Shown: positions 1-64,000 of the stretch, piece by piece | How the letters are laid out: every line of letters starts with the position of its first letter | How positions within the stretch are numbered: position 1 is the first letter of the stretch | NCBI GenBank assembly: GCA_030583665.1 | Contig: CP129469.1 | Location: 1,426,001-1,490,000, forward strand | Direction: 5' to 3' | Length of the DNA: 64,000 nt | From: Candidatus Jettenia sp. AMX2 | GTDB lineage: Bacteria > Planctomycetota > Brocadiia > Brocadiales > Brocadiaceae | Position numbers and translations under genes: made by a program | Notes under the pieces: generated by a model | Told to the model about the DNA's origin: nothing | The model's database searches: none | What the model saw: the letters and a program-made list of their open reading frames with translations, nothing else

Positions 1-155
1 GGTGTGCAATCCGTGCTGGGGGTGGAGGCAACGGTGAGCAAAATGGTTCGCTCTCATGGAGTCAGAAAGTCAAGGCATCGAACGTAAAAACAAAACACGA
101 TTGCAGTTACTCTTTGCTGCCATTGCCTGTAACGTAAAGAGATTCATCAGGCATG
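1..155 (+). pseudogene. 3' remnant of a DDE transposase, frameshifted, cut by window edge
   Basis: Frame 1 is open from the window edge to a stop at 85-87. Frame 2 then continues with KTRLQLLFAAIACNVKRF (about 92-145), the kind of helix that closes the DDE domain of IS1182/IS5-type transposases after an arginine-rich HGxxRSRxR-like stretch, which here lies in frame 1 just before the stop. The frame change falls in an A-rich run near 83-95. I read this as the decayed 3' end of an insertion sequence. The IS family is uncertain because only about 50 residues are visible. Confidence 0.5.
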
Positions 156-672
156 GGCTTCTCTATGGATACGTGACATCAGGTGGAGCTAAAATAATAG
201 CTGCCAGTTCTTTTTCTCGGATAAAAATGGTTTTTCGAAGCATTTGTTTTGCTTTTTTGCGGCTAAAGTACCATTTTCTCACGAAAAATTGTGCTATTCT
301 CATTTTTCAAAGAACAAAATTGCAAAATCTATCCATTCTCATAAATTGTGGTTATTCAACAGAGTCATATATATCAAGCGAAGAGAAGCAATTTTTATAA
401 CATATCATGCTTTTCCTTTGAGAAGAGGACTTCACAGTATTTAAAGAGATATGTAAGGATAAGCCTTGTACATTTGGAAAGAAGGGTATGTTTTAATTAC
501 CTATGGAGATCTTAACTCTTTGTAAAACAAATAAAAACTATATCCGGGTATATATCATACGAAAAGACATAATTATCCAGACTATTGCATCCAATAAAAA
601 ATAGTATATAATACATAAATTTTATAGAGAATGGTTTTGAAAATACCTTTGAATGAAGGTGATATATTTTTC

Positions 673-805
673 GTAACTGTTCAGCTAAATTTATCATATT
701 TCCTCCTATTAAAGGGGGTTGTTTAATTTTAATGCTTTATTACAACCCCCTGAATCCTCCTTTTTAAGGGGGACTTGGCCGAAGATCATTTAGCTGAATA
801 GTTAC
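673..805. repeat. Short element bounded by 18-bp inverted repeats (MITE-like), copy 1
   Basis: The left arm (673-690) starts GTAACTGTTCAGCTAAAT and the right arm (788-805) is its reverse complement with one mismatch. The interior holds G-tract/C-tract hairpins around 705-772. A second element with the same GTAACTATTCAG terminus lies at 42002-42169. It has no coding capacity. The rest of 400-827, upstream of pyc, is AT-rich with no credible gene. Confidence 0.55.
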
Positions 806-827
806 TATTTTACAGGTAAAGGTTTTT

Positions 828-3800
828 ATGGAAATCAGGAGATTTAAAAAGCTTCTTGTTGCAAACCGTAGTGAAATAGCAATACGGGTTTGTCGTGCAG
901 CGCATGAGCTTGGTATCAGAACCGTGGCGATCTATTCCCACGAAGACCGTTTTGCACTTCACAGATTCAAGGCTGACGAAGCGTATCTGATCGGGAAGGG
1001 TAAAGAGCCAGTCAGGGCCTACCTGGATATCGAAGGAATTATTCAACTGGCAAAAGATAAGGGTGTCGATGCCATTCATCCGGGTTACGGGTTCCTTTCG
1101 GAGAATGCGGGTTTTGCAAGCACCTGTGAAGAGGCGGGCATTACCTTTGTCGGTCCCCGTCCGGAAATTCTCAAAATGCTTGGTGACAAAACCACGGCCA
1201 GGGTAATTGCCAGGGAAGTGCTGGTTCCCATACTTTCAGGATGTGATCACCCTATTAAAAATACCGATGAAGCAAGATCCCTTTGCAATGAGCTGGGATA
1301 TCCGGTAATCATCAAGGCTGCGCACGGAGGCGGGGGGCGCGGCATGCGTGTGGTTCGCAGTGAACCGGAATTCAATCATCGCTTTCATGAAGCACAACGT
1401 GAATCACTCACGGCTTTTGGATCTGACGAGTGTTTTATAGAAAAATATGTTGAAAAAGCACGCCATATAGAGGTACAGATGCTTGGCGACCGGCATGGTA
1501 ATATTGTACACCTGTTTGAGCGTGATTGTTCACTTCAAAGACGACACCAGAAGGTTGTTGAAATTGCCCCGGCACAGAATCTCAGCGAAAGTATCAGACA
1601 AAGTATCTGTGATGCAGCGGTAAAAATATGTAAATCTGTAAATTATGATAATGCCGGTACCGTAGAATTTCTTCTCGATGTAGAAACGGATAAGTTTTAT
1701 TTTATTGAGATTAATCCCAGGATTCAGGTTGAACACACCGTTACCGAAACAATTACCGGTTTCGATCTGGTTAAGAGACAGATACTGATTAGTGAAGGGT
1801 TTCCTCTTCATTCTCCGGAAATCCGTATACCGGGCCAGGAATCAATCCATATCAACAGCATTGCCTTTCAGTGCCGGATTACCACAGAAGATCCTTCCTG
1901 CGGGTTTATTCCCGACTATGGTCGCATCCAGCATTACCGGTCAGCCGGCGGTATGGGTATCCGGCTTGATGCAGGGACTGCCTTTTCCGGCGCCATTGTA
2001 ACCCCCTACTATGACTCTATGCTTGTGAAGGTTACTGCCTTCGGAACCTGTTTTGAAGAAACATCGCACCGAATGGACAGGGCGTTAGACGAGTTCAGGA
2101 TACGGGGTGTGAAGACCAATATTCCATTCCTTATTAATCTGATTAACCATAAGGATTTTCTGGAAGGCAGATGTACTACGCGTTTTATCGACGAGAATCC
2201 GTCACTTTTCCTCTTCCCGCGCCACAGAGACCGTGCTACTTCTATCATGCGTTTCATGGGAGATATTCTGGTTAATGGTCATCCACTTGTTAAGGAAGTG
2301 CCCAAGCCCATATGCCGCCGTAAGGCACCGGTGCCATTTGTTGATCATAAAAATCCAAGACCCAAAGGCAGTCGTGACCTTCTACGGAAAATGGGTCCAA
2401 AAGAATTTTCCCGGTACATCTTAAAAGAGAAAAAACTGCTGCTGACGGATACGAGTTTCCGTGACGCACATCAATCGCTTCTGGCTACCCGTATGAGAAC
2501 CGTAGATATGCTAAAAGTTGCCGAGATTTACTCCAGAAACCATGCAGGTTTTTTTTCACTTGAAATGTGGGGTGGAGCGACATTTGATACTGCCATGAGA
2601 TTCCTCATGGAATGTCCGTGGGAGCGTTTGCGTTTCATGCGTAAACTGGCGCCTAATATCCTGTTCCAGATGCTGCTCAGGGCCTCGAACGGTGTTGGTT
2701 ATACCAATTACCCGGATAACGTCGTCAGGGCATTTATAAAACAGGCAGCAGAAAGCGGTATAGATGTATTCCGTGTCTTCGACTCTCTCAACTGGGTTAC
2801 AAACATGAAAGTTGCAATGGATGCTGTTTTGGAAACCAATGCCATCTGTGAAGCCGCTATCTGTTATACCGGGGATATTTTGGATCCGAAACGGACCAAA
2901 TATACGCTGGACTATTACATAAAAATGGCAAAAGAGCTGGAAGCTCATGGTGCTCATATCCTGGCAATCAAAGATATGGCTGGTCTTCTGAAGCCTTATG
3001 CTGCCTGTAAACTGGTCAGTGCTTTAAAATCCGAACTGAAGATTCCTATACATCTTCACACCCATGATACATCGGGTGGTCAGATCGCCACCCTTGTTAA
3101 AGCTGCTGAAGCGGGTGTGGATATAGTGGATGCTGCTTTAGGGCCTCTTTCCGGACTGACATCTCAACCCAATCTGAATACTCTTGTGGAAATGATGCGT
3201 TTCCATGAACGCGATACTGGTATGGATTTTAAGGCACTTGGTTTGCTTTCAGATTACTGGGAGGTTGCCAGGGAGTATTATACGCCGTTTGAATCAATTC
3301 AGAAATCAAGCACTGCAGAGGTGTATCATCACGAGATTCCAGGTGGCCAGTTTACCAACCTTTTTCAGCAGGCACATTCGATGGGCCTCGCACACCGGTG
3401 GCATGAAATTACGGATGTGTATGCGGACGTTAATAAGCTTTTTGGAGACATTGTGAAAGTTACTCCCTCTTCGAAGGTTGTTGGTGATCTGACACTTTTT
3501 CTGGTAACAAACGACATCAAGGCTCAGGACATCATCGATAACAGCCGGGAAATATCCTTTCCTAACTCTGTGGTTGAGTTCTTTGAAGGCCGCCTTGGAC
3601 AGCCAACCGGAGGTTTCCCGTTAGACGTGCAGAATAAAGTCCTGCGCGGTTTATCCCCTCTTACTGACAGGCCAGGTGCGAATCTGACTCCTGTCGATTT
3701 TGATGAAGTGAAGAAAGAGGTTGAAGAACAGATTTCCAGATCCATTACCAATGAAGAACTCATGTCTTATCTTATGTATCCGGACGTTTTCATTAAGTAC

Positions 3801-4277
3801 GCGGAGCACAGAAAAAAATATGGAGATGTATCCTTCATTCCCACAGATGTATTCTTCTATGGTCCGCCTATGAATGAAGAGGTTGCCATTGATATTGAAG
3901 AAGGAAAGACCCTGATTTTCAAACTGGTAGCCATAAGCCCGGTAAATGTGGAAGGGAACTGCACTGTCTTCTTTGAACTGAACGGCCAGCCCCGCGAGGT
4001 AGTTGTTGCCAACCGCAAGGTGGCAGCTTCGGTAATTAAACGTCCTCAGGCAGAAGAAGGAAATATCAAACACGTGGGAGCACCTATGCCTGGTATGATT
4101 GTTAATGTGAAAGTTGCTACCGGTGATAAGGTTGCTAAAAACGATCCGCTTCTTATTATGGAGGCCATGAAAATGGAAGCAACTGTTTATTCCGAACATG
4201 ACGGTGAAATTGGTCAGATTCTGGTTGGGCCAAGAGAAAGCGTGGAGGCGAGGGATTTACTGATTGTTTATAAGTAG
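828..4277 (+). CDS. pyc: Pyruvate carboxylase, single-chain
   Basis: Biotin enzyme that carboxylates pyruvate to oxaloacetate using ATP and bicarbonate; anaplerotic and cytoplasmic. The 1149 residues match the usual one-polypeptide form. The biotin carboxylase domain spans about 1-460, with the ATP-grasp glycine loop AHGGGGRGM near 165. The carboxyltransferase domain starts with DTSFRDAHQSLLATR near 541 and contains AIKDMAGLLKP near 713, whose Lys is the carbamylated metal ligand in the family. The C-terminal biotinyl domain has the attachment motif EAMKMEA near 1111-1117. The ATG follows a weak AGG/AAAGG stretch. It stands alone, with no operon partner visible. In an autotroph it would link acetyl-CoA-derived pyruvate to C4 metabolism, which is inference. 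Confidence 0.97.
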   Translation: MEIRRFKKLLVANRSEIAIRVCRAAHELGIRTVAIYSHEDRFALHRFKADEAYLIGKGKEPVRAYLDIEGIIQLAKDKGVDAIHPGYGFLSENAGFASTCEEAGITFVGPRPEILKMLGDKTTARVIAREVLVPILSGCDHPIKNTDEARSLCNELGYPVIIKAAHGGGGRGMRVVRSEPEFNHRFHEAQRESLTAFGSDECFIEKYVEKARHIEVQMLGDRHGNIVHLFERDCSLQRRHQKVVEIAPAQNLSESIRQSICDAAVKICKSVNYDNAGTVEFLLDVETDKFYFIEINPRIQVEHTVTETITGFDLVKRQILISEGFPLHSPEIRIPGQESIHINSIAFQCRITTEDPSCGFIPDYGRIQHYRSAGGMGIRLDAGTAFSGAIVTPYYDSMLVKVTAFGTCFEETSHRMDRALDEFRIRGVKTNIPFLINLINHKDFLEGRCTTRFIDENPSLFLFPRHRDRATSIMRFMGDILVNGHPLVKEVPKPICRRKAPVPFVDHKNPRPKGSRDLLRKMGPKEFSRYILKEKKLLLTDTSFRDAHQSLLATRMRTVDMLKVAEIYSRNHAGFFSLEMWGGATFDTAMRFLMECPWERLRFMRKLAPNILFQMLLRASNGVGYTNYPDNVVRAFIKQAAESGIDVFRVFDSLNWVTNMKVAMDAVLETNAICEAAICYTGDILDPKRTKYTLDYYIKMAKELEAHGAHILAIKDMAGLLKPYAACKLVSALKSELKIPIHLHTHDTSGGQIATLVKAAEAGVDIVDAALGPLSGLTSQPNLNTLVEMMRFHERDTGMDFKALGLLSDYWEVAREYYTPFESIQKSSTAEVYHHEIPGGQFTNLFQQAHSMGLAHRWHEITDVYADVNKLFGDIVKVTPSSKVVGDLTLFLVTNDIKAQDIIDNSREISFPNSVVEFFEGRLGQPTGGFPLDVQNKVLRGLSPLTDRPGANLTPVDFDEVKKEVEEQISRSITNEELMSYLMYPDVFIKYAEHRKKYGDVSFIPTDVFFYGPPMNEEVAIDIEEGKTLIFKLVAISPVNVEGNCTVFFELNGQPREVVVANRKVAASVIKRPQAEEGNIKHVGAPMPGMIVNVKVATGDKVAKNDPLLIMEAMKMEATVYSEHDGEIGQILVGPRESVEARDLLIVYK

Positions 4278-4571
4278 TTGTGGAGTAAAAGGTCTCATTA
4301 TTAGTTTTTTTTAATTGCTATCATATTCTTTATTCCATAAATATCTTTCCCTGTGGAACGCAGGGCAGTGATGTGGATCTCATCCTTACCCACAAGTTGG
4401 GTAAAGAGCAAAGGGTAGCCAGAACTCTTTCTTTGAATGTTGCTGATGGGAAAAAACAGGTCGCTCCTCCGGAGCTCGAGAGGCTATTGGTATTCAATGC
4501 TACTGCCTGCACTCTATTTCAGGATATTTTAAAGATGTGGATAAGGATAAGGACGCGGATAGGGGTACCCT
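4278..4571. other. Gene-free stretch between pyc and the deaminase
   Basis: Contains small hairpins (a CCCTG/CAGGG pair near 4350 and an ACCCA/TGGGT pair near 4388) but no T-tract terminator. A 68-codon open frame at 4373-4579 runs into the next gene; it has no Shine-Dalgarno sequence and no recognisable protein. Confidence 0.4.
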
Positions 4572-5057
4572 ATGAATAATCAGGACATTGACAGGACATT
4601 TATGCGGATGGCCTTTGAGCAAGCTCTGAAATCCTATAAAGAAGGAGGACTGCCCATCGGTGCTGTCATGGTTGAAGGGGGACAAGTCATTGCGTATGGG
4701 TATAACAGGAGGGTACAGGACGGTGATCCGACAGCACACGGTGAGATAGATTGTCTCCGAAGGGCTGGCCGGCGACTCCGTTATGACGGCGTAACTTTGT
4801 ATACCACGCTAAGCCCCTGCATGATGTGTTCAGGAACAATCATTCAGTTCGGAATACGCCGGGTTGTTGTAGGAGAAAACCGGAACTTTCCCGGCAATAT
4901 CGACTTCCTCCGTTCTCATGGTGTTCAGGTTCTCCTGCTCGACGATTCTGATTGCAAGGAACTCATGGCCCGTTTTATCCGGGAGCGGCACGATTTGTGG
5001 GACGAAGACATTGCGGGAAGGAGTGATATTTCGTTTCAAGCTTCCGGGCCGCCATGA
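4572..5057 (+). CDS. Cytosine deaminase, yeast Fcy1-like nucleoside-deaminase fold
   Basis: Zinc hydrolase predicted to deaminate cytosine to uracil (pyrimidine salvage). The zinc site is complete: HGEI near 56-59 supplies the His ligand and catalytic Glu, and the SPCMMC segment near 80-86 supplies the two Cys. Several stretches follow yeast cytosine deaminase rather than TadA or ComEB: LPIGAV near the N-terminus, TLYTTLSPC, the VVVGENRNF segment, and a C-terminal DLWDEDI. At 161 residues it is the size of the single-domain yeast enzyme and far shorter than bacterial CodA. The start follows G-rich GGATAGGGG without a clean Shine-Dalgarno sequence. Guanine or tRNA deaminase activity cannot be excluded from sequence. 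Confidence 0.8.
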   Translation: MNNQDIDRTFMRMAFEQALKSYKEGGLPIGAVMVEGGQVIAYGYNRRVQDGDPTAHGEIDCLRRAGRRLRYDGVTLYTTLSPCMMCSGTIIQFGIRRVVVGENRNFPGNIDFLRSHGVQVLLLDDSDCKELMARFIRERHDLWDEDIAGRSDISFQASGPP

Positions 5058-5189
5058 CGCCAGTTTGTCTTTATGTCATATGGACTGAGGTTATATATAA
5101 ATGCATTTGACTTTTTTTTAAAAATAACTATAATTAATTTTTCGTTAAGGTAAGGCACTTTTCCTTTTAATACCGGATTTGTATTCTTT

Positions 5190-5266
5190 GCGCTCGTAGC
5201 TCAATTGGATAGAGTGGTGGACTTCGAATCCAACGGTTGCAGGTTCAAGTCCTGCCGGGCGCGCCA
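5190..5266 (+). tRNA. tRNA-Arg (anticodon TCG)
   Basis: Full cloverleaf. The acceptor GCGCTCG pairs with CGGGCGC (one T-G wobble), the anticodon loop is CTTCGAA, and the T-arm is GCAGG-TTCAAGT-CCTGC. CCA is encoded. First of four tRNAs within 490 bp. Confidence 0.95.
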
Positions 5267-5295
5267 TCCGTAAGCGAAATAGAGTTTTAACAGAT

Positions 5296-5371
5296 GCGCC
5301 CTTAGCTCAGTTGGTAGAGCAACTGACTCTTAATCAGTGGGTCGAAGGTTCGAATCCTTCAGGGCGCACCA
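5296..5371 (+). tRNA. tRNA-Lys (anticodon CTT)
   Basis: The acceptor GCGCCCT pairs with AGGGCGC, the anticodon loop is CTCTTAA within the ACTGA/TCAGT stem, and the T-arm is GAAGG-TTCGAAT-CCTTC. CCA is encoded. Confidence 0.95.
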
Positions 5372-5429
5372 TATGCTATCCTCATTGAGATAGTAAAAAG
5401 GGAATCTCGTGATCAGATAAAAGGCAGCC

Positions 5430-5473
5430 CATGAAGCTCAAATGTTTCTTACATAATACATTTGAGCTTCATG
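5430..5473. repeat. Perfect 16-bp inverted repeat between tRNA genes
   Basis: The arms at 5430-5445 (CATGAAGCTCAAATGT) and 5458-5473 are perfect reverse complements around a 12-nt loop. No T-tract follows, so it is not a standard terminator. It could act as an RNA hairpin in the polycistronic tRNA precursor or as a protein site. Confidence 0.6.
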
Positions 5474-5497
5474 GAAGGCCCTTCATGCAGGGGATAA

Positions 5498-5579
5498 GCG
5501 AGGGTGGCGGAACTGGCAGACGCGCAAGATTTAGGATCTTGTGCCTTACGGCGTGGGGGTTCGATTCCCCCCCCTCGCA
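5498..5579 (+). tRNA. tRNA-Leu (anticodon TAG)
   Basis: Class II tRNA with a long variable arm. The acceptor GCGAGGG pairs with CCCTCGC, the anticodon loop is TTTAGGA within CAAGA/TCTTG, and the T-arm is GGGGG-TTCGATT-CCCCC. CCA is not encoded, unlike its three neighbours. Confidence 0.94.
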
Positions 5580-5601
5580 TGATGTGATATTTTCTCTGAT
5601 A

Positions 5602-5676
5602 GCGGGTGTAGCTCAGTGGTAGAGCGTCACGTTGCCAACGTGAATGTCGTGGGTTCGAACCCCATCACCCGCTCCA
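5602..5676 (+). tRNA. tRNA-Gly (anticodon GCC)
   Basis: The acceptor GCGGGTG pairs with CACCCGC, the anticodon loop is TTGCCAA within TCACG/CGTGA, and the T-loop is TTCGAAC. CCA is encoded. It ends 40 bp before trigger factor. Confidence 0.95.
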
Positions 5677-5715
5677 TTTTTTGTCTTTGATTAGGAAAGT
5701 ATGCAGGGTAAGAAA

Positions 5716-6999
5716 ATGAACGTAACAGTTGAAGATACAGGTCCTTGTAAAAAAGTCTTAAAGATTGAAATACCCAAAGAAGTTGTCGATAGCGAATTTG
5801 AAAAAAAGACCGTAGAAGTGTGTGGTTCTGTGGAATTGCCTGGCTTCAGAAAGGGGCGCGTACCCCGAAAATTAGTTGAAAAACGTTTTGGGTCTCAAAT
5901 TAAGGATGAAGTGAAGCAGAGTGTTGTGAGTGAGTACTATCAAAAAGCGCTGGAGGATTACAAACTGAATCCGGTCGGGAATCCGATGTTTGGCGATATA
6001 AATTTCGAGGTTGGGCAACCTCTTAATTTTGATGCAACCGTGGAAGTATGGCCGTCGTTTGAAGTTGACCATTATAAAGGCGTTATTTTGAAGAAAAAGT
6101 CAAGTATGGTAACTGAAGAGGACATGCAGAAAGCATTGCATAGCATGAGTATCCGGAAAGCACAGTTAACTATTGTTAAAGACGGAAAGGTAAATAAGGA
6201 AGATCAAATTATCTGTGATTTCAAAATGGAGACAGACGGAAAGAATATCGTGGAAGATGAAAATATTGAAGTTTTTGTTGCAAATGATGTGATAATTGGC
6301 GATGTACCGGTGTCTGATCTTGCAACAAAGATGGAAGGAGCAGAATCAGGTGAGGAACGAATAATTGATGTGAAATTACCCGACACTTTTGCACAAGAGG
6401 AGTATCGGGGAAAGGATGCAAGATTAAAACTTACCGTAAAAGAAATAAAACGATTATCGGTTCCGGAAATTAATGAAGATTTTGCAAAAACATTAGGTTT
6501 TGAATCACTTGAAGATTTAAAGGAAAAAGTACGAAAACGTATTGAAGTTGAAAAAAAGAAGTGGGCTGAAGATGATTTAAGAAATCAGCTACTTGACATC
6601 CTTCTGGAACAAACAAAATTCGACTTGCCTCAGGATTTTGTAGCTTACCATACAGAGAAAAGGGTGTATAAACATCATTTGGATATGTTGAATAAAGGAA
6701 TACCTTTAGAAGAAATACAGAAACAAACAGAAAATATAAAAAACGCATCTGCCGAGTCTGTAATGAAAGAATTGAAGTCGTCGCTGATACTGAATAAAAT
6801 TGCCGAAAAAGAGAAAATATTTGTTACAGAACAGGAAGTGGAGCAACAAATTGCTGATATTGCCCGTGCTTATAACATTGATCCCTTAAGAGTCAGAAAA
6901 CAGTTGGAACGACAGGGGAACTTGTCGCTTTTACGGAACGAGATACGGGAAAACAAGGTATTAAATTTCCTCCTGAAAGAGGCTAATATAACAGAGTAA
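5716..6999 (+). CDS. tig: Trigger factor, ribosome-associated chaperone
   Basis: Ribosome-bound folding chaperone. The N-terminal domain has the ribosome-docking loop GFRKGRVPR near residue 42. A diverged FKBP-type peptidyl-prolyl isomerase region and a long charged alpha-helical C-terminal domain (KLTVKEIKRLSVPEINEDFAK onward) follow, giving about 427 residues, normal for the family. I take ATG 5716 because family members begin MxVxVE and AGGG lies 7 nt upstream. ATG 5701 is in frame but sits 1 nt after its AGGAAAG. The stop codon abuts clpP at 7000, the common tig-clpP operon, so cotranscription is very likely. Confidence 0.96.
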   Translation: MNVTVEDTGPCKKVLKIEIPKEVVDSEFEKKTVEVCGSVELPGFRKGRVPRKLVEKRFGSQIKDEVKQSVVSEYYQKALEDYKLNPVGNPMFGDINFEVGQPLNFDATVEVWPSFEVDHYKGVILKKKSSMVTEEDMQKALHSMSIRKAQLTIVKDGKVNKEDQIICDFKMETDGKNIVEDENIEVFVANDVIIGDVPVSDLATKMEGAESGEERIIDVKLPDTFAQEEYRGKDARLKLTVKEIKRLSVPEINEDFAKTLGFESLEDLKEKVRKRIEVEKKKWAEDDLRNQLLDILLEQTKFDLPQDFVAYHTEKRVYKHHLDMLNKGIPLEEIQKQTENIKNASAESVMKELKSSLILNKIAEKEKIFVTEQEVEQQIADIARAYNIDPLRVRKQLERQGNLSLLRNEIRENKVLNFLLKEANITE

Positions 7000-7683
7000 A
7001 TGAAAGGAAGTTTTGTGTATAAAGATTACCTATCATATTTAGAGAATGGCGAGTTTCCTGATACAGGATCAAAGACACTCCATAATGCCCTTTTTGTTCC
7101 CTATGTTATAGAAAAAACCGGTTATGGGGAGAGGCATTATGATATATTTTCAAGGTTATTGAGAGACCGTATTATCTTTATTGGTTCACCTATAGAAGAT
7201 ACACTTTCTAACCTTGTAATTGCACAGATTCTTTTTCTCCAGAACGAAAACAAAAATCAGGATATCAATATTTATATCAATTCACCAGGTGGTTCAATAA
7301 CCGCCGGGCTTGCAATTTATGATACTATGCAGTTTGTGCAATGCGATATTGCAACGTTTTGTATTGGCCAGGCTTTCAGCATGGCTGCAATTCTTTTAGC
7401 TGCAGGAACAAAGGGGAAGAGGTATGGTTTGCCGCATACGCGTATTATGCTGCATCAACCGTGGGGAGGAATGAGAGGTACTGCTACTGATATTAGTATT
7501 CAGGCTGAAGAGATATTGAAGATGAGAAAATCATTAAACGAGATCCTTGTGCGACATACAGGTCAACCCGTGGAACGTATTGAAGTGGATATTGACCGGG
7601 ATTTTTATATGTCATCTCAGGAAGCAAAAACATATGGCCTGCTTGATGAGGTAATAGAAACCCTGCGGGAAAAAAAGAAATAG
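7000..7683 (+). CDS. clpP: ATP-dependent Clp protease proteolytic subunit
   Basis: Serine peptidase that forms the tetradecameric chamber of Clp proteases. The Ser lies in [11 protein letters not shown], where the family norm is GQAASMG, so the flanking residues differ but the Ser is kept. The His is in HQPWGG, and an Asp lies in the DRDFYMS segment. [18 protein letters not shown] is the typical oxyanion-loop region. At 227 residues it is slightly longer than Escherichia coli ClpP, with an extended N-terminus that includes [21 protein letters not shown]. The start codon follows the tig stop directly. No clpX is in this window. Confidence 0.95.
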
Positions 7684-7704
7684 TTTAAAAAATAGCAAAG
7701 AATA

Positions 7705-7738
7705 AAAAAAGGGACACCACTGCGTGTCCTTTTTTTTT
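7705..7738 (+). terminator. Rho-independent terminator of tig-clpP
   Basis: GGACAC (7712-7717) pairs with GTGTCC (7724-7729) across a 6-nt loop, followed by nine T. It is preceded by an A-run, so it may also work in reverse. Confidence 0.9.
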
Positions 7739-8009
7739 GACTACTTTGGCTACCTCGTAAACAATTTTGTCCGCTTACGATCCTTTTTGTGTTTCTGCCT
7801 ACCAGATTTTTTTATGAATTCGTAGTGTCTGAAAATTTACAGAGAACTATTACCTATGAAAAATTGAGCACTTAAGAATAAGTATATTTTATTAATACTC
7901 TTTATAACTATTGGTCTGTATTTTGCTAAATAACGCTATTAACACGTGTTTGTATATACCAAAGGCCTTTAGAACTTTATTGGGAATGTTATTTATTGAG
8001 GAGAGTATT

Positions 8010-8357
8010 ATGCAAATATTTCGTAAATATTGTGGAATGACGATACTTATTCTTTTTATCACGTTGCTTTTACAGGTAAGGTTTTGTTATGCAGGTGAAA
8101 AATTAGAAGGTAAAGTAAACATTAATACCGCTGCCGAGTCGCAGATTGCATTGTTACCGGGTATCGGCCCTAAACTGGCGAAGGATGTGATAGCATACAG
8201 GGAAAATAATGGAAATTTCGAAACTGCTGCGGATATCATAAAAGTAAAAGGAGTGGGAAACAAAAAGTTTGAGAAAATGAAGGATTATATTACTGTTGAA
8301 GGTGATACTACCATTCAGTCAACAAGGATGACAAAAACCAGTAAAGAATCGAAATAA
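8010..8357 (+). CDS. Exported ComEA-like helix-hairpin-helix protein
   Basis: About 115 residues. The start at 8010 is chosen because GAGGAG lies just upstream and a clean signal peptide follows (MTILILFITLLLQVRFCYA). The mature part has a double helix-hairpin-helix module: VNINTAAESQIALLPGIG then AADIIKVKGVGNKKFEKM. This is the ComEA/HhH_3 pattern that binds DNA without sequence specificity in competence systems. No other competence genes are nearby. A short basic tail follows. A periplasmic or outer-face DNA-binding role is family inference. Confidence 0.85.
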   Translation: MQIFRKYCGMTILILFITLLLQVRFCYAGEKLEGKVNINTAAESQIALLPGIGPKLAKDVIAYRENNGNFETAADIIKVKGVGNKKFEKMKDYITVEGDTTIQSTRMTKTSKESK

Positions 8358-8869
8358 AAAAACACGTAAGTAAATAGTACAGAATTTCACGCCAAGAAAT
8401 GAAGATGTTTATTTCAGTCGTTTGCAGGTGGCACGGACAAGCAACGTTTGTCCGTGCTTTCCTCAATAGATGAAAACATCAAATCCGCTGTCTTCTCATG
8501 AATCTCCTTTCATAATTCATTTTTTTATCCGCAACTCAGAGCAGGTATTTTCCAATAACGGTAAAAAAGAACTTATATTTCAGACCTTGTCACATCAAAT
8601 TATTGAACCCCTTATTTCGATTATCTTTAACACGTTGTAAATATAATTTCTGTGAGAGGACAAATATTGTCCCCTATAGCATTCGTTTTAAATACTGCGG
8701 ATTATAATTTTTGAATTATGTTTTTATAATATTTTTATTTTAAAAATTGAGTTTTTAAGTATAATGATGTGGTTCTGTTTCATTGTAAAATTGTACCCTG
8801 AACAGGCAGGCATGGTGTAATGCCGAAGATTTTTAAGATAAAATGTTTTTAAAGAAAGAGGAGCTTCTC
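8358..8869. other. Gene-free 0.5 kb upstream of the pentaheme cytochrome
   Basis: Apart from the hairpin at 8431-8460 this is AT-rich DNA with no open frame of note. The segment from 8690 to 8790 is almost pure A/T and probably contains the promoter of the cytochrome gene. Confidence 0.4.
8431..8460 (+). terminator. Terminator-like hairpin after the HhH gene
   Basis: GCACGGACAA (8431-8440) pairs perfectly with TTGTCCGTGC (8448-8457), followed by a short TTTCC tract. It lies 74 bp after the stop. The weak T-tract lowers certainty. Confidence 0.6.
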
Positions 8870-10303
8870 ATGCGTTTATACGTCACACCTGTTTTTTATG
8901 TAATAATAATCTTCTTATGTTCTTTAACAACAAAGACGTCCTTTGCCACGGACCCTGGCCAATGGTCGCCTACATGGAGACTTCCTCCTGGTAAAGCACC
9001 GGAGAACATTGTGAATCTGCCAATTACACTTCCGGGAGATGTAAAGATGAGCCAGTTTTTCAGCCCGATCTCCTGTGGTGCATGCCACCCTGAAATATAT
9101 AAGATGTGGAGTGGTTCAACTCATGCCAATGCGTGGAGAAATCCACTTTTCCAGGCCCTTTACAATTTAGGTAAAAGAACCGCAGAAGGAGAATCGGAAA
9201 AACAAAATATAGAATCCTGTGTTCGGTGTCATTTTCCGATTGGACACAGTGCAGGTGAAATTAATCTTTCACTTGAGGATGAAAAAGGCGGTGTTATCTG
9301 TGATTTTTGTCATTCAGTCAGGGCTTCGACAGGTGTTGGAAATGCACCTTATATCTTAAGTCCCGGGAATGCTGCGGCAATGGAAGGTGGCGTTAAATAC
9401 GGGCCATTTGACGATTCACCGGAAACAATTCACAAGAATCAGTTTTCCGAATTACATACACGTTCAGAATTTTGCGGTGGTTGTCATGATGTGTCTCACG
9501 CAGGAAATGAACTTCCTATAGAACAAACATATACCGAATGGCGGCAGGGACCTTACAATACTGGCGATCTCAAAACCACCATACATTGTCAGGACTGCCA
9601 TATGAGACAACGCCCAGGTTTCCCATCCACGGGAAGCACGGACAGACCGGACAACCCTGGTTTTGCATCACCTGAAATTATGGGAGGTAAAAAACGCCAG
9701 CATATATGGACACATTATTTCGTTGGTGCAAGTGTTTCCTCTGTTTCTTTACCACCCAACTCAGAAACGCAGCCACTATTGGCCGTTGAAAGACTAAAGA
9801 ATGCCGCTACCCTGGAGATATCGGTTGATCAGGCTTCAAAAAAAGGTGATTTACTGCGATTTAAGGTAATGATAAAAAATACCGGTGCAGGACATTACTT
9901 ACCGACAGGGCTTACCGAGATGAGACAGATGTGGTTGGATATCACAGTAACAGATGAAGACGGTAAGATTGTTTATCAAAGTGGAAAAGTCGATGAGAAA
10001 GGGGACATCGATTCAAATGCTACTATTTACCATACGGTATTTGGAAATGAAAAAGGCGAACCGACCATTTTTGTATGGAGTGCGACCCATATTATCTCAG
10101 ACAATCGTATTCCTCCAAAAGGACAAAAAGATGAGCGTTTCGTGTGTCTGATTCCTGAAACTACAAAATCTCCATTAAAAATAAAGGCTGTGCTTCGTTA
10201 CAGGAGTGCACCCCAGGATGTTGTGGATCTCCTTCTTGGAGAAAATACACAAAAACTTCCCATCGTTGATATGGCAGAGATATCAAGCGAAGTTAATTTA
10301 TAA
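8870..10303 (+). CDS. Exported multiheme cytochrome c with five CXXCH motifs
   Basis: ATG 8870 is preferred over the upstream frame opening at 8843 because AAAGAGGAG lies at the right distance and a signal peptide ending SFA follows. The five heme-binding motifs in order are CGACH (Cys near residue 69), CVRCH, CDFCH, CGGCH and CQDCH, all in the first 60% of the protein. The C-terminal 170 residues lack Cys and look like a beta-rich domain (KGDLLRFKVMIKNTGAGHYLPTG). This pattern occurs in cytochrome c554-like and related proteins of anaerobic respirers. Role: electron transfer in the extracytoplasmic (periplasm or anammoxosome) space, partner unknown. A lone gene with long AT-rich upstream DNA. 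Confidence 0.85.
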   Translation: MRLYVTPVFYVIIIFLCSLTTKTSFATDPGQWSPTWRLPPGKAPENIVNLPITLPGDVKMSQFFSPISCGACHPEIYKMWSGSTHANAWRNPLFQALYNLGKRTAEGESEKQNIESCVRCHFPIGHSAGEINLSLEDEKGGVICDFCHSVRASTGVGNAPYILSPGNAAAMEGGVKYGPFDDSPETIHKNQFSELHTRSEFCGGCHDVSHAGNELPIEQTYTEWRQGPYNTGDLKTTIHCQDCHMRQRPGFPSTGSTDRPDNPGFASPEIMGGKKRQHIWTHYFVGASVSSVSLPPNSETQPLLAVERLKNAATLEISVDQASKKGDLLRFKVMIKNTGAGHYLPTGLTEMRQMWLDITVTDEDGKIVYQSGKVDEKGDIDSNATIYHTVFGNEKGEPTIFVWSATHIISDNRIPPKGQKDERFVCLIPETTKSPLKIKAVLRYRSAPQDVVDLLLGENTQKLPIVDMAEISSEVNL

Positions 10304-10308
10304 ATTAC

Positions 10309-10399
10309 CTAACCCGAGCGAGTCGGAAGAGATTTTTGTTTCAAGAATTGGCAGGAGTAATATTCAATATTGCTATTTTTTTCGACTCGTTTGGGTTAG
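10309..10399. repeat. Imperfect 17-bp inverted repeat between convergent genes
   Basis: CTAACCCGAGCGAGTCG (10309-10325) and its complement at 10383-10399 match at 15 of 17 positions with a 57-nt spacer. It sits between the cytochrome and the convergent moeB-like gene. It may be a bidirectional terminator or a small dispersed element. Confidence 0.45.
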
Positions 10400-10474
10400 T
10401 CAGAAAACAACGCATAAACCATGAAACTGAGATGGTCATGTACTTACCGGCAGAACAGCAGGTCGTATATAATT

Positions 10475-11299
10475 TCACGTTCTTGCTTCAGCAGCGCTGA
10501 CCTGGCAAAATTCCTCGTAATCAATAAGTTCTTTAATGGTAGCCTTATCGCTGCATACCGGGCAATCAGGATTCCTGTGTACCTTAACCTTTCTAAAATC
10601 CATATTCAAAGAATCATAGATGAGTAATTTCCCCTTTAATATCTCGCCTTTGCCGAGGATGAGTTTTACAACTTCAGTAGCCTGAATAGAACCAACAACG
10701 CCTGGTAGCACGCCTAAAACTCCTGCTTCCTGACAGGAAGGGACAAGCCCTCGCGGTGGCGGGCTTTCATACAGGCACCGGTAACAAGGTCCTTCAAACG
10801 GAACAATTGTTGTTACCTGTCCTTCAAAACGGAAAATAGAACCGTGAGAGAGAGGTTTTTTAAGAAACACACAGGCATCATTCACAAGATACCTCGTGGG
10901 AAAGTTATCAGCACCATCAAGGATAATATCGTAATCATTGATAATATCGAGTATATTTTCTGAATTTAAACGCTCTGTATAAGGAACAACTTCAATATCG
11001 GGATTCAGGGCCTCAAGGGTTTCTTTGGCTGAGATTGCTTTTGAACGCCCGACATCTTTTGTTGAATGTAAGATTTGGCGCTGCAGATTGGAATGGTCTA
11101 CACAATCGCTATCTGCAATGCCTATTTTTCCGACCCCTGCTGCAGCAAGATACAATGCAGCGGGGGAACCAAGACCTCCTGCTCCTACTAAAAACACTTT
11201 TGCTTTTAAAAGTTTTAATTGGCCTTTCCCACCAACTTCCGGAAGGATGATGTGCCGTGAATAACGATTTATTTGTTCTTCAGTAAATTGTGATGACAT
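10475..11299 (-). CDS. moeB: MoeB/ThiF/HesA-family adenylyltransferase (E1-like)
   Basis: Activates the C-terminal Gly-Gly of a sulfur-carrier protein (MoaD or ThiS) by adenylation. The nucleotide loop GAGGLGS lies near 38-45, with SDCVDHSNLQRQ and the DGADNFPTRYLVND segment conserved in the family. Zinc-binding CYRC near the middle pairs with CPVC near the C-terminus. The N-terminal LTEEQINRYSRHIILPEVG-type opening is typical of MoeB/ThiF. At 274 residues it lacks the C-terminal rhodanese domain of MoeZ/MOCS3. No thiS, moaD or other molybdopterin gene is adjacent, so MoeB and ThiF roles cannot be separated here. Confidence 0.9.
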   Translation of the reverse strand: MSSQFTEEQINRYSRHIILPEVGGKGQLKLLKAKVFLVGAGGLGSPAALYLAAAGVGKIGIADSDCVDHSNLQRQILHSTKDVGRSKAISAKETLEALNPDIEVVPYTERLNSENILDIINDYDIILDGADNFPTRYLVNDACVFLKKPLSHGSIFRFEGQVTTIVPFEGPCYRCLYESPPPRGLVPSCQEAGVLGVLPGVVGSIQATEVVKLILGKGEILKGKLLIYDSLNMDFRKVKVHRNPDCPVCSDKATIKELIDYEEFCQVSAAEART

Positions 11300-11603
11300 C
11301 TTTTTTTCCCTATGTACTTTTTATACTTTGTATAGATTGTATAGATTGTAACCGCATTTCCATACTGTTGTGCATGATGCATATTTTAAAAACATAAATT
11401 GTAATTATAGCAATCAAAATAAAGTGATTCAATTTAAAATTGAAATACATACTTGAAATAACTTACTTTTTTTGTTTTAATTTGACACATCGAATGTTGA
11501 AAATCTCCTGATTTTTTCATGGTATAACTCGTCAGCTGATTTGTTTTATTCCGCCAAAAAATCCTTTCACACAAAGAAGACCTTTTAAAGATATTAGGTG
11601 ATC
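11300..11603. other. Divergent intergenic region
   Basis: Lies between moeB (minus) and the cupin lipoprotein (plus). It holds short direct repeats of TTGTATAGA near 11326-11350, just upstream of moeB, and otherwise AT-rich DNA expected to contain both promoters. No gene is seen. Confidence 0.4.
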
Positions 11604-13085
11604 ATGAATAATAAAAAATGGACGATAAGGATGCTCAGTATTTCCTTAACACTCTTTATGGTTAGTTGTACCACAGCCAGATATTATCCCACTAATTTCA
11701 TAGAATCCCTTAAACATCCTGCCAGGTTTCCGGATGTTCATCCTCCTGATGTTAAAAATGTCGAAGACGTTGCTCATAAGAACCCATTAGGTGATGATGA
11801 AGAAGTAAAAATTATCCATGTAAGTGAGAATAAAAATGCAAGCATGCATCTTATTCAGATTCGGGAGAATGCGGTGCTCCGCCCTCATTACCACAGACGC
11901 CACGACAAAGTTATTTACGTTGAAAAAGGAACAAGCATAGCCACAGTAGACGGCTCCCGTTACGTGGTAAAACCTGGTTCCATGTTACAAATCCCGAACA
12001 GAACTGTTCTTACCATCCATAATACAGGAGATGAAACGTTTGTAGCCGTAGCAATTTACTCTCCACCCTTTGATGGCAGAGATGAGAAGTTTATCGGAGG
12101 AAAGAGAAAAGCCGACAGGGGGGCAGAGACAAAAAGAAGGCTTATTGCTGCAGGGACAAAAACTGAAATAATTACCGGGGAGGATACAATATCAGATACA
12201 GACGGCCTCGAAGAGAAAGAAAACCATGGTGATACTGTTTCACCAAAAAAACTGGCGGAAAAGAATTTAAACAGGATGGTGCAGGAGGACCACAATATCA
12301 TGGAAAAGGAACGATTCCTGCAAACAGAACCATTCGTTTCTCAAGACAGAAAGGAACCAAAAGAAACAGCGTCATCTCCTGTGTCAACTGCTGAAAAACC
12401 TGCACAGGATATAAGAAAGATGCACGAAATACTTGCAAGACTCTTCAGGTTAAAGGAGAGTGGCATTCTCTCTGCGGAAGAATATGAGGAAAAGAAGGAT
12501 GCTGTTATGAAAGGGAGGGATATTGGCGAATTACCTGAAATTATCGGATATTACAGTGATCAGACAGCATTAACAGAAGATGATTTCTCTACAGGATACC
12601 CGGGATATGAATTCTCGCAGATGCCGGATGTATCTTATGGAAAGAGGAAGAGTGAGATTCCCATTTCTGAAAGAGGAAAAACCCTCTCGACTGCAGCAAG
12701 AGCATCGGGGTATCGAAAAGAAGAGAAAATAAGAGAACTTGAAGAGCTTTATCAGGAAGGGCTTATTACAAAAGATGATTATACCGTTAAGAAGGGGGAA
12801 CTTTTGGGTTCTGATGAAAGGAAAACGCTTTCAGCAATATCCGGGAATGTCCGGAACGATAAAAGACTGAGAGAGCTTAAAGAACTTTATCAGGAAGGAC
12901 TCATAACAAAAGCCGATTATGAGTTTAAACGAAAAGAACTCAGTAGTAACCCTGTTTCTCCTGCTTTTCACTCACAGGATTGGAATCAGGACGAAAAACT
13001 ATCAGAACTCAATAAATTGAGAGAACAGGGGCTTATATCAGAAGAGAATTACGAACTTAAAAAGATGAAATTACTCAATTGGTAA
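11604..13085 (+). CDS. Lipoprotein with cupin domain and four SHOCT-type repeats
   Basis: About 493 residues. ATG 11604 follows AGGTG closely; an in-frame GTG at 11598 is the alternative. The signal peptide ends with the lipobox LFMVSC. Residues about 60-165 form a cupin barrel (MHLIQIRENAVLRPHYHRRHDKVIYVEKG, then PGSMLQIPNRTVLTIHNTG) with HxH and a later His as possible metal ligands. A charged low-complexity linker follows. The last 230 residues carry four SHOCT-like modules of the form KLxELxxLxxQGLISEExYExKKxxLL (starting near 270, 375, 420 and 465). SHOCT modules usually end membrane or oligomeric proteins. The combination with a cupin is not one I recognise. Function unknown, probably membrane-tethered small-molecule sensing or scaffold. 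Confidence 0.8.
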   Translation: MNNKKWTIRMLSISLTLFMVSCTTARYYPTNFIESLKHPARFPDVHPPDVKNVEDVAHKNPLGDDEEVKIIHVSENKNASMHLIQIRENAVLRPHYHRRHDKVIYVEKGTSIATVDGSRYVVKPGSMLQIPNRTVLTIHNTGDETFVAVAIYSPPFDGRDEKFIGGKRKADRGAETKRRLIAAGTKTEIITGEDTISDTDGLEEKENHGDTVSPKKLAEKNLNRMVQEDHNIMEKERFLQTEPFVSQDRKEPKETASSPVSTAEKPAQDIRKMHEILARLFRLKESGILSAEEYEEKKDAVMKGRDIGELPEIIGYYSDQTALTEDDFSTGYPGYEFSQMPDVSYGKRKSEIPISERGKTLSTAARASGYRKEEKIRELEELYQEGLITKDDYTVKKGELLGSDERKTLSAISGNVRNDKRLRELKELYQEGLITKADYEFKRKELSSNPVSPAFHSQDWNQDEKLSELNKLREQGLISEENYELKKMKLLNW

Positions 13086-13309
13086 GATAGAGGTACGGAT
13101 TCTGATTTTTTATTGTGCATGATAATAATAACATAATTTGTAAGTATTTAAGAGTCAAACCATCTCCACCATGTCATACATTTCTTATTAATCCACCTTA
13201 AAACCATCTTTTTTTGCTATTTATTGTAGTTTTCAACGGGTCAGTCAACATAATTACCGAAGGTATAGTACTCTACGGATGAAACCGAACATCTCCCCAT
13301 GACTTCCTC

Positions 13310-13444
13310 CCCAGTCATTGCAAGGGTCTTTTCAGAAGAAATCCCTTCCCATAACCATAAGATTACTTCGCTTACGCTCACAATGATAGAAACGGTCTTA
13401 TTGGTGGGCAGTACCCCACACTACATTGAAATTGTTTTTAACAC
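13310..13444. repeat. Dispersed intergenic repeat of the CATTGCGAGG type
   Basis: Starts CAGTCATTGCAAGGG, ends CTCACAATGATAGAAACGG then GGTGGGCAGT..CCACACTACATTG. The same sequence, inverted, occurs at about 39945-40030. Related pieces occur near 13620-13705, 22780-22835 and 63805-63925. Confidence 0.6.
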
Positions 13445-13567
13445 GTGGTGACTGGAAAATGGGATACTGTTGAAGCGTATAAAGAAAATAACACGAGCCG
13501 TATGACGGGAGACAGTCACGTACGGTTCTGTGGGAGGCTTGGGGGCGAAACTCCCCCTTGCCTACCC
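13445..13567 (+). ncRNA. 3' remnant of a group II intron (domains V and VI)
   Basis: 13495-13528 is a 34-nt domain V: GAGCCGTATG at the 5' side pairs with CGTACGGTTC at the 3' side, the hallmark catalytic hairpin of bacterial group II introns. It is followed directly by a domain VI-like hairpin (GGAGGC..GGGGG-CGAAA-CTCCCCC..GCC, 13532-13563) and a CCTACCC 3' end resembling the usual intron terminus. No reverse transcriptase frame or 5' GUGYG end is present upstream, so this is a truncated, presumably inactive copy lodged between two dispersed repeats. Confidence 0.75.
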
Positions 13568-13953
13568 GGCGGTGTTAAAATATGTTTTTTTGGGTAGGGC
13601 TGGCACTGCCTGCCATTGTCTGTTCCACCGGTCATTGCGAGGGGTTCGTAACGGAGTGCAGAACCCCGAAGCAATCTCAAAGACAAAGATTGCTTCGCCG
13701 TTTAAAAATATCCTGCATGTTTTAGTATATCTGCTCACAAACCGAAGATGCAACCTTTACCCTATATTGTTCGGTTTCATCTGTTTAGCGCTATAACACC
13801 CTGAAACAATGAAAATGGTCATTATGCTATATCGTATTGGTACATTTTACACTTGTACTTTTTTATTGCGTCTTATTTTCGAGTCAGTATTAAAATCTTC
13901 TCCAAAGCCTTACGTAAAAAAGGAAACCATGATTTATGGTTCTAATTATTTTT

Positions 13954-14170
13954 TAATCCCGAAGGGATGTCATGATTATAGTAAATGAACAACCAAAAAC
14001 CAACAACCCCGAAGGGGTGCTATTATTATAGCCAATGAACAACTGCTGACTAATAACCCCGAAGGGGTGGCATGATGGTAAGATGATCGTGGGTTTCCTA
14101 TGTCACCCCTTCGGGGTTAAAAATCTTTTGTATGACTTTTGCTATAATCATGACATCCCTTCGGGATTAG
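13954..14170. repeat. Array of five phased CCCCGAAGGGG palindromes, 49-50 bp apart
   Basis: Palindromes start at 13957, 14006, 14056, 14105 and 14155, an almost constant 49-50 bp period. The first three read ACCCCGAAGGGGT and the last two are the inverted ACCCCTTCGGGGT form. The inter-palindrome DNA is itself partly repeated (CATGATTATAGTAAATGAAC type), so these are not unique CRISPR-like spacers. The array at 40273-40433 is the reverse-oriented relative with four palindromes. Confidence 0.8.
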
Positions 14171-14672
14171 AAAACAAAAAATAAATCGTAATAATTCACC
14201 GCAAAGAACGCATTTGTAATTGTTTCGTATTTTGAATTTGGTTGCGGCCAAAGGCCGCGCTAGGATTACCGTTGTTTTATGCGTTATAATACCTTTCCAT
14301 CAATGTACACTAAATATTATTATGGCACATGTTTCGCTCATATATCCGGCGATTGCTTAATAAAGAGCAGGGTAAAATTACAGAGAATCTGAATATGAGC
14401 GTTCAATTACATGCAACAATAAGTATTTACATTACATTGTTCTGTTAAAAAACCACAGAAACAACCGGAAACCAGTTTAAATTCCCGGATAAAACTGGAA
14501 AGGTTACTACCAATTAGGTGGCGGAAAACATGCATTTTCCCCCATCTTTCCGACATTAAGTAGTATATAATAAATATTTCTTTAAAAACTAGGCTTTCCC
14601 AAAATGAAATATAGAGTATAAGTACTTAAAACAGGAACAATAAATCTTCAAAAATGAGAAAGGAGGGCATGA

Positions 14673-16451
14673 ATGGTATTAAAAAAAATTTTTAAGTTAT
14701 GTATTATTTTGTGTATAAGTTTTTTGTATAACCCTTTTATGGGAGGGGGGGACAAGGTCTGCTATGGTGATGAATTGTATAAAGATGAATTTGAGGGACA
14801 AACCTTAAATCCTTCATGGCTTATAGTTCGTGAGAATCAGAGTGATTGGAGTTTATCTGAACGTCCTGGCTATCTGAGAATTAAAACGAAAACTGAAAGT
14901 CTATGGCAGATAAATGTTAATAACAAAGTCAAATTATTGAGAAATGCACCCCATGGTGATTTTGATATTAGTACAAAAATTACCTATAATCCGGTACAAA
15001 AATTCCAGCAGGCAGGTCTCGTTATTTATGAAGATGAAGAAAATTATGTTATGCTTACCCGCCAAATGGATGATGTTGCCAATGTGGAAATGAGCAGGGA
15101 AATATCGCGTGTTGCGGGAAGTAAATCAGCGCCGACCACCTTAACTACACTTTTTTTGAAATTGTCAAAATCGGGTGGGCACGTTAGTGGTGCATTTAGT
15201 GAAGATGGAATTTCGTGGACAACGGTAGATGTCGTGTCTGGTGTTAAATTAAAGCATCCCAAGGTTGGCCTAGTAGGCTACAATGCCCAGTTGAATACAA
15301 CGGCAGATGCTGATTTTGATTTTTTCAAGATTGATTCATCGGAAGAAGAGGGGCTTGGTGCTGCCCTTGAGGACTTTATCGAACTGACCAAATATGGTAA
15401 ATCCATGCATGTTATGGCAATGTTAATGATTGGTTTCGGATTCCTGATGGTGTTTGTCAGACGATATGGTTATAGTGCTGTTACTGCCACTTATATTGCG
15501 GTAAGCGTGGTAATTCCTCTTTATATGTTTTTGAAATCACAGGGGTTTCTGGGTGAATCAGCCGAATTAACAATGGACAGACTGATATTAGCCCAGTTCT
15601 GTGCTGCGAGTTTGTTGATTGCCATGGGGGCATTCTTAGGAAGATTGAAGATGTCCCAGTACATAATCATGGCATGTTTGTTTGTTCCGGCTTATATGCT
15701 TAACGAATGGATTATGTTAGATAGCGGCATGGGGCTTATTCCGAAAGGATTGCTGGTTGATACCGGAGGTTCAATTGTTATTCATCAATTCGGCGCTTAT
15801 TTTGGTTTGGGTGTAATCGTAAGAATGACGACACAAGAGGATTTTAATAAAAAGATTGAATCGGACAAGATCAGTAATCAATTTTCAATGTTGGGAAGCA
15901 TGGTTTTGTGGGTATTCTGGCCGTCTTTTTGTGCAGCAGCAGCAGAAATATCAAAAATGCCTCTTGCTGCAGTAAATACCGTCATTTCACTCTGTGGAGC
16001 GACAGTATCAACCTATATAGCGAGTGCTATGATTAGGAAAAAGGTTGCTATTGAAGACATGGCCAATGCAGCGTTGGCTGGCGGTGTGGCCATCGGTTCT
16101 GCTTGTGCACATACCACCCCAAAGGCTGCCCTTATGCTAGGCTTCATTGCAGGTATTATAAGTGTAATAGGTTTTGCAGTTATTCAACCCCGGGTACAAA
16201 AGATATTAAAGGGTATCGATACCTGTGGTGTACACAACCTCCATGGTATGCCTGGCATATTAGGCGGCTTAGCAGCTATTTTTATAGCGGAAAGTGTGAT
16301 TCCGGGATTGCAAATCAAAGCCGTTGTTATTACCTTCATTATTGCGGCAATTACCGGGCTTGCTGCCGGAACGGTTGTCTCATTATTCGGGCATAGAAGA
16401 CAATCATATGATGATGCTCTGGAATTTATCGTAGAAGAAGAACACCACTAA
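14673..16451 (+). CDS. Rh-type ammonium channel fused to an exported concanavalin-like domain
   Basis: 592 residues; AGGAGGG lies 5 nt before the ATG. A signal segment (CIILCISFLYNPFM) is followed by an extracytoplasmic beta-sandwich of about 190 residues (DEFEGQTLNPSWLIVREN, GLVIYEDEENYVMLTR, SWTTVDVVSGVKL, VGLVGYNA), the DUF1349/laminin-G-like pattern common in glycoside hydrolases. Residues about 235-575 form an Amt/Mep/Rh channel. It is of the Rhesus subtype: DTGGSIVIHQFGAYFGL (pore His 371), SMLGSMVLWVFWPSF, and DTCGVHNLHGMPGILGG (His 521/524). It should conduct NH3/NH4+. The acidic C-terminus lacks a GlnK-binding-like tail that I can recognise. The domain fusion is unusual. Its promoter lies in the AT-rich 400 bp upstream, and a strong terminator follows. 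Confidence 0.9.
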   Translation: MVLKKIFKLCIILCISFLYNPFMGGGDKVCYGDELYKDEFEGQTLNPSWLIVRENQSDWSLSERPGYLRIKTKTESLWQINVNNKVKLLRNAPHGDFDISTKITYNPVQKFQQAGLVIYEDEENYVMLTRQMDDVANVEMSREISRVAGSKSAPTTLTTLFLKLSKSGGHVSGAFSEDGISWTTVDVVSGVKLKHPKVGLVGYNAQLNTTADADFDFFKIDSSEEEGLGAALEDFIELTKYGKSMHVMAMLMIGFGFLMVFVRRYGYSAVTATYIAVSVVIPLYMFLKSQGFLGESAELTMDRLILAQFCAASLLIAMGAFLGRLKMSQYIIMACLFVPAYMLNEWIMLDSGMGLIPKGLLVDTGGSIVIHQFGAYFGLGVIVRMTTQEDFNKKIESDKISNQFSMLGSMVLWVFWPSFCAAAAEISKMPLAAVNTVISLCGATVSTYIASAMIRKKVAIEDMANAALAGGVAIGSACAHTTPKAALMLGFIAGIISVIGFAVIQPRVQKILKGIDTCGVHNLHGMPGILGGLAAIFIAESVIPGLQIKAVVITFIIAAITGLAAGTVVSLFGHRRQSYDDALEFIVEEEHH

Positions 16452-16503
16452 AAATTTGTGGTTGTTTTTTACCAGTCTTTGATTAATACAATAAGAGATA
16501 AAT

Positions 16504-16542
16504 TAAAAAAACCTCCTGCATTTTTCGTGCAGGAGGTTTTTT
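16504..16542 (+). terminator. Rho-independent terminator of the Rh channel gene
   Basis: ACCTCCTGCA (16511-16520) pairs perfectly with TGCAGGAGGT (16528-16537), loop TTTTTCG, then a six-T tract. The A-run before it suggests bidirectional function. Confidence 0.92.
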
Positions 16543-16736
16543 GTTTATATAGAGATGATATTATTGTTTTCCAGGGATGAAACCAAACCGAACGCATCCT
16601 CAACCGATAAAGACTATCTTAGTGTGGTTATAGTATTGCAAGGCACTTTTCCGAACTTATAAATTTTACTTGCTATTGGTTCATGGTTTATTATTTAATT
16701 GAGTGATTATTTTATAAATTTGCAGGAGGCATATTT

Positions 16737-17009
16737 GTGGAATGGAAAATTATTATAAGTACCTTTATTATTGTATTCCTTGCTGAACTGGGAGATAAAA
16801 CACAGCTTGCATCTATCCTTATGACAAGTAAAACAAAAAAACCTGTGCTCGTTTTCGCCGGCACCATGCTTGCGTTTGCTGTGGTAACAGCCTTAGGGGT
16901 TGCGGCAGGCTCTTTTATAACAAGATTTTTACCCCTTAGTTATATAAAAGGAGGTGCAGCAATTGCTTTCATTATTATTGGCATTCTTATTTTGTTTGGC
17001 AAAATTTAA
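16737..17009 (+). CDS. Single-repeat GDT1/TMEM165 (UPF0016) family membrane protein
   Basis: 90 residues from a GTG start with AGGAGG 7 nt upstream. It has three hydrophobic helices and the family signature ELGDKTQLASILM in helix 1. UPF0016 proteins are cation transporters (Ca2+, Mn2+) with two such repeats. A one-repeat protein of this length must form a dimer, as other prokaryotic half-size members do. It stands 16 bp before the next gene, in an apparent operon that leads to trpC. Confidence 0.85.
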   Translation: MEWKIIISTFIIVFLAELGDKTQLASILMTSKTKKPVLVFAGTMLAFAVVTALGVAAGSFITRFLPLSYIKGGAAIAFIIIGILILFGKI

Positions 17010-17024
17010 CGGAGATGAATAGAG

Positions 17025-17468
17025 TTGATTCCTGGTATTGCTCATGCACAACGTGTGGGTAAGGTAGCAAATCTTGTAATATTTCTTGGTATATTAAGCA
17101 TTACCCTGAGTGTTCTTGCACTTACTGTTAGTCAAGGCCTTTCTCTGCGGGGCTACGGATTCCGCTCTATTACCTTGGGAGTATTTATGATAGGGCTTGG
17201 ATATGGCATCCGTTACCGCTATAAATATTGTCTTTACGGGGCTACGATTTTATTTATAATCCTGTCAGGAAGTTTTCTTTATAAACTTTTTCTTTCTGAT
17301 ACATCATATCTGTTATTCAGGCTGATTTTATGTTCCTGGGTATCTTTCCGTCTTGTTCGGGCAATTTCTTCTATGGAAACCCTTATTCTAACAAATGCAT
17401 TTCCCGTGAGAAGCAACCGTTTTATGGAATTTTTCCTGAGGCGAAGAACCAATGACAATCCTGGATGA
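17025..17468 (+). CDS. Hypothetical four-helix membrane protein
   Basis: 147 residues from a TTG codon with GGAG about 10 nt upstream; no in-frame ATG is available before the hydrophobic region. There are four predicted transmembrane segments (VANLVIFLGILSITLSVLAL, GFRSITLGVFMIGLGYGI, CLYGATILFIILSGSFLY, FRLILCSWVSFRLV) and a basic C-terminus. I do not recognise the family. The 3' end overlaps trpC by 17 bp, so the two are probably translationally coupled. Confidence 0.65.
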   Translation: MIPGIAHAQRVGKVANLVIFLGILSITLSVLALTVSQGLSLRGYGFRSITLGVFMIGLGYGIRYRYKYCLYGATILFIILSGSFLYKLFLSDTSYLLFRLILCSWVSFRLVRAISSMETLILTNAFPVRSNRFMEFFLRRRTNDNPG

Positions 17469-18234
17469 GATTTACCAATACAAAATATCTGAAGTCGCAG
17501 AGTACAAAAAGCGGATTCCTCATGAGGTGTTAAAGGAGAAGTGTAAAAGAAGGCGGGGAGTAAAGTCTTTTAGTACCGTACTCAGATCGGATACAAATAT
17601 TTGCATCATTGCTGAGGTCAAAAAGGCTTCGCCATCAGCAGGTATTATCAGAGAGAACTTCAAGCCAGTGGAAATTGCCCGCATGTATGAATCCGGAGGC
17701 GCTGCAGCAATTTCTGTTCTTACCGATGAGAAGTATTTCAAAGGCAGTCTGTCATATTTGACCGCAATAAAAGAATCTGTAAATATTCCTGTTTTGAGAA
17801 AAGATTTTATTATCGATCCATATCAAATTTATGAGGCATACGCTGCAGGTGCAGACGCACTGTTGCTCATTGCTGCACTTCTTTCCGGGAAAGAGATTCA
17901 GAAATTTCTTGGACTGGCAGAAGAACTGGGTATGGATTGTCTTATAGAAGTACACACCGAAGAAGAATTGCAAAAAGTACTGCAGACGAGTGCTCATATC
18001 ATTGGCATAAACAACAGGAATCTGAGAACCTTTAAGACAGACCTGGAAACTACAATCCGGTTGCGGCCATTCATTCCCGATGGGAAAATTACCGTAAGTG
18101 AAAGCGGTATTACCTCACGGGCAGACATAATACATTTATTACAAAACGGGGTTAATGCTGTGCTGGTTGGTGAGACATTAATGAGGAGTGACGATATATC
18201 AGCAAAACTGCACGAGCTTTTAGGCTATCGTTAA
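17452..18234 (+). CDS. trpC: Indole-3-glycerol-phosphate synthase
   Basis: Closes the indole ring in tryptophan synthesis from carboxyphenylamino-deoxyribulose phosphate. It is a 260-residue monofunctional TIM barrel with IIAEVKKASPSAGII (catalytic Lys and phosphate loop), VLRKDFIID (catalytic Lys), DALLLIAALL, GINNRNLRTF and SESGI. No other trp genes adjoin it; the upstream genes are membrane proteins, so this trpC is detached from a classical trp operon. Confidence 0.96.
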   Translation: MTILDEIYQYKISEVAEYKKRIPHEVLKEKCKRRRGVKSFSTVLRSDTNICIIAEVKKASPSAGIIRENFKPVEIARMYESGGAAAISVLTDEKYFKGSLSYLTAIKESVNIPVLRKDFIIDPYQIYEAYAAGADALLLIAALLSGKEIQKFLGLAEELGMDCLIEVHTEEELQKVLQTSAHIIGINNRNLRTFKTDLETTIRLRPFIPDGKITVSESGITSRADIIHLLQNGVNAVLVGETLMRSDDISAKLHELLGYR

Positions 18235-18265
18235 TCTAAATGTCCGTTACGATATTCAGGAAATG

Positions 18266-18309
18266 ACAAGTCATGTGATGTCCTGGAAGTTAAACTTCAC
18301 ATGACTTGT
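18266..18309. terminator. Perfect 13-bp inverted repeat between convergent trpC and trxA
   Basis: ACAAGTCATGTGA (18266-18278) and TCACATGACTTGT (18297-18309). Its position between two converging genes suggests a shared terminator, but there is no T-tract on either side. Confidence 0.45.
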
Positions 18310-18359
18310 AAGTAATGTTTCGTATATTTCAGAGGGCATGGTATTTCATTCACGACCAG

Positions 18360-18689
18360 TTAACCTAATTGAGCATCGAGCGCATCTTTTAAGTCCTTTT
18401 TGGATTTTACCCCTATCAGCTTATTTTCAACTTTCCCGTTTTTGAAAATAATAATCGTTGGTATTGCCGTAATACCAAACTTTGCAGGAATGGCAGTATT
18501 TTCCTCGGTATTAAGTTTTCCGATTTTGGCCTTTCCTTTGTATTCATTTGCCAGTTCATCAATTACCGGTGCTATTTGTCTGCACGGCCCGCACCATGCT
18601 GCCCAAAAGTCTACTAATACAGGAACATCAGACTTTAACACTTCTGTCTCAAAATTTGCATCGGTTAGCACAACGACATCTTCAGACAT
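18360..18689 (-). CDS. trxA: Thioredoxin
   Basis: 109 residues, canonical size. The active site is WAAWCGPCRQ near 29-38, with the cis-Pro segment GITAIPTIIIFKNG. AAAGG lies upstream of the ATG. It lies 108 bp downstream of the ferredoxin-thioredoxin reductase-like gene on the same strand, which suggests that the reductase acts on this thioredoxin. Confidence 0.96.
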   Translation of the reverse strand: MSEDVVVLTDANFETEVLKSDVPVLVDFWAAWCGPCRQIAPVIDELANEYKGKAKIGKLNTEENTAIPAKFGITAIPTIIIFKNGKVENKLIGVKSKKDLKDALDAQLG

Positions 18690-18797
18690 AATTATTTTCC
18701 TTTCTTGGTTATCTGCAAAAAACTATAGAGAAAATATAAAAAAGTTATTCAAGAAAAAAAGTGAAGTTCTTAGGTTTGAGGGGTTTTAAACCGGTAG

Positions 18798-19109
18798 TTA
18801 TTCCCTGTCATGAGGTTCTTTTCCTTGATAATGATCACTGACAAAAAGACTGCAATGGCACTCTTCCTCACGTTCTATTTCTTCCTGATGATAAACGCAC
18901 GGGCAAATAATCTTTTTGTCACTCTCGCTATTGCCTGTAATCAATCTGCAGGGACAGTATGCATGCCCATACTTGATTTTACGGATTGCTAGGCCCCTTA
19001 TTACACTGTTTACAATTCTTGCATCCGGATGTAGCCGGTAAGGCGAGCTGGCCGCATAATCATTCAGCATTTTGCGGATATTTCTTTCCTCTTGATCTTT
19101 GTTATCCAT
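18798..19109 (-). CDS. Ferredoxin-thioredoxin reductase catalytic (beta) subunit
   Basis: 103 residues with the three paired-cysteine motifs of the FTR catalytic chain in order: CPCR near 52, CPCVYH near 70, and CHCSLF near 84. These carry the 4Fe-4S cluster and the redox disulfide. The start is preceded by AAAGGG. Together with the downstream trxA this would let ferredoxin reduce thioredoxin without NADPH. No variable (alpha) subunit is next to it, as in other non-photosynthetic bacteria and archaea. Confidence 0.92.
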   Translation of the reverse strand: MDNKDQEERNIRKMLNDYAASSPYRLHPDARIVNSVIRGLAIRKIKYGHAYCPCRLITGNSESDKKIICPCVYHQEEIEREEECHCSLFVSDHYQGKEPHDRE

Positions 19110-19491
19110 GTATAAACCCTTTGTAATATCAATAAAAATCTTTAAGCTGTAATTATATTTTATATATAAGCTATTTCAAGTAAAAACCGCATTTACTCAG
19201 ATTCAATGTAAAAGGAGATCGTCTTTTCCGGCATACATGCTTTCAAGTTTTCCGGGGAAGGATACTGTTCATGGGAAATTGTCGTTGACATTGATTTTAT
19301 AAACCTGTAAAATGCCGTTTCCGGATATAGATACTTTTCATGTAACTGGTTGTAACAATGATAAATATAATACATGGAATACGTATTCCGGCAATTGAGG
19401 ATAAAAAGGGGTGAAAATATTATTGCTGGGCAGACCTGGACAAAATTCGCTTTGCATGAAATGCCAATTCTCGGTCTTGTAAGGTGAAATT

Positions 19492-19863
19492 ATGTTTGTT
19501 GGTATTGATATTGTAGGAATTAAACGGATTGAAAAATTGTTTTCTTCTCACGAGGGTTTCCTAAAAAGGATTTATACTGAAAAAGAGGTTGAATACTGTA
19601 AGCCCAAAAAAAACAAATACCAACATTTTGCCGTGCGTTTTGCAGCAAAAGAGGCTGTCTTTAAAGCTTTAGGGACAGGTTGGATTGGTACAATGAAATG
19701 GACAGATATTGAGCTTTTAAATGACGCATTAGGGAAGCCATACCTGAACCTTTATGGAAGTGTGAAAGAACTGGCAGACAAAAAAAATATTAGTACCGTT
19801 TCTGTATCGGTATCTCATTGTCATGAGTATGCGGTTGCCCAGGTGCTGTTGGTAACGAAATAA
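19492..19863 (+). CDS. acpS: Holo-[acyl-carrier-protein] synthase
   Basis: Transfers phosphopantetheine from CoA to apo-ACP. 123 residues. FVGIDIVGIKRIE at the N-terminus holds the Mg-binding Asp, RFAAKEAVFKALGTG is the CoA/Mg motif with its Glu and Lys, and VSVSHCHEYAVAQV is the C-terminal signature. Its position just before a radical SAM enzyme and two ketosynthase-like genes is suggestive. A terminator separates it from them, so it forms its own transcription unit. Confidence 0.95.
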   Translation: MFVGIDIVGIKRIEKLFSSHEGFLKRIYTEKEVEYCKPKKNKYQHFAVRFAAKEAVFKALGTGWIGTMKWTDIELLNDALGKPYLNLYGSVKELADKKNISTVSVSVSHCHEYAVAQVLLVTK

Positions 19864-19893
19864 ATGGTTAAAAAGTGACACGGAAGATTCCAT

Positions 19894-19922
19894 GAGAAAC
19901 TTAGGTTTCTCCGTTTTTTTTG
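19894..19922 (+). terminator. Rho-independent terminator of acpS
   Basis: GAGAAAC (19894-19900), loop TTAG, GTTTCTC (19905-19911), then an eight-T tract after CG. Confidence 0.85.
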
Positions 19923-19962
19923 TATTTTTTGAAAAGAGGTACGATTGTCAGAGGGAATATTC

Positions 19963-21450
19963 ATGAAAAAACTTATACTTATTAATCCTCATCCGATTGG
20001 AAACGTTGGAGAAGAGAATGTCTCCGTGTTAAATCAGATGCCGGTGAATCTTGGGTATTTAAAAGTGTTGACGCCACAAAACTGGCAGGTTGATATCATT
20101 GACGAAACTCAGGAACTGGCCATTGATAATATGGGTGATATTACCTTTGGCGATGCGGATTTGGTAGGTATTACGTCAGTAAGCTATCAGGCACATCGTG
20201 CATATCAGATAGCTGCTGCCTGTAAAAAACGGGGCATGCCGGTGATCATGGGCGGAATTCATGCTACCAGCTATCCGGAAGAGGTAGCTCAATACGTAGA
20301 TTGTGTTGTTACAAGGGAAGCCATAACCCTTTGGACAAAGATTATTGCCGACTTTGAAAAAGGCTCTCTTCAAAAAAGGTACGATGGAGAATTAACGCCA
20401 ATGGAGCTTTATAATACCTTGAGGCCTGACAGAGAATACTTAAAAAATAAATATAAATACCGGTATTCTGGTATTATAACAACTGCAGGATGCCCCTTTA
20501 GTTGTGAGTTTTGTTCTGTACCACAATTCCAGGGTAAAAAGTACCGGGAAAGGCCTATTGAGGATATCCTGGACGAATTGGAGTCAATAAAAGGCCAATA
20601 CCGTGGCCTCATATTAACAGATGAAAATTTTTACGGTCACAGCAAAAAATCAAATGAAAGGGTACGTGCGCTTTTTAAGGGAATGGTAGAGAGGGGGATT
20701 TATCAGAATTGGTTTGGCTTTACTTCTCTTAATATCTACAAAGACGATGAAACACTTGAATATATGGTGAAAAGCGGATGTGTCGGGGTACTCATCGGGA
20801 TTGAATCTATTGATGAAGAAGCCTTGAAAACGATGAACAAGAATGTAAATTTACGCATTACGATAGAAAAGTATTTTGAGGCTATTGCCAATATCCGGAA
20901 ACATGGCCTTGCTGTATGGGGAACTATGGTTTTTGGGAATGATACAGATACCCCTGATACCTTTAAACAAGTTGCCGATTTTGTATTGAATTCCTCTGTG
21001 GATATCATGACGTGTGGTATTCTCTGCCCATTTATTAATACGCCGCTTTATCACAGGTTGAAAAGTGAAAACAGGTTGTTTAGAACCAATTTTCCTGATG
21101 ACTGGAAATATTATACATCCCATCATCTTACGTATATCCTTAAAAACATGCCTCTCCAGGAATTAATTAATGGTTTTCAATATTTATATGACAAGATTTA
21201 TGCTACAGAAGTGTTGCGCCAAAGATTCCAGAATGCCAGGGAAATACTTGGTAAGAATAATATGAATGCCGCAATGTTTGCATTCAGGGTCAATCTGGAC
21301 TGGCAGAATGTATACCAGCATCTCATCCAGAACCTAAAAGAGCTACAGGTTTCCGGATATTATGATGAAGTATTAAAGCTTTATAACCAGTCAAAAAAAT
21401 ACGGGGATAAAGAAAAGTTAATACCGGTAGGAATAGTAGGTAGTAGGTAG
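19963..21450 (+). CDS. B12-binding-domain radical SAM protein
   Basis: About 495 residues. ATG 19963 has GAGGG 7 nt upstream; a TTG at 19945 is the alternative. The N-terminal cobalamin-binding-like Rossmann domain (KKLILINPHPIGN, DLVGITSVSYQAHRAYQIA, PVIMGGIHATSYPEE) lacks an obvious DxHxxG. The radical SAM core has CPFSCEFCSVPQF, with cluster Cys spaced CxxxCxxC, and GVLIGIESIDEEALKTMNK. The architecture is that of BchE/HpnJ-type methylases and cyclases. In this window it heads a unit with two ketosynthase-like genes. The substrate is not visible; a lipid-chain modification is an inference from its neighbours. Confidence 0.88.
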   Translation: MKKLILINPHPIGNVGEENVSVLNQMPVNLGYLKVLTPQNWQVDIIDETQELAIDNMGDITFGDADLVGITSVSYQAHRAYQIAAACKKRGMPVIMGGIHATSYPEEVAQYVDCVVTREAITLWTKIIADFEKGSLQKRYDGELTPMELYNTLRPDREYLKNKYKYRYSGIITTAGCPFSCEFCSVPQFQGKKYRERPIEDILDELESIKGQYRGLILTDENFYGHSKKSNERVRALFKGMVERGIYQNWFGFTSLNIYKDDETLEYMVKSGCVGVLIGIESIDEEALKTMNKNVNLRITIEKYFEAIANIRKHGLAVWGTMVFGNDTDTPDTFKQVADFVLNSSVDIMTCGILCPFINTPLYHRLKSENRLFRTNFPDDWKYYTSHHLTYILKNMPLQELINGFQYLYDKIYATEVLRQRFQNAREILGKNNMNAAMFAFRVNLDWQNVYQHLIQNLKELQVSGYYDEVLKLYNQSKKYGDKEKLIPVGIVGSR

Positions 21451-21474
21451 TATTTTTTTTACTACCAACTATTC
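21431..21474. repeat. 14-bp inverted repeat at the 3' end of the radical SAM gene
   Basis: 21431-21444 and 21461-21474 pair at 13 of 14 positions, and eight T lie in the loop region. The left arm lies within the last codons (VGIVGSR), which are built from tandem GTAGGTA units. Possible weak terminator or attenuator before the ketosynthase. Confidence 0.4.
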
Positions 21475-21510
21475 AAAAGTCCCATAGTGACAATTGAGAT
21501 ATCTGAAAAT

Positions 21511-22722
21511 ATGCCAAAAGTAGTAATTACGGGATTAGGTTTGGTCACCCCTGTCGGGATAGGTGTTAAGGAGAGTTGGCAGTCCTTTATCACCGGTAAA
21601 GACGGGGCCAACGAAATGAGGTCATTTGATACCTCTTTCTATAAGGTTCACCGTTCTTGTGAGGTAAAAAATTTTCAACTTGATGGAGAGTTAGAGAACC
21701 AGATAAAAGAAAACACCATTCATAAATACCTCTATTATGCAGCACGTGAGGCTTTACATGAGAGCGGCCTCCTCGATAATAAGAGCCACGACAGGGAAAG
21801 GTTTGGCATTGCCGTTGGTACCCTTGCAGCCGAATTAACCCCTTATGAGAGGCTTCAAAGGCAAGATACCTTAAAAAAAGATAACGGTTTCAACCATATT
21901 GTTGCTGCGGTTTATCCTCCGAATTCTCTTACCAGGACCCTTGCGCACTATTTCCATTTTGAAGGACCGGCCATGATCTCACTGAATGCCTGTTCGTCAG
22001 GCAATCATGCCATAGCCTGGGCTTATGACCTTCTTGCAGAAAACAAGCTCGATGTCGTTTTGATTGGCGGTGGAGATATGATTCCCCAGACCGAATTCAC
22101 CCATTTTCACAACCTTAAGGCGCTGGCGCCCAAACGCTGTCAGCCTTTTGATAAAAACCGGCAGGGGCTTATGATCGGAGAAGGGGCGGGAGTGCTGATT
22201 ATGGAACGTTATGAGTTTGCAAAAAAACGCGGGGCTGCTATTATTGCAGAGATGGCAGGATATGGTTTAAGTTGTGACGGATTTCATATGACGGCGCCGC
22301 ATCCTGAAGGTGAAGGGGCTGTAAAATGCATGAGTAACGCGCTAAAAATGGCCAGTCTTTCAGAAACAGATATTGATTATATTAATGCGCATGGTACGGG
22401 AACCCCCCATAATGACAAAACAGAAACAATTGCGATAAAACAGGTATTTAAGGATCACGCTTATAAGATTCCGTGTAGTTCTACAAAATCCATGATAGGC
22501 CATCTTATGGGTGCTGCAAGTGCCGTGGAATCTGTTGTTTGCTGCCTTGTATTAAAGCATGGAATAGTTCCTCCTACAATTAACTATGAGACACCGGATC
22601 CGGAATGCGATCTTGATTATGTACCAAATAAAGCGCGGGAACGAACGTTAAGATGCATCCTTAATAATTCATTTGCCTTCGGCGGTAATAATGCAACGAC
22701 GATATTTAAAAAGCCGGAATAA
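21511..22722 (+). CDS. Beta-ketoacyl-ACP synthase II-type, catalytic (KSalpha)
   Basis: FabF-fold condensing enzyme with the full catalytic triad: Cys 161 in NACSSG, His 294 in AHGTGTPHND and His 331 in SMIGHLMGAA (numbering from ATG 21511). The start is chosen because family members begin MxxVVITGxG; an in-frame GTG at 21487 would add eight residues, and neither has a strong Shine-Dalgarno sequence. It should elongate acyl-ACP with malonyl-ACP. About 400 residues, normal length. It is followed 126 bp later by a second KS-fold protein without catalytic residues, the arrangement seen in KS/chain-length-factor pairs of type II polyketide and aryl-polyene systems. Confidence 0.93.
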   Translation: MPKVVITGLGLVTPVGIGVKESWQSFITGKDGANEMRSFDTSFYKVHRSCEVKNFQLDGELENQIKENTIHKYLYYAAREALHESGLLDNKSHDRERFGIAVGTLAAELTPYERLQRQDTLKKDNGFNHIVAAVYPPNSLTRTLAHYFHFEGPAMISLNACSSGNHAIAWAYDLLAENKLDVVLIGGGDMIPQTEFTHFHNLKALAPKRCQPFDKNRQGLMIGEGAGVLIMERYEFAKKRGAAIIAEMAGYGLSCDGFHMTAPHPEGEGAVKCMSNALKMASLSETDIDYINAHGTGTPHNDKTETIAIKQVFKDHAYKIPCSSTKSMIGHLMGAASAVESVVCCLVLKHGIVPPTINYETPDPECDLDYVPNKARERTLRCILNNSFAFGGNNATTIFKKPE

Positions 22723-22848
22723 TTCCGGGCAGAATTTTTTATAACAGATACTGGGTAGTAAAATTTCAGGAAAAATGAAAATGTCATTGCAAGGGAATGC
22801 CGAAGCAATCACTCTTTACACGGAGCGGAATCAAGAGGTATTTTAAAG

Positions 22849-24081
22849 GTGAAGAAAAGAGTTGTTATTACGGGTATCGGTGTTGTATCTCCCATTGGGT
22901 CCGGGAAAGAGGTCTTCTGGTCAAATCTTATCTCCGGGAAATCTGGTATCGTACCAATACTTTCCCTTGATCTTTCTTCCTATCAATGTAAATACGGCGG
23001 GGAGGTAAAGGATTTACATCCTGAAGTATACCTGGGAAGTAAAGGTCTGAAATATTTAAATAAAGGAACACGGTTCCTGGGTTCTTCCGTTAAGATGGCC
23101 TTGGACGATGCAAGATTGCCGATCAATGGTTCTTTATCAGATCAAATGGGTGTGGTTATCGGTTCATCTTTAGGCAATTTTTCTGAAACGACAGATTATT
23201 TCTACGAAATTATCAGGGAAAATCCATCCGAATTATCGCCCATGCTTAGCTATGATGTTGCATTGAATTCCTCGATCAATTATGTTTCTGTTACTTTCAG
23301 GATAAAAGGACTCGCGCGTACCATATCGGCAGGTTTTACATCCAGCACCGATGCTATAGGTAACGCATTTAATATGATCCGGAGGGATATGGTCAAGGTT
23401 ATTGTTGCCGGCGGAGTTGAACAGATTTCCATCGATTTGTATCTCATATTTTACCTGCGCAAACTGCTGTCAGGCATAGACGGTAAAAAAGAAGTGAGCC
23501 TGCCTTTTGATAAAGAAAGAAATGGCTTTATTTTATCAGAAGGTAGTTATGTAGTGATCCTGGAGGAATTGCAACATGCCCTGGACAGGGGGGCATCTAT
23601 TTACGGGGAGATAAAAGGGTTTGGGAATACCTTTTCGGGCGTGGATTGTTCAGAAAAGGAAAGGATCCGCCGTCTTGAAAATGCCATGTATGCAGCTTTG
23701 GAAGACACTGAGGTAAAAAAGGATGATATTGATGTAATCAGTGCAAATGCAAACGGATGCAGGATGCAGGATGCCGTTGAGGCAAAGGCCATTCAATCTT
23801 TTTATCATCAAACGAACAAACACCTGGCTGTTTCTGCAATAAAATCTAACATCGGAGAGTCTTACGGCACTGCCGGTGCCGCTCAGCTCATAACTGCATG
23901 CATGTCACTGCATGACGGTACGGTACCCCATATTATCAATTACAGGGAAAAAGATCCGGAGGTGAGTTTAAATCTTATCCTGGAGGAGCCTCTAAAAAAA
24001 GAAATAAGGAATGCCATGATAAATAACATGGATTATGAAGGCAATAATTCTTGCCTGGTAGTAAGTAAGTTCTGTAAGTAA
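22849..24081 (+). CDS. Ketosynthase-fold protein without catalytic residues (KSbeta / chain-length-factor-like)
   Basis: 410 residues from a GTG start with AAGAGG 10 nt upstream. It has the FabF fold throughout (VVITGIGVVSPIG, SLPFDKERNGFILSEGSYVVILEE, SAIKSNIGESYGTAGAAQ, NNMDYEGNNSCLVV). All three catalytic positions are changed: Cys to Phe 163 (AGFTSS), His to Asn 300 (SANANG) and His to Glu 337 (NIGES). Such proteins pair with an active KS and set chain length or specificity. The upstream KS is the obvious partner. The intergenic 126 bp contains part of the CATTGCAAGG dispersed repeat, so the pair is less tightly coupled than in Streptomyces. Confidence 0.88.
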   Translation: MKKRVVITGIGVVSPIGSGKEVFWSNLISGKSGIVPILSLDLSSYQCKYGGEVKDLHPEVYLGSKGLKYLNKGTRFLGSSVKMALDDARLPINGSLSDQMGVVIGSSLGNFSETTDYFYEIIRENPSELSPMLSYDVALNSSINYVSVTFRIKGLARTISAGFTSSTDAIGNAFNMIRRDMVKVIVAGGVEQISIDLYLIFYLRKLLSGIDGKKEVSLPFDKERNGFILSEGSYVVILEELQHALDRGASIYGEIKGFGNTFSGVDCSEKERIRRLENAMYAALEDTEVKKDDIDVISANANGCRMQDAVEAKAIQSFYHQTNKHLAVSAIKSNIGESYGTAGAAQLITACMSLHDGTVPHIINYREKDPEVSLNLILEEPLKKEIRNAMINNMDYEGNNSCLVVSKFCK

Positions 24082-24111
24082 AGTAGGGCTGGTTGATCAG
24101 GATGTTTAAAA

Positions 24112-24140
24112 TAATGGGGCAAGTTAACCTTGCCCCTTAT
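24112..24140. terminator. Hairpin between convergent KSbeta and zinc-ribbon genes
   Basis: GGGGCAAG (24116-24123), loop TTAAC, CTTGCCCC (24129-24136), flanked by ATAAT and TTATT. It is suited to serve both converging transcripts, although the T-tracts are short. Confidence 0.6.
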
Positions 24141-24174
24141 TCCGCCTTGACCTCTTATACATTCACCTCGTAGT

Positions 24175-24711
24175 TTATTTTTTTGTATGATATTCCTGAC
24201 AGATCGGACATATCAGAAAGTCTGCATCGCATTCCTCACAATGTCCAACAAGCCATTCCTGTATCATCTTCTTACAATCCGGACACTTCATTTCCCATCT
24301 TGACAGCGTCCTGCCCTTTATAGGTCTTACCCGTACTTTTTCACATTTCGGGCATTTTGCTTCAATTGTTTCAGCTTTTAGCTGTGCAGATGCTACTTTA
24401 CATAAAACACACGCCATAACATCTTTTCCACATGTATCACAATGATGGATTGCAAATTCAGATATCTCATTTTTACAGTCAGGGCAAACCATAGTCATTT
24501 TTGCCAGTGTCCTTCCTTTTATTGGACTCTTACGCACTGCTTTGCACTGAGGACAAAAAAAAGCTTCATCAACTTCATGTCTGGGAGCCAAGGCTTTTTC
24601 TGAGTGTTTATGTCTTTCTTCTCTGGCAGAAATTGAATTACATCCCAAAAATGCCAAACTAAAAGACAAAACTGCAAATATAACGATTCCTGTAAACCTT
24701 TCACTTATCAT
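24175..24711 (-). CDS. Exported lipoprotein with eight CXXC zinc-ribbon motifs (paralogue 1)
   Basis: 178 residues. The signal peptide has lipobox LAFLGC. The mature part consists of two about 70-residue modules, each with four CXXC pairs: CPQC, CPDC, CDTC, CVLC, then CPKC, CPDC, CEEC, CPIC. The two modules share IKGRTL(A/S)xxxMxCPDC. None is followed by His, so these are not heme sites; zinc ribbons or rubredoxin-like metal sites are expected. Export of such a Cys-rich ribbon protein is unusual, since zinc ribbons are mostly cytoplasmic. The function is not recognised. AAAGGAG precedes the start. It lies 84 bp downstream of its paralogue, probably in one operon. Confidence 0.75.
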   Translation of the reverse strand: MISERFTGIVIFAVLSFSLAFLGCNSISAREERHKHSEKALAPRHEVDEAFFCPQCKAVRKSPIKGRTLAKMTMVCPDCKNEISEFAIHHCDTCGKDVMACVLCKVASAQLKAETIEAKCPKCEKVRVRPIKGRTLSRWEMKCPDCKKMIQEWLVGHCEECDADFLICPICQEYHTKK

Positions 24712-24795
24712 ATCTCTTACACTCCTTTCTCTTTAAGGTATTAAGTTATAAAAAGTAATCCCTTACGTACCGTATCTTTTCCTTCCTTATAACAG

Positions 24796-25353
24796 CTATT
24801 TTTTTGCCTTTTTTAGTTCCGCATCCTGCGCCTTCTTACAAATTGGGCAGGCCAGGAAATCTTTACCACAGGTCTCACAATGCATCGTAAGCCATTCCCT
24901 TGTTACGCTCTTACAATCCGGACATCTCATTTCCTTTTTCACCAGCGTTCTGCCCTTTATAGGGCGTATCCGTACCTCTTCGCATTTCGGACACTTTGTT
25001 TCCTTCATAACCTCAGCCCTTAATTTGGCAGTTTCTTTCTTACACGATATACATGCCATAACATCTTTTCCACATATGTCACAATGATGGATTGCAAATT
25101 CAGATATCTCATTTTTACAGTCGGGGCAAACCATAGTCATTTTTGCCAGTGTCCTTCCTTTTATTGGACTTATACGAACTTCCTTGCACTGAGGACATAC
25201 AAACAATTCTTCAATTTTATATTTGGGTGCCAGTCCTTTCTCAAGGAATTTATGCACTTCAGGTTGGGCATAAAGATGTTTACCTCCAGAATTTGCCATG
25301 CCAAGGAATATAATTATACATACTGTCAAAGCAATAAATCTCTTATTTATCAT
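24796..25353 (-). CDS. Exported protein with eight CXXC zinc-ribbon motifs (paralogue 2)
   Basis: 185 residues with a cleavable signal peptide (LTVCIIIFLGMANSGG) instead of a lipobox. It has the same two-module, eight-CXXC layout as the downstream gene: CPQC, CPDC, CDIC, CISC, CPKC, CPDC, CETC, CPIC. Around the third CXXC the two genes are nearly identical at DNA level for about 100 bp (25073-25172 against 24431-24530), which indicates recent duplication or gene conversion. The C-terminus is Lys/Ala-rich. A strong GGAGGAAGG precedes the start. One member may be soluble and the other membrane-anchored. Confidence 0.75.
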   Translation of the reverse strand: MINKRFIALTVCIIIFLGMANSGGKHLYAQPEVHKFLEKGLAPKYKIEELFVCPQCKEVRISPIKGRTLAKMTMVCPDCKNEISEFAIHHCDICGKDVMACISCKKETAKLRAEVMKETKCPKCEEVRIRPIKGRTLVKKEMRCPDCKSVTREWLTMHCETCGKDFLACPICKKAQDAELKKAKK

Positions 25354-25767
25354 GTTTCCTTCCTCCGTTTACGAGAAAATTGAGAAGTAAGATAAATGAA
25401 ACGCTGAAAATTCAGTATAATAAATTATAACTTTATTTTACATAGTGTAAATGTAATTTTACAAAATAATTTATAATTTTAACAATCCATAAGCACAATT
25501 ATCATACCAAAACAACAATCTTTGGGAAAAAATGAGCAAATATAACCTAAATTTATTATTGCCGAATTGTTAAAGAAATCCACAATATGGACATTCCTGT
25601 TACCAGATTTCCTTAAGTATTTATAATTTTATACAGAAGTCCATGTATTTAGATTCCTGGCGTTACGAGAATGCATAAGATTACTTTTTTGTCAATAGGG
25701 ATAGTATTTTTTCTTGACATGCTTTTTCATAAGATGGCAATAAGAGGAGGTTACTCATTGATCCGCA
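25354..25767. other. AT-rich gene-free region upstream of the zinc-ribbon pair
   Basis: No gene is seen. It should contain the promoter of the minus-strand zinc-ribbon genes. A TTGACA near 25714 faces the opposite direction with nothing to serve. Confidence 0.4.
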
Positions 25768-27255
25768 TTATTCCCGATTCTGTATTAAATCATGGAATTG
25801 ATACAGGTTTGTTGTCAAATTCCACCAGCCATTTTTGAATGTTGCATAATCAGGGCCTGCCATGGCCGAGGCAAACCGGATTGAGTTGGCATAGAAAAAC
25901 CACTGGAGCATCCATTTGTGTTCAACCAGTTCATCAAAGGGATTTTCAATATCTGCCCATCCCTTTTCCCATGCTTTAATCATTAATCCTGTAGAAGCGG
26001 AGACCATCTTGTCGGTTTCTTTTATTGTAGCTTCCAGTTTGGCAAAGTGCTTATCAGCCCAGTCTGTACTATGACAGCCCCTGCATACCTTTTTCATATC
26101 GGACTGACGACTCATTTGTTCATCCCTATCAATGAGATATTCATAAGCGGGCTCACCGTCAAAGGCAGTGGGGAGGAGTAATCCATCTTTATTTTTTATG
26201 AGATAGGTTCTGCCGTCTTTTGGCTGAGGATGGGAGTAAGGTAGTCCAAAGATCCTGAGCCATAATCTTGCACCAAAGTCATGGGTCCTTGGCGCAATGG
26301 TTTTACCGTCAGGGGTAACTATGTGGCTGTTATGGCAGGTTGCACAGGTAGGGACTTTTATATCTTTGCCAATTATCCATGGGACACTATTCCAATTCCA
26401 TTCATGTCCTGTCGAGAGGAAGATATTCCCATGCTTGCTTTCCCGGTAAACGTCAAAAGCAGGCACATCCGGATCGAGATGGCACTGGGAACAGGTATAA
26501 GGTTTCCTGGCTATTTCTATTGAAAAGCTGTGTCTTGGATGACATGATGTACAAGCACCGGAGCTTCCGTCCGGATTTATTCTTCCTACACCTTGATTCG
26601 GCCAATTCGTAAGGTCCGGGACTTCGATATACCCTGTTCCTGCCGGTATTTCCTTCATCCCGTTTACGGTAACACGGGTGCCGTGACATGCATAACATGT
26701 CTCAGCCTTTGAGGTTTCTGATGCACCGTGGCTTCTTATTTCTCCATCTTTTACCTCTTTCAGACTTACGATTGACTCAACAAAATTATGGTAAAGATGA
26801 TTCTTTTCCAGATTTTCATATGCATGGGCTTTTTTGCTGACAGCATACTGTTCTGCTTCTGTAATATGGCAGGTCTTGCAATCATTTGGGGAAACGATTA
26901 CATTAATGCTGAATCCAAAGTGATCAAAATTATCCGTATGGAGAGAAGGATTCTGGCTATGGCATTCATAACAACCGACCACTACGGATTGCAGGTGTTC
27001 CGGTACATTTTCATTTGAAATCCTCCTTTCCTGAGTGGGTTTTTCAAGTGCTTGTGATGGTGTTATTTTTGAATGCCTGCTGGTACGCCAGTCCTCCACA
27101 ATTCCCGGGGTGAAATTTCTGTGACATAGTATACATATCTGAGTTTTTTCACTAAGATCGGATGACGCAAGTTGTTCATCATTTGCAGACGTTTTTAAGG
27201 TGCATAATGATATAATAATCAAACAAATAAAATAAATCTGAATTCGTTTTAGCAT
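25768..27255 (-). CDS. Octaheme cytochrome c of the hydroxylamine-oxidoreductase family
   Basis: 495 residues with a signal peptide ending near TSA and AGGAG 6 nt before the start. The eight CXXCH motifs in order are CILCH, CYECH, CKTCH, CYACH, CTSCH, CSQCH, CATCH and CRGCH. Spacing and sequence follow the HAO family, and the conserved C-terminal helix region reads HKWMLQWFFYANSIRFASAMAGPDY then NGWWNL. Anammox genomes carry many HAO paralogues (hydrazine dehydrogenase, hydroxylamine oxidase, nitrite-reducing types). Tyr in AMAGPDY or the neighbouring FFYA lies where the P460 cross-linking Tyr could be, but I cannot place it without an alignment. No C-terminal membrane anchor is present. Site of action: anammoxosome lumen or periplasm. 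Confidence 0.92.
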   Translation of the reverse strand: MLKRIQIYFICLIIISLCTLKTSANDEQLASSDLSEKTQICILCHRNFTPGIVEDWRTSRHSKITPSQALEKPTQERRISNENVPEHLQSVVVGCYECHSQNPSLHTDNFDHFGFSINVIVSPNDCKTCHITEAEQYAVSKKAHAYENLEKNHLYHNFVESIVSLKEVKDGEIRSHGASETSKAETCYACHGTRVTVNGMKEIPAGTGYIEVPDLTNWPNQGVGRINPDGSSGACTSCHPRHSFSIEIARKPYTCSQCHLDPDVPAFDVYRESKHGNIFLSTGHEWNWNSVPWIIGKDIKVPTCATCHNSHIVTPDGKTIAPRTHDFGARLWLRIFGLPYSHPQPKDGRTYLIKNKDGLLLPTAFDGEPAYEYLIDRDEQMSRQSDMKKVCRGCHSTDWADKHFAKLEATIKETDKMVSASTGLMIKAWEKGWADIENPFDELVEHKWMLQWFFYANSIRFASAMAGPDYATFKNGWWNLTTNLYQFHDLIQNRE

Positions 27256-27851
27256 ACATGTCTCCTGGTAGTATTATAACAATATGTTTTTTAATGATTC
27301 TTTTCCTGACTATATTATAGAAATGATTCAAGGATTGACTTCATTTCTTCACCTGTAAGGTTTTTGACACCAGGGGCGAGGTAACCTCGCCCCTATAAGC
27401 TAAATGTATAGGAATTTCAAACTGTTAGTTCCTCCCCCTGTCTGCGTGCTGTCGCCTGCCTGAGCGAGTCCGCTCGCAGTCAGGCACAGGCAGGAAGGTT
27501 AGGTGGGAGTGAAAGGAACAATTTGTGATCACCCTCCCTTAATCCCTCCCGTCAAGGGAGGGAAAATGTGTTTTTTTAGTCGCCGAAGACCTAATTTATT
27601 GTATAGGAATTTCAATGTTTGTTGTAGGGGCGAAGCATTTGCTGGTATTCAGTTTGAAGGTAGTCTTATATTCCGGGCAGCAAATGCTTCGCCCCTACGT
27701 GTGCCCGCATACAAAGTCGCCGAAGACCTAATTTAAAAAATTTGTACGGATTATAAAAAAATAAATATCGCTGTGTAATTCAGTTAACATCTTTTTTCTG
27801 TGAGAATCAAAGGGAATTTTTAAATAATTCTTTAGTATCTTCTAAAACAGG
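27256..27851. other. Gene-free region with several dispersed palindromes
   Basis: Contains a GGGGCGAGGT palindrome at about 27372-27393, a hairpin-rich GCCTGCCTG stretch at 27455-27495, duplicated pieces of GTCGCCGAAGACCTAATTTA (27580 and 27717) and TGTATAGGAATTTCAA (about 27405 and 27600), and a 21-bp inverted repeat (27624-27698). No gene. Confidence 0.5.
27624..27698. repeat. Perfect 21-bp inverted repeat, GTAGGGGCGAAGCATTTGC type
   Basis: Arms 27624-27644 and 27678-27698 are exact reverse complements with a 33-bp loop. This sequence type is a widespread REP/MITE-like intergenic repeat in many bacteria. It is non-coding. Confidence 0.75.
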
Positions 27852-30605
27852 CTATTTTTTAAAATATTTTACTAATTCGACAAGGATAAAGATCAAAGAG
27901 GAAAATCCGAAAACCAAAATCCAATCCCAAAATAATAAGGGAGTTACTTTAAATATTTTTTGAAAATAAGGAAGGTAGACGATGGTTATTTGTATAACCA
28001 GCGAAAGGCTAATTGCCAGAAGGAGCTTTTTATTGGCAAAAACACCGGTTTCGAATAACGAACGCCTCGCATTTCTGCAGTTAAAAGCGTGAAATAGCTG
28101 TGAAATAACCAATACACAAAAAGCAACTGTTCTTGCTTTATGAAGATTACCGCCTGATTCTCCTGATATTACTTCATAAAAAAACCAGTAATAAGGAGAG
28201 GAATAACCAGGAGTTGTCTTGCTTGGATTATATAATACAGATAAGTATGCTGAAAGGGTTATGGATGCTATGAGAAAACCCTGAAAGAGGATCAATCCGC
28301 CAAGACCTTTATCAATAATTTTTTCGGTTGACCTCTTTTGCCGACGCTTCATAATGTCCTGATCTATAGTGTCAACACCAAGGGCTAATGCCGGCAGCCC
28401 GTCTGTTGCAATGTTAATCCATAATATTTGTATGGGATAGAGCGGAATAGGAAGATTAAAGAGTGAAGCAAGGAGCATTGTCATGATTTCACCCGAATTG
28501 CAGGAAAGCAGGTAGTGGATAGATTTTCTTATGTTATCATAAATACCTCTTCCCTCTTCAACGGCAGCCACGATAGAGGCAAAATTATTATCCGTTATAA
28601 TCATATCAGAGGCCTCTTTGGTAACATCAGTACCGGTAATGCCCATGGCAATACCAATACTAGCTTCCTTTACCGCAGGTGCGTCATTTACCCCGTCACC
28701 TGTCATGGCCACAACATCTCCGCGTTTTTTCCACGCACGGACAATCCTCTGTTTATGCTCCGCAGAAACCCGCGCATACACTGCTATATTTGATACTTCT
28801 CTTTCCAATGCATCATCAGAAAGCTTGTTTAATTCCATGCCGTCAATAGTCTTTAAATTATCCTTTAAAAATCCAAGTTCTTTGCCAATTGCCTGCGCAG
28901 TGTTTTTATGATCGCCGGTGATCATTATAGTCGTTATTCCTGCCATATGACAAACAGCAACAGCGTCCTTAACCTCCGGTTTGGGTGGATCAATCATAGC
29001 CAACAATCCTGCAAATATCATATCTTTTTCTATACTTGCAGGGGTTGTCCTGACCGGTTTACGTCCGATGGGTTTGAAAGCTACCCCAAGAACGCGCAGG
29101 GCAAATCCGGCCATTTTGTCGTTTTCCTCTAAAATAGCCTTTCTGTCTTTCTTTGTCAGAGTTTTAATTACCCCATTCTTATAGATTCTCGTGCAATCTT
29201 TCAGGATAACATCAGGGGCGCCTTTTTCACAGACCAGATACGCAGAATGAGGTGTATTTCTTATTACTGACATCTTTTTCCGGTCAGAGTTGAAAGGGAT
29301 TTCCGATACAGCCGGCAATATTTTTTTTAACGATTCTTTTGAAATACCAGCTTTGACGGCACCAACTAACATTGCGCCTTCTGTGGGGTCACCAATAACC
29401 TTCCAGGCAGTATTTTCCTGTTTTAAAGAAGCATTACTACATAATACACCTATACCAAGAACTAACCTTACTGTCCTTTGGTCAATAGAGGAAAGAGGCT
29501 TATCCGAGAGGGTGATTTTTCCTTCCGGCTGGTAACCCGACCCTGAAACATCAAAGGTTTTACCACCGGAGTATATTCTTTTGATCGTCATCTCATTTTG
29601 GGTCAGGGTGCCTGTTTTATCTGTACAGATAACAGTAACACATCCAAGGGCTTCTATCGCTGACAGTTTTCGTATTAATGCATGTCGTTTTACCATACGT
29701 TGAACCCCCAGAGCCAGGGCAATTGTTACTATCGCTGGCAATCCTTCAGGTATTGCAGCAACTGCCAGACTTACTGATACGAGGAATGACTCAAGAAGCG
29801 GATCTTCTCTCCAGATTTCCAGGAGAAAAACGATCATTACGATTCCCAGGCACAAATAAACCAGCTTTTTCCCAAACGTTTGAAGCCGGCGCTGGAGCGG
29901 AGTTTCTGTCTTTTCTGCTTCCTGAATAAGGTGTGCTATTTTGCCAAGTTCGGTTTGCATTCCTGTTGATACAATAATACAGGTACCTTTCCCATTTGTA
30001 ACAGAGGTACCCATAAATACCATATTCTTTCTTTCACTTATGGGTGAATCAGCCCTTTGAAGTGGTACGGTGGATTTATTTACCGGTGTTGATTCGCCGG
30101 TAAGCGATGCCTCTTGTGTTTCCAGACCAAAAGAAGAATAAAGTCTGCCGTCGGCCGGAATATAATCCCCGGCCTCCAGGAAAACGACATCTCCCGGAAC
30201 AATTTCCCGTGAAGGAATGGAAGAGATTTCGCCACTGCGAATTACGGTAGAAAACGTTGCCGATAGTTTTTTCAAAGCCTCTATGGATTTTTCTGCCCGG
30301 AATTCTTCAACAAAACCAATAATGGCGTTAATGATAACAATGGCGATGATGGCCACCGCATCGTCCAGTTCTTTTACTATTCCTGAAACGATTGCCGCTG
30401 CGATTAATACCCAGATGACAAAATCGTTAAATTGCCTCAGAAAGAGAAACAGGGATGACACCCCCTTTTTTTCTTCAAGTTGGTTATACCCGTATTTCTT
30501 AAGCCTTTTTTCTGTCTCATCCCGGGTAAGTCCATTCGCGGGGTCAGTACCTAGTTCCTGTAGTATCTGCTCAATCTTTCTTGTATGCCAGGAGGGATGT
30601 TTCAT
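27852..30605 (-). CDS. P-type cation ATPase, P2A (Ca2+-ATPase-like)
   Basis: 917-residue pump of the SERCA/PMR1 class. The N-terminal cation-ATPase domain ([22 protein letters not shown]) is followed by the actuator motif TGES, TM4 motif PEGLPA (the calcium-site type), phosphorylation motif DKTGTLT near 329, nucleotide-binding KGAPD, hinge TGDGVNDAP and a six-helix C-terminal domain. Likely exports Ca2+ (possibly Mn2+) or loads an internal compartment. It has no strong Shine-Dalgarno sequence and no linked regulator; the upstream Smr gene on the same strand is separated by 101 bp. Confidence 0.93.
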
Positions 30606-30706
30606 TTGTAACCATTTATAATTTTTTGTGAAATACGAGATTTACTACGGCCATGCGGCGCGTGATGGGCTTGAAACAAAAATTTCCTCCGGTTCGTTCG
30701 GGTGGG

Positions 30707-30961
30707 TTAATGCCTGAAATAAACAAAAATCCTTCCAAAATTTTTGCTGTCCTTATCTATCCGGTGATAAAGCCTTTTGATGTTGGGACGATTGAGAAAA
30801 CGCAAGACGGTCTTCTTTAATTGTCCGCTTCCTTTTCCAGGAACGATTTCTACCAGAGCGGTTCTTTTCTCTACAGCCTCGAAAATAATCCGGTTCAGTT
30901 CCTTTTCAATTAGATGTCCCTGTTTGCCTATTTCATGGAGGTCGAGTTTTAATTTTGCCAT
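30707..30961 (-). CDS. Small Smr-domain protein
   Basis: 84 residues if started at ATG 30961 (MAKLKLDLHE); an upstream in-frame ATG at 31030 adds a tail without Smr similarity. It has the LDLHxxG opening and the VEIVPGKGSGQLKKTVLRFL segment of the Smr fold, in which HGKG is the usual motif and PGKG is found here. Stand-alone Smr domains are putative nucleases related to the MutS2 C-terminus; loss of that His may reduce activity. Confidence 0.75.
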   Translation of the reverse strand: MAKLKLDLHEIGKQGHLIEKELNRIIFEAVEKRTALVEIVPGKGSGQLKKTVLRFLNRPNIKRLYHRIDKDSKNFGRIFVYFRH

Positions 30962-31368
30962 AAGTGAATATTGTACCTGAAACTTGTGCAAGTGCAACAA
31001 AGAGGTATAACTATTTAAGTATTGCTTCATAAAATCAGGAATTACCTATCAGTGAAAATTTATCTTTAATCAGCATTTTGGTTATATTCAACCAGTTCAT
31101 CGATAGTATATAAAAAGTATATATTCGTTCAAATAAATATATATAGTTATATTATGGATACTTACAATGTTATTTTTGTGTTCTGGTTTTTTTGGTATAA
31201 AATCTGCCTGATTTCTTTAGTGTGTATTCACGCTGGATATTAAGAGATATTAAGAGATATTAAGAGATATTAAGAGATATTAAGTTATATTGTACGTTTT
31301 AATGTAAGGATATTTGAATATGGGCATATATTATTTTGTACAGGTGAATCTACCGGACGGTGGTAACA
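30962..31368. other. Promoter region of the Mrp-type operon
   Basis: Divergent region between the Smr gene and the antiporter operon. Very AT-rich (31100-31160 is almost all A/T) and includes the 10-bp tandem repeat at 31236-31285. No gene. Confidence 0.5.
31236..31285. repeat. Five tandem copies of a 10-bp unit (GATATTAAGA)
   Basis: Five head-to-tail copies, the last ending in T instead of A, 84-133 bp upstream of the first Mrp gene. The unit equals about one helical turn, so all copies face the same side of the DNA. Such repeats can bend DNA, array a regulator, or vary in number by slippage. Confidence 0.85.
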
Positions 31369-31956
31369 ATGTTCAGGCATAGTATTTTTTTGTTTATCTG
31401 CTTATTTGTTTTTTGGCTGATGCTGTCAGGTAAATTTAATGCAATGTTTATTACTATAGGGGCACTGACTTCGGCGGGCATTACCTGGATTACATTGCCA
31501 TTCATGAAAATACCCTCTGCCGATGAAAAAAACGGGAAGAAGGCGTATTATGCCTTTGATTTACACCCTGTTAGATTTTTTGGCTATATGTTCTGGCTGA
31601 TAAAGGAGGTTTTTATAGCAAACATCAAGGTTGCCTTGATCCTAATTAATCCCCGTCTGCCGATTGACCCGCAAATGGTAACGATAGAGATCAAGATGGA
31701 CAATCCGATTGCTCATGTTGTTTTGGCAAATTCTTTTATTTTAACACCGGGAACCTTTACGGTTAGCGTGGAAAATAACCGGTACCTCCTCCACATTATA
31801 ACGTCAACTCATTTATATGTTTGCACACGTGAGGTCACCGTAGAAAATAGCCGTTATACCATCCACGCCCTGACAAAAGAAGCTGCTGAAAAAGTGATAG
31901 AAGAAGGTACAAGAAAGATCGCACAGAAAAAAGTAAAAAGTGTTTTTACATCCTGA
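31369..31956 (+). CDS. mrpE: Na+/H+ antiporter subunit MrpE (MbhA-like)
   Basis: MnhE-family subunit, about 195 residues. Two N-terminal hydrophobic helices (IFLFICLFVFWLMLSG and NAMFITIGALTSAGITWITLPF) are followed by the conserved NPIAHVVLANSFILTPGTFTV segment. ATG 31369 has GGTGG 5 nt upstream; an in-frame GTG at 31360 is possible. First gene of an eight- to nine-gene operon. The C-terminal 50 residues are basic and cytoplasmic. Confidence 0.9.
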   Translation: MFRHSIFLFICLFVFWLMLSGKFNAMFITIGALTSAGITWITLPFMKIPSADEKNGKKAYYAFDLHPVRFFGYMFWLIKEVFIANIKVALILINPRLPIDPQMVTIEIKMDNPIAHVVLANSFILTPGTFTVSVENNRYLLHIITSTHLYVCTREVTVENSRYTIHALTKEAAEKVIEEGTRKIAQKKVKSVFTS

Positions 31957-31976
31957 TAGAGGAGATAAGTATTATT

Positions 31977-32243
31977 ATGGATACGCTTTTTTGGATCATG
32001 ATTGTTGGAATAGGCCCCGTTGCACTGATGGTAATTTACCGGGTAATTCAGGGACCAACAGTCTACGACAGGCTAAACGGTTTGATTGTAATCTCCAGTG
32101 ATATGATTATTATCCTGGTGATAGTCGGATACATCTTTCACCGGATAGAAATGTTTATCGATATAGCTGTTTTTTACGCTATTACCGGATTTATTACCCT
32201 CGTGGTACTGGCAAAACACCTGGATATAAAGGAGCAGTCTTAA
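31977..32243 (+). CDS. mrpF: Antiporter subunit MrpF (MbhB-like)
   Basis: 88 residues with three helices and the family segment VYRVIQGPTVYDRLNGLIVISSD. It starts 20 bp after mrpE and ends 2 bp before mrpG. Confidence 0.93.
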   Translation: MDTLFWIMIVGIGPVALMVIYRVIQGPTVYDRLNGLIVISSDMIIILVIVGYIFHRIEMFIDIAVFYAITGFITLVVLAKHLDIKEQS

Positions 32244-32245
32244 AT

Positions 32246-32551
32246 ATGGTGGTAGAAATAATAGCTGGTGTCTTTTTAGTTTTGGGGTTCTTTTTCAGCG
32301 TTATAGGATCAATTGGCGTTCTCAGGCTTCCCGATTTTTACAGCCGCATACATGCATCAGGGGAAACCGAGACCCTGGGCATATTTCTTATTTTTACCGG
32401 CCTGGCTATTTACGAAGGATTAACTACCACTACGGCAAAGCTGATTTTTATCATGTTTTTTCTCATAATATTTAATACCACCGGTGTTTACGTGCTGGTA
32501 AGGGCTGCTAACAGGGTTGGGCTGAAGCCTTGGGAGCGGAAGAAAGAGTAA
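32246..32551 (+). CDS. mrpG: Antiporter subunit MrpG (MbhC-like)
   Basis: 101 residues with three helices and the hallmark GSIGVLRLPDFYSRIHASGETETLG. The start is only 2 bp after the mrpF stop, so translational coupling is likely. Confidence 0.94.
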   Translation: MVVEIIAGVFLVLGFFFSVIGSIGVLRLPDFYSRIHASGETETLGIFLIFTGLAIYEGLTTTTAKLIFIMFFLIIFNTTGVYVLVRAANRVGLKPWERKKE

Positions 32552-32555
32552 AGAA

Positions 32556-32795
32556 ATGCTTTATTTTGAAATAATTCTCCTGATATTGACACTGATTACT
32601 ACTTATGTCGCTTTGTCGGTCAAAGATTTGTTCACTGCTATTATTTTGCTTGTATTAGCCAGCCAATTTACGATTGTCCTCTTCTTTGTCATAAATTCTC
32701 CGGAAATTGCCTTATTGGAGGCAGTTTCAGGAATATTGTTTACCGTTTTCTACCTGATGGCTATCCGGCAGATCGGGAGGTGGGCTAAGCAATGA
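32556..32795 (+). CDS. DUF4040/MbhD-like antiporter subunit
   Basis: 79 residues with three helices (VALSVKDLFTAIILLVLASQFTIVLFFVINSPEIALLEAVSG). It corresponds to one piece of the C-terminal part of MrpA in Bacillus-type Mrp, which in Mbh-type complexes is a separate gene, MbhD. Its stop overlaps the next start (ATGA). Confidence 0.85.
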   Translation: MLYFEIILLILTLITTYVALSVKDLFTAIILLVLASQFTIVLFFVINSPEIALLEAVSGILFTVFYLMAIRQIGRWAKQ

Positions 32796-33535
32796 AGAGG
32801 GTGTTGTCTGTAATTTTGCTGGGGGCCATGGCTGTTATTTTTTTCTCATCTTTATCATGGTTGCCGTCTGTTGGAGACCCCCATTCAGCGCCCAATACCC
32901 ATGTTTCCCCTTATTATCTGGAAAGGAGTTATAAGGATACTGGGGCGACAAACGTAGTAACTGCCATTATCCTGGTTTACAGAGGTTTGGATACCCTCGG
33001 TGAAACCGCGGTGATTTTCATTGCCAGTGTTGCTACCATCGCAATTTTGGGTTACAAGGTAAACAACGGAAACCGGAAGAGTTCACTTGATGATAAGACA
33101 GGGTCTCACGAAGTTTTTGGCGGATTTGTTCTCAACACGGCATATCGCTATATGGTGCCGGCGATTCTTCTGTTTGCAGTCTACATCCTTTTCCATGGGG
33201 AGTATTCTCCCGGAGGAGGTTTTCATGCCGGTGTTTTGTTTGGGCTGACGATACTTAGCTCACAGCTAATTACCGGGTATCAGCAGACGATTCTTTCGGT
33301 GAAGCTGGCTGTTTTGCTGGCCGGAATTGGTGTTTTAATCTACGCCGTGGTAGGATTGCTCTCCTTTTTTTTCGGAGGAATTTTTCTGGAACACGGTGTG
33401 CTGCCCTTTAACATTAAGGAGATAGGGTTACAGGGGTTGAGCATTCTCATTGTGGAAATCGGAGTTGCCATTTGTGTGATGGCTACTATTGTAGTTGTTT
33501 TTACAATCATGGATCGGAATGGTGGAAAGGAATGA
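32792..33535 (+). CDS. mrpB: Fused MbhE-MrpB (MnhB) antiporter subunit
   Basis: 247 residues. The first about 95 are MbhE-like (two helices, with TNVVTAIILVYRGLDTLGETAVIF). The rest is the MnhB domain, with YRYMVPAILLFAVYILFHGEYSPGGGFHAG as its signature. In Pyrococcus Mbh these are two genes (MbhE, MbhF); here they form one chain. ATGA overlap with the preceding gene. Confidence 0.88.
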   Translation: MKRVLSVILLGAMAVIFFSSLSWLPSVGDPHSAPNTHVSPYYLERSYKDTGATNVVTAIILVYRGLDTLGETAVIFIASVATIAILGYKVNNGNRKSSLDDKTGSHEVFGGFVLNTAYRYMVPAILLFAVYILFHGEYSPGGGFHAGVLFGLTILSSQLITGYQQTILSVKLAVLLAGIGVLIYAVVGLLSFFFGGIFLEHGVLPFNIKEIGLQGLSILIVEIGVAICVMATIVVVFTIMDRNGGKE

Positions 33536-33541
33536 TGCTCG

Positions 33542-33910
33542 ATGGCTGATTTTTTTCTTCATGGTAAACTCATCTATCTGCTGACCATGCTGCTCTTCCT
33601 GTTAGGGATTTACGGCATGGCGAGCAAGGGCAACCTGTTGAAGCAATTAATGGCTATGAATGTGATGGAGACCTCAGCGATCATTATGTTTCTTATCCTC
33701 AGCCAAAAGATTGGAGCCACAGCCCCAATTCTCATGAAAGACATTACCGATCCGGATCATTACGTTAATCCTTTACCTCATGCCATCATGCTGACAGCGG
33801 TTGTTGTTGGTATCAGCCTTACGGGGATAGGTTTAGCCTTGATCAAGCGAATTGAACATGATTACGGCAGTGGCGAAGAAGATGAAATTATGAAGAGGAT
33901 GCAGCAGTGA
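33542..33910 (+). CDS. mrpC: Antiporter subunit MrpC (NuoK-like)
   Basis: 122 residues with three helices. LLFLLGIYGMASKGNLLKQLMAMNVMETSAIIMFL resembles NuoK/MrpC and keeps the membrane Glu in helix 2. The Pro-rich loop DPDHYVNPLPHAIMLTAVVVGIS is typical. The stop overlaps the mrpD GTG start. Confidence 0.92.
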   Translation: MADFFLHGKLIYLLTMLLFLLGIYGMASKGNLLKQLMAMNVMETSAIIMFLILSQKIGATAPILMKDITDPDHYVNPLPHAIMLTAVVVGISLTGIGLALIKRIEHDYGSGEEDEIMKRMQQ

Positions 33911-35526
33911 GAGAGCATTTACCGGCCCTGATTGTTATTATCCCTTTAATATCTTCCATGATAATCCTTCTGGTAGGATATTTTTCCTGCCATCTGGCCA
34001 GGTTGGTGACCGTGCTGATTACCTTTGTGACCCACATTGCGGCTGTTTTTCTCTTTATCCGGGTAATGAGAGAGGGCACACAGCATTATCATTTTGGTGG
34101 ATGGCAGCCACCGTGGGGCATCGAATTTGCTGTTGATCCGGTTTCTGCTGCCCTTGCAGTGTTGATAACATTCCTGTTTTTCCTGGTTGCTGTATATAAT
34201 GTTCCCTTTTTACAGCAGCTTAGCTGGGCAAAAAACAGCGCTTATCTCAGCTTGTTCTTTCTGCTGGCGGCTGGTCTGACTGGCATAGTCGTAACAGCAG
34301 ACCTGTTTAATGTTTTTGTGTTCATGGAGATATCCGCGCTGTCTACCTATGTGCTTATTGCCTTTTCAGGTGGCCGCTCAAGCCTTGCCGCTTTCCGCTA
34401 TTTAATTATCGGTACTATAGGTGCAAAATTTTACCTGCTGGCTGTCTGGTATTTTTATGCTATTACCGGCACCCTGAATTTTTTCGATTTGTCCGTAAAA
34501 ATTGCTCCCATGATGGATTCACCTCCCGTTTTGATTGCCACTACCTTGTTAATGACGGGTCTGGGGATAAAGATGGCCTTGTTTCCTATGCACGGCTGGA
34601 TTCCTGATGCGTATACCTATGCACCTGCGCCTGTCTCAGCTATTATCTCTGCGGTAATGACCAAGGTTCCCGCTTTTGTCCTTTTTAAATTGTTTTACAA
34701 CATTATCGGGATTAGGGAAGGTCCTGTTCCTTACGTTTTAACAGTTATTGGCATACTTGCAACAGTAGGAATGATTGCTGGTTCGGTAATGGCTCTTACC
34801 CAGCGTGAAGGAAAAAGGATGCTGGCTTATTCCAGTGTGTCACAGATTGGCTATATAATATTGGGAATCTCCATGGGAAATATGTTAGGCCTGGTAGGTG
34901 GCTTACTCCATATCCTGAATCATGCCGTAATGAAATGCTGCCTTTTTTTTATCATGGGGGCTTTAAAATGGCGGAATAATACAGATGATCTGAGTCAGTT
35001 TAATGGCCTTGCTACCAGAATGCCCATAACCATGGCTGCCTTTACCGTTGCAGCCCTGTCTATGATAGGACTTCCACCCACCGCTGGATTTTTTAGTAAA
35101 TTATATCTGATTAAAGGGGCTCTGGATGCTGGGATATGGGTTTATGTACTAGTGATTGTGGTGAGCAGTCTGTTCGGTGCGGTTTACTTTTTCCGGATTA
35201 TAGAAAACGGCTATTTTGGCCTATTCCGGTCACAGGAAAATGGCTTGCATGAAGAAATGACTGGAACGCATATTACAACCATACAAAAGGCAGACAACGG
35301 CAACGGAGGTAGTAAAGAGCTGCCTGGAAGTGAACCTTCAATAGTTCCTCCGGTACCACGCTATTTGTATGATGGGGGGAAAGGTTTTTTGAGAAGAGAG
35401 CTTCCTGTTACTATGATAATCCCTATTATTGTGCTGGCGGTAATAGTATTACTGTCAGGGTTTTTTAATGAACTAATAGCCAGCAGGATTATCAGTCCGT
35501 TTTCTGTGTGGAAGGAGTTAAGGTGA
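33907..35526 (+). CDS. mrpD: Antiporter subunit MrpD (NuoM/NuoN-like)
   Basis: 539 residues from a GTG start with AGAGGA 7 nt upstream. Multi-helix proton/sodium-channel subunit of the Proton_antipo_M family, with the conserved ME in FNVFVFMEISALSTYVLIAF, Lys in MTGLGIKMALFPMHGWIPDAYTYAP, HILNHAVMKCCLFFIMG and GLPPTAGFFSKLYLI. An extra-membrane loop of about 60 residues near 450 is Gly/Pro-rich and probably lineage specific. The stop overlaps the next ATG. Confidence 0.93.
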   Translation: MREHLPALIVIIPLISSMIILLVGYFSCHLARLVTVLITFVTHIAAVFLFIRVMREGTQHYHFGGWQPPWGIEFAVDPVSAALAVLITFLFFLVAVYNVPFLQQLSWAKNSAYLSLFFLLAAGLTGIVVTADLFNVFVFMEISALSTYVLIAFSGGRSSLAAFRYLIIGTIGAKFYLLAVWYFYAITGTLNFFDLSVKIAPMMDSPPVLIATTLLMTGLGIKMALFPMHGWIPDAYTYAPAPVSAIISAVMTKVPAFVLFKLFYNIIGIREGPVPYVLTVIGILATVGMIAGSVMALTQREGKRMLAYSSVSQIGYIILGISMGNMLGLVGGLLHILNHAVMKCCLFFIMGALKWRNNTDDLSQFNGLATRMPITMAAFTVAALSMIGLPPTAGFFSKLYLIKGALDAGIWVYVLVIVVSSLFGAVYFFRIIENGYFGLFRSQENGLHEEMTGTHITTIQKADNGNGGSKELPGSEPSIVPPVPRYLYDGGKGFLRRELPVTMIIPIIVLAVIVLLSGFFNELIASRIISPFSVWKELR

Positions 35527-37028
35527 TGGAATACTTGTTTGCTTTGGAGATACGACCTGTTGCTGCCATTTTGGTATCAATACTGGCCGTCATTTTAATC
35601 CTGGCCAGCAGTAAAAGGCCCAATCTGCGTGAATTCTGGACCCTTGCGGCATCTGTTGTAAAGATAGCCATTGTCTTTTCTATGTTACCGGCAGTTCTTT
35701 CTGGTCATATTATCGAAACGACACCATTTTATTTATCTAAGGAGATATATTTTCATCTTAGGGTAGACGCGGCAGGGATGCTCTTTGCCGGCCTGGCTTC
35801 AATCTTGTGGCTGCTTACTTCGGTTTTTTCCATTGGTTATATGCGCCGGTTGAAAGAAAAACACCAGACCGGTTATTATGCCTCTTTTGCCCTGGCCCTT
35901 TCTTCTGTAATGGGGATTGCCTTTTCTGCAAACCTGTTGACCTTTTTTATATTTTATGAGATTCTCACTCTGGCTACCTATCCCCTTGTAGTTCACAAGA
36001 GGACAAAAGAGGCTGTAAATGCCGGACGCAAGTACCTGGCATATACCCTTGCTGGCGGGCAGGTTCTTCTTGCAGGGATTGTTGGGGTTTATATGCTGGG
36101 GGGAGATGTAAGTTTCCGTCCGGGTGGTATTTTAAACGGAGAAATGGCATCACTATCTTCCCTGAGGATTCTTTTCTTCCTGTTGTTCACAGGTGTGGCG
36201 GTTAAGGCTGGTGTCATGCCCTTTCACGGCTGGCTTCCTACTGCAATGATAGCACCAACCCCTGTCAGTGCATTATTACATGCAGTGGCGGTGGTTAAAG
36301 CCGGTGCCTTCGGAATATATCGCATTGTAGGGTATACCTTTGGTCCTGAGTTGTTCGTAGAAATAGGTGCGGCTGCCGTGGTGACGTGGCTTGCTACTTT
36401 TACCATCATTGCTTCTTCCCTGATTGCCATGAGACATGATCATTTAAAACGCCGGCTTGCCTATTCCACCATTGGTCAGCTTTCGTACATTGTTTTAGGG
36501 ATTTCCTTTGCTACGCAGGCAGGTTCCCTGGGGGCAGGATTCCACATACCAGCCCACGCCTTTATGAAGATCACCCTGTTTTTTTGTGCCGGAGCCATTT
36601 ACGCCGGTACCGGTCTGGATAAGATAAGTGCCATGAGAGGACTTGGGAAAAAAATGCCGTTTACCTTTATAGCCTTTACCGTTTGTTCTCTGGGTATTGC
36701 CGGCCTTCCTTTGCTTGCGGGCTTTGTCAGCAAATTTAACCTGACCCTTAGTGCATTAGAAAGCGGACAGGGATTGTTTATTGCCGTTTTGATTGCCAGT
36801 GCATTGCTGAGCATGTCTTATTTGCTGCCTGTCGTTCAAATGGCTTTTTTCCGTATCGGGATGCCTGATTTTAGCCGGTTTCCTGATATAAGAATAGCCG
36901 GCGCTGCTATGCTGATACCTTTGTTGCTTACAGCTCTTTTTTCGTTTATTTTAGGCACTTACCCTGATTTTCTCGTGTATTTTTACCGGCTGGCGCTTAT
37001 AGCAGCAAATAGTGTTACGGCATATTAG
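35526..37028 (+). CDS. Second ND5/MrpD-like antiporter subunit
   Basis: About 500 residues. ATG 35526 overlaps the mrpD stop (TGATG) and has AAGGAG 8 nt upstream. NuoL/M family: FFIFYEILTLATYPLVVHKRT, GVAVKAGVMPFHGWLPTAMIAPTPVSALLHAVAVVKAG, LAYSTIGQLSYIVLG, HAFMKITLFFCAGAIY, GLPLLAGFVSKFNL. The channel Glu and Lys are retained, so it is probably ion-conducting in its own right. Confidence 0.9.
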   Translation: MEYLFALEIRPVAAILVSILAVILILASSKRPNLREFWTLAASVVKIAIVFSMLPAVLSGHIIETTPFYLSKEIYFHLRVDAAGMLFAGLASILWLLTSVFSIGYMRRLKEKHQTGYYASFALALSSVMGIAFSANLLTFFIFYEILTLATYPLVVHKRTKEAVNAGRKYLAYTLAGGQVLLAGIVGVYMLGGDVSFRPGGILNGEMASLSSLRILFFLLFTGVAVKAGVMPFHGWLPTAMIAPTPVSALLHAVAVVKAGAFGIYRIVGYTFGPELFVEIGAAAVVTWLATFTIIASSLIAMRHDHLKRRLAYSTIGQLSYIVLGISFATQAGSLGAGFHIPAHAFMKITLFFCAGAIYAGTGLDKISAMRGLGKKMPFTFIAFTVCSLGIAGLPLLAGFVSKFNLTLSALESGQGLFIAVLIASALLSMSYLLPVVQMAFFRIGMPDFSRFPDIRIAGAAMLIPLLLTALFSFILGTYPDFLVYFYRLALIAANSVTAY

Positions 37029-37135
37029 TGAAAATGAAACAGAGTGAAGGAATAAGGAAACAAAGGTTATAAAATGGAAAAAAATATAAACTTATTCTAT
37101 CAACAGGGAGAAAAATCTGAAAAGGAGGATAAAAT

Positions 37136-37342
37136 TTGGACATGATGATAAAACTGGCTATGGGTTTTTTCGGTAGTATGGTACTCATACTGGTATCTAA
37201 ATTTTTGCTGGCTCCATTGTTACAAAAGAAGGAGGACTACTATAAACCGGTAGAAAACAAAGAGACAGAATGCAAAGCAAACTTTGTCATCCCCTCTATA
37301 CAAACGAAAAAACACTACCAATTCGTGGGGAGAAATAGTTGA
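37136..37342 (+). CDS. Small single-pass membrane protein inside the antiporter operon
   Basis: 68 residues from TTG 37136, chosen because AGGAGG lies 7 nt upstream, while ATG 37142 is 13 nt away. One helix (LAMGFFGSMVLILVSKFLLAPLL) and a polar tail. Not a recognised family. The stop overlaps the start of the following ND5-like gene, so it is translated as part of the operon and may be an accessory subunit. Confidence 0.7.
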   Translation: MDMMIKLAMGFFGSMVLILVSKFLLAPLLQKKEDYYKPVENKETECKANFVIPSIQTKKHYQFVGRNS

Positions 37343-39069
37343 TGACGGCTGTTCATCCTTCTGTGATATTAATCCCCGGTGGAGTAGTTTCCCTTTTTCT
37401 ACCCCCGCGCTGGCGCGGTTGGTTTGGTGTTTTCATTCCCGTACTGGCGTTGGTTACAGTTTTTTGTCTGAAGACAGGAAAGAGTTGGTACGTTTCTTTT
37501 CTGGGACAGTTTGACCTGATTTTACTTCAGGTAGATTCCTTGGCTTTGCTTTTTGCCGGTACCTATGCAGTAATGGCTTTAGTGAACATGAGCTATAGCT
37601 TTCATGTCAGGCAAAAAACGGAGTTGGGGATGGCTTTGATCTATACAGGGGCTTCTATGGGGGTAATCTTTTCCGGTGACTGGCTAACATTAATCGCCTT
37701 TTGGGAGTTAATGGCCGTCAGTTCGTCTGTTATAGTTTGGCTGGGTGGCAGGAACAGGTCTGCAAAAGCCGCATTGCGGTATATCATGGTACACTTTTTT
37801 GGGGGCAACCTGTTACTGGCAGGGATCGTCCTGAAAGTGAGCAGTGGAAATCCATATATTGAGAGTTTAACAGGTACCGGGGATGCAGCCTTTTGGCTCA
37901 TTCTTGCCGGTGTTTTAATTAATGCCGCAGCGCCGCCTTTGCATAGCTGGCTTACAGATGCCTATCCGGAAGCCAGTCCGACAGCAACAGTCTGGATGAA
38001 TATGCTGACCACCAAGATAGGCGTCTATATGCTGATCAAGGTTTTCCCGGGTACTGATGTTCTGATTATCGTTGGGATTGTAGCAGCACTATACGGGGTG
38101 ATTTATGCCATCCTGGAAAACAATACCCGGCGGCTCCTTTCCTACCATATAATTAGCCAGGTAGGGTTGATGACGGCAGCGGTAGGCATTGGTTCAGATT
38201 TGGCCTTAAACGGGGCGGCAGCTTTGGCTATAGGTAATATCCTCTATAAGTCCTTGCTGTTTATGAGTATTGGGGCAGTTGTGTATCAGACAGGGAAAGA
38301 AAAATTGACAGAACTGGGTGGCTTATCCAGTGAAATGCCGGCAGTAACCGCCTTTTTTGCGATAGGTGCCCTGGCTATTTCCGGTTTTCCGCTTTTAAAC
38401 GGATTTATCAGTAAACCGTTAATCACAACAGCAGCATCTTATCATGGATTCCCGGTAGTAGAACACTTGCTTTACCTTGCCAGTGCAGGGACCTTTTTGT
38501 CCATACCACTGAAAATGGGATATTTTGCTTTTTTCCGTACATTTGACAAAAGAAAGAAATTACTTAACGAAAGATTGCCGGCAGGTATGTACATGGCTAT
38601 GGGTACCGTTGCAGGATTATGTTTCCTTTTTGGTTTGCATCCCCACCTGCTTTATCAGCAGCTACCTTTCTCCTTTAGTTATCAGCCTTATGTTTGGAAA
38701 AAGGTAGGTAGTGAACTCCTTTTTTTCACAGGGATATCATCCGGGTTCTGGTTGATGTTGTCCAACATGAAAACCAGGGAGGTAACTACCTTTGATACTG
38801 ATTGGTTCTACCGGAAACCTTTGGTTGTCATGGTGGATGCGGTAGCCAGGAATCTTAATCTGTTGGGTGCCTTTGTCAACCTAAAGGCTGCCGGCGTTCT
38901 AAAGTGGAGCGTCCCTTTTTGGGATAACCCCTTTAGATGGATCGACATATTCAACAGGGAGCAGGCGCCGGCTAAGTTTGATCCGGACTTTTACCGAACC
39001 TCCATGGGTTGGCTGATTGTTCCCTCTATCTTTGTCTTTATCGTAACGATTCTCTATATATACAAATGA
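37342..39069 (+). CDS. Third ND5/MrpA-like antiporter subunit
   Basis: About 575 residues from ATG 37342 (GGGGAG upstream; overlaps the preceding stop). Proton_antipo_M domain: WLTLIAFWELMAVSSSVIVWLGG, NAAAPPLHSWLTDAYPEASPTATVWMNMLTTKIGVYMLIKVFPG, LLSYHIISQVGLMTAAVG, LYKSLLFMSIGAVVYQTG. Relative to the two preceding paralogues, the FH of the usual PFHGW is replaced by PLHSW. A C-terminal extension ends in a lone helix, as in NuoL/MrpA. Together the operon encodes three candidate ion channels. Confidence 0.9.
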   Translation: MTAVHPSVILIPGGVVSLFLPPRWRGWFGVFIPVLALVTVFCLKTGKSWYVSFLGQFDLILLQVDSLALLFAGTYAVMALVNMSYSFHVRQKTELGMALIYTGASMGVIFSGDWLTLIAFWELMAVSSSVIVWLGGRNRSAKAALRYIMVHFFGGNLLLAGIVLKVSSGNPYIESLTGTGDAAFWLILAGVLINAAAPPLHSWLTDAYPEASPTATVWMNMLTTKIGVYMLIKVFPGTDVLIIVGIVAALYGVIYAILENNTRRLLSYHIISQVGLMTAAVGIGSDLALNGAAALAIGNILYKSLLFMSIGAVVYQTGKEKLTELGGLSSEMPAVTAFFAIGALAISGFPLLNGFISKPLITTAASYHGFPVVEHLLYLASAGTFLSIPLKMGYFAFFRTFDKRKKLLNERLPAGMYMAMGTVAGLCFLFGLHPHLLYQQLPFSFSYQPYVWKKVGSELLFFTGISSGFWLMLSNMKTREVTTFDTDWFYRKPLVVMVDAVARNLNLLGAFVNLKAAGVLKWSVPFWDNPFRWIDIFNREQAPAKFDPDFYRTSMGWLIVPSIFVFIVTILYIYK

Positions 39070-39220
39070 AACCTACAATAAAAGAAGGGCAAGTAATAAT
39101 GTTAATTTATGGAAAAGATTTTCTATTATTTCAGATGGAAAAGCATTTGCCTGCTTTCATACGCAACGGGCATTCGCTACGAATCATGGGTAATATATGC
39201 CTCTGTCATAGGAGGATGTC

Positions 39221-39700
39221 ATGATCAGGAAAATTCTTGTGCCTGTGGATGGTTCCGAATCTTCCCAACGTGCAATAGTGTTTGCCAGCGAAATTGCTGC
39301 AAAGTTTGGTGCATCTGTAACGTTCGTTCATATTCTCCAGAGTTTGCTGCCGCGTAAACAGCTCAAAGAGTATCTGAGTACCCTGGAGGCAGCTAAAAAT
39401 CCTGACAGGGCTGAGATCGAAAGTATCCGTAATACGCTTGCAAAATCCGGCGAGAAACATGGTATACAATTATTGGAGAATGCAGAAATTCTTGCAAAGG
39501 GTAAAAACGTTGAGCAGGTGGATACGGTACTCAGGGATGGGGATCCGGCCGAAGAAATATTACATATGGCAGAATCCGGAGGGCATGACATCATTATTAT
39601 GGGGCGACGCGGACACGGTCCCATCAGGAGTCTCCTTGTAGGCAGTGTATCAAATAAAGTAGCCGGATTGGCACCATGCACGGTTGTAACGGTAAGATAA
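39221..39700 (+). CDS. Universal stress protein A family
   Basis: 159 residues with a strong AGGAGGATG before the ATG. KILVPVDGSESSQRAIVFASEIA at the N-terminus and GRRGHGPIRSLLVGSVSNKVAG near the C-terminus form the ATP-binding motif GxxGxnG(S/T), here GRRGHG then GSVS. 151 bp after the antiporter operon on the same strand, without a visible terminator between. Confidence 0.94.
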   Translation: MIRKILVPVDGSESSQRAIVFASEIAAKFGASVTFVHILQSLLPRKQLKEYLSTLEAAKNPDRAEIESIRNTLAKSGEKHGIQLLENAEILAKGKNVEQVDTVLRDGDPAEEILHMAESGGHDIIIMGRRGHGPIRSLLVGSVSNKVAGLAPCTVVTVR

Positions 39701-39944
39701 ACGCTGGCCGGAAAAAGAGAGGTCAAAGGTTATTCTGAAAACTGAAACCGCAGATTGCACAGATTTAAACAAATACTGATAAATTTGTTTTCTCTGCTTG
39801 AATGCCTGCCCTACAGAAAAAAGTGCCTCTTAACACCACGAAGCACACGAAGAGAAAAATACCGAAAACCCTGACAGGGTTATTACTAAGAAATTACAAA
39901 GCAAATCTAAATCCTGTTTTCTTCATGTTCTTCGTGTTAAAAAT

Positions 39945-40135
39945 GATTTCAATGTAGGGTGGGCACTGCCCACCAAATAATACCGTTTCTGTCATTGCGA
40001 GCATAAGCAAAGCAATCTCATAGTCATAGGGGAGGGATGCTTCAAGCTTCGCCTTCGCAATAACGGTAGCGGCAGGAAGGGATTGCTTCGGAAAAGGCCC
40101 CTCGCAATGACCGGTGGAACAGGATGGCTGCCCTA
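39945..40135. repeat. Dispersed CATTGCGAGG/CCCTACATTG repeat, inverted relative to the 13-kb copy
   Basis: Begins with CAATGTAGGGTGGGCACTGCCCACC and ends with CCTCGCAATGACCGGTGGAACAG-type sequence; the two halves match 13403-13440 and 13600-13645 in reverse complement. Non-coding. Confidence 0.6.
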
Positions 40136-40169
40136 CATAAAAAATACGTTTTAACACCACGAAGAACCT

Positions 40170-40472
40170 GGTGCGGCCTTTGGCCGCAACCAAATTCGAA
40201 ATACGAAAAAATTTCAAATGCGTCCTTTGCGTCTTTGCGGTGAACTATTACGATTTATTTTTTGTTTTCTAATCCCGAAGGGATGTCATGATTATAGCAA
40301 AAGTCATACAAAAGATTTCTAACCCCGAAGGGGTGACATAGGAAACCCACGATCATCTTACAATCATGCCACCCCTTCGGGGTTGTTGGTTTTTGGTTGT
40401 TCATTTACTATAATCATATCAGCCCTTCGGGCTTGGTGCGGCCTTTGGCCGCAACCAAATTCGAAATACGAA
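40170..40472. repeat. Palindrome array bracketed by 38-bp perfect direct repeats
   Basis: The 38-bp sequences at 40170-40207 and 40435-40472 are identical and contain the palindrome GCGGCCTTTGGCCGC. Between them are four palindromes at 40273, 40322, 40371 and 40421 (49-50 bp period), the first two as CCCCGAAGGGG and the last two as CCCCTTCGGGG. The whole is homologous, in reverse orientation, to 13954-14265. Confidence 0.8.
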
Positions 40473-40504
40473 TATCGAAAGCGCAATACCTGAAATCACG
40501 GCCA

Positions 40505-40664
40505 AACCGGTTCCGTTTTGTTTTTACGCCGAAGCATGGTTCCTGGCTCAATCTCAGCCAGATCGTTTCTACGCCATATCCGAGTTGACTCAAAGCAAGA
40601 ACTCGTGGAGCGGATTTATCAGGAGATCGAGGAAATCAACAAAGACCCCATGGTGTTCCGGTGA
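40505..40664 (+). pseudogene. IS630-family transposase C-terminal remnant
   Basis: Frame 2 reads FTPKHGSWLNLSQ (about 40523-40561), the signature preceding the last catalytic acid in IS630 transposases. Frame 3 then gives HIRVDSKQELVERIYQEI ending in NKDPMVFR and a stop at 40662-40664, the usual C-terminus. A frameshift joins the two. No 5' part is present. Confidence 0.75.
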
Positions 40665-41003
40665 CGTTACTAAATGGAAGAGATTGCCACCGCTTGATTG
40701 TAATTATATTGAAAGAACGATCTATAGCCCCAGTCTTCGCTAACTGAGTTTCCCCAGGTATTATATTATTCAGCGTCCGTCCACGCTGGTTATTAACGGT
40801 CGTATGTACTACCGTACTTTTGCGAACGATGTCAAAACAATTTTTAATGACTTTCGATAAAGCGAGTTTTTATAAATACTTATGCATTATATTGTTTTGC
40901 TTTTTGTATTTGTGTATCACGATTAATTCTTACGTGTTTTGTTCTGTTTTACCCTGCTTTTATTATTTCTTTTCTATTCGTGCGTGTGATATAATATTTT
41001 TGC

Positions 41004-41198
41004 ATGAATGAGAAGCAAAAGAATAATCTTATTAAATTCTTTTACGATATAGCTAAAATAGATTTTGCTGCTTTAGTGGTAGCACAATTTGCTAATCCTT
41101 CAAAGGTAAGGTTCTGGACATTGTTTTTAGGTATTATTGCAACTGTTATCCCACTTTTAATAGCATATACTTTAGATAGAAAGGAAGATAAAGAATGA
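41004..41198 (+). CDS. Small DUF6722-like membrane protein
   Basis: 64 residues. The N-terminal MNEKQKNNLIKFFYDIAKIDFAALVV and C-terminal helix plus DRKEDKE resemble short DUF6722-type proteins with two helices (FAALVVAQF, WTLFLGIIATVIPLLIAYTL). A TATAAT at 40990-40995 ends only 8 nt before the ATG and no Shine-Dalgarno sequence is present, which would give a nearly leaderless mRNA. Its stop overlaps the start of a 33-codon partner (ATGA). Function unknown. Confidence 0.65.
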   Translation: MNEKQKNNLIKFFYDIAKIDFAALVVAQFANPSKVRFWTLFLGIIATVIPLLIAYTLDRKEDKE

Positions 41199-41296
41199 CT
41201 GGCCTTGAAATTGTTTATCTCATAGTAATCGTGTCTTGTCTTTTCTTTTTTGCCTGGTTGAAATATAGTCGGAAACATTCTAAGCATAGCCATTAA
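41195..41296 (+). CDS. 33-residue single-helix membrane peptide
   Basis: MTGLEIVYLIVIVSC opens a single transmembrane helix that ends with a basic, His-rich tail. It starts inside the stop codon of the preceding gene (ATGA overlap) and is therefore likely to be translationally coupled. Together the pair looks like a two-component small membrane module. No function can be read from sequence. Confidence 0.55.
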   Translation: MTGLEIVYLIVIVSCLFFFAWLKYSRKHSKHSH

Positions 41297-41464
41297 TTGT
41301 TATCTTTGTATACTTCTTTATTTTGCGCTAAACATTCCTTTATCTCCAGCAATTAAAAGGGGCTTTTGTTTTTTGCTTTACGTTGACAGAGGTCTGATAG
41401 ATTGCTATAATGTTGCAATTTACTGTGATGACAGGTTCATTGAACTCGTTGGGGAGAAAAAATT

Positions 41465-41998
41465 ATGATACTTCCGTTACAGATTACAGCCCGAAACATA
41501 GAACTTACAGAAGCAATTAAGACCTCTATCCGTGAGCATGCTGAGAAATTAGATAAATTTTACGAAAAACTCATAAGCTGCAGGGTTGTAGTTGAGGCCC
41601 TTCCTCAAAGATCATTATATAATGTACACGTTAATATGACGGTACCCGGTAAGGAACTGGTTGTAAAGCGTGAACCTAACGCAGATCTTTATATTGCAAT
41701 AAGAGATTCTTTTAATGCTGCACGCCGTGAGTTGGAAGATTTTTCCAGATTGCAGCGTGGTGATGTAAAGCATCATGAAGAACCTCCTTATGCGAGGATA
41801 AGTACACTCTTTCCTGATAAGGGTTACGGTTTTCTCACCACATTTGACGGACGTGAGATATATTTTCATCAAAACAGCGTATTAAACCGCGATTTTAAAC
41901 ATTTGGAAGTAGGGATGGAGGTCAGATTTGCTGAAGAGATGGGTGAAAAAGGACCGCAGGCTAGTTCTCTAACTGTCTTAAAAAGCAAGTCTTTTTAA
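41465..41998 (+). CDS. HPF/RaiA ribosome-hibernation factor fused to a cold-shock domain
   Basis: 177 residues. Residues 1-100 are the HPF/RaiA fold (LPLQITARNIELTEAIKTSIREHAEKLDKFY, NADLYIAIRDSFNAARREL) that sits in the 30S decoding region and inactivates ribosomes. Residues about 108-174 are a cold-shock (OB) domain with an RNP1-like GYGFLTTFDG and RNP2-like IYFHQNSVL, replacing the usual dimerisation tail of long HPF. It could couple hibernation to RNA binding. ATG has GGGGAG upstream. Monocistronic, followed by the second inverted-repeat element. Confidence 0.9.
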   Translation: MILPLQITARNIELTEAIKTSIREHAEKLDKFYEKLISCRVVVEALPQRSLYNVHVNMTVPGKELVVKREPNADLYIAIRDSFNAARRELEDFSRLQRGDVKHHEEPPYARISTLFPDKGYGFLTTFDGREIYFHQNSVLNRDFKHLEVGMEVRFAEEMGEKGPQASSLTVLKSKSF

Positions 41999-42001
41999 AA
42001 G

Positions 42002-42169
42002 GTAACTATTCAGGTAGTTTAAGCAAAAAATACCACATAGAGCAAAAAACCCTTAATTTATAATTATTGTCTTATTGTCTATATACAGCAGTGCAACATA
42101 TAATATATTATTGTTAATATGGCCGTTTTTGTCATATATTGTAGCTGAAAAAACTATCTGAATAGTTAC
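42002..42169. repeat. Short element bounded by 19-bp inverted repeats (MITE-like), copy 2
   Basis: GTAACTATTCAGGTAGTTT (42002-42020) and its reverse complement at 42151-42169 (18 of 19 match). It shares the terminal GTAACTATTCAG with the element at 673-805 but has a different interior. It lies 4 bp after the HPF stop codon, so it may also supply the transcript end. Confidence 0.6.
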
Positions 42170-42290
42170 AAGAATAGATTGCTTGGTAGCGGAGTTTGCG
42201 TTGAGTAAAAACAAATGTACTCCTCGTAATGACATTTTTCTCCATAGATGTTTTTCTGAAAACGCAACATAGTAAATCATGCTCGGTAAT

Positions 42291-42518
42291 TTATATCGTT
42301 ACATATAGTAACCGGTCCTTAAATAATGAACTCCGGAATTTCCAGTCCAGTCCAGTCCTATCAATTACTACCGTGTCTGTTCCGAAAAAGAGACATTCAT
42401 CATTCCACATAGTCCATTTTTTCATACTTACAGGATCGGCCTGCAATTCTGTCAGATCATCATAATGGACCATATTAGGTGCAAATTCCTTAGATATTTT
42501 TGATATTTCTGGAATAAT
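42291..42518 (-). pseudogene. Possible fragment of an unrecognised protein gene
   Basis: The minus-strand frame reads as sensible protein both before and after its only ATG at 42473 (upstream WCKIIPEISKISKEFAPN, then VHYDDLTELQADPVSMKKW) and ends at 42291. The upstream part has no start codon, and a stop limits the frame at about 42530. This suggests a 3' gene fragment. The family is not recognised. It could also be chance. Confidence 0.3.
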
Positions 42519-42680
42519 TTTACACCATAGGATATTATGTTAGTATTATGAGGACACCCTTTTGAGAAACTCATTTTAATGAACACCATGCAGGCAATTC
42601 CGCAAAAACAGGATGAAAAATATTATTGCGAGCTCAACAGAAAGTAACATAAAGAAAACAATGCTTACAAAAGGGAGAAA

Positions 42681-43331
42681 ATGGATTTTACCATGAAACA
42701 AGTTATTGTAATTGGCATTATGTCTTCTATAGTTACATTCCTAAACTGTGGTGTTGTCGCCATAGGACAGGACAATAGATTCTGTAACAATATTATTCCG
42801 GATGTCCTGCAAAAAAGCAATAAGATGTTAATGCTTACACTGGAAAGGGGTTTTTACTCCGGATTTGGAGGGGCAAGATGGGGTATGTCGCGTGAAGAGG
42901 TAAGAGGATGCTTTCCGGATAAGGAATTCCATTCGAGAGGAGGAATATTATGGTTTTCAGACAAGATTGCCGATGAACATGTTGATATTATATTTGATTT
43001 TTTTGAAGATAAGCTCTACACAGTCCACATCCGGATTAAACCTGGTGCAATTATCACTCAGGCATATATATTCAAATTCTTTAAATTTGAGGATTTAATG
43101 ATTAAAAGATACGGGGAGCCGGTTAGGAAGATTCGCAAAGGGAGCCTTGACCCATATGTAAGTGATGCAGATGCTATTTCTATGGGAAGAGGCATGTATA
43201 GCTCGATATGGCATGCCCCGGAATCAAACATAACTTTATCACTTCAGGGAGCTAATTATGAAATGCATATGTGGATTGAATATGAATGTCTTGAATTAGC
43301 GAAAAAAAAGAGCAAAGAAAAAAATGATTAA
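42681..43331 (+). CDS. Exported GARWGMS-motif protein (paralogue 1)
   Basis: 216 residues with GGGAG 3 nt before the ATG and a signal peptide (VIVIGIMSSIVTFLNCG). The mature domain of about 130 residues begins FGGARWGMSREEVRGCFPDKEF and continues ILWFSDKIADEHVDIIFDFFEDKL, IKRYGEPV, YVSDADAISMGRGMYSSIWHAPES. The GARWGMS..EV opening is seen in small secreted proteins of several bacteria. The catalytic or binding function is unknown to me. It overlaps its paralogue by 8 bp. Confidence 0.75.
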   Translation: MDFTMKQVIVIGIMSSIVTFLNCGVVAIGQDNRFCNNIIPDVLQKSNKMLMLTLERGFYSGFGGARWGMSREEVRGCFPDKEFHSRGGILWFSDKIADEHVDIIFDFFEDKLYTVHIRIKPGAIITQAYIFKFFKFEDLMIKRYGEPVRKIRKGSLDPYVSDADAISMGRGMYSSIWHAPESNITLSLQGANYEMHMWIEYECLELAKKKSKEKND

Positions 43332-44046
43332 AATGATGTTGATAATTGTTATCATCTTGTCTGTAATTGCACCCTTAAATTGTAAAGCCGTTACTCACAA
43401 CAGGGGAAAGGAAGCTGAACGATTTCCGACAAGCACCTATCATCCTGCCGGCCAATTACAACCTTCTGAAAAAGACAGAAGTTTTGATGAAGATTATGAA
43501 GATCATAAAGACGTTAAGGAGGACATGTCAGAAGAATTATCTCTTACTAATGATCAGCCACTGGTTCCTTCAAAAGATATAATTTTTACTGAAGGTTATA
43601 AAGATGCAAGATGGGGCATGTCAAAGAAACAGGTAATAGAGAGTTTCCCTGATAAGAAATTTAACATCAGAGACGGACTTATATGGTTTTCTGATACGAT
43701 GGCAGGAGAAGATGTAAATGTTATTTTTGTTTTTATTGATGACAGGCTATCCACAGTAAATGTTCAGATTAAAGTCAGGGCACTGGGCAGTCAGGCGTAT
43801 AAGTTCAGGTTTTTCCGGTTTGAGAGGCTACTCATTCAAAAATATGGTGCGCCTGTTCAGAAAATTCGTGAAATAAAGCCTGCACCTTATGTAAGTGATG
43901 CAGATGCTATTCTTATGGGTTGGGGTAAGTATAGTAGTATATGGCGAACGCCGGAATCACGAATAACTTTATTGCTTCAGGGGTTTAATTATAAATTACA
44001 TTTATGGATTGAATACGAATTTGTTAAAATATCAAAAAAAACATAA
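43324..44046 (+). CDS. Exported DARWGMS-motif protein (paralogue 2)
   Basis: 240 residues with an N-terminal signal sequence (MLIIVIILSVIAPLNC, possibly a lipobox). An acidic linker of about 60 residues is absent from paralogue 1. The same domain then follows (YKDARWGMSKKQVIESFPDKKF, LIWFSDTMAGEDVNVIFVFIDDRL, YVSDADAILMGWGKYSSIWRTPES). It overlaps the upstream gene by 8 bp, so the two are translationally coupled products of a tandem duplication. Their conserved DADAI and SSIW blocks mark the domain core. Confidence 0.75.
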   Translation: MIKMMLIIVIILSVIAPLNCKAVTHNRGKEAERFPTSTYHPAGQLQPSEKDRSFDEDYEDHKDVKEDMSEELSLTNDQPLVPSKDIIFTEGYKDARWGMSKKQVIESFPDKKFNIRDGLIWFSDTMAGEDVNVIFVFIDDRLSTVNVQIKVRALGSQAYKFRFFRFERLLIQKYGAPVQKIREIKPAPYVSDADAILMGWGKYSSIWRTPESRITLLLQGFNYKLHLWIEYEFVKISKKT

Positions 44047-44067
44047 TAAAAGAAGGGGAATCTTATT

Positions 44068-45204
44068 ATGATGCATATTGTTTTAACGGGCATTGTTTTT
44101 TGGGTATCAATAAGTGCCTTTTTGAATTTTTACTCGCCGGGTGTTCATGCAAATGAAAAGGGTGAAGAACAATTCTTAACTAATATCCGGCAGCTTACGT
44201 TGGAGGGAAAAAGTGCAGGGGAGGGATATTTTTCCCCTGATGGAAGATTCTTAATATTTCAAAGTGAGCGAGAGTCCGAAAATCCTTTCTATCAAATTTA
44301 TATAATGAACCTGAAGACAGGAGAAACCCATCGTGTTTCTCCCGGATTTGGAAAAACAACCTGTGCTTTTTACAGAGCAAATTCCAATGAGGTACTCTTT
44401 GCATCGACCCATCTTGATCCTGAGGCAAAAGCAAAACAACAGGCAGAGTTTGAGTTCCGGTCTTCCGGGAAAAAGCGCCGGTTTACATGGGATTACGACG
44501 AATATTATGACATCTTCTCGGCGCAACGGGATGGAAGTGGTCTTAAACAATTAACTTATGCAAAAGGTTATGACGCAGAAGGTGCTTATTCTCCTGACGG
44601 GAGTAAAATCGTTTTCTGTTCGCTACGGGATGCCTATCCGGTTGAAAATCTTTCACCCGAGGATAAGAAACGTTTTGAGTGGAACCCTGCATACTTTGGT
44701 GAGATTTATATTATGAATGCTGATGGCTCTGACCAGAAGCGGTTAACGGACTGGCCTGGATATGATGGCGGTCCGTTTTTTAGTCCGGGTGGTGAAAGGA
44801 TTATCTGGAGGCACTTTGATGAGAATGGCATATTGGCCGATATCTATACTATGCAAACAGATGGGTCTGATGTTCGCAGATTGACCGATTTTGGTTCTAT
44901 GTCATGGGCGCCTTACTACCATCCTTCCAACAAGTATGTTGTTTTTCATTCCAATAAACATGGGTTTACCAACTGTGAATTGTTTATCGTTGATATTCAT
45001 GGTGAAAAGGAACCTGTCCGGATTACATACAATACCGTTTTTGATGGTTTACCTGTTTTTTCCCCGGACGGAAAATATCTTGCCTGGACCTCTGGCCGTT
45101 CACCTAATGGTGAAACGCAGCTATTTCTTGCAGAATGGAATCATGAGGCTGCTTTGGAAGCATTGGAATCAGCACAATCACGGCTCCTCTTGCAACCTGA
45201 ATAA
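44068..45204 (+). CDS. Exported TolB-like beta-propeller protein
   Basis: 378 residues with a signal peptide ending near VHA and AGAAGGGG upstream of the start. It has six WD40-like/PD40 blades of the form GxxxFSPDGRxIxFxS (YFSPDGRFLIFQSERE, YSPDGSKIVFCSLRD, FFSPGGERIIWRHFDE, YHPSNKYVVFHSNKH, VFSPDGKYLAWTSGR), each followed by YIMNADGS-type strands. It resembles the TolB C-terminal propeller without TolB's N-terminal domain. It lies 21 bp after the paralogue pair and is probably cotranscribed. Likely a periplasmic protein-interaction scaffold. Confidence 0.85.
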   Translation: MMHIVLTGIVFWVSISAFLNFYSPGVHANEKGEEQFLTNIRQLTLEGKSAGEGYFSPDGRFLIFQSERESENPFYQIYIMNLKTGETHRVSPGFGKTTCAFYRANSNEVLFASTHLDPEAKAKQQAEFEFRSSGKKRRFTWDYDEYYDIFSAQRDGSGLKQLTYAKGYDAEGAYSPDGSKIVFCSLRDAYPVENLSPEDKKRFEWNPAYFGEIYIMNADGSDQKRLTDWPGYDGGPFFSPGGERIIWRHFDENGILADIYTMQTDGSDVRRLTDFGSMSWAPYYHPSNKYVVFHSNKHGFTNCELFIVDIHGEKEPVRITYNTVFDGLPVFSPDGKYLAWTSGRSPNGETQLFLAEWNHEAALEALESAQSRLLLQPE

Positions 45205-45337
45205 GCATCTAATATTTCAGAAAAATACACAGGTAAACAATGAACTCCCGGAAAATGAAAAGACGAAGCAATCTTACGTTCTCCCTAACTTAATGTTGCT
45301 TGGCTAACGTTCGTATGACACAAAAAAGGAAGCGGTT

Positions 45338-45733
45338 ATGGTTCTTCGCCTTATTTTATTATTTACCATTTTCCCTTTGGTTGAGTTATACCTGCTGATA
45401 CAAATAGGAAGGCATCTGGGTGCCCTTACCACAGTAATGATAGTCTTTATCACAGGGGTGGCTGGAGCATTGCTTGCCAAGAGTCAGGGGTTAAGTGTTT
45501 ACAAAAATATCAAAAAGGATTTACAGGAAGGATTTATCCCTACGGAAAGTTTACTGGATGGCCTGTTCATTTTGATCGCCGGTGCTCTGCTTATTACCCC
45601 CGGATTAATAACGGACATCGTTGGCTTTTTTCTTATGATACCGCTATTCAGGCGATATCTGAAAATACAGCTAGCGAAGAAGTTTCACCAGAAGTATAAA
45701 ATAAAAAAAACTTATTTTTCGCAGGACTTATGA
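45338..45733 (+). CDS. fxsA: FxsA family membrane protein
   Basis: 131 residues with AAGGAAG before the ATG. It has the FxsA domain: FTIFPLVELYLLIQIGRHLGALTTVMIVFITGVAGALLAKSQG, then a loop and DGLFILIAGALLITPGLITDIVGFFLMIPLFR. Four helices. The molecular role of FxsA is poorly known (first described as a suppressor of phage T7 exclusion by F plasmid). Here it stands alone. Confidence 0.92.
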   Translation: MVLRLILLFTIFPLVELYLLIQIGRHLGALTTVMIVFITGVAGALLAKSQGLSVYKNIKKDLQEGFIPTESLLDGLFILIAGALLITPGLITDIVGFFLMIPLFRRYLKIQLAKKFHQKYKIKKTYFSQDL

Positions 45734-46282
45734 ATAAAAGGAATTTACTCCTCACAGATCATACCCGATATCTTTAAATCATCTGTTGTCCCTTCTATTT
45801 CTCTCATTTTCTCCTTCCAAATATTATGTGTTTTTTCCATACATATAAGAAACATGAGTGTATGAGAATCAATACAGCAATGCATGTTGTACATACATGT
45901 CAGAATTATCATAACTACTCGTTAAAACGTTGGTTAAGATAATTTATGCTAAAATTGTATGAATATAGATACAAAACATAACAAGAGGATTTAATCTCAC
46001 TGAAAAGTAAAAAGATATAATATGTTTCGTGGATTATATATAAATGTTTATAATAAAAAGCTTTATGTAATTTAAATCATCATAAATTCCTAAATAATTA
46101 TTTTTGGCAGATGCTTTGCGATATGTTTTGATGAGTAAAGTAATGCCGGTTTTCTGATTTTAAAAATATAGTACACATTCGTATATATCTATTAATTAAA
46201 ATGTATCTCCCATGAGCTATGCTGAGAGTGCTCTCAGGAGCGTGGGATTTTTTTCCTTATCAATACTAAGGAGGAGAAGGTA
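45734..46282. other. AT-rich leader of duplication copy 1
   Basis: From about 45798 this DNA is the start of the duplicated unit (compare 47844 onward). Left and right copies differ at many bases up to 46045 and are identical afterwards as far as I can read. It contains the leader hairpin at 46207-46254. No gene. Confidence 0.5.
46207..46254 (+). promoter_or_regulatory. Terminator-like leader hairpin before the GGHLIQL gene, copy 1
   Basis: TCCCA..TGGGA forms an outer stem with CTGAGAG/CTCTCAG as an inner stem, then seven T, ending 29 nt before the start codon. As a hairpin plus T-tract in a leader it could be an attenuator or just the end of an upstream RNA. Identical copy at 48247-48294. 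Confidence 0.5.
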
Positions 46283-46678
46283 ATGTTGAAGAAGTTATGT
46301 CTTTGTTTTGTTTTTGCTGGCGTATTAATCTATGGAGGCTTATTAAATAGCGTGTTTACAAACCCTGTTGGCGCTGAGGAGAAGGAAAACAAGGAAGATA
46401 GTGGACATTTAATACAATTGACAACTGAGGAAGAGGAGAAAGAGGAAAAGGGCGGACATCTGATACAATTAGTATCCGACGATGAGGAGGAAGAAGGAAA
46501 GGGTGGGCATTTGATACGGCTTATGAAAGGAAGTGACGATGAAGAGGATGAAGATGATGGCCGCTTAATACAATTGACAACCGAGGAAGAGGAGAAAGAG
46601 GAAAAGGGCGGACATCTGATACAATTAGTATCCGATGATGAAGATGAAGAAGGAAAGGGTGGACACCTGATACAGTAA
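46283..46678 (+). CDS. Exported acidic repeat protein with GGHLIQL repeats, copy 1
   Basis: 131 residues with a very strong GGAGGAG ahead of the ATG. The signal peptide ends near VGA. The mature chain is six copies of (G)GHLIQL alternating with clusters of Glu/Asp and Lys such as TTEEEEKEEK and VSDDEEEEGK, period about 17 residues. The net charge is strongly negative. Such short hydrophobic strands between acidic spacers could form a repetitive beta structure or bind cations. I know no family match. An identical gene lies at 48323. A terminator follows directly. Confidence 0.75.
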   Translation: MLKKLCLCFVFAGVLIYGGLLNSVFTNPVGAEEKENKEDSGHLIQLTTEEEEKEEKGGHLIQLVSDDEEEEGKGGHLIRLMKGSDDEEDEDDGRLIQLTTEEEEKEEKGGHLIQLVSDDEDEEGKGGHLIQ

Positions 46679-46719
46679 AAATGCTTGTATAGCACAGTAT
46701 TAATCTTTCTTTATAATAC

Positions 46720-46751
46720 AAAAAAGGCAACCTATGGAGGTTGCCTTTTTT
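46720..46751 (+). terminator. Rho-independent terminator, copy 1
   Basis: AAGGCAACCT pairs with AGGTTGCCTT around ATGG, followed by T6. It separates the acidic repeat gene from the PAS gene. Confidence 0.9.
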
Positions 46752-46865
46752 GTTATCGTACTTGTTATTTCCGGACAACCTTGTAAACCGGTATCAAAAT
46801 GACCGTGGCCAGCAGTTCCCAATTGCAAAAATTACAAAGGATTTAAGTTCTATTTTATTATCTTT

Positions 46866-47840
46866 ATGGTTCTAAGTGACGTAACCATCTTTGACACCGT
46901 TAGTGTGCTGATAGTGGTGCTTGACACGGCAGGAAACATCGTCTATTTTAACCGAACCGGTGAGCGTGTAACAGGTTATTCATTGATGGAAGTAAAAGGG
47001 AAATGTTTCTGGGAATTGTTTCTTGTTCCGGAAGAAATTGATACATTTAAGGCGGTTTTTGAAAATCTCCAAAAGGAGCAACTACAGGGAGAAAAGGTAT
47101 CCACGTGGTTGACAAAGAACGGCGATCGCAGGCTGATAGAATGGTCAAATACCACCCTCTTCAAAAATGCATCGGTTGAGTATATCATTATAACGGGTAC
47201 CGATATTACCGTGAGAAGGAAGGAAGAGGAAAGACTTCTAAGACTATCCCATGCGTTGGAGCAGAGTCCCAGTTCAATTGTCATAACCGATACCAGGGGC
47301 CATATTGAATACGTCAATGCTAAATTTACTCGGCTAACGGGATACAGCCCGGAAGAAGTTATTGGAAAAAATCCCCGGATTCTTAAATCAGGTGATACCT
47401 TGCCTGAAGAATATACCCGGTTATGGGAGATGATTACCTCCGGAAAGGAATGGCGGGGGGAGTTTCATAATATTAAAAAAAATGGCGAATCATATTGGGA
47501 ATCGGTATCTATTTCCCCGGTAAGAAACGAAGAGGGGGTAATAACCCATTTTATAGCGATTAAGGAAGATATTACAGAACACAAGAAGTTTGAATCCCAG
47601 CTTGAGTTTCTGGCCTCCCACGATCCGCTTACGAATCTGTTTAACCGGAGACGTTTCCTGGAGGAACTTGAAGGATGGCGGTTAAGCTGGGAAGAGCGTA
47701 TCCGTACGGCCCTGAAGTAGGACCGGCTGGCATTGTACTTTCAGCCCGTTCTTGATCTGAAAAACAACTCCCTTGCCGGATACGAGGCGTTACTGAGGAT
47801 GAAAGGCGGGGATGGCGATATAATCTTACCGAGGGATTTT
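46866..47840 (+). pseudogene. Truncated copy of the PAS-PAS-GGDEF-EAL gene (GGDEF excised)
   Basis: Residues 1-271 are the same as in the intact gene at 48906. Exactly 450 bp (codons 272-421, all of GGDEF) are then missing in frame (junction at 47698/47699), and a stop codon at 47718-47720 (TAG where the intact copy has CGG) ends the frame after 284 residues. The EAL homology continues to about 47840 with substitutions, then stops. A 284-residue PAS-PAS protein could still be made, with the same upstream DNA as the intact gene, but no output domain remains. Confidence 0.85.
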
Positions 47841-48322
47841 CTGTTCTCCCATTTTCTCTTTCCAGATTTTATGTGTTTTTCCGTATAAGAAACAAAAGTG
47901 TATGTTATACAATACGGCAATGTATGTTGTACATACAGGGCGGAATTAGCATAACTACTTGTTATAATGTTGTTTAAGATAATTTATGCTAAGATTGTAT
48001 GAATATAGATACAAAACATAACAAGAGGATTTAATCTCACTGAAAAGTAAAAAGATATAATATGTTTCTTGAATTAGATATAAATGTTTATAATAAAAAG
48101 CTTTATGTAATTTAAATCATCATAAATTCCTAAATAATTATTTTTGGCAGATGCTTTGCGATATGTTTTGATGAGTAAAGTAATGCCGGTTTTCTGATTT
48201 TAAAAATATAGTACACATTCGTATATATCTATTAATTAAAATGTATCTCCCATGAGCTATGCTGAGAGTGCTCTCAGGAGCGTGGGATTTTTTTCCTTAT
48301 CAATACTAAGGAGGAGAAGGTA

Positions 48323-48718
48323 ATGTTGAAGAAGTTATGTCTTTGTTTTGTTTTTGCTGGCGTATTAATCTATGGAGGCTTATTAAATAGCGTGTTTACA
48401 AACCCTGTTGGCGCTGAGGAGAAGGAAAACAAGGAAGATAGTGGACATTTAATACAATTGACAACTGAGGAAGAGGAGAAAGAGGAAAAGGGCGGACATC
48501 TGATACAATTAGTATCCGACGATGAGGAGGAAGAAGGAAAGGGTGGGCATTTGATACGGCTTATGAAAGGAAGTGACGATGAAGAGGATGAAGATGATGG
48601 CCGCTTAATACAATTGACAACCGAGGAAGAGGAGAAAGAGGAAAAGGGCGGACATCTGATACAATTAGTATCCGATGATGAAGATGAAGAAGGAAAGGGT
48701 GGACACCTGATACAGTAA
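48323..48718 (+). CDS. Exported acidic repeat protein with GGHLIQL repeats, copy 2
   Basis: Same predicted protein, ribosome site, leader hairpin (48247-48294) and downstream terminator as the copy at 46283. Complete identity over the gene points to a very recent duplication or ongoing conversion. Two gene copies would double the dose of the product. Confidence 0.75.
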   Translation: MLKKLCLCFVFAGVLIYGGLLNSVFTNPVGAEEKENKEDSGHLIQLTTEEEEKEEKGGHLIQLVSDDEEEEGKGGHLIRLMKGSDDEEDEDDGRLIQLTTEEEEKEEKGGHLIQLVSDDEDEEGKGGHLIQ

Positions 48719-48759
48719 AAATGCTTGTATAGCACAGTATTAATCTTTCTTTATAATAC

Positions 48760-48791
48760 AAAAAAGGCAACCTATGGAGGTTGCCTTTTTT
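48760..48791 (+). terminator. Rho-independent terminator, copy 2
   Basis: Same hairpin as at 46720-46751 (AAGGCAACCT / AGGTTGCCTT, T6). Confidence 0.9.
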
Positions 48792-48905
48792 GTTATCGTA
48801 CTTGTTATTTCCGGACAACCTTGTAAACCGGTATCAAAATGACCGTGGCCAGCAGTTCCCAATTGCAAAAATTACAAAGGATTTAAGTTCTATTTTATTA
48901 TCTTT

Positions 48906-50948
48906 ATGGTTCTAAGTGACGTAACCATCTTTGACACCGTTAGTGTGCTGATAGTGGTGCTTGACACGGCAGGAAACATCGTCTATTTTAACCGAACCGG
49001 TGAGCGTGTAACAGGTTATTCATTGATGGAAGTAAAAGGGAAATGTTTCTGGGAATTGTTTCTTGTTCCGGAAGAAATTGATACATTTAAGGCGGTTTTT
49101 GAAAATCTCCAAAAGGAGCAACTACAGGGAGAAAAGGTATCCACGTGGTTGACAAAGAACGGCGATCGCAGGCTGATAGAATGGTCAAATACCACCCTCT
49201 TCAAAAATGCATCGGTTGAGTATATCATTATAACGGGTACCGATATTACCGTGAGAAGGAAGGAAGAGGAAAGACTTCTAAGACTATCCCATGCGTTGGA
49301 GCAGAGTCCCAGTTCAATTGTCATAACCGATACCAGGGGCCATATTGAATACGTCAATGCTAAATTTACTCGGCTAACGGGATACAGCCCGGAAGAAGTT
49401 ATTGGAAAAAATCCCCGGATTCTTAAATCAGGTGATACCTTGCCTGAAGAATATACCCGGTTATGGGAGATGATTACCTCCGGAAAGGAATGGCGGGGGG
49501 AGTTTCATAATATTAAAAAAAATGGCGAATCATATTGGGAATCGGTATCTATTTCCCCGGTAAGAAACGAAGAGGGGGTAATAACCCATTTTATAGCGAT
49601 TAAGGAAGATATTACAGAACACAAGAAGTTTGAATCCCAGCTTGAGTTTCTGGCCTCCCACGATCCGCTTACGAATCTGTTTAACCGGAGACGTTTCCTG
49701 GAGGAACTTGAAGGATGGTTTGCATATGCGGAGCGGTACAACAGCAGCGGGGCACTGTTGTTTTTAGATATAGACCATTTTAAGCCCATCAATGATATGC
49801 TGGGTCACAATGAAGGTGACAGGTTGATTGTTGCTTTTGCGGAACTCGTTCAGAAACGAATCAGGGAGAGTGATGTCCTGGCAAGGATGGGGGGTGATGA
49901 ATTTGCTCTTCTCCTGCCGAATATCAACGTTGAGGGAGCCTTGTCCGTTGCAGAGCAGATCAGAAAATCCGTGCAGCAGGATATTGCGGCATTCGATAAG
50001 CAATTTAAGGGTATTACAATCAGTATTGGCATGGCATTGTTTCCTCATCACGGGAAGACAGCAAAAGCACTTTTAACGGGTGCGGATCTTGCCATGTACC
50101 ATGCAAAGGAGACCGGCAGAAACAGGGTCTGTGTGTATGAGCCTGATTATAGGGCAAAGGCAGAGCTGCGGTTAAGCTGGGAAGAGCGTATCCGTACGGC
50201 CCTGAAGCGGGACCGGCTGGCATTGTACTTTCAGCCCGTTCTTGATCTGAAAAACAACTCCCTTGCCGGATGCGAGGCGTTACTGAGGATGAAAGGCGGG
50301 GATGGCGAAATAATCTTACCGAGGGATTTCCTGAAGATTGCAGAGCAGTCGAGATTGATCCACGACATCGACCGGTGGGTAATCTGCAGGGCGATCCAAG
50401 TAATTGCCTGGCAGGGATTTGCTGAGAAAAACTGGAAACTTGAAGTCAATCTTTCCGGCAAGGTGTTTCACGATACGGAAATACTGTCGTTCATAAAACA
50501 GGAATTAAACCATTATGCCATTGCTCACGGGACATTACTCTTTGAAATTTCAGAGATGGCCATCATTCCAAATCTGGCAAAAGCGCAGCATTATATTGAC
50601 ACCCTGAAGGCTTTAGGCTGCCTTTTTGCTCTTGACAATTTTGGCAGCGGTTTTTCATTGTTTTATTATCTGAAGCAATTACCGGTTGATTACATTAAGA
50701 TAAATGGTGGTATGATTTATAATCTTCCGAATGACCCTGGGGATCAGTATATCGTTAAAGCGATAGTTGATATGGCGCATGGGCTGGGGAAAAAGGTGAT
50801 TGCAGGGTTTGTAAATGACGAGGAGACAATGCAGATGCTGAAGAATTATGGTGTTGATTATGTGCAGGGATATTATATTGGTATGCCCGCTGAAACAATG
50901 GAATGCGGAATATATATTCCAGATTCCTGTTTACCCTGGAAGGAATAG
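48906..50948 (+). CDS. PAS-PAS-GGDEF-EAL cyclic-di-GMP protein
   Basis: 680 residues, cytoplasmic, no transmembrane segment. Two PAS domains (about 5-120 and 125-245, each followed by a PAC-like stretch), GGDEF about 256-415 with intact GGDEF at 329-333 and an RESD inhibitory site five residues before it, then EAL about 425-670. The EAL keeps E457 in CEALLR and N in VNLSGK. Three catalytic-site motifs are altered: DDFG is DNFG, KID is KIN, and EGVE is AGFVN. I infer a diguanylate cyclase with a non-hydrolysing, possibly c-di-GMP-sensing EAL. There is no Shine-Dalgarno sequence before the ATG. An incomplete copy lies 2,040 bp upstream. Confidence 0.92.
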   Translation: MVLSDVTIFDTVSVLIVVLDTAGNIVYFNRTGERVTGYSLMEVKGKCFWELFLVPEEIDTFKAVFENLQKEQLQGEKVSTWLTKNGDRRLIEWSNTTLFKNASVEYIIITGTDITVRRKEEERLLRLSHALEQSPSSIVITDTRGHIEYVNAKFTRLTGYSPEEVIGKNPRILKSGDTLPEEYTRLWEMITSGKEWRGEFHNIKKNGESYWESVSISPVRNEEGVITHFIAIKEDITEHKKFESQLEFLASHDPLTNLFNRRRFLEELEGWFAYAERYNSSGALLFLDIDHFKPINDMLGHNEGDRLIVAFAELVQKRIRESDVLARMGGDEFALLLPNINVEGALSVAEQIRKSVQQDIAAFDKQFKGITISIGMALFPHHGKTAKALLTGADLAMYHAKETGRNRVCVYEPDYRAKAELRLSWEERIRTALKRDRLALYFQPVLDLKNNSLAGCEALLRMKGGDGEIILPRDFLKIAEQSRLIHDIDRWVICRAIQVIAWQGFAEKNWKLEVNLSGKVFHDTEILSFIKQELNHYAIAHGTLLFEISEMAIIPNLAKAQHYIDTLKALGCLFALDNFGSGFSLFYYLKQLPVDYIKINGGMIYNLPNDPGDQYIVKAIVDMAHGLGKKVIAGFVNDEETMQMLKNYGVDYVQGYYIGMPAETMECGIYIPDSCLPWKE

Positions 50949-50964
50949 GTAATAATTTACAATT

Positions 50965-52362
50965 TTAACCACGCGTGAAATTTCCATTCTTTATTGAAAA
51001 AGAGCCGTTTTTGTAGTCTTCAAGGTTTATATTGTATTTTTTAATTAGTTTATAAATTTCAGCCCTGTTACGTTTTGCCATATTTGAAGCCTTCGTGACA
51101 TTCCCTTCGCTTATCTTAAGGAGATTATCCACATACTCATGTTCAAATCTTTCTTTGGCATCTTTGAATGAATTAAAGGTATTTTTTAATACATTTATCT
51201 TGATAAACAGGTCTTCCGGATCTATCTTATTTCTGTTACACATGATAACGGCATGTTCGACTTTATTCCTCAACTCGCGTACATTTCCCGGCCAGTCGTA
51301 AAGGGTCATTCTCTGGAGAGCGGCAGGAGTAAATTCAAGAATATCCTTTTTGAGTGCGTTGCAAAATTCTGTCATAAAATACGTGGCTAATAAAGGAATA
51401 TCGTCTTTTCTTTCCCGCAAGGGGGGAATGTAAATGGGCACAACATGAATACGATAAAATAAGTCTTCACGAAAAATTCCTTCCTCTACGGCCCTTTGCA
51501 GATCGATATTTGACGCGGTAATAACCCTGACATTAATCTTGACATTCTTTGAACTTCCCACTGGCTTAATTTCTCTCTCCTGCAAGACCCTTAAAAGTTT
51601 GATTTGTAATGCCGAAGGTGTATTGCTGATTTCATCCAGAAAGATGGTTCCTCTCTCGGCACGTGTGAAAAGGCCGTCCCTCGATTCATAAGCATCGGTA
51701 TATGCGCCGCGTACATGTCCGAAGAGTTCATTCTCCATCAGTCCTTCCGGTATGGCACCACAATTAGTTGCAACAAAAGGGCCGTTTACCCGGTTGCTAT
51801 TGTAATGAATGGCCCTTGCAATCATTTCTTTACCAGTGCCACTTTCTCCATAAATGGAAACGGTACAATCAGTCGTGGATATTTTTAAGATCTTTTCCAG
51901 GATTTCCAGCATTTTTTTATTTTGGGTTATGATATTTCTGAAATTTTGTTGATCGCTAAGCTTGCTTTTAAGATGTTCGATCTCCCGGGTAAGTCTTTGT
52001 TTTTCAAGGGCATTCTTAATGAGAACAGAAAGTTCTTCACTATTAAAAGGTTTGGTCAGATAGCTGTATGCACCTTTCCTCATGGCTTCAACTGCACTTT
52101 CGATGCTTCCATGTGCAGTAAGGATAATAATTGGAAGAACAGGATAGCAGCCTGTGATTTCTTCCATTAATTCAATACCATCTTCTTCTGCTAAACGTAA
52201 ATCAAGGATAATAAGGTTGAAAGCAGCCGCAGATAGCGCTGCCTTCGCCTCATTACCGTTCCTTGCTATTGTAACCTCATAACCTAATGATCTTAAACGC
52301 ATCTGGATAACTTCCAGTATATTTATATCATCGTCAATAACTAATATTTTTTCCTTTAGCAT
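50965..52362 (-). CDS. Sigma-54-dependent response regulator, NtrC family
   Basis: 465 residues. Receiver domain 1-120 (DDDINILE, LIILDLRLAEEDG with phospho-Asp near 54, ILTAHG, KPF). AAA+ domain with Walker A GESGTGKE, and the sigma-54 loop reads GAYTDA instead of GAFTGA. Walker B GTIFLDEI, sensor RVITASN, arginine-finger region FREDLFYRI. C-terminal Fis-type helix-turn-helix (EGNVTKASNMAKRNRAEIYKLI). It is the last gene of an operon with a coiled-coil lipoprotein and a histidine kinase. It is convergent with the c-di-GMP gene, with only 16 bp between. Confidence 0.94.
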   Translation of the reverse strand: MLKEKILVIDDDINILEVIQMRLRSLGYEVTIARNGNEAKAALSAAAFNLIILDLRLAEEDGIELMEEITGCYPVLPIIILTAHGSIESAVEAMRKGAYSYLTKPFNSEELSVLIKNALEKQRLTREIEHLKSKLSDQQNFRNIITQNKKMLEILEKILKISTTDCTVSIYGESGTGKEMIARAIHYNSNRVNGPFVATNCGAIPEGLMENELFGHVRGAYTDAYESRDGLFTRAERGTIFLDEISNTPSALQIKLLRVLQEREIKPVGSSKNVKINVRVITASNIDLQRAVEEGIFREDLFYRIHVVPIYIPPLRERKDDIPLLATYFMTEFCNALKKDILEFTPAALQRMTLYDWPGNVRELRNKVEHAVIMCNRNKIDPEDLFIKINVLKNTFNSFKDAKERFEHEYVDNLLKISEGNVTKASNMAKRNRAEIYKLIKKYNINLEDYKNGSFSIKNGNFTRG

Positions 52363-52385
52363 AACGTTTATCCTTTATTACCAAT

Positions 52386-53021
52386 TTATTTTTGCTCTTT
52401 TTTCGTTGCGGTATCTTTTTCTTGTTCTATCTCTACAGAGTTTGTTGGCAGATGATCAATCCGTTTCTTTTTGTTTTCCATTTGAACATCTATTTCCCTG
52501 AGTCTTTCAATATCAGCCTTAAGGATTTCAATGGTAGAACCAGCGCTATTGAGTTCGTCAGATAGTTTCCCGATTTCTTTATCTTTAATAGTAATGCGCT
52601 CCATGAGTTCTGTTTTTTTAAGCTTTTCAATTTCATTTCTGAGATTTTCGATGACATTACTTGAGGTTTTGACCGTATCTGCAAGTCTTCCAATTTCCTG
52701 ATCTTTTATAGAAAGGCGGTCCAAAAGGTCCGTTTTTTTGAGTCTGTCAATTTCATCCTGCAGGGTTTTAATCGTTGCAAAGGAATTACGAAGGTCTTCG
52801 GTAAGTTTCCCAATTTCCTGATCTTTCCAGGAGAGACGGTTAAAAAGATCTCTATTGGCTTTTTCTTTAGCCTGGAGTTCTATTTTGATTATTTTAATCT
52901 CCTCGTTCCTTCTGCTTAATTCTTTTTTCGTTCCCAAATGAGCACAACTGGCATTGAGAAGTAAAAAGGGGAAAAATAAGAACGTGAAAAATAAATATTT
53001 TTTCGTTCCTGAAATATTCAT
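52386..53021 (-). CDS. Coiled-coil lipoprotein with three 41-residue repeats
   Basis: About 211 residues from ATG 53021 (GGAG 10 nt upstream; an in-frame ATG at 53060 lacks a ribosome site). Lipobox LLLNASC. The rest is a long coiled coil built from three repeats beginning LFNRLSWKDQEIGKLTEDL, LDRLSIKDQEIGRLADTV and MERITIKDKEIGKLSDEL. It lies between a histidine kinase (46 bp upstream) and its likely regulator (23 bp downstream), so it is probably an extracytoplasmic accessory of that system. Confidence 0.8.
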   Translation of the reverse strand: MNISGTKKYLFFTFLFFPFLLLNASCAHLGTKKELSRRNEEIKIIKIELQAKEKANRDLFNRLSWKDQEIGKLTEDLRNSFATIKTLQDEIDRLKKTDLLDRLSIKDQEIGRLADTVKTSSNVIENLRNEIEKLKKTELMERITIKDKEIGKLSDELNSAGSTIEILKADIERLREIDVQMENKKKRIDHLPTNSVEIEQEKDTATKKEQK

Positions 53022-53067
53022 AGGATTTTTTCTCCGATGGGTTAGCAATCTGATTTTCATAAACTAT

Positions 53068-54588
53068 TTAAGTATAATGATACACTAACGGAAGAGCAAT
53101 ATGGAATGTAGTTCCATTCTCACCTGAATTGTTTTCTATCCATATGTTGCCTCCATGATCAAGGATAATCTGTTTAGCAATGTAAAGCCCTAATCCTGTA
53201 CCCCCACCCGAACCCTTTCCGATGTTATTGGCCTGTTGAAACTTATCAAAAATTATTTTATGATATTCCACCGGTATCCCAATTCCTGTGTCTGATATAC
53301 TGACCTGAACAAAAGTAAGTATATTATTCATCCGGCTTGTTTCACCGTTCATGAAATTCATGCCACGGGCTTTTACTTCTTTTCCTTTTATCGTAATAGT
53401 TCCGCCAGAGGGGGTAAATTTGATGGCATTACTAAAGATATTATCCATTACCTGGGTGATTTTATCCTGATCCAACAAGATCTCAGGCAGAGAAGTTCCA
53501 TCTCTGTGCTGAAAAGAAATATTTTTGCGTTCCGCAAGAAAACTCAACGAACCGATACTCTTGCGAATGATCGTATGAATATTTGAATACTGAAAATTAT
53601 ATCTCATCAATCCTGCCTCTACACGTGAAATATCCAGTATGTCGTTAATCATCAAAGTAAGCCGGTGTGTGCTTTCCTTAATAATATTAAGGAGTTTAAT
53701 TTGTGGCTCAGATAAGTTGCCTGCAATTTTATCCAGCATAAGTTCGTTAGCTTCATGGATGGCAGTTAAAGGAGTTTTCAGGTTGTGTGATATACTGGAT
53801 ATGAATTCTGATTTCATAAGATCAAGTTCTTTCAGTTTATCACACATTTGGTTAAAGGCCGTACCTAAAGCGCCAATTTCATCTATGGAAGTAACAGGTA
53901 TCCGGCAATCCAAATCCCCCTGTGAAATACGCAGCGTTGCGTCTTTTAATGTTTGTATTGGTGAACATATACTTAGGGTAAAAAAATAAGAAAATATCAT
54001 TCCGAATACCATGGCAAAGAAGAGTAACGAAAAGGATATTTTAATGGCTTTGAGGACCGTTTTTTGCAGTAGCTCAATCTTTTTGGTTAATGCAGTTTGT
54101 TGGGACATGATTATTGCATTAACCGAGTTGGTAATCAGCTCAAGTATTGTATTTCTTTCACTTTCATAGCGTGTATTAGGTGGGAGAATATCGTCTTTAC
54201 CCACGAGAATGAATTCTTTAGAAACCATGGTAATATATTTATTGTATGATTCTTGTATTTCGTTTATTAACATCTTTTCTTCTTTTGTCGCAGACCCTTC
54301 CAAAGATTTTAATCTATCGGTAAATTCATCCTTTTTCCTGTTAAAAAGGTCTAAAAAGGCAGTATCGGTGGTAATCTTATATTTTCTCTCATTTCGAACC
54401 TGTTCAAGAAAACTGTCTAATAACTTTTTCCCGTTATCAATAGAAGGGATGTCGTGTTTTATCACTGAATCTGTAACTTTGTTGAAAAAATTTAGACGAT
54501 GGATTAAATAAAAACTCATTGATAACATAAATAATAAAACAATCATATAGCCAAAAATGATCCGCCTCCACAGGTTATTTTTTATCAT
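53068..54588 (-). CDS. Membrane sensor histidine kinase
   Basis: 506 residues. TM1 near 11-28, periplasmic helical sensor region about 30-170, TM2 near 180-205, HAMP to about 260. The HisKA box SHNLKTPLTAIHEA is a variant of SHELRTPL, with the phospho-His retained. HATPase_c has N-box NAIKFT, DTGIGIP, and GTGLGLYIAKQI. First gene of the three-gene operon HK-lipoprotein-sigma-54 regulator. Confidence 0.94.
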   Translation of the reverse strand: MIKNNLWRRIIFGYMIVLLFMLSMSFYLIHRLNFFNKVTDSVIKHDIPSIDNGKKLLDSFLEQVRNERKYKITTDTAFLDLFNRKKDEFTDRLKSLEGSATKEEKMLINEIQESYNKYITMVSKEFILVGKDDILPPNTRYESERNTILELITNSVNAIIMSQQTALTKKIELLQKTVLKAIKISFSLLFFAMVFGMIFSYFFTLSICSPIQTLKDATLRISQGDLDCRIPVTSIDEIGALGTAFNQMCDKLKELDLMKSEFISSISHNLKTPLTAIHEANELMLDKIAGNLSEPQIKLLNIIKESTHRLTLMINDILDISRVEAGLMRYNFQYSNIHTIIRKSIGSLSFLAERKNISFQHRDGTSLPEILLDQDKITQVMDNIFSNAIKFTPSGGTITIKGKEVKARGMNFMNGETSRMNNILTFVQVSISDTGIGIPVEYHKIIFDKFQQANNIGKGSGGGTGLGLYIAKQIILDHGGNIWIENNSGENGTTFHIALPLVYHYT

Positions 54589-54856
54589 AATCTTTGATTA
54601 TATTTTATTTACGTTTTACGGGATAGATAAGTTACAATTATAACAGAAACCCGGTAATGATTGCTAATATAACGTTTCAGGAAAACATGTACCCAAAGAA
54701 CATCGTTGCCAGGATCACATTCGTTTCACTATGTGTAAACTCACCGGCGAAGTAACCTTTATTATGAAAAGACTTACGGCTTCACAGTTGTTCTTGATGG
54801 CAATAATAATAAAGACGTTTTCATAAAGCGCTACGCTAACAGAAAACAGGAGTTTC

Positions 54857-57796
54857 TCAGTTTGTTGTCAGTACATCTTCTTCCAATTTTTCTTCTTTCT
54901 GTCTGGCATCGGTTTGTTTAAAAAGCCAGAAATTCGTTAATCCGGGAACAAGGGCTTTTAAAAGTACCCTTAACCGTCCGGCGGCATTAAAGGCCTGTAA
55001 ATCATTAATTTCAAATTTTTCCACCGTAGCCTCTGTCAAAAACCAGTCCTCATAATTGCTATCATATTTAAATCCAATTACTTCCCTATTCCGGACAACA
55101 GGAAACCTGGTATAATTTTCCAATAACCACCAATAATGTTTCTGTAAATAAGCAAAATTTTGCAAATCGGAATCCTGTAGAGCCGCTACCATAAAATCAA
55201 TCATTACTTCCCAAACAGCGCCCCAGCCGTGATATTCGTTTCTTTTTAAAAGCTTCCAAGGGGAAAGCGCTTTGGGATCTATACCAATCTTCTTTTCCGG
55301 GGGGGTAAGGAGTAATTCATATCCATTTTTATTCGCCAGCATGGGGTTTGCTACAGAAAACCCTAAACTCTCCCCGCTTTTATCAATAATAGCTAATCCT
55401 CCCAATGCAAGGGGGAGTTCCGTGGAAAGAATCAAACCCCTCATAATCCGTTCATGTCTCATTGCTTTTGTAAATGCATCAAAACCAACATCACTATGAA
55501 CGACCGGAATCGGTTTTTTGTTTTTATCGAGAACCATGGCATGCACGCAGATTGTTGTAGGGAAAGGATTTCCGTTAGGAAGGAAGAATCTTTCCCCGAG
55601 GTACTGAAGTTGGACTTTCATGCTGTCTTCCCATTTCTTATCATCCAGGAACTCTTCGGCAGTATACCAGACTTTCCCCAGTTGGTGTTCCCGAAGATAA
55701 TACCCTATTTTCATTTTTTTTAAATCCTGAATGGAACTATCCTGGTTTTCCGGATCATTGTAAAAATTTTTCAATTGGGTTCGCCATTTGTCTAACGGAA
55801 ATGTAACCAAAAAGGCCCTTTTTGCCCGTGTAATCCAGTTTTTGGTTTTTTTCCTGATATCTTTTTTTTCAGACCGAAAGAAGGCCTCTAGTAAGACAAA
55901 ATCCTCTTTCAGGAAAGCTTGCTTTGCCTTTGCAAGAAAATCCAAAAGAATCTCTTTTTTTCTGTTATCATTTACAAAAGATTCCAGGAGACAAAGAAGG
56001 TGAGGTATCCAAATGGCATTTACGTCATAAGAGTATGTTCCTCTGCAATGACTATTCAGTGCATCCCTCCAGTTACCTGAACTGGGATCATTTTCATCTT
56101 TCAAGGAAACAAGCTCATTTTTATTGATTATGGCAACAACATTTCTCAGATTTCGTAAGATGACTGTGACGTTATTAAGATGGCAGTTTGATTTTTTAGA
56201 AACAATATTGTAGCGGTTGTCGGGATCTTTGCGGCTTAAAAATGCATGCATTTCCTTACTGCTCATCTCATGAAACAATTCAAATATGGATATAAGCATC
56301 AGAAAATCTGTATCCCTCATTCGGTAATCGTAATGTTCTTCTTTCCCTCGCGCCACGCGGGGGTCAATTTCGTGGGCTGCCTCACCTTCCTCGTTTGCCC
56401 GGTTTAACAGTTGCTGTGTTATTTTTTGTTGTGTTGATAAATGGAGAAAAGGCTTCAGCAATAGATATGCGAATGCGGTGTCTCTTCCGAAATACGTTAG
56501 ATAGGTGAACGCACCGGCCACAACGGTATTCTCCATTATGAGAAACGAAAGGGAACGATAGGATATCTCAAGCATATTAAGAAGACTTATAATCTTTTCC
56601 TTCGTTAATTCTTCTATGCTTTTGGCCTCCTGTAAGAGGTGAATATATTCTAATGTTTCTTTTTTAAAGATATGATTAAGTTTTACAGGTTTCAGGTAAT
56701 AGTGGTTCTTAATAGCATCAACGGTGAATTCTATGTGAATGCGGAAAAAGGTACATGGTTGTGATATTAAGATTCTGTATACGGGCACAAGGATTTCTAT
56801 TATTTCTATATCTTTCCCGTAATATGCCTGATAATTTTTATAGTGTGGAGGAAGAAAACCCGGTTTATATGTTTTTGTTTCCGGTACAATCTTTATTTCC
56901 TCACCGGTTTTAGCGAAATGGCGGTATCTTAAATGTCTTTTTTGAAACCATTCAGGGCTTTTTTCCCTAATTTGTTTAAACAAATCCCAGCCTTTGTCAT
57001 CCTCATTAAGATGGCTTTCCAGTTCATCCAGCACAAAATAGCTTAGGACATAAGGGTTTTCATCAATTTCAATTTTCAGATCTTCTGTCGAAGTGTATTG
57101 AAGACCTTTAAATGTAACTTTAAGCTGATACGTCTCACCTAGAATTGTCTTCCTGGTGATAAAAGAAAGCTGGTTTTTGTATCTTTTGATTTTTTGACCT
57201 GGTATTATCGGAAAGATATTCGACGAATCATCTGCCAGATATCCAAACATATCTTTTAATGCCCGTATATCGGCATTTATTGCTGTCATTCGCCTCAGAT
57301 CCCTTAAGCTACGTCCGTCACCCAGATAAATCAGAAATTCAAGAGGATAATTTCCCTCTACATCCAGATTAAAGGAATCATGCATTCCATAGGTAAAGGC
57401 TGAATTTTCAATATTTTGCGCATAGGGAAGAATAAGTTGAAAATCTCCCTTTACGGATTCAGGGAAAAATGGTGAGAATTTAAATTGACAGACTACATTT
57501 CTGATAAATGCCAGAAGTAGTTCTGACTGACTATTTCGTGTCCTTATTCTCTTTCCAAACACTCCTGCTCCAGGATCTAATTTTAGCATAGTATGTTGGG
57601 AGACCCACAATGCCTCATGAAACGCAGCAAAAATCTCAGAGGTTTTCTTCCCTGCCAGGTGTAACCAGATATTTTTTAAAAAATCAAGAATCGTTTTGGG
57701 AAAGGCTCCTCCCGAGTCATCTACAATCGATCGCTGAAGAAGTGAATGAACGAGATTATAGCGTGTCAGAGGATCATGAATGGGAGTTTTTTCCAT
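54857..57796 (-). CDS. Large protein resembling six-hairpin (GDE-type) glycosidases
   Basis: 979 residues with no signal peptide or transmembrane helix. The N-terminal 400 residues are mixed alpha/beta and not recognised. From about 420 the pattern follows glycogen-debranching-type (alpha/alpha)6 barrels: TYLTYFGRDTAFAYLLLKPFL near 430-450 (typical GRDT), GEAAHEIDPRVARGKEEHYDYRMRDTDFLML, YSYDVNAIWIPHLLCLLESF, and NDLQAFNAAGRLRVLLKAL at the C-terminus. Likely cytoplasmic action on alpha-glucan or another polysaccharide, but catalytic acids cannot be assigned without alignment. It is transcribed divergently from the NSS transporter. Confidence 0.6.
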   Translation of the reverse strand: MEKTPIHDPLTRYNLVHSLLQRSIVDDSGGAFPKTILDFLKNIWLHLAGKKTSEIFAAFHEALWVSQHTMLKLDPGAGVFGKRIRTRNSQSELLLAFIRNVVCQFKFSPFFPESVKGDFQLILPYAQNIENSAFTYGMHDSFNLDVEGNYPLEFLIYLGDGRSLRDLRRMTAINADIRALKDMFGYLADDSSNIFPIIPGQKIKRYKNQLSFITRKTILGETYQLKVTFKGLQYTSTEDLKIEIDENPYVLSYFVLDELESHLNEDDKGWDLFKQIREKSPEWFQKRHLRYRHFAKTGEEIKIVPETKTYKPGFLPPHYKNYQAYYGKDIEIIEILVPVYRILISQPCTFFRIHIEFTVDAIKNHYYLKPVKLNHIFKKETLEYIHLLQEAKSIEELTKEKIISLLNMLEISYRSLSFLIMENTVVAGAFTYLTYFGRDTAFAYLLLKPFLHLSTQQKITQQLLNRANEEGEAAHEIDPRVARGKEEHYDYRMRDTDFLMLISIFELFHEMSSKEMHAFLSRKDPDNRYNIVSKKSNCHLNNVTVILRNLRNVVAIINKNELVSLKDENDPSSGNWRDALNSHCRGTYSYDVNAIWIPHLLCLLESFVNDNRKKEILLDFLAKAKQAFLKEDFVLLEAFFRSEKKDIRKKTKNWITRAKRAFLVTFPLDKWRTQLKNFYNDPENQDSSIQDLKKMKIGYYLREHQLGKVWYTAEEFLDDKKWEDSMKVQLQYLGERFFLPNGNPFPTTICVHAMVLDKNKKPIPVVHSDVGFDAFTKAMRHERIMRGLILSTELPLALGGLAIIDKSGESLGFSVANPMLANKNGYELLLTPPEKKIGIDPKALSPWKLLKRNEYHGWGAVWEVMIDFMVAALQDSDLQNFAYLQKHYWWLLENYTRFPVVRNREVIGFKYDSNYEDWFLTEATVEKFEINDLQAFNAAGRLRVLLKALVPGLTNFWLFKQTDARQKEEKLEEDVLTTN

Positions 57797-58157
57797 AGAA
57801 AAAAGTAATATCCTATAACAAATGGTTTATAAAAAATCCCTTCTTGCAGCAAGAAAAGCCAGTTTTATTGTATATTCTATAATTTGAAACAAAGATTCTT
57901 TGGTCGTTTTGTTCTTCTGAATGATAACAGGGACATTCTGCACAAAGTGAAGAATCTGCTTAACTATTCTGGGGAACAATCGTATTACATATGTAACCTT
58001 TATAAGATAACACTACTCTTTCTTATTTTCTATGAAATTTTTTAAGGATTATTTATAAAATAGTTTTCTTGAAAAGCAGAAATCATATTTCTATAATTCA
58101 TAGGAATTTTAGTTTAATCCCCTAATAATGAAAACAGGGAAAATTTCAGGAGGTTCT
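57797..58157. other. Divergent promoter region
   Basis: Between the glycosidase-like gene (minus) and the NSS transporter (plus). It contains the palindrome TTCTTGCAGCAAGAA at 57841-57855, 45 bp upstream of the minus-strand start, a possible operator. Otherwise AT-rich. Confidence 0.4.
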
Positions 58158-59690
58158 ATGTTGGAACGGGAACATTGGGGAACAAGGCTGGGATTGATTC
58201 TTGCAGTTGCGGGAAATGCTGTTGGACTTGGTAATTTTTTAAGATTTCCCGTACAGGCAGCCAAACATGGCGGTGGCGCTTTTATGATTTCCTATTTTGT
58301 TTCGTTTCTGCTGCTTGGTATTCCACTTATGTGGGTGGAATGGTCTATGGGACGATATGGTGGTGCCCGTGGACATGGAGCAAGTCCGGGTGTTTTTCAT
58401 CTTCTTTGGAAAGCCAGGATATCCAAATACCTTGGAATTATTGGCATCGTTTGCCCTCTTACTATTGTCGTTTATTACCTGTACATAACTTCATGGACAG
58501 TTGGGTACAGCCTTTTTTCCTTATCGCAGAGATTGCCTCATGTTGAGAATATGAAAGACCTTGAAGGGACATTAAAACCCTTCACTCTTTTCCATTCCCA
58601 ATATATAGGAACCGGGGAATTCTTTCTTGTTCCATCCTTTCTTGCCTATGCGGTATTTGTTTTTACCCTGCTTGCCAGTGTTCTTACGCTTGCACGGGGG
58701 ATTTCAAAGGGGATAGAACTTCTGGCAAAGATCGCAATGCCATTGTTGTTTCTTTTTGCAGTCCTTCTGGTAATAAGGGTATTTACCCTGGATAATCCTT
58801 TACATCCTGATAACAATCCCTTAAAAGGACTCGCCTTTCTCTGGGAACCGGATTTTTCGAAACTTCTTGATTTAAACGTCTGGCTTGCAGCAGCAGGACA
58901 GATGTTTTTTACCTTGAGTTTGGGAATGGGAGCAATACTTACCTATGCCAGTTATCTTCGCGAAAATGACGATATTGCGCTTTCCGGACTTACTACCGCT
59001 TCTACAAACGAATTTGCCGAGGTGGTGCTTGGCGGGTCAATTGCTATTCCTGCAGCCGTTGTATTTTTTGGCGTTACCCATGTTGAAAGAATAGCAAATG
59101 AAGGCGCATTTCATCTTGCTTTCGTCTCGATGCCGGCTGTTTTTTCTTTTATCCCCCTGGGGTATATTTTTGGTTTTCTTTGGTTTGGCCTCCTCTTTTT
59201 CGCAGGGATCACCTCTGTCGTTGCCCTAAGTCAGCCAGCTATTGCCTTTCTTGAGGATGAGTTTCAGATAGAAAGAAAGCATGCCGCATGGGGTGTTGGA
59301 GGCTTTCTTTTTGTTTCTTCTCATATTCCGGTTTTTATTAAAGGAACCCTTGATGAACTCGACTTCTGGTCTGGCACTTTCTTTATTACCCTGTTTGCAA
59401 CAATGGAAATTATCCTGTTTTTCTGGATATTTGGTTCCCGGAATGCATGGGAGGAAATGAACAGGGGGGCGGAGATTCGCATACCAAGGATTTTCTTCTA
59501 TGTCTGTAAATATATTACCCCCAATATTCTTATTATTATTTTTGCTGGATGGATGATTCAGTACGGAGGGTACGAACTGATAACAACTTCTCCTGATAAG
59601 TGGATTGCGCGCGGGTATTTAATCGTATCTTTTCTTATTGCCGGTTTCCTTGTCCATTTTGCGTGGAAGAAGAGGGAGACAACCCCATGA
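58158..59690 (+). CDS. Sodium:neurotransmitter-symporter (NSS) family transporter
   Basis: About 510 residues with twelve helices of the LeuT fold. ATG 58158 has AGGAGG 4 nt upstream; the ORF also opens at 58128 without a ribosome site. TM1 signature GLILAVAGNAVGLGNFLRFP contains the Na+/substrate-site GNAVGLGN, followed by GGGAFMISYF and SMGRYGG. TM6 to TM8 motifs (FTLSLGMGAILTYASYL) agree. Na+-driven amino acid uptake is expected. Its stop overlaps a tiny downstream gene, the arrangement of bacterial MetP-MetS pairs. Confidence 0.93.
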   Translation: MLEREHWGTRLGLILAVAGNAVGLGNFLRFPVQAAKHGGGAFMISYFVSFLLLGIPLMWVEWSMGRYGGARGHGASPGVFHLLWKARISKYLGIIGIVCPLTIVVYYLYITSWTVGYSLFSLSQRLPHVENMKDLEGTLKPFTLFHSQYIGTGEFFLVPSFLAYAVFVFTLLASVLTLARGISKGIELLAKIAMPLLFLFAVLLVIRVFTLDNPLHPDNNPLKGLAFLWEPDFSKLLDLNVWLAAAGQMFFTLSLGMGAILTYASYLRENDDIALSGLTTASTNEFAEVVLGGSIAIPAAVVFFGVTHVERIANEGAFHLAFVSMPAVFSFIPLGYIFGFLWFGLLFFAGITSVVALSQPAIAFLEDEFQIERKHAAWGVGGFLFVSSHIPVFIKGTLDELDFWSGTFFITLFATMEIILFFWIFGSRNAWEEMNRGAEIRIPRIFFYVCKYITPNILIIIFAGWMIQYGGYELITTSPDKWIARGYLIVSFLIAGFLVHFAWKKRETTP

Positions 59691-59785
59691 ATCTTTCAGG
59701 CTGGCTCTTTTTATTCCTTGCCTGGGGTATTATTATCACCATGGTTCTTTTCTGTTACAGAAAGATTTTTAGAACGAAATCATAA
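59687..59785 (+). CDS. MetS-like small subunit of the NSS transporter
   Basis: 32 residues, one transmembrane helix (WLFLFLAWGIIITMVLFCY) and a basic tail. The ATG overlaps the transporter stop (ATGA). In Corynebacterium the small MetS protein is required with MetP. Size, position and topology match that family. Confidence 0.75.
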   Translation: MNLSGWLFLFLAWGIIITMVLFCYRKIFRTKS

Positions 59786-59802
59786 GAGAAAAAGTATATT
59801 AT

Positions 59803-60366
59803 TTAACCTGTTCCGTTCCATAAATCAAAAACCTTTGTTAATGCAAGCAGGGCCAATGAATGTCTGAGACTGCCTGACTGGATTTCATGCCGTATTTCAT
59901 CAAAGGTTAATGTTGCTACAACAATATCTTCATCCTCTTCAGGATGCATTTCCTCTGTCTGTATGGCATTTTTTGCATGCCAGATGTGACAGATATTATT
60001 AAATATTGCAGGGTTTGGCTCAACAGACCCCAGATAATGCCAGAAAGAACTGGTATATCCTGTTTCTTCTCTTAACTCCCGTATTGCAGCAGACCGGGAA
60101 TCTTCTCCAAAATCAACCATGCCACCGGGTGTTTCTGTGGTAATCTTTTCTATACCGAACCTGAATTGTTTTACCACTACAATTTTATTCTCAGTCGTTG
60201 TAGCAACAATATTAACCCAGTTATTGGTTTCTAAAACTAACCTTTTCAGTTCTTTTTTACTTTTTGGATGCCTCAGCCAATCAAAACGCACCTGCAGAAT
60301 ATTGAAATCAGGACCTCTTTCACTACGATGTTTCTGCCAGATTTCGGGTTTCTCATTCTTATTCAT
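59803..60366 (-). CDS. Nudix hydrolase, ADP-sugar pyrophosphatase type
   Basis: About 187 residues from ATG 60366; the frame opens with a TTG at 60372. The complete Nudix box is GMVDFGEDSRSAAIRELREETGY (Gx5Ex7REUxEExGU), preceded by KQFRFGIEKITTETPGG as in ADP-ribose pyrophosphatases, with GSVEPNPAIFNN following. It probably hydrolyses ADP-ribose or a related nucleoside diphosphate. It lies 26 bp downstream of the nitroreductase on the same strand. Confidence 0.92.
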   Translation of the reverse strand: MNKNEKPEIWQKHRSERGPDFNILQVRFDWLRHPKSKKELKRLVLETNNWVNIVATTTENKIVVVKQFRFGIEKITTETPGGMVDFGEDSRSAAIRELREETGYTSSFWHYLGSVEPNPAIFNNICHIWHAKNAIQTEEMHPEEDEDIVVATLTFDEIRHEIQSGSLRHSLALLALTKVFDLWNGTG

Positions 60367-60392
60367 AGGCAATTTTTGTTTTATATGGCACG

Positions 60393-60920
60393 TTACAGCA
60401 TTGAATAACTGTTCATTTTAATTTTACCAAACAATAATTTTTCCTTTGGAATGCCTGATTTATTTTCTCCCGGATATCCGATGCTAATAATTGATTCTAC
60501 TCTAATATTTTCAGGAATACCGAGAATTTTTCTGATATATTCTTCTGAAGTCATTGTGGCATCATGCATTCTGTTTCGTATCTGTATCCAGCAACTTCCC
60601 ATACCAATTGACTGAGCAACCATTTGGACGAGTATAGACGCTATCGAGCAGTCCTCAATCCACACATCAGATTTCTTTTCGTTGCCGCAAATAACTATTC
60701 CCAAAGCAGCATCTTTCAGGAATTCAGATCCATATTCTTTTGCCTCTGATAACTGTTTCAATAACCCCTTATTATCAACCATGATAAATTCCCAGGGATT
60801 AATATTTCGTGAGGAGGGAGATCTTACGAGTGCTTCCTTTAAAATCTCAAGTTTTTCCGGCTCGATTTCCCTTTTTTCATATACCCGTACACTTCTTCTT
60901 TCCCGCAGCAAATCTATCAC
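60393..60920 (-). CDS. Nitroreductase-family FMN oxidoreductase
   Basis: 175 residues from a GTG with AAAGGA upstream. RERRSVRVYEKREIEPEKLEILKEALVRSPSSRNINPWEFIMVD is the typical FMN phosphate-binding N-terminus. SIGMGSCWIQIRNR and the C-terminal ISIGYPGENK complete the fold. Substrate unknown. It forms a two-gene unit with the Nudix hydrolase. Confidence 0.93.
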   Translation of the reverse strand: MIDLLRERRSVRVYEKREIEPEKLEILKEALVRSPSSRNINPWEFIMVDNKGLLKQLSEAKEYGSEFLKDAALGIVICGNEKKSDVWIEDCSIASILVQMVAQSIGMGSCWIQIRNRMHDATMTSEEYIRKILGIPENIRVESIISIGYPGENKSGIPKEKLLFGKIKMNSYSML

Positions 60921-61093
60921 AATAAATCCTTTCCTGCTATCCGGAACCGGAATAATATTTTTGTTTTATGAATTTAAGCAATTTTTAGTTTTGTAAAAAT
61001 CATTATATCTATTTCTTAGATAAAAATAAATTATTTTATGGTTTCCATGAAAAAAATTAAAGAGGGGATTAGTATGACACTTCATCTGTCTTG

Positions 61094-62125
61094 TCAGTGG
61101 TGCATACAGGGATGATTCTCAAGCGCTTCATAGGTATGGGAACATCGCCAGCTATCTAAGTATGAACTTCTTAAACATACCTCAAGGGATGTTTCCGCTG
61201 CATTATATTTACTGGAAGGCAATAAGGCACACGATTCTATATACCCTTCCGGGTTAATATGAATGAATCCCTTTCCCGCCTCCCTGCAATTATCTGTAAG
61301 CTCCTCGTCACCTGGGAAATGGATCAGATATATATTGGATTTCTCTTTCAGCTTTAAAAACCATTGTCTGAATGAATATCTTTGGGTAGATGAGAGGCAC
61401 AATTTCAAATCAGGCATTTTTCCTGTTGGGATGTACTCTATAAAACAGCCCAGCCGGGCACCGAAGGGATACTTCTCCTGAAATATCCCTTCTTTCTGAA
61501 GCTGTTCGGCATTTTCCGAGGTAACCGTAATAGAAAATCCATAGAGAACCTTATTCTTTTGGAGGTTATTGAAGGCGTTTATTATTTTATGATATATACC
61601 TGAACCCCGTCTCTTATCGGTATCCTCTCTGCCTCCTTCCAGACTGATTATCGGAATAATATGGGGTAAATAAGACAACCTTTTTGCAACATTATCAGAA
61701 ATCATCGTGCCATTGGTTATTAGGATGAAAAGATTCTTATCATGGCGGCTCAAAATATCTAATAAATCCGGATAAAGCATTGGCTCGCCACCGGTAAGGA
61801 CAAAAAAGAAACAGCCCAATGAGTCAGCTTGCCGTAGGACGCTTTCCAGCACTTCTGCGGATAGAACCTTCGGTTCACTATAGACCCGTGCATAACAATG
61901 ATCACATGCAAGATTGCAATCCGAGGTAAGGCTCAAAACAAAGGAATGTGGAATTGGATAATCACGGTAACTTTGTAAACGAGTATTGAGTTTATATTTT
62001 TTCCACACTTTTCTATAAAGACCCCATGCTACCCAAAGGTTTCCGGGTGAAGATAATACCCATGGCAAAAAGGCCTTTCTGAAAATGTGAAGATTATACT
62101 TAAGTTTTCCGTTTGATATACGCAT
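61094..62125 (-). CDS. Radical SAM protein with C-terminal cysteine-rich region
   Basis: 343 residues. The 4Fe-4S SAM site is CNLACDHC near 72, with GGEPMLYPDLL, ITNGTMI and ISLEGGREDTDKRRG of the MoaA/PqqE-like core. The C-terminus has further Cys (FIHINPEGYIESCALL, CLRSSYLDSWRC, ENHPCMHH), compatible with a short SPASM/twitch auxiliary cluster. The first about 55 residues are basic and precede the barrel. The substrate cannot be inferred; the neighbours are small YHS proteins. Confidence 0.88.
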   Translation of the reverse strand: MRISNGKLKYNLHIFRKAFLPWVLSSPGNLWVAWGLYRKVWKKYKLNTRLQSYRDYPIPHSFVLSLTSDCNLACDHCYARVYSEPKVLSAEVLESVLRQADSLGCFFFVLTGGEPMLYPDLLDILSRHDKNLFILITNGTMISDNVAKRLSYLPHIIPIISLEGGREDTDKRRGSGIYHKIINAFNNLQKNKVLYGFSITVTSENAEQLQKEGIFQEKYPFGARLGCFIEYIPTGKMPDLKLCLSSTQRYSFRQWFLKLKEKSNIYLIHFPGDEELTDNCREAGKGFIHINPEGYIESCALLPSSKYNAAETSLEVCLRSSYLDSWRCSHTYEALENHPCMHH

Positions 62126-62199
62126 TTCTCTAAACAGGATCTTTTACCATTACCATTATTTAATGCATGTGTTTTGTTGTTGAGACTTAATATGCATAT

Positions 62200-62313
62200 C
62201 ATACTCTTCTGAATGTTCTTTTTGGGATCACGAACCGCCACACCACACACAGGGTCTTCAATAGTCTTCACTTTTTCAACTTCTGTTTTTGAAAGTGGCT
62301 CGTTAACAAACAA
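62200..62313 (-). pseudogene. Decayed duplicate of the YHS-domain gene
   Basis: The minus frame encodes EVEKVKTIEDPVCGVAVRD, matching KKETIKDPVCGMVVRD of the adjacent intact gene, with clear DNA similarity between 62215-62300 and 62485-62575. Downstream of KKN the frame no longer resembles YHS and runs into the radical SAM start region. It has no signal peptide, so it is a broken copy. Confidence 0.7.
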
Positions 62314-62367
62314 ACCAAATGCTTCGTTTGAAAAGACGGTTTAATATTTGTCAGAAGAAATATCTAT

Positions 62368-62679
62368 TTAATGCACATGTCCTTGTGGTTTAGATTCCGG
62401 AGTTGTATAAGATGCAGGGTCTTTTTTAAAGACTTCTTTACAATATTCAGCACAGAAATAGTAAACCTTCCCTTTATACTCTTCTGAAAGCTCCTTTTTC
62501 TGGTCGCGAACCACCATGCCACATACAGGATCTTTAATAGTCTCTTTTTTAACTTCTGTTTTTGTCTGAATTACCTGCCCATCAGAATTTCGGTTGCTCC
62601 CCAGAACCACACCGGCATAGGTGCTACTCAAACCGATAGCAAAGATACATACTAAAACAGTATTTAAAACAGCAACCAT
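62368..62679 (-). CDS. Exported YHS-domain protein
   Basis: 103 residues with a signal peptide (VLNTVLVCIFAIGLSSTYA) and AGGAG before the start. The YHS core is KDPVCGMVV..YKGKVYYFCAEYCKEVFKKDPASY, with metal-binding Cys residues (CGM, FCAEYC). It ends in a His-rich tail (HVH). YHS domains occur in copper and other metal-handling proteins. A role in extracytoplasmic metal binding is inferred. Confidence 0.85.
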   Translation of the reverse strand: MVAVLNTVLVCIFAIGLSSTYAGVVLGSNRNSDGQVIQTKTEVKKETIKDPVCGMVVRDQKKELSEEYKGKVYYFCAEYCKEVFKKDPASYTTPESKPQGHVH

Positions 62680-62742
62680 AGTGTATCTCCTTTCCCTTCA
62701 AAAGTTACATATGATTTTTACAAGAATTACAATAACCTTACC

Positions 62743-62919
62743 TTAGTACGTGGATTCTTTAATCTCACCATATTGTGATATTTCAACAGATGCACAAGGA
62801 AACGGACCTTTTTTAAGAACACTTTTACAGTTTCTTGATCCATTTGAACAACTGATATAAGCGGTGCTAAAGCCAATGATAAAGATAAGTAATAACGTTA
62901 TACGTAGAATATAATTCAT
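62743..62919 (-). CDS. Small lipoprotein, 58 residues
   Basis: MNYILRITLLLIFIIGFSTA opens a signal peptide with lipobox YISC. The mature part has three further Cys (SRNCKSVL, PFPCASVE) in 38 residues. AAGGAAG lies 4 nt before the ATG. It is next to the YHS gene on the same strand. Not a recognised family. Confidence 0.6.
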   Translation of the reverse strand: MNYILRITLLLIFIIGFSTAYISCSNGSRNCKSVLKKGPFPCASVEISQYGEIKESTY

Positions 62920-62944
62920 AGCGCTTCCTTTATACGTTCAAACA

Positions 62945-63490
62945 TTAAAATTCCTTAAATAAAGCAGTAGAAAGATACCTTTCACCTGTATCAGGAAACA
63001 CAACAACAATCAACTTCCCTTTGTTTTTTGGCCTTACTGCCACCTGTAACACCGCATAAACAGCAGCTCCAGAAGAAATTCCTACTAAAAAATTCCTTCC
63101 TTCAGCGCCAATTGGCGGGAGAGGGTAAATGCATCCTCATTTTTAACCGTAATTATTTCGTCAATTACGCTCTTATTGAGGATATCAGGGACAAAACCGG
63201 CACCAATACCCTGAATCTTGTGAGGACCGGGTTTCCCGCCTGAAAGTACAGGGGAATCAAAAGGCTCTACGGCAACAATCTTCAATGAAGGCTTTCTTTC
63301 TTTAATGACCTCTCCAACACCAGTGATTGTTCCTCCTGTCCCAACCCCTCCTACAAAGATATCAATTCTTCCCTCTGTGTCATTCCACACCTCTTCTGCA
63401 GTCGTCTTGCGGTGTATCCTCCGGATTCGCCTTATTTTTAAACTGCTGCGGCATAAAAGAATTCAGGGTATTCTTTACTAATTCTTCTTG
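62945..63490 (-). pseudogene. Broken cysteine synthase (cysK) fragment
   Basis: Three frames in succession give CysK sequence on the minus strand. First [21 protein letters not shown] (63485-63420), then after a frameshift [33 protein letters not shown] through [11 protein letters not shown] (63417-63085), then after another shift [13 protein letters not shown] to [16 protein letters not shown] (63080-62945). The first about 140 residues, with the PLP lysine, are missing. The C-terminal GVGTGGT and SSGA PLP loops survive. It cannot encode an active enzyme. Confidence 0.85.
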
Positions 63491-64000
63491 ATAACTTCAG
63501 ATATAAAAGCAAACTATTATTAGCGGGATTAGTTTTACATATCGTAAAAGATTGATTATTACATCTTTTTATAGATTTATCAAGCAATATTTATAAATTT
63601 GTAACTAATAACTGACAAAGAAGGCCGAAGAGTTGGTATGATTATTATAGTAAATGAATATCACAAACCAACAATTTCGAAGGGGTGAAATATATGGAAG
63701 GATATTTGCTTATAAATATGGCAATAATTTCAGGTGTGGTAAACCTATATACAGCGAAATAAATTGCTGTATATGATTTGCAGTTTCAGTAAAATTTCCA
63801 TGGAAATAATGTCATTACGAGGCACACATTCGTTTTTGCTCAGTGTAAATTTCCCGACGAAGCAATCTGTTATTATTAGAGGACGTAAGGCTACTTCGCT
63901 ATCGCTCACAATGACGATACTATGGTAAACATTATAATCCAAATCTGTTAACGAGATGAACTGTTACTGAAGTTTCACCTTCATCAACATTAAATTTAAC
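63491..64000. other. Gene-free end of window with repeat fragments
   Basis: Contains one unit of the GAAGGGGTG palindrome family (63636-63690: TTATAGTAAATGAAT then CGAAGGGGTG) and a CATTACGAGG..CAATGACG dispersed repeat (about 63805-63925). No coding frame is supported. Confidence 0.5.

What the first reader, a model, noticed from the sequence alone, without database searches (positions are those of the whole stretch)
14673..16451. Rh ammonium channel with an extracytoplasmic lectin-like domain
A signal peptide and about 190 residues of DUF1349/laminin-G-like beta sandwich precede a Rhesus-type channel in one chain. Amt proteins with cytoplasmic signalling tails are known, but an exported N-terminal sensor or binding domain on an Rh channel is unusual. 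It could dock the channel to a partner, sense a ligand, or cap the pore in an organism that lives on ammonium.
Basis: partly seen in the sequence, partly recalled or inferred. Interest (0 to 1): 0.7.

Follow-up and report, generated by a model that had tools for sequence, protein, structure and literature searches.

The report
Ammonia channel with exported lectin-like domain
In an anammox bacterium, one gene really does fuse an exported sugar-enzyme-type (lectin-like) domain to a Rhesus-type ammonia channel; this fusion was already noted in a related species in 2020, and related genera carry only a shrunken remnant of the domain, so it is an accessory part whose job is still unknown.

Summary
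Window 14673-16451 is one intact 592-codon gene: signal peptide, GH43_C2/ConA-like beta-sandwich (residues 37-220), then a complete Rh50 channel (238-586; nearest solved relative Nitrosomonas europaea Rh50). The genome is an anammox bacterium of the Loosdrechtia genus. The fusion is not new: the Kuenenia orthologue (KSMBR1_2086/kustc0381) was reported in 2020 with the same N-terminal domain, on one transcript, induced by ammonium limitation, role unknown. New here: (1) the folded domain occurs on Rh only in three anammox genera (Loosdrechtia, Jettenia, Kuenenia; 8 of 8 genomes), and no other Rh relative examined has it; (2) other Brocadiaceae, including Brocadia, keep the signal peptide but only a 60-80-residue linker, and in four of these groups the linker matches the two ends of the domain and lacks the same ~118 central residues: an internal deletion; (3) where kept, the domain is under purifying selection about as strong as the channel (dN/dS 0.04-0.10), whereas the remnant is relaxed (0.35-0.94). 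So the domain is dispensable for an Rh channel yet maintained in three genera. Most likely it is a non-catalytic binding or docking module on the outer face of the channel trimer. Its ligand and membrane are untested.

The parts
14660..14667 (+). Shine-Dalgarno-like sequence AAGGAGGG
   Evidence: sequence
14673..14765 (+). signal peptide, about residues 1-31 (hydrophobic helix 2-22)
   Evidence: sequence; helix 2-22 in the AF2 model; homologous signal peptides in other Brocadiaceae Rh proteins. Cleavage site not computed
14781..15332 (+). GH43_C2 / ConA-like beta-sandwich domain, residues 37-220
   Evidence: Pfam PF17851 E 2e-24; profile vs PDB GH43 enzymes E 4e-12
14850..15203 (+). stretch (about residues 60-177) missing from the short Rh proteins of Brocadia and related groups
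   Evidence: HMM of short linkers matches residues 29-59 and 178-212 of this protein, in order
15333..15383 (+). acidic linker to TM1, residues 221-237
   Evidence: sequence
15384..16430 (+). Rh50 ammonia channel core, residues 238-586; D363, H371, H524, F309, F419 invariant in 41 aligned Rh proteins
   Evidence: phmmer vs NeRh50 E 1e-108; Foldseek 3b9w TM 0.92; alignment A2
16506..16542 (+). intrinsic (bidirectional) terminator
   Evidence: 16-bp stem, -23.9 kcal/mol, z -7.95
11598..13085 (+). upstream neighbour: predicted lipoprotein with a cupin and four SHOCT repeats, syntenic with Rh in many Brocadiaceae
   Evidence: Pfam; found upstream of Rh in 17 named loci. Part of the context, not of the fusion

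Best explanation
The gene encodes a Rh50-type NH3/NH4+ channel that carries on its extracytoplasmic N-terminus a non-catalytic beta-sandwich of the GH43_C2 (beta-xylosidase C-terminal, ConA-like) family. Shown: one gene and one reading frame; a channel core with the conserved Rh pore residues; the domain confined to three anammox genera among the genomes searched; purifying selection on it there; a truncated, relaxed remnant in four sister groups. Inferred: N-out topology (from sequence); the domain was added once in an ancestor of the Brocadiaceae, and its middle was later deleted in the line or lines leading to Brocadia and related genera. Inferred: three copies sit around the outer face of the channel trimer and bind a fixed partner (a cell-envelope glycan, glycoprotein or protein), placing or anchoring the channel rather than gating it. 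The Kuenenia orthologue is induced by ammonium limitation, so ammonium uptake or retention is the likely job of the channel; which membrane holds it is unknown.
For: Domain calls. Rh core fold match TM 0.92 to NeRh50. Same fusion in 8/8 Loosdrechtia, Jettenia and Kuenenia genomes, short form in other Brocadiaceae. Short-linker HMM hits both ends of the domain in order, 12-29 bits in the 8 proteins, against a best of 13.9 bits among 4000 shuffles and <1 bit for reversed sequences; separate HMMs for Brocadia, g7, g5 and g10 each beat all 4000 shuffles with the same breakpoint. Domain dN/dS 0.035-0.10 against Rh 0.02-0.07, remnant 0.35-0.94. Rh and rpoB trees agree on the supported groups, as expected of vertical descent. 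Conserved synteny. In Kuenenia: one transcript, up under ammonium limitation (PMC7438415); protein recovered 94% in the membrane fraction (PMC11897245).
Against: No ligand, partner or localisation is shown. GH43_C2 domains in known enzymes are structural and active-site-supporting parts of the glycosidase rather than proven independent lectins (own knowledge), so 'binding module' is an inference. The AF2 model of the domain is poor (pLDDT about 40), so its placement over the trimer is not modelled. The g6 genome has a short linker yet groups with Kuenenia, so more than one loss, or a regain, may be needed.
Confidence: 0.55

Rival explanations
1. Sensor or gate: the exported domain binds a small ligand and modulates the channel, making an outward-facing transceptor.
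For: Anammox bacteria already use an Amt as a sensor (Ks-Amt5 histidine kinase, PMC5764959); strong selection on the domain; PMC7438415 suggests a function other than transport is possible.
Against: No cytoplasmic signalling tail on this protein; the domain is dispensable in Brocadia and its relatives, whose channel core remains under strong constraint.
Confidence: 0.15
2. Structural part: the sandwich only stabilises the trimer or shields the pore mouth, without a partner.
For: Beta-sandwiches of GH43 enzymes pack against their partner domain (own knowledge); short acidic linker to TM1.
Against: Other Rh proteins, including those of the sister genera, keep an intact channel core without it; half the domain positions (97 of 193) are invariant in 8 sequences, more than a mere spacer would need.
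Confidence: 0.2
3. The short form is ancestral and the lectin-like domain was inserted into the linker, or regained by recombination, in Kuenenia and in the Jettenia/Loosdrechtia ancestor.
For: The Rh core tree puts the two domain-bearing groups apart, and g6 with a short linker is next to Kuenenia in both trees.
Against: The linker's outer pieces correspond to the ends of the domain, and the first of these is itself part of the GH43_C2 homology to enzymes outside anammox, which an insertion cannot explain; holding Brocadia, g7, g5 and g10 as one clade is not rejected (AU p 0.43 Rh, 0.32 rpoB). Recombinational regain is not excluded.
Confidence: 0.12
4. Assembly or annotation artefact joining two genes.
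For: None found.
Against: Same fusion in 8 genomes of three genera, shared synteny, one transcript in Kuenenia.
Confidence: 0.01

Closest known systems
Kuenenia stuttgartiensis AmtB/amt1 (KSMBR1_2086, kustc0381, UniProt Q1PV65)
   Same: Orthologue: same signal peptide - ConA-like - Rh50 order; Kuenenia proteins are 71-72% identical to this one; reported with the N-terminal domain in PMC7438415
   Different: Different genus (Loosdrechtia); the published note stops at 'role unclear' and gives no distribution or evolution
Nitrosomonas europaea Rh50 (PDB 3b9w, 3bhs)
   Same: Channel core, about 50% identity, TM 0.92
   Different: No N-terminal domain
Brocadia Rh50
   Same: Orthologue in the same gene neighbourhood, homologous signal peptide and channel
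   Different: Only a 60-80-residue remnant of the domain, with the central ~118 residues gone
GH43 beta-xylosidase C-terminal ConA-like domain (PF17851; PDB 6ms3, 5joz, 1yrz)
   Same: Sequence family of the N-terminal domain
   Different: There it follows a catalytic five-bladed propeller; here there is no enzyme domain
Ks-Amt5 (PDB 6eu6) and other Amt-signalling fusions
   Same: Amt/Rh channel with an added domain, anammox host
   Different: Added domain is C-terminal, cytoplasmic, a histidine kinase

Membership tests
Rh50 branch of Amt/Mep/Rh | Sequence and fold nearest to Rh, not Amt | tested here: met
   NeRh50 E 1e-108 and TM 0.92, RhCG E 6e-55, AmtB E ~1e-9; TIGR00836 amt 106.7 bits, far below its 343-bit cut-off
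Rh50 branch of Amt/Mep/Rh | Pore twin-His and conserved Asp | tested here: met
   D363, H371, H524 invariant in 41 Rh sequences; equivalence to AmtB D160/H168/H318 assigned by hand from motif spacing
Rh50 branch of Amt/Mep/Rh | 11 TM helices with N-terminus outside, trimer | tested here: inconclusive
   AF2 monomer gives the Rh fold with a helix series from residue 225; K/R-rich loops alternate as expected for N-out (by eye); trimer not tested
Rh50 branch of Amt/Mep/Rh | Conducts NH3/NH4+ | not testable with these tools
   no assay
GH43_C2 (PF17851) domain | Full-length profile match above cut-off | tested here: met
   86.7 bits, cut-off 22.7, profile 1-202 of 203
GH43_C2 (PF17851) domain | ConA-like sandwich fold | tested here: inconclusive
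   models all-beta but of low confidence; fold rests on homology to solved GH43 domains
Lectin | Carbohydrate binding | not testable with these tools
   no binding data; PMC7438415 calls it unclear
GH43 glycosidase | Catalytic propeller domain | tested here: not met
   no GH43 catalytic family matched in the protein

The most novel reading that the evidence does not exclude
An ammonia channel regulated or positioned from outside the cell (or from the anammoxosome lumen) by a lectin-like domain binding a glycan: the first Amt/Rh protein with an extracytoplasmic regulatory or anchoring domain, kept only in some anammox genera.
Probability: 0.15. Interest if true: 0.7.

Novelty: new member of a known kind. 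Interest (0 to 1): 0.36.

Why it matters
Anammox bacteria live on ammonium and carry many Amt/Rh proteins whose division of labour is unknown. This one has an outside domain kept under selection in three genera and cut down in Brocadia and relatives, which gives a natural with/without comparison for testing what the domain does.

Tried and rejected
Assembly error: rejected (orthologues and synteny). Domain common in Rh proteins: rejected within 80 named Rh loci. AF2 of the full chain gave a good channel but an unusable N-terminal domain; a domain-only run with 5 sequences was worse (pLDDT 40), so no placement over the pore is claimed and no fold search was made with it. Laying the whole genome in the box was not possible. 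A literature search on GH43 C-terminal domain function found nothing with all terms. For the g9 linker the remnant test was not significant; the g6 linker matches the other short linkers (above all 2000 shuffles, by a small margin) but not the domain itself beyond chance; the g8 gene was cut at a contig end and not tested.

Full report
What is there. The ORF at 14673-16451 is one gene of 592 codons with a good ribosome-binding site and its own terminator. Residues 1-31 are a signal peptide; residues 37-220 match nearly the whole GH43_C2 profile (E 2e-24) and DUF1349 (E 2e-11); residues 238-586 are a Rh50 channel. A profile of five orthologous domains finds the C-terminal domains of solved GH43 beta-xylosidases (E 4e-12). 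The channel core superposes on N. europaea Rh50 (TM 0.92), and the residues equivalent to the twin histidines (H371, H524) and the pore aspartate (D363) are invariant in 41 Rh proteins (equivalence assigned by hand). AF2 models of the N-terminal domain are of low confidence, so its fold rests on homology.

Where it lives. It has four other Amt proteins and no other GH43_C2 domain.

What is already known. [quoted passage not shown] Medema et al. list kustc0381 in their predicted anammoxosomal sub-proteome (PMC2881027); Matassi described the Rh50 family including Kuenenia's (PMC5209957); proteomics places it in the membrane fraction (PMC11897245). PMC7438415 was the only held paper joining the terms ammonium transporter, concanavalin A-like and anammox.

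Distribution. In 392 Planctomycetota genomes the domain fused to Rh occurs in exactly 8: two Loosdrechtia, three Jettenia, three Kuenenia (genus names from the named copies L057-L059 and, for L078, from the tree and sequence; Jettenia and Kuenenia genomes also by size). The other Brocadiaceae Rh proteins have a homologous signal peptide and a 60-80-residue linker; Rh proteins elsewhere (80 named loci from many phyla) have a signal peptide or short leader and no extra domain. Only the 80 best of 447 Rh relatives could be inspected.

The short linkers are remnants. An HMM of 19 short linkers, with the shared pre-TM part removed, hits the domain-bearing proteins twice in order: linker 1-32 on the start of the domain and linker 30-64 on its end, skipping about 118 residues. 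Scores of 12-29 bits compare with a maximum of 13.9 in 4000 shuffles and under 1 for reversed sequences. Separate HMMs of Brocadia, g7, g5 and g10 each beat all 4000 shuffles and share the breakpoint; g9 and g6 alone do not, though the g6 linker matches the other short linkers (11.4 bits against a best of 10.7 in 2000 shuffles). Because the first outer piece is itself part of the GH43_C2 homology to enzymes outside anammox, deletion is a better reading than insertion.

Trees. The Rh-core and rpoB trees both give Loosdrechtia+Jettenia and Kuenenia+g6 and leave the backbone unresolved. A single clade of Brocadia, g7, g5 and g10 is not rejected (AU p 0.43 and 0.32), so one deletion would suffice for them; adding g6 lowers it to about 0.15. 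A single clade of all domain-bearing Rh cores is also not rejected (p 0.17). The number of losses is therefore open.

Selection. Pairwise dN/dS (Nei-Gojobori; many dS values between genera are near saturation) is 0.035-0.10 for the domain and 0.02-0.07 for the channel, but 0.35-0.94 for the remnant linkers of Brocadia, whose own channels stay at 0.02-0.05. The linker values rest on only 66-70 aligned codons. The domain is thus constrained where it survives and not needed for the channel elsewhere.

Context. The order cupin/SHOCT lipoprotein - Rh - (GDT1) - small membrane protein - TrpC - thioredoxin is conserved across most Brocadiaceae loci, which supports orthology and rules out a local misassembly. 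The Rh gene has its own terminator and a 1.6-kb upstream gap here, so it is probably monocistronic (inference).

Mechanism. Signal peptide, Rh fold with N-out and K/R-rich alternating loops place the sandwich on the non-cytoplasmic side. In the Amt/Rh trimer that would set three sandwiches around the outer vestibules (own knowledge and inference). I favour a binding/docking role (0.55 for the whole account), then a structural role (0.2), then ligand sensing or gating (0.15).

Limits. No ligand, membrane or complex was tested; counts of genera depend on the genomes held; the g8 gene was incomplete; 'g' numbers are the unnamed genus groups.

Noticed in passing
window 13493-13570 (+): Rfam group II intron match (RF00029, 53.8 bits) with no reverse-transcriptase ORF in the surrounding gap: probably an intron remnant or ORF-less intron.
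   Followed up: no
window 13946-14177: Palindromic CCCCGAAGGGG units at 50-bp spacing, three one way and then two in inverted orientation (74-nt inverted arms, 80% complementary); REP/MITE-like.
   Followed up: partly
window 11598-13085 (+): Predicted lipoprotein with one cupin and four SHOCT repeats, upstream of Rh in 17 named Brocadiaceae loci at only about 38-47% identity: a fast-evolving constant neighbour of unknown function.
   Followed up: partly
window 19492-22722: acpS-like, B12-binding radical SAM protein (nearest TIGR04479 and TIGR04072 'lipid biosynthesis' models, both far below cut-off) and a ketoacyl-synthase-like ORF in a row; possible lipid (ladderane-type) genes.
   Followed up: no
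L004 (G000:C1:301811-302992): A 677-codon Amt in the same genome, of about the length of the Ks-Amt5 sensor-kinase fusion; not checked for a kinase domain.
   Followed up: no
L046, L048 (other Planctomycetota): Free-standing exported ~220-residue proteins made only of this domain type, with similar REDxxDWxL and WxxxxNK motifs; possible source family of the fused domain.
   Followed up: partly
L164 (G328:C124) and L166 (G168:C3): Second, diverged or broken-up rpoB-like sequences in two Jettenia genomes besides the intact rpoB.
   Followed up: no

What the first reader, a model, noticed from the sequence alone, without database searches (positions are those of the whole stretch)
22849..24081. 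KSbeta has lost all three catalytic residues
Aligned by eye to its neighbour, the active Cys is Phe 163, the first His is Asn 300 and the second His is Glu 337, while the fold motifs are intact. In actinobacterial chain-length factors the Cys is usually Gln; Phe at this position and Glu in place of the second His are different solutions, so this may be an independent KSbeta lineage.
Basis: seen in the sequence. Interest (0 to 1): 0.6.

Follow-up and report, generated by a model that had tools for sequence, protein, structure and literature searches.

The report
Anammox non-catalytic ketosynthase partner subunit
This gene encodes a ketosynthase-shaped protein that has lost its catalytic machinery and most likely serves as the non-catalytic partner of the active enzyme next door, in a gene set kept throughout the ammonium-oxidising anammox bacteria and thought to help build their unusual ladder-shaped lipids; its missing residues were already reported for a relative in 2009.

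Summary
Residues 163, 300 and 337 are Phe, Asn and Glu, where the neighbouring ketosynthase has Cys, His and His. No register shift rescues it, and the fold is predicted intact. It is not new as a fact: Rattray et al. 2009 (Table 2) list Phe/Asn/Glu, plus Lys and Gln at two further sites, for the Kuenenia counterpart Kuste2805. New here: Phe163 and Glu337 are invariant in 56 of 56 Brocadiales genomes that carry the gene (Asn in 55). It follows an intact KSalpha, mostly with a B12 radical-SAM gene and a holo-ACP synthase gene upstream. A second, paralogous pair exists, and its solved Brocadia-like relative forms a KSalpha/KSbeta/ACP complex (PDB 9s5h/9s5i). KSbeta is under purifying selection, keeps the basic ACP-docking patch that KSalpha1 lost, and has relaxed only in its catalytic C-terminal half. 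Best reading: a chain-length-factor-like, non-catalytic subunit of an obligate KSalpha/KSbeta heterodimer in anammox (probably ladderane) acyl-chain synthesis. It forms a well-supported Brocadiales-only clade, but whether it arose independently of actinobacterial CLFs is unresolved (AU p 0.31 and 0.47). Function, product and the heterodimer of this exact pair are inferred, not shown.

The parts
22849..24081 (+). KSbeta1: non-catalytic ketosynthase homologue, 410 aa (Kuste2805-type)
   Evidence: Pfam ketoacyl-synt 106.6 bits and Ketoacyl-synt_C 83.5 bits, both over cut-off; below the FabF equivalog cut-off, 310.2 against 493.75
23335..23337 (+). codon of Phe163, in place of the nucleophile Cys163
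   Evidence: F in 56 of 56 KSbeta1
23746..23748 (+). codon of Asn300, in place of His303 (FabF numbering)
   Evidence: N in 55 of 56
23857..23859 (+). codon of Glu337, in place of His340 (FabF numbering)
   Evidence: E in 56 of 56
23842..23844 (+). codon of Lys332 (= Lys335 of FabF), kept
   Evidence: K in 56 of 56
23884..23886 (+). codon of Gln346, in place of Glu349 (FabF numbering)
   Evidence: Q in 56 of 56 KSbeta1 and 19 of 19 KSbeta2
23029..23088 (+). residues 61-80, basic patch matching FabF's region-1 ACP contacts Lys65/Arg68/Lys69
   Evidence: K at 65 in 56 of 56, K/R at 68 in 56 of 56, Tyr at 69; KSalpha1 has K at 65 in 9 of 48 and a gap at 68 in 48 of 48
21487..22722 (+). KSalpha1: intact C-H-K-H-E ketosynthase, the presumed catalytic partner
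   Evidence: Cys/His/His kept in 48 of 48 full-length KSalpha1; best PDB match 9s5h_B, 410 bits
19963..21450 (+). B12-binding radical SAM enzyme (Kuste2803-type)
   Evidence: Pfam Radical_SAM and B12-binding over cut-off; found at E<=1e-100 only in Brocadiales, 61 of 75 genomes of the class (its paralogue counted too)
19492..19863 (+). holo-ACP synthase (AcpS/PPTase), first gene of the conserved set
   Evidence: TIGR00516 101.9 bits against cut-off 59.8; order kept in most relatives

Best explanation
KSbeta1 is the non-catalytic, chain-length-factor-like half of a KSalpha1/KSbeta1 heterodimer. KSalpha1 does the chemistry (acyl transfer to Cys, malonyl-ACP decarboxylation, Claisen condensation). 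KSbeta1 keeps the dimer-facing and ACP-docking surfaces but no working active site: an incoming acyl- or malonyl-ACP bound for KSalpha1's active site docks largely on KSbeta1's conserved basic patch (Lys65, Lys/Arg68), and KSbeta1's conserved 101-160 region forms the far wall of KSalpha1's acyl pocket and so limits or shapes the chain. The Phe/Asn/Glu/Gln set fills and stabilises the dead pocket (His340 to Glu with Glu349 to Gln, Lys335 kept: the acidic partner of Lys335 has moved). The pair, with its B12 radical-SAM enzyme, is one of two paralogous modules in every anammox lineage sampled and probably elongates an acyl chain used for ladderane lipids. Shown: residues, conservation, gene order, order-restriction, purifying selection, predicted fold, loss of the basic patch in KSalpha1, existence of a solved complex of the paralogous pair. 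Inferred: dimerisation of this exact pair, ACP route, chain-length role, salt-bridge relocation, the ladderane product.
For: KSalpha1 precedes KSbeta1 in 20 of 20 loci examined with flanks, directly in 19 (L046: 4.4 kb between), five families. Paralogous KSalpha2/KSbeta2: PDB chains 9s5h_B and 9s5h_C, 8 chains each over the same two entries, 9s5i adding an ACP like the cluster-2 ACP; 9s5h_C is 94.6% identical over 204 residues to KSbeta2 of G015. Conservation in 52 genomes with both genes on one locus: invariant positions in residues 1-200 / 201-410 are 55/26 for KSbeta1, 44/80 for KSalpha1. K at 65 in 75 of 75 KSbeta (56 + 19) against 9 of 66 KSalpha (48 + 18); FabF-like controls K/R in 12 of 15; Streptomyces CLF R in 5 of 5, KSalpha 0 of 5. 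In AcpP-FabF/FabB most ACP contacts come from the monomer that is not crosslinked, and Lys65/Arg68/Lys69 are region-1 contacts (PMC7138838, passages). AbApeC Arg30/Arg31, proposed for ACP binding, are conserved in APE CLFs (PMC8358021, passages); E. coli ApeC has Arg-Arg at FabF 68/69. KSalpha residue 108 (FabF pocket) is Ala in 48 of 48 KSalpha1 and Ala/Gly in 18 of 18 KSalpha2. dN/dS 0.08.
Against: No structure or interaction data for this pair. Region-2 ACP contacts are not kept in KSbeta1 (R127 is Ser in 44 of 56; K128 is Glu in 41 of 56), Lys69 is Tyr in 56 of 56, and KSalpha2 keeps a basic residue at 68 in 13 of 18, so the docking split is partial. The source of each individual FabF contact (which monomer) was not in the passages read. 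The window operon has no ACP, KR or dehydratase gene. Near-total invariance of the dead site could also mean an active role. In E. coli, the cluster with both KSalpha2 and KSbeta2 together (kuste3603-3608) gave no new fatty acids (PMC4790861, section 19).
Confidence: 0.75

Rival explanations
1. KSbeta1 is a neofunctionalised enzyme: Glu337, Asn300 and Phe163 form a new active site (for example binding or folding a polyene for ring closure by the radical-SAM partner).
For: F, E, Q and K at the old active site are invariant in 56 of 56; genes stay near a B12 radical-SAM gene; Rattray et al. suggested a different substrate and function.
Against: Acid at 340 with Gln at 349 is also found in KSbeta2 (19 of 19 Gln; 14 Glu and 5 Asp) although its residue 163 is Val, Glu or Thr; the C-terminal catalytic half is the relaxed half; known CLFs also fix a dead-site set (Asp/Lys/Arg/Asp in 5 of 5 Streptomyces).
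Confidence: 0.12
2. KSbeta1 is a malonyl-ACP decarboxylase (KSQ-like) that makes starter units.
For: CLFs were once assigned this role (recalled); it has lost the Cys.
Against: Decarboxylation needs the two His (roles as listed in Table 2 of PMC2649909); neither is present in any of 56.
Confidence: 0.03
3. KSbeta1 acts as a homodimer or with another partner, and its neighbour KSalpha1 is a homodimeric KS.
For: No direct data on this pair; FabF/FabB are homodimers.
Against: The paralogous alpha2/beta2 chains occur in equal number in the same two PDB entries; alpha and beta stay together across the order and duplicated together.
Confidence: 0.08
4. A decaying gene copy without function.
For: All three catalytic residues are gone.
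Against: Open frame with no inner stops in 56 genomes, dN/dS 0.08, kept in 56 of 62 Brocadiales genomes.
Confidence: 0.01

Closest known systems
Kuste2805 of Kuenenia stuttgartiensis (Rattray et al. 2009; 'non-canonical FabB' in Javidpour et al. 2016)
   Same: Same residues (Phe163, Asn298, Asn300, Cys302, Lys328, Glu333, Gln342 in that paper's numbering) and same cluster kuste2802-2805; the counterpart in the Kuenenia-sized genome G032 is 68% identical.
   Different: Nothing essential; the paper names it FabB/FabF-like, and the words 'heterodimer' and 'dimer' do not occur in its text.
PDB 9s5h/9s5i chains B and C (plus ACP chain E in 9s5i), Brocadia-like KSalpha2/KSbeta2
   Same: Sister paralogous pair; KSbeta2 also lacks C/H/H (Val/Asn/Glu in the window genome and in 9s5h_C as aligned).
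   Different: Other module: 307 bits to this protein; Val not Phe at 163. Entry title and paper were not seen; not found by '9S5H' in the paper library.
Actinorhodin KS-CLF (PDB 1tqy)
   Same: KSalpha/KSbeta heterodimer, beta full-length and without C/H/H.
   Different: Gln/Asp/Arg in place of Phe/Asn/Glu (alignment); 156 bits to this protein; aromatic polyketide context.
Ishigamide KS-CLF Iga11-Iga12 (PDB 6kxd-6kxf)
   Same: Highly reducing (polyene) type II system; ACP docks mainly on the CLF (PMC8358021); its KS chain fits the KSbeta1 model at Z 60.2.
   Different: CLF sequence (Iga12) was not obtained here, so residues were not compared.
Aryl polyene ApeO-ApeC
   Same: Polyene-making KS-CLF heterodimer; ApeC has Arg-Arg at FabF positions 68/69.
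   Different: ApeC is about 240 aa with one thiolase domain; KSbeta1 keeps both.

Membership tests
KS-CLF (type II PKS KSbeta / chain-length factor) | KS fold without the catalytic Cys | tested here: met
KS-CLF (type II PKS KSbeta / chain-length factor) | Gene directly after an intact KSalpha | tested here: met
   19 of 20 KSbeta1 loci of the first regional fetch; in L046 the same order with 4.4 kb between
KS-CLF (type II PKS KSbeta / chain-length factor) | Heterodimer with KSalpha | not testable with these tools
   Only the paralogous pair is solved (9s5h/9s5i)
KS-CLF (type II PKS KSbeta / chain-length factor) | Gln at the Cys position, as is usual in actinobacterial CLFs | tested here: not met
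   Phe in 56 of 56; Gln in 4 of 5 Streptomyces CLFs
KS-CLF (type II PKS KSbeta / chain-length factor) | Groups with known CLFs in a tree | tested here: inconclusive
   Not grouped, but not rejected: AU p 0.31 and 0.466
KS-CLF (type II PKS KSbeta / chain-length factor) | Sets product chain length | not testable with these tools
   Needs enzyme assay
FabB/FabF elongating ketosynthase | Cys-His-His active site | tested here: not met
FabB/FabF elongating ketosynthase | NCBIfam equivalog/subfamily cut-off | tested here: not met
   TIGR03150 310.2 against 493.75; NF005589 303.9 against 387
KSQ-type decarboxylase | Both His kept with Cys changed to Gln (recalled) | tested here: not met
   Neither His, no Gln

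The most novel reading that the evidence does not exclude
Ladderane acyl chains are built by two paralogous, highly reducing type-II-PKS-like KSalpha/KSbeta heterodimers, each paired with its own B12 radical-SAM enzyme, a kind of synthase that earlier searches of an anammox genome for polyketide synthases reported as absent; KSbeta1 sets the chain and presents it for radical ring closure, and one reason heterologous ladderane trials failed is that this alpha and this beta were put into different strains.
Probability: 0.3. Interest if true: 0.8.

Novelty: new member of a known kind. Interest (0 to 1): 0.42.

Why it matters
How ladderanes, lipids with fused cyclobutane rings known only from anammox bacteria, are made is an open question. 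Reading the 'non-canonical FabB/FabF' proteins as non-catalytic halves of heterodimers turns a list of odd single genes into two testable two-subunit synthases and gives a concrete reason to repeat failed expression work with alpha and beta together: in the 2016 study kuste2804 (KSalpha1) and kuste2805 (KSbeta1) were in different operons (3 and 4), tested individually, and both were found in the pellet (PMC4790861).

Tried and rejected
Shifted register: rejected by gap-free flanking motifs in several MAFFT alignments. Decay: rejected by dN/dS and conservation. KSQ decarboxylase: rejected, no His. Independent origin from actinobacterial CLFs: neither supported nor rejected. First structure model from 18 sequences was weak (pLDDT 67.4) and was not used; the 98-sequence model was used. 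9s5h did not appear among the 50 rows shown from the fold library, whose entries end in April 2026. Iga12 and AntE sequences could not be obtained with the tools, so these CLFs are missing from the tree. A 2023 paper on an anammox FabZ, recalled by DOI, is not held. The pattern scan of genome contigs used two peptide patterns taken from KSbeta1, so it cannot find KSbeta2-like or remoter relatives.

Rows dropped before counts: the truncated copies L006|2833 and L004|1 (pieces of the same genes); sequences under 380 aa (KSalpha1 54 to 48); 17 rows (long-branch or divergent KSs) in the reduced tree (85 to 68). The 47 loci were not used in residue counts (largely the same genomes). KSbeta2 was counted in 19 fetched sequences only, not in all genomes that hold it.

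Papers: PMC2649909: abstract, sections 9 and 11 (part 1 of 2) and passages. PMC4790861: abstract, section 19 and passages. PMC8358021, PMC7138838, PMC12053348, PMC9821293: start of abstract in the listing plus passages. Others: listings only. That the CLF reading is not in print was looked for only; the paper behind 9s5h may well state it.

Full report
What is there. The frame at 22849-24081 encodes a complete two-domain ketosynthase homologue of 410 aa. It follows an intact ketosynthase, KSalpha1 (21487-22722), a B12-binding radical SAM gene (19963-21450) and a holo-ACP synthase gene (19492-19863). The window lies in a 3.46 Mb single-contig genome that carries hydrazine synthase alpha, so it is an anammox bacterium. 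The only other genome of its genus in the set, G033, has a contig of 40403 bases, the length of the matching Candidatus Loosdrechtia aerotolerans contig, so the genus is very probably Loosdrechtia.

Phe163, Asn300 and Glu337 stand where FabF has Cys163, His303 and His340. In addition Glu349 is Gln (Q346) and Lys335 is kept (K332). In 56 genomes, one sequence each, F, E, Q and K are in 56 of 56 and N in 55 of 56. KSalpha1 keeps Cys, both His, Lys and Glu in 48 of 48 full-length sequences.

It is already in print. Table 2 of Rattray et al. 2009 (PMC2649909, section 9) gives Phe163, Asn298, Lys328, Glu333, Gln342 for Kuste2805 and Val163, Asn298, Glu333, Gln342 for Kuste3606, and calls them unlike other FabB/FabF. 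Javidpour et al. 2016 call Kuste2805 'non-canonical FabB'. Neither 'heterodimer' nor 'dimer' occurs in the 2009 text.

Distribution. In the class, 56 of 62 Brocadiales genomes have a KSbeta1-grade match (414 bits or more); none of 13 other class members has any match at E<=1e-70 (counts of KSbeta1 grade are mine from its rows). Of the six without, four have KSbeta2 (G012, G024, G043, G055), two neither (G036, G037). G024's copy of the radical SAM gene is cut by a contig end, and four of the six assemblies are 58-86% complete, so gaps are likely for most; G036 (99% complete, but 400 contigs) and G024 (96%) remain noted exceptions. In the phylum sample of 392 genomes the best match outside Brocadiales is 240.9 bits, 34% identity, which falls among ordinary FabFs in the tree. 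A pattern scan of 84,980 species genomes gave 47 loci; the records with an informative name are all anammox genera or Brocadiales (Brocadia, Jettenia, Kuenenia, Loosdrechtia, Scalindua, Anammoxibacter), the rest are titled only as Planctomycetota, Planctomycetes, Planctomycetia or uncultured. Hydrazine synthase alpha was found in genomes of four of the five Brocadiales families, the fifth being one 77% complete genome.

Gene order. In the 20 KSbeta1 loci fetched with flanks, KSalpha1 precedes KSbeta1 in 20 of 20 (directly in 19; in L046 4.4 kb lie between); the radical SAM gene precedes in 18 (the other two are at contig or stretch ends), and the AcpS-like gene was seen in 16. A second module, ACP-FabZ-KSalpha2-KSbeta2-phytoene-desaturase-like-radical SAM, lies elsewhere in the same genomes. 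The tree joins KSbeta1 with KSbeta2 (99/92) and KSalpha1 with KSalpha2 (100/99). With the 11 columns around each of five catalytic sites removed and 17 rows left out the values are 100/100 and 99/98. The radical SAM genes are paralogues too (50-56% identity). So one alpha/beta pair, probably with its radical SAM enzyme, duplicated before the Brocadiales families split.

Role. The paralogous pair is solved: 9s5h_B (alpha2) and 9s5h_C (beta2), 8 chains each over two entries, with an ACP chain in 9s5i; 9s5h_C is 94.6% identical over 204 residues to KSbeta2 of G015. Title and paper were not seen. Conservation within KSbeta1 is moved forward: 55 invariant positions in residues 1-200 and 26 in 201-410, against 44 and 80 in KSalpha1 of the same 52 loci (Fisher p 7.8e-6, descriptive only because positions and genomes are not independent). 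This is what a docking-and-wall subunit without catalysis should show, and ApeC, which has lost the second thiolase domain almost entirely, is the extreme case (PMC8358021).

ACP docking. In AcpP-FabF, Lys65, Arg68 and Lys69 are region-1 contacts, and most contacts come from the monomer to which ACP is not crosslinked (PMC7138838). KSbeta1 and KSbeta2 keep Lys65 in 75 of 75 and Lys/Arg68 in 75 of 75. KSalpha1 has Lys65 in 9 of 48 and a gap at 68 in 48 of 48; KSalpha2 has Gly/Ser at 65 in 18 of 18 but Lys/Arg at 68 in 13 of 18. Mean net charge of columns 60-72 is +2.66 in KSbeta1 and -0.92 in KSalpha1. Against the idea: Lys69 is Tyr in KSbeta1 and His in KSbeta2, and the region-2 residues are not kept. 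The Streptomyces pairs show a weaker version (Arg65 in 5 of 5 CLFs, no basic residue there in 5 of 5 KSalphas). I read this as a partial division of labour: alpha catalyses, beta receives the ACP.

Pocket. FabF Ile108 is Ala in 48 of 48 KSalpha1 and Ala/Gly in 18 of 18 KSalpha2, and residue 138 is Pro in all 66. That position 108 lines the acyl pocket is recalled knowledge, consistent with the I108F mutant structures in the fold list. A deeper pocket ending against KSbeta is an inference.

Dead site. His340 to Glu/Asp occurs with Glu349 to Gln in all KSbeta1 and in 19 of 19 KSbeta2, with Lys335 kept. The acidic partner of Lys335 seems to have moved from 349 to 340. This is an inference from sequence; the solved pair could test it at once.

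Product. Ladderane involvement rests on order-restriction, gene company and earlier proposals, not on chemistry. The 2016 expression work found no new fatty acids. For this module KSalpha1 (kuste2804, operon 3) and KSbeta1 (kuste2805, operon 4) were tested in separate strains and detected in the pellet only, which an obligate heterodimer would explain. But the strain with both alpha2 and beta2 also gave no product, so this is not enough by itself.

Verdict. Observation confirmed, residue pattern already known, interpretation as KSbeta likely, independence unproven.

Noticed in passing
L009:9696-10940 (+), G000: A further atypical ketosynthase beside a 613-aa B12/radical-SAM-like gene: Cys and first His kept, second His is Gln and Glu349 is Gln.
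   Followed up: no
L200:7894-10157 (+), G032: A third tandem pair in a Kuenenia-sized genome: an intact ketosynthase followed by one with Ser/Ser/Asp/Asn/Asn, matching published Kuste3348; the frames overlap by 13 bases. None of the 7 KSs of the window genome has this pattern.
   Followed up: partly
L202:66-1367 and L203:134-1480 (-), other planctomycetes: Ketosynthases with Glu at the Cys site and Asn at the second His, directly next to FabF; residues as in R. baltica NP_866153 of Rattray's table.
   Followed up: no
L204:4305-5699 and 6293-7594 (-), G001: Neighbouring ketosynthases with Phe or Ala at the Cys site, Asp at the first His and the second His kept, in a genome with 33 KS matches.
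   Followed up: no
window:24175-25353 (-): Two tandem paralogues (61% identical) rich in Cys-x-x-Cys pairs, signal-peptide-like starts, no Pfam match over cut-off; the first has no NCBIfam match either.
   Followed up: no
window:25768-27255 (-): Multihaem cytochrome weakly like hydrazine dehydrogenase (47 bits against a cut-off of 900), just after the ketosynthase operon.
   Followed up: no
G000:C1:383159-383473 and 1143185-1143499: Two hydrazine synthase alpha matches with identical scores, suggesting a duplicated gene.
   Followed up: no
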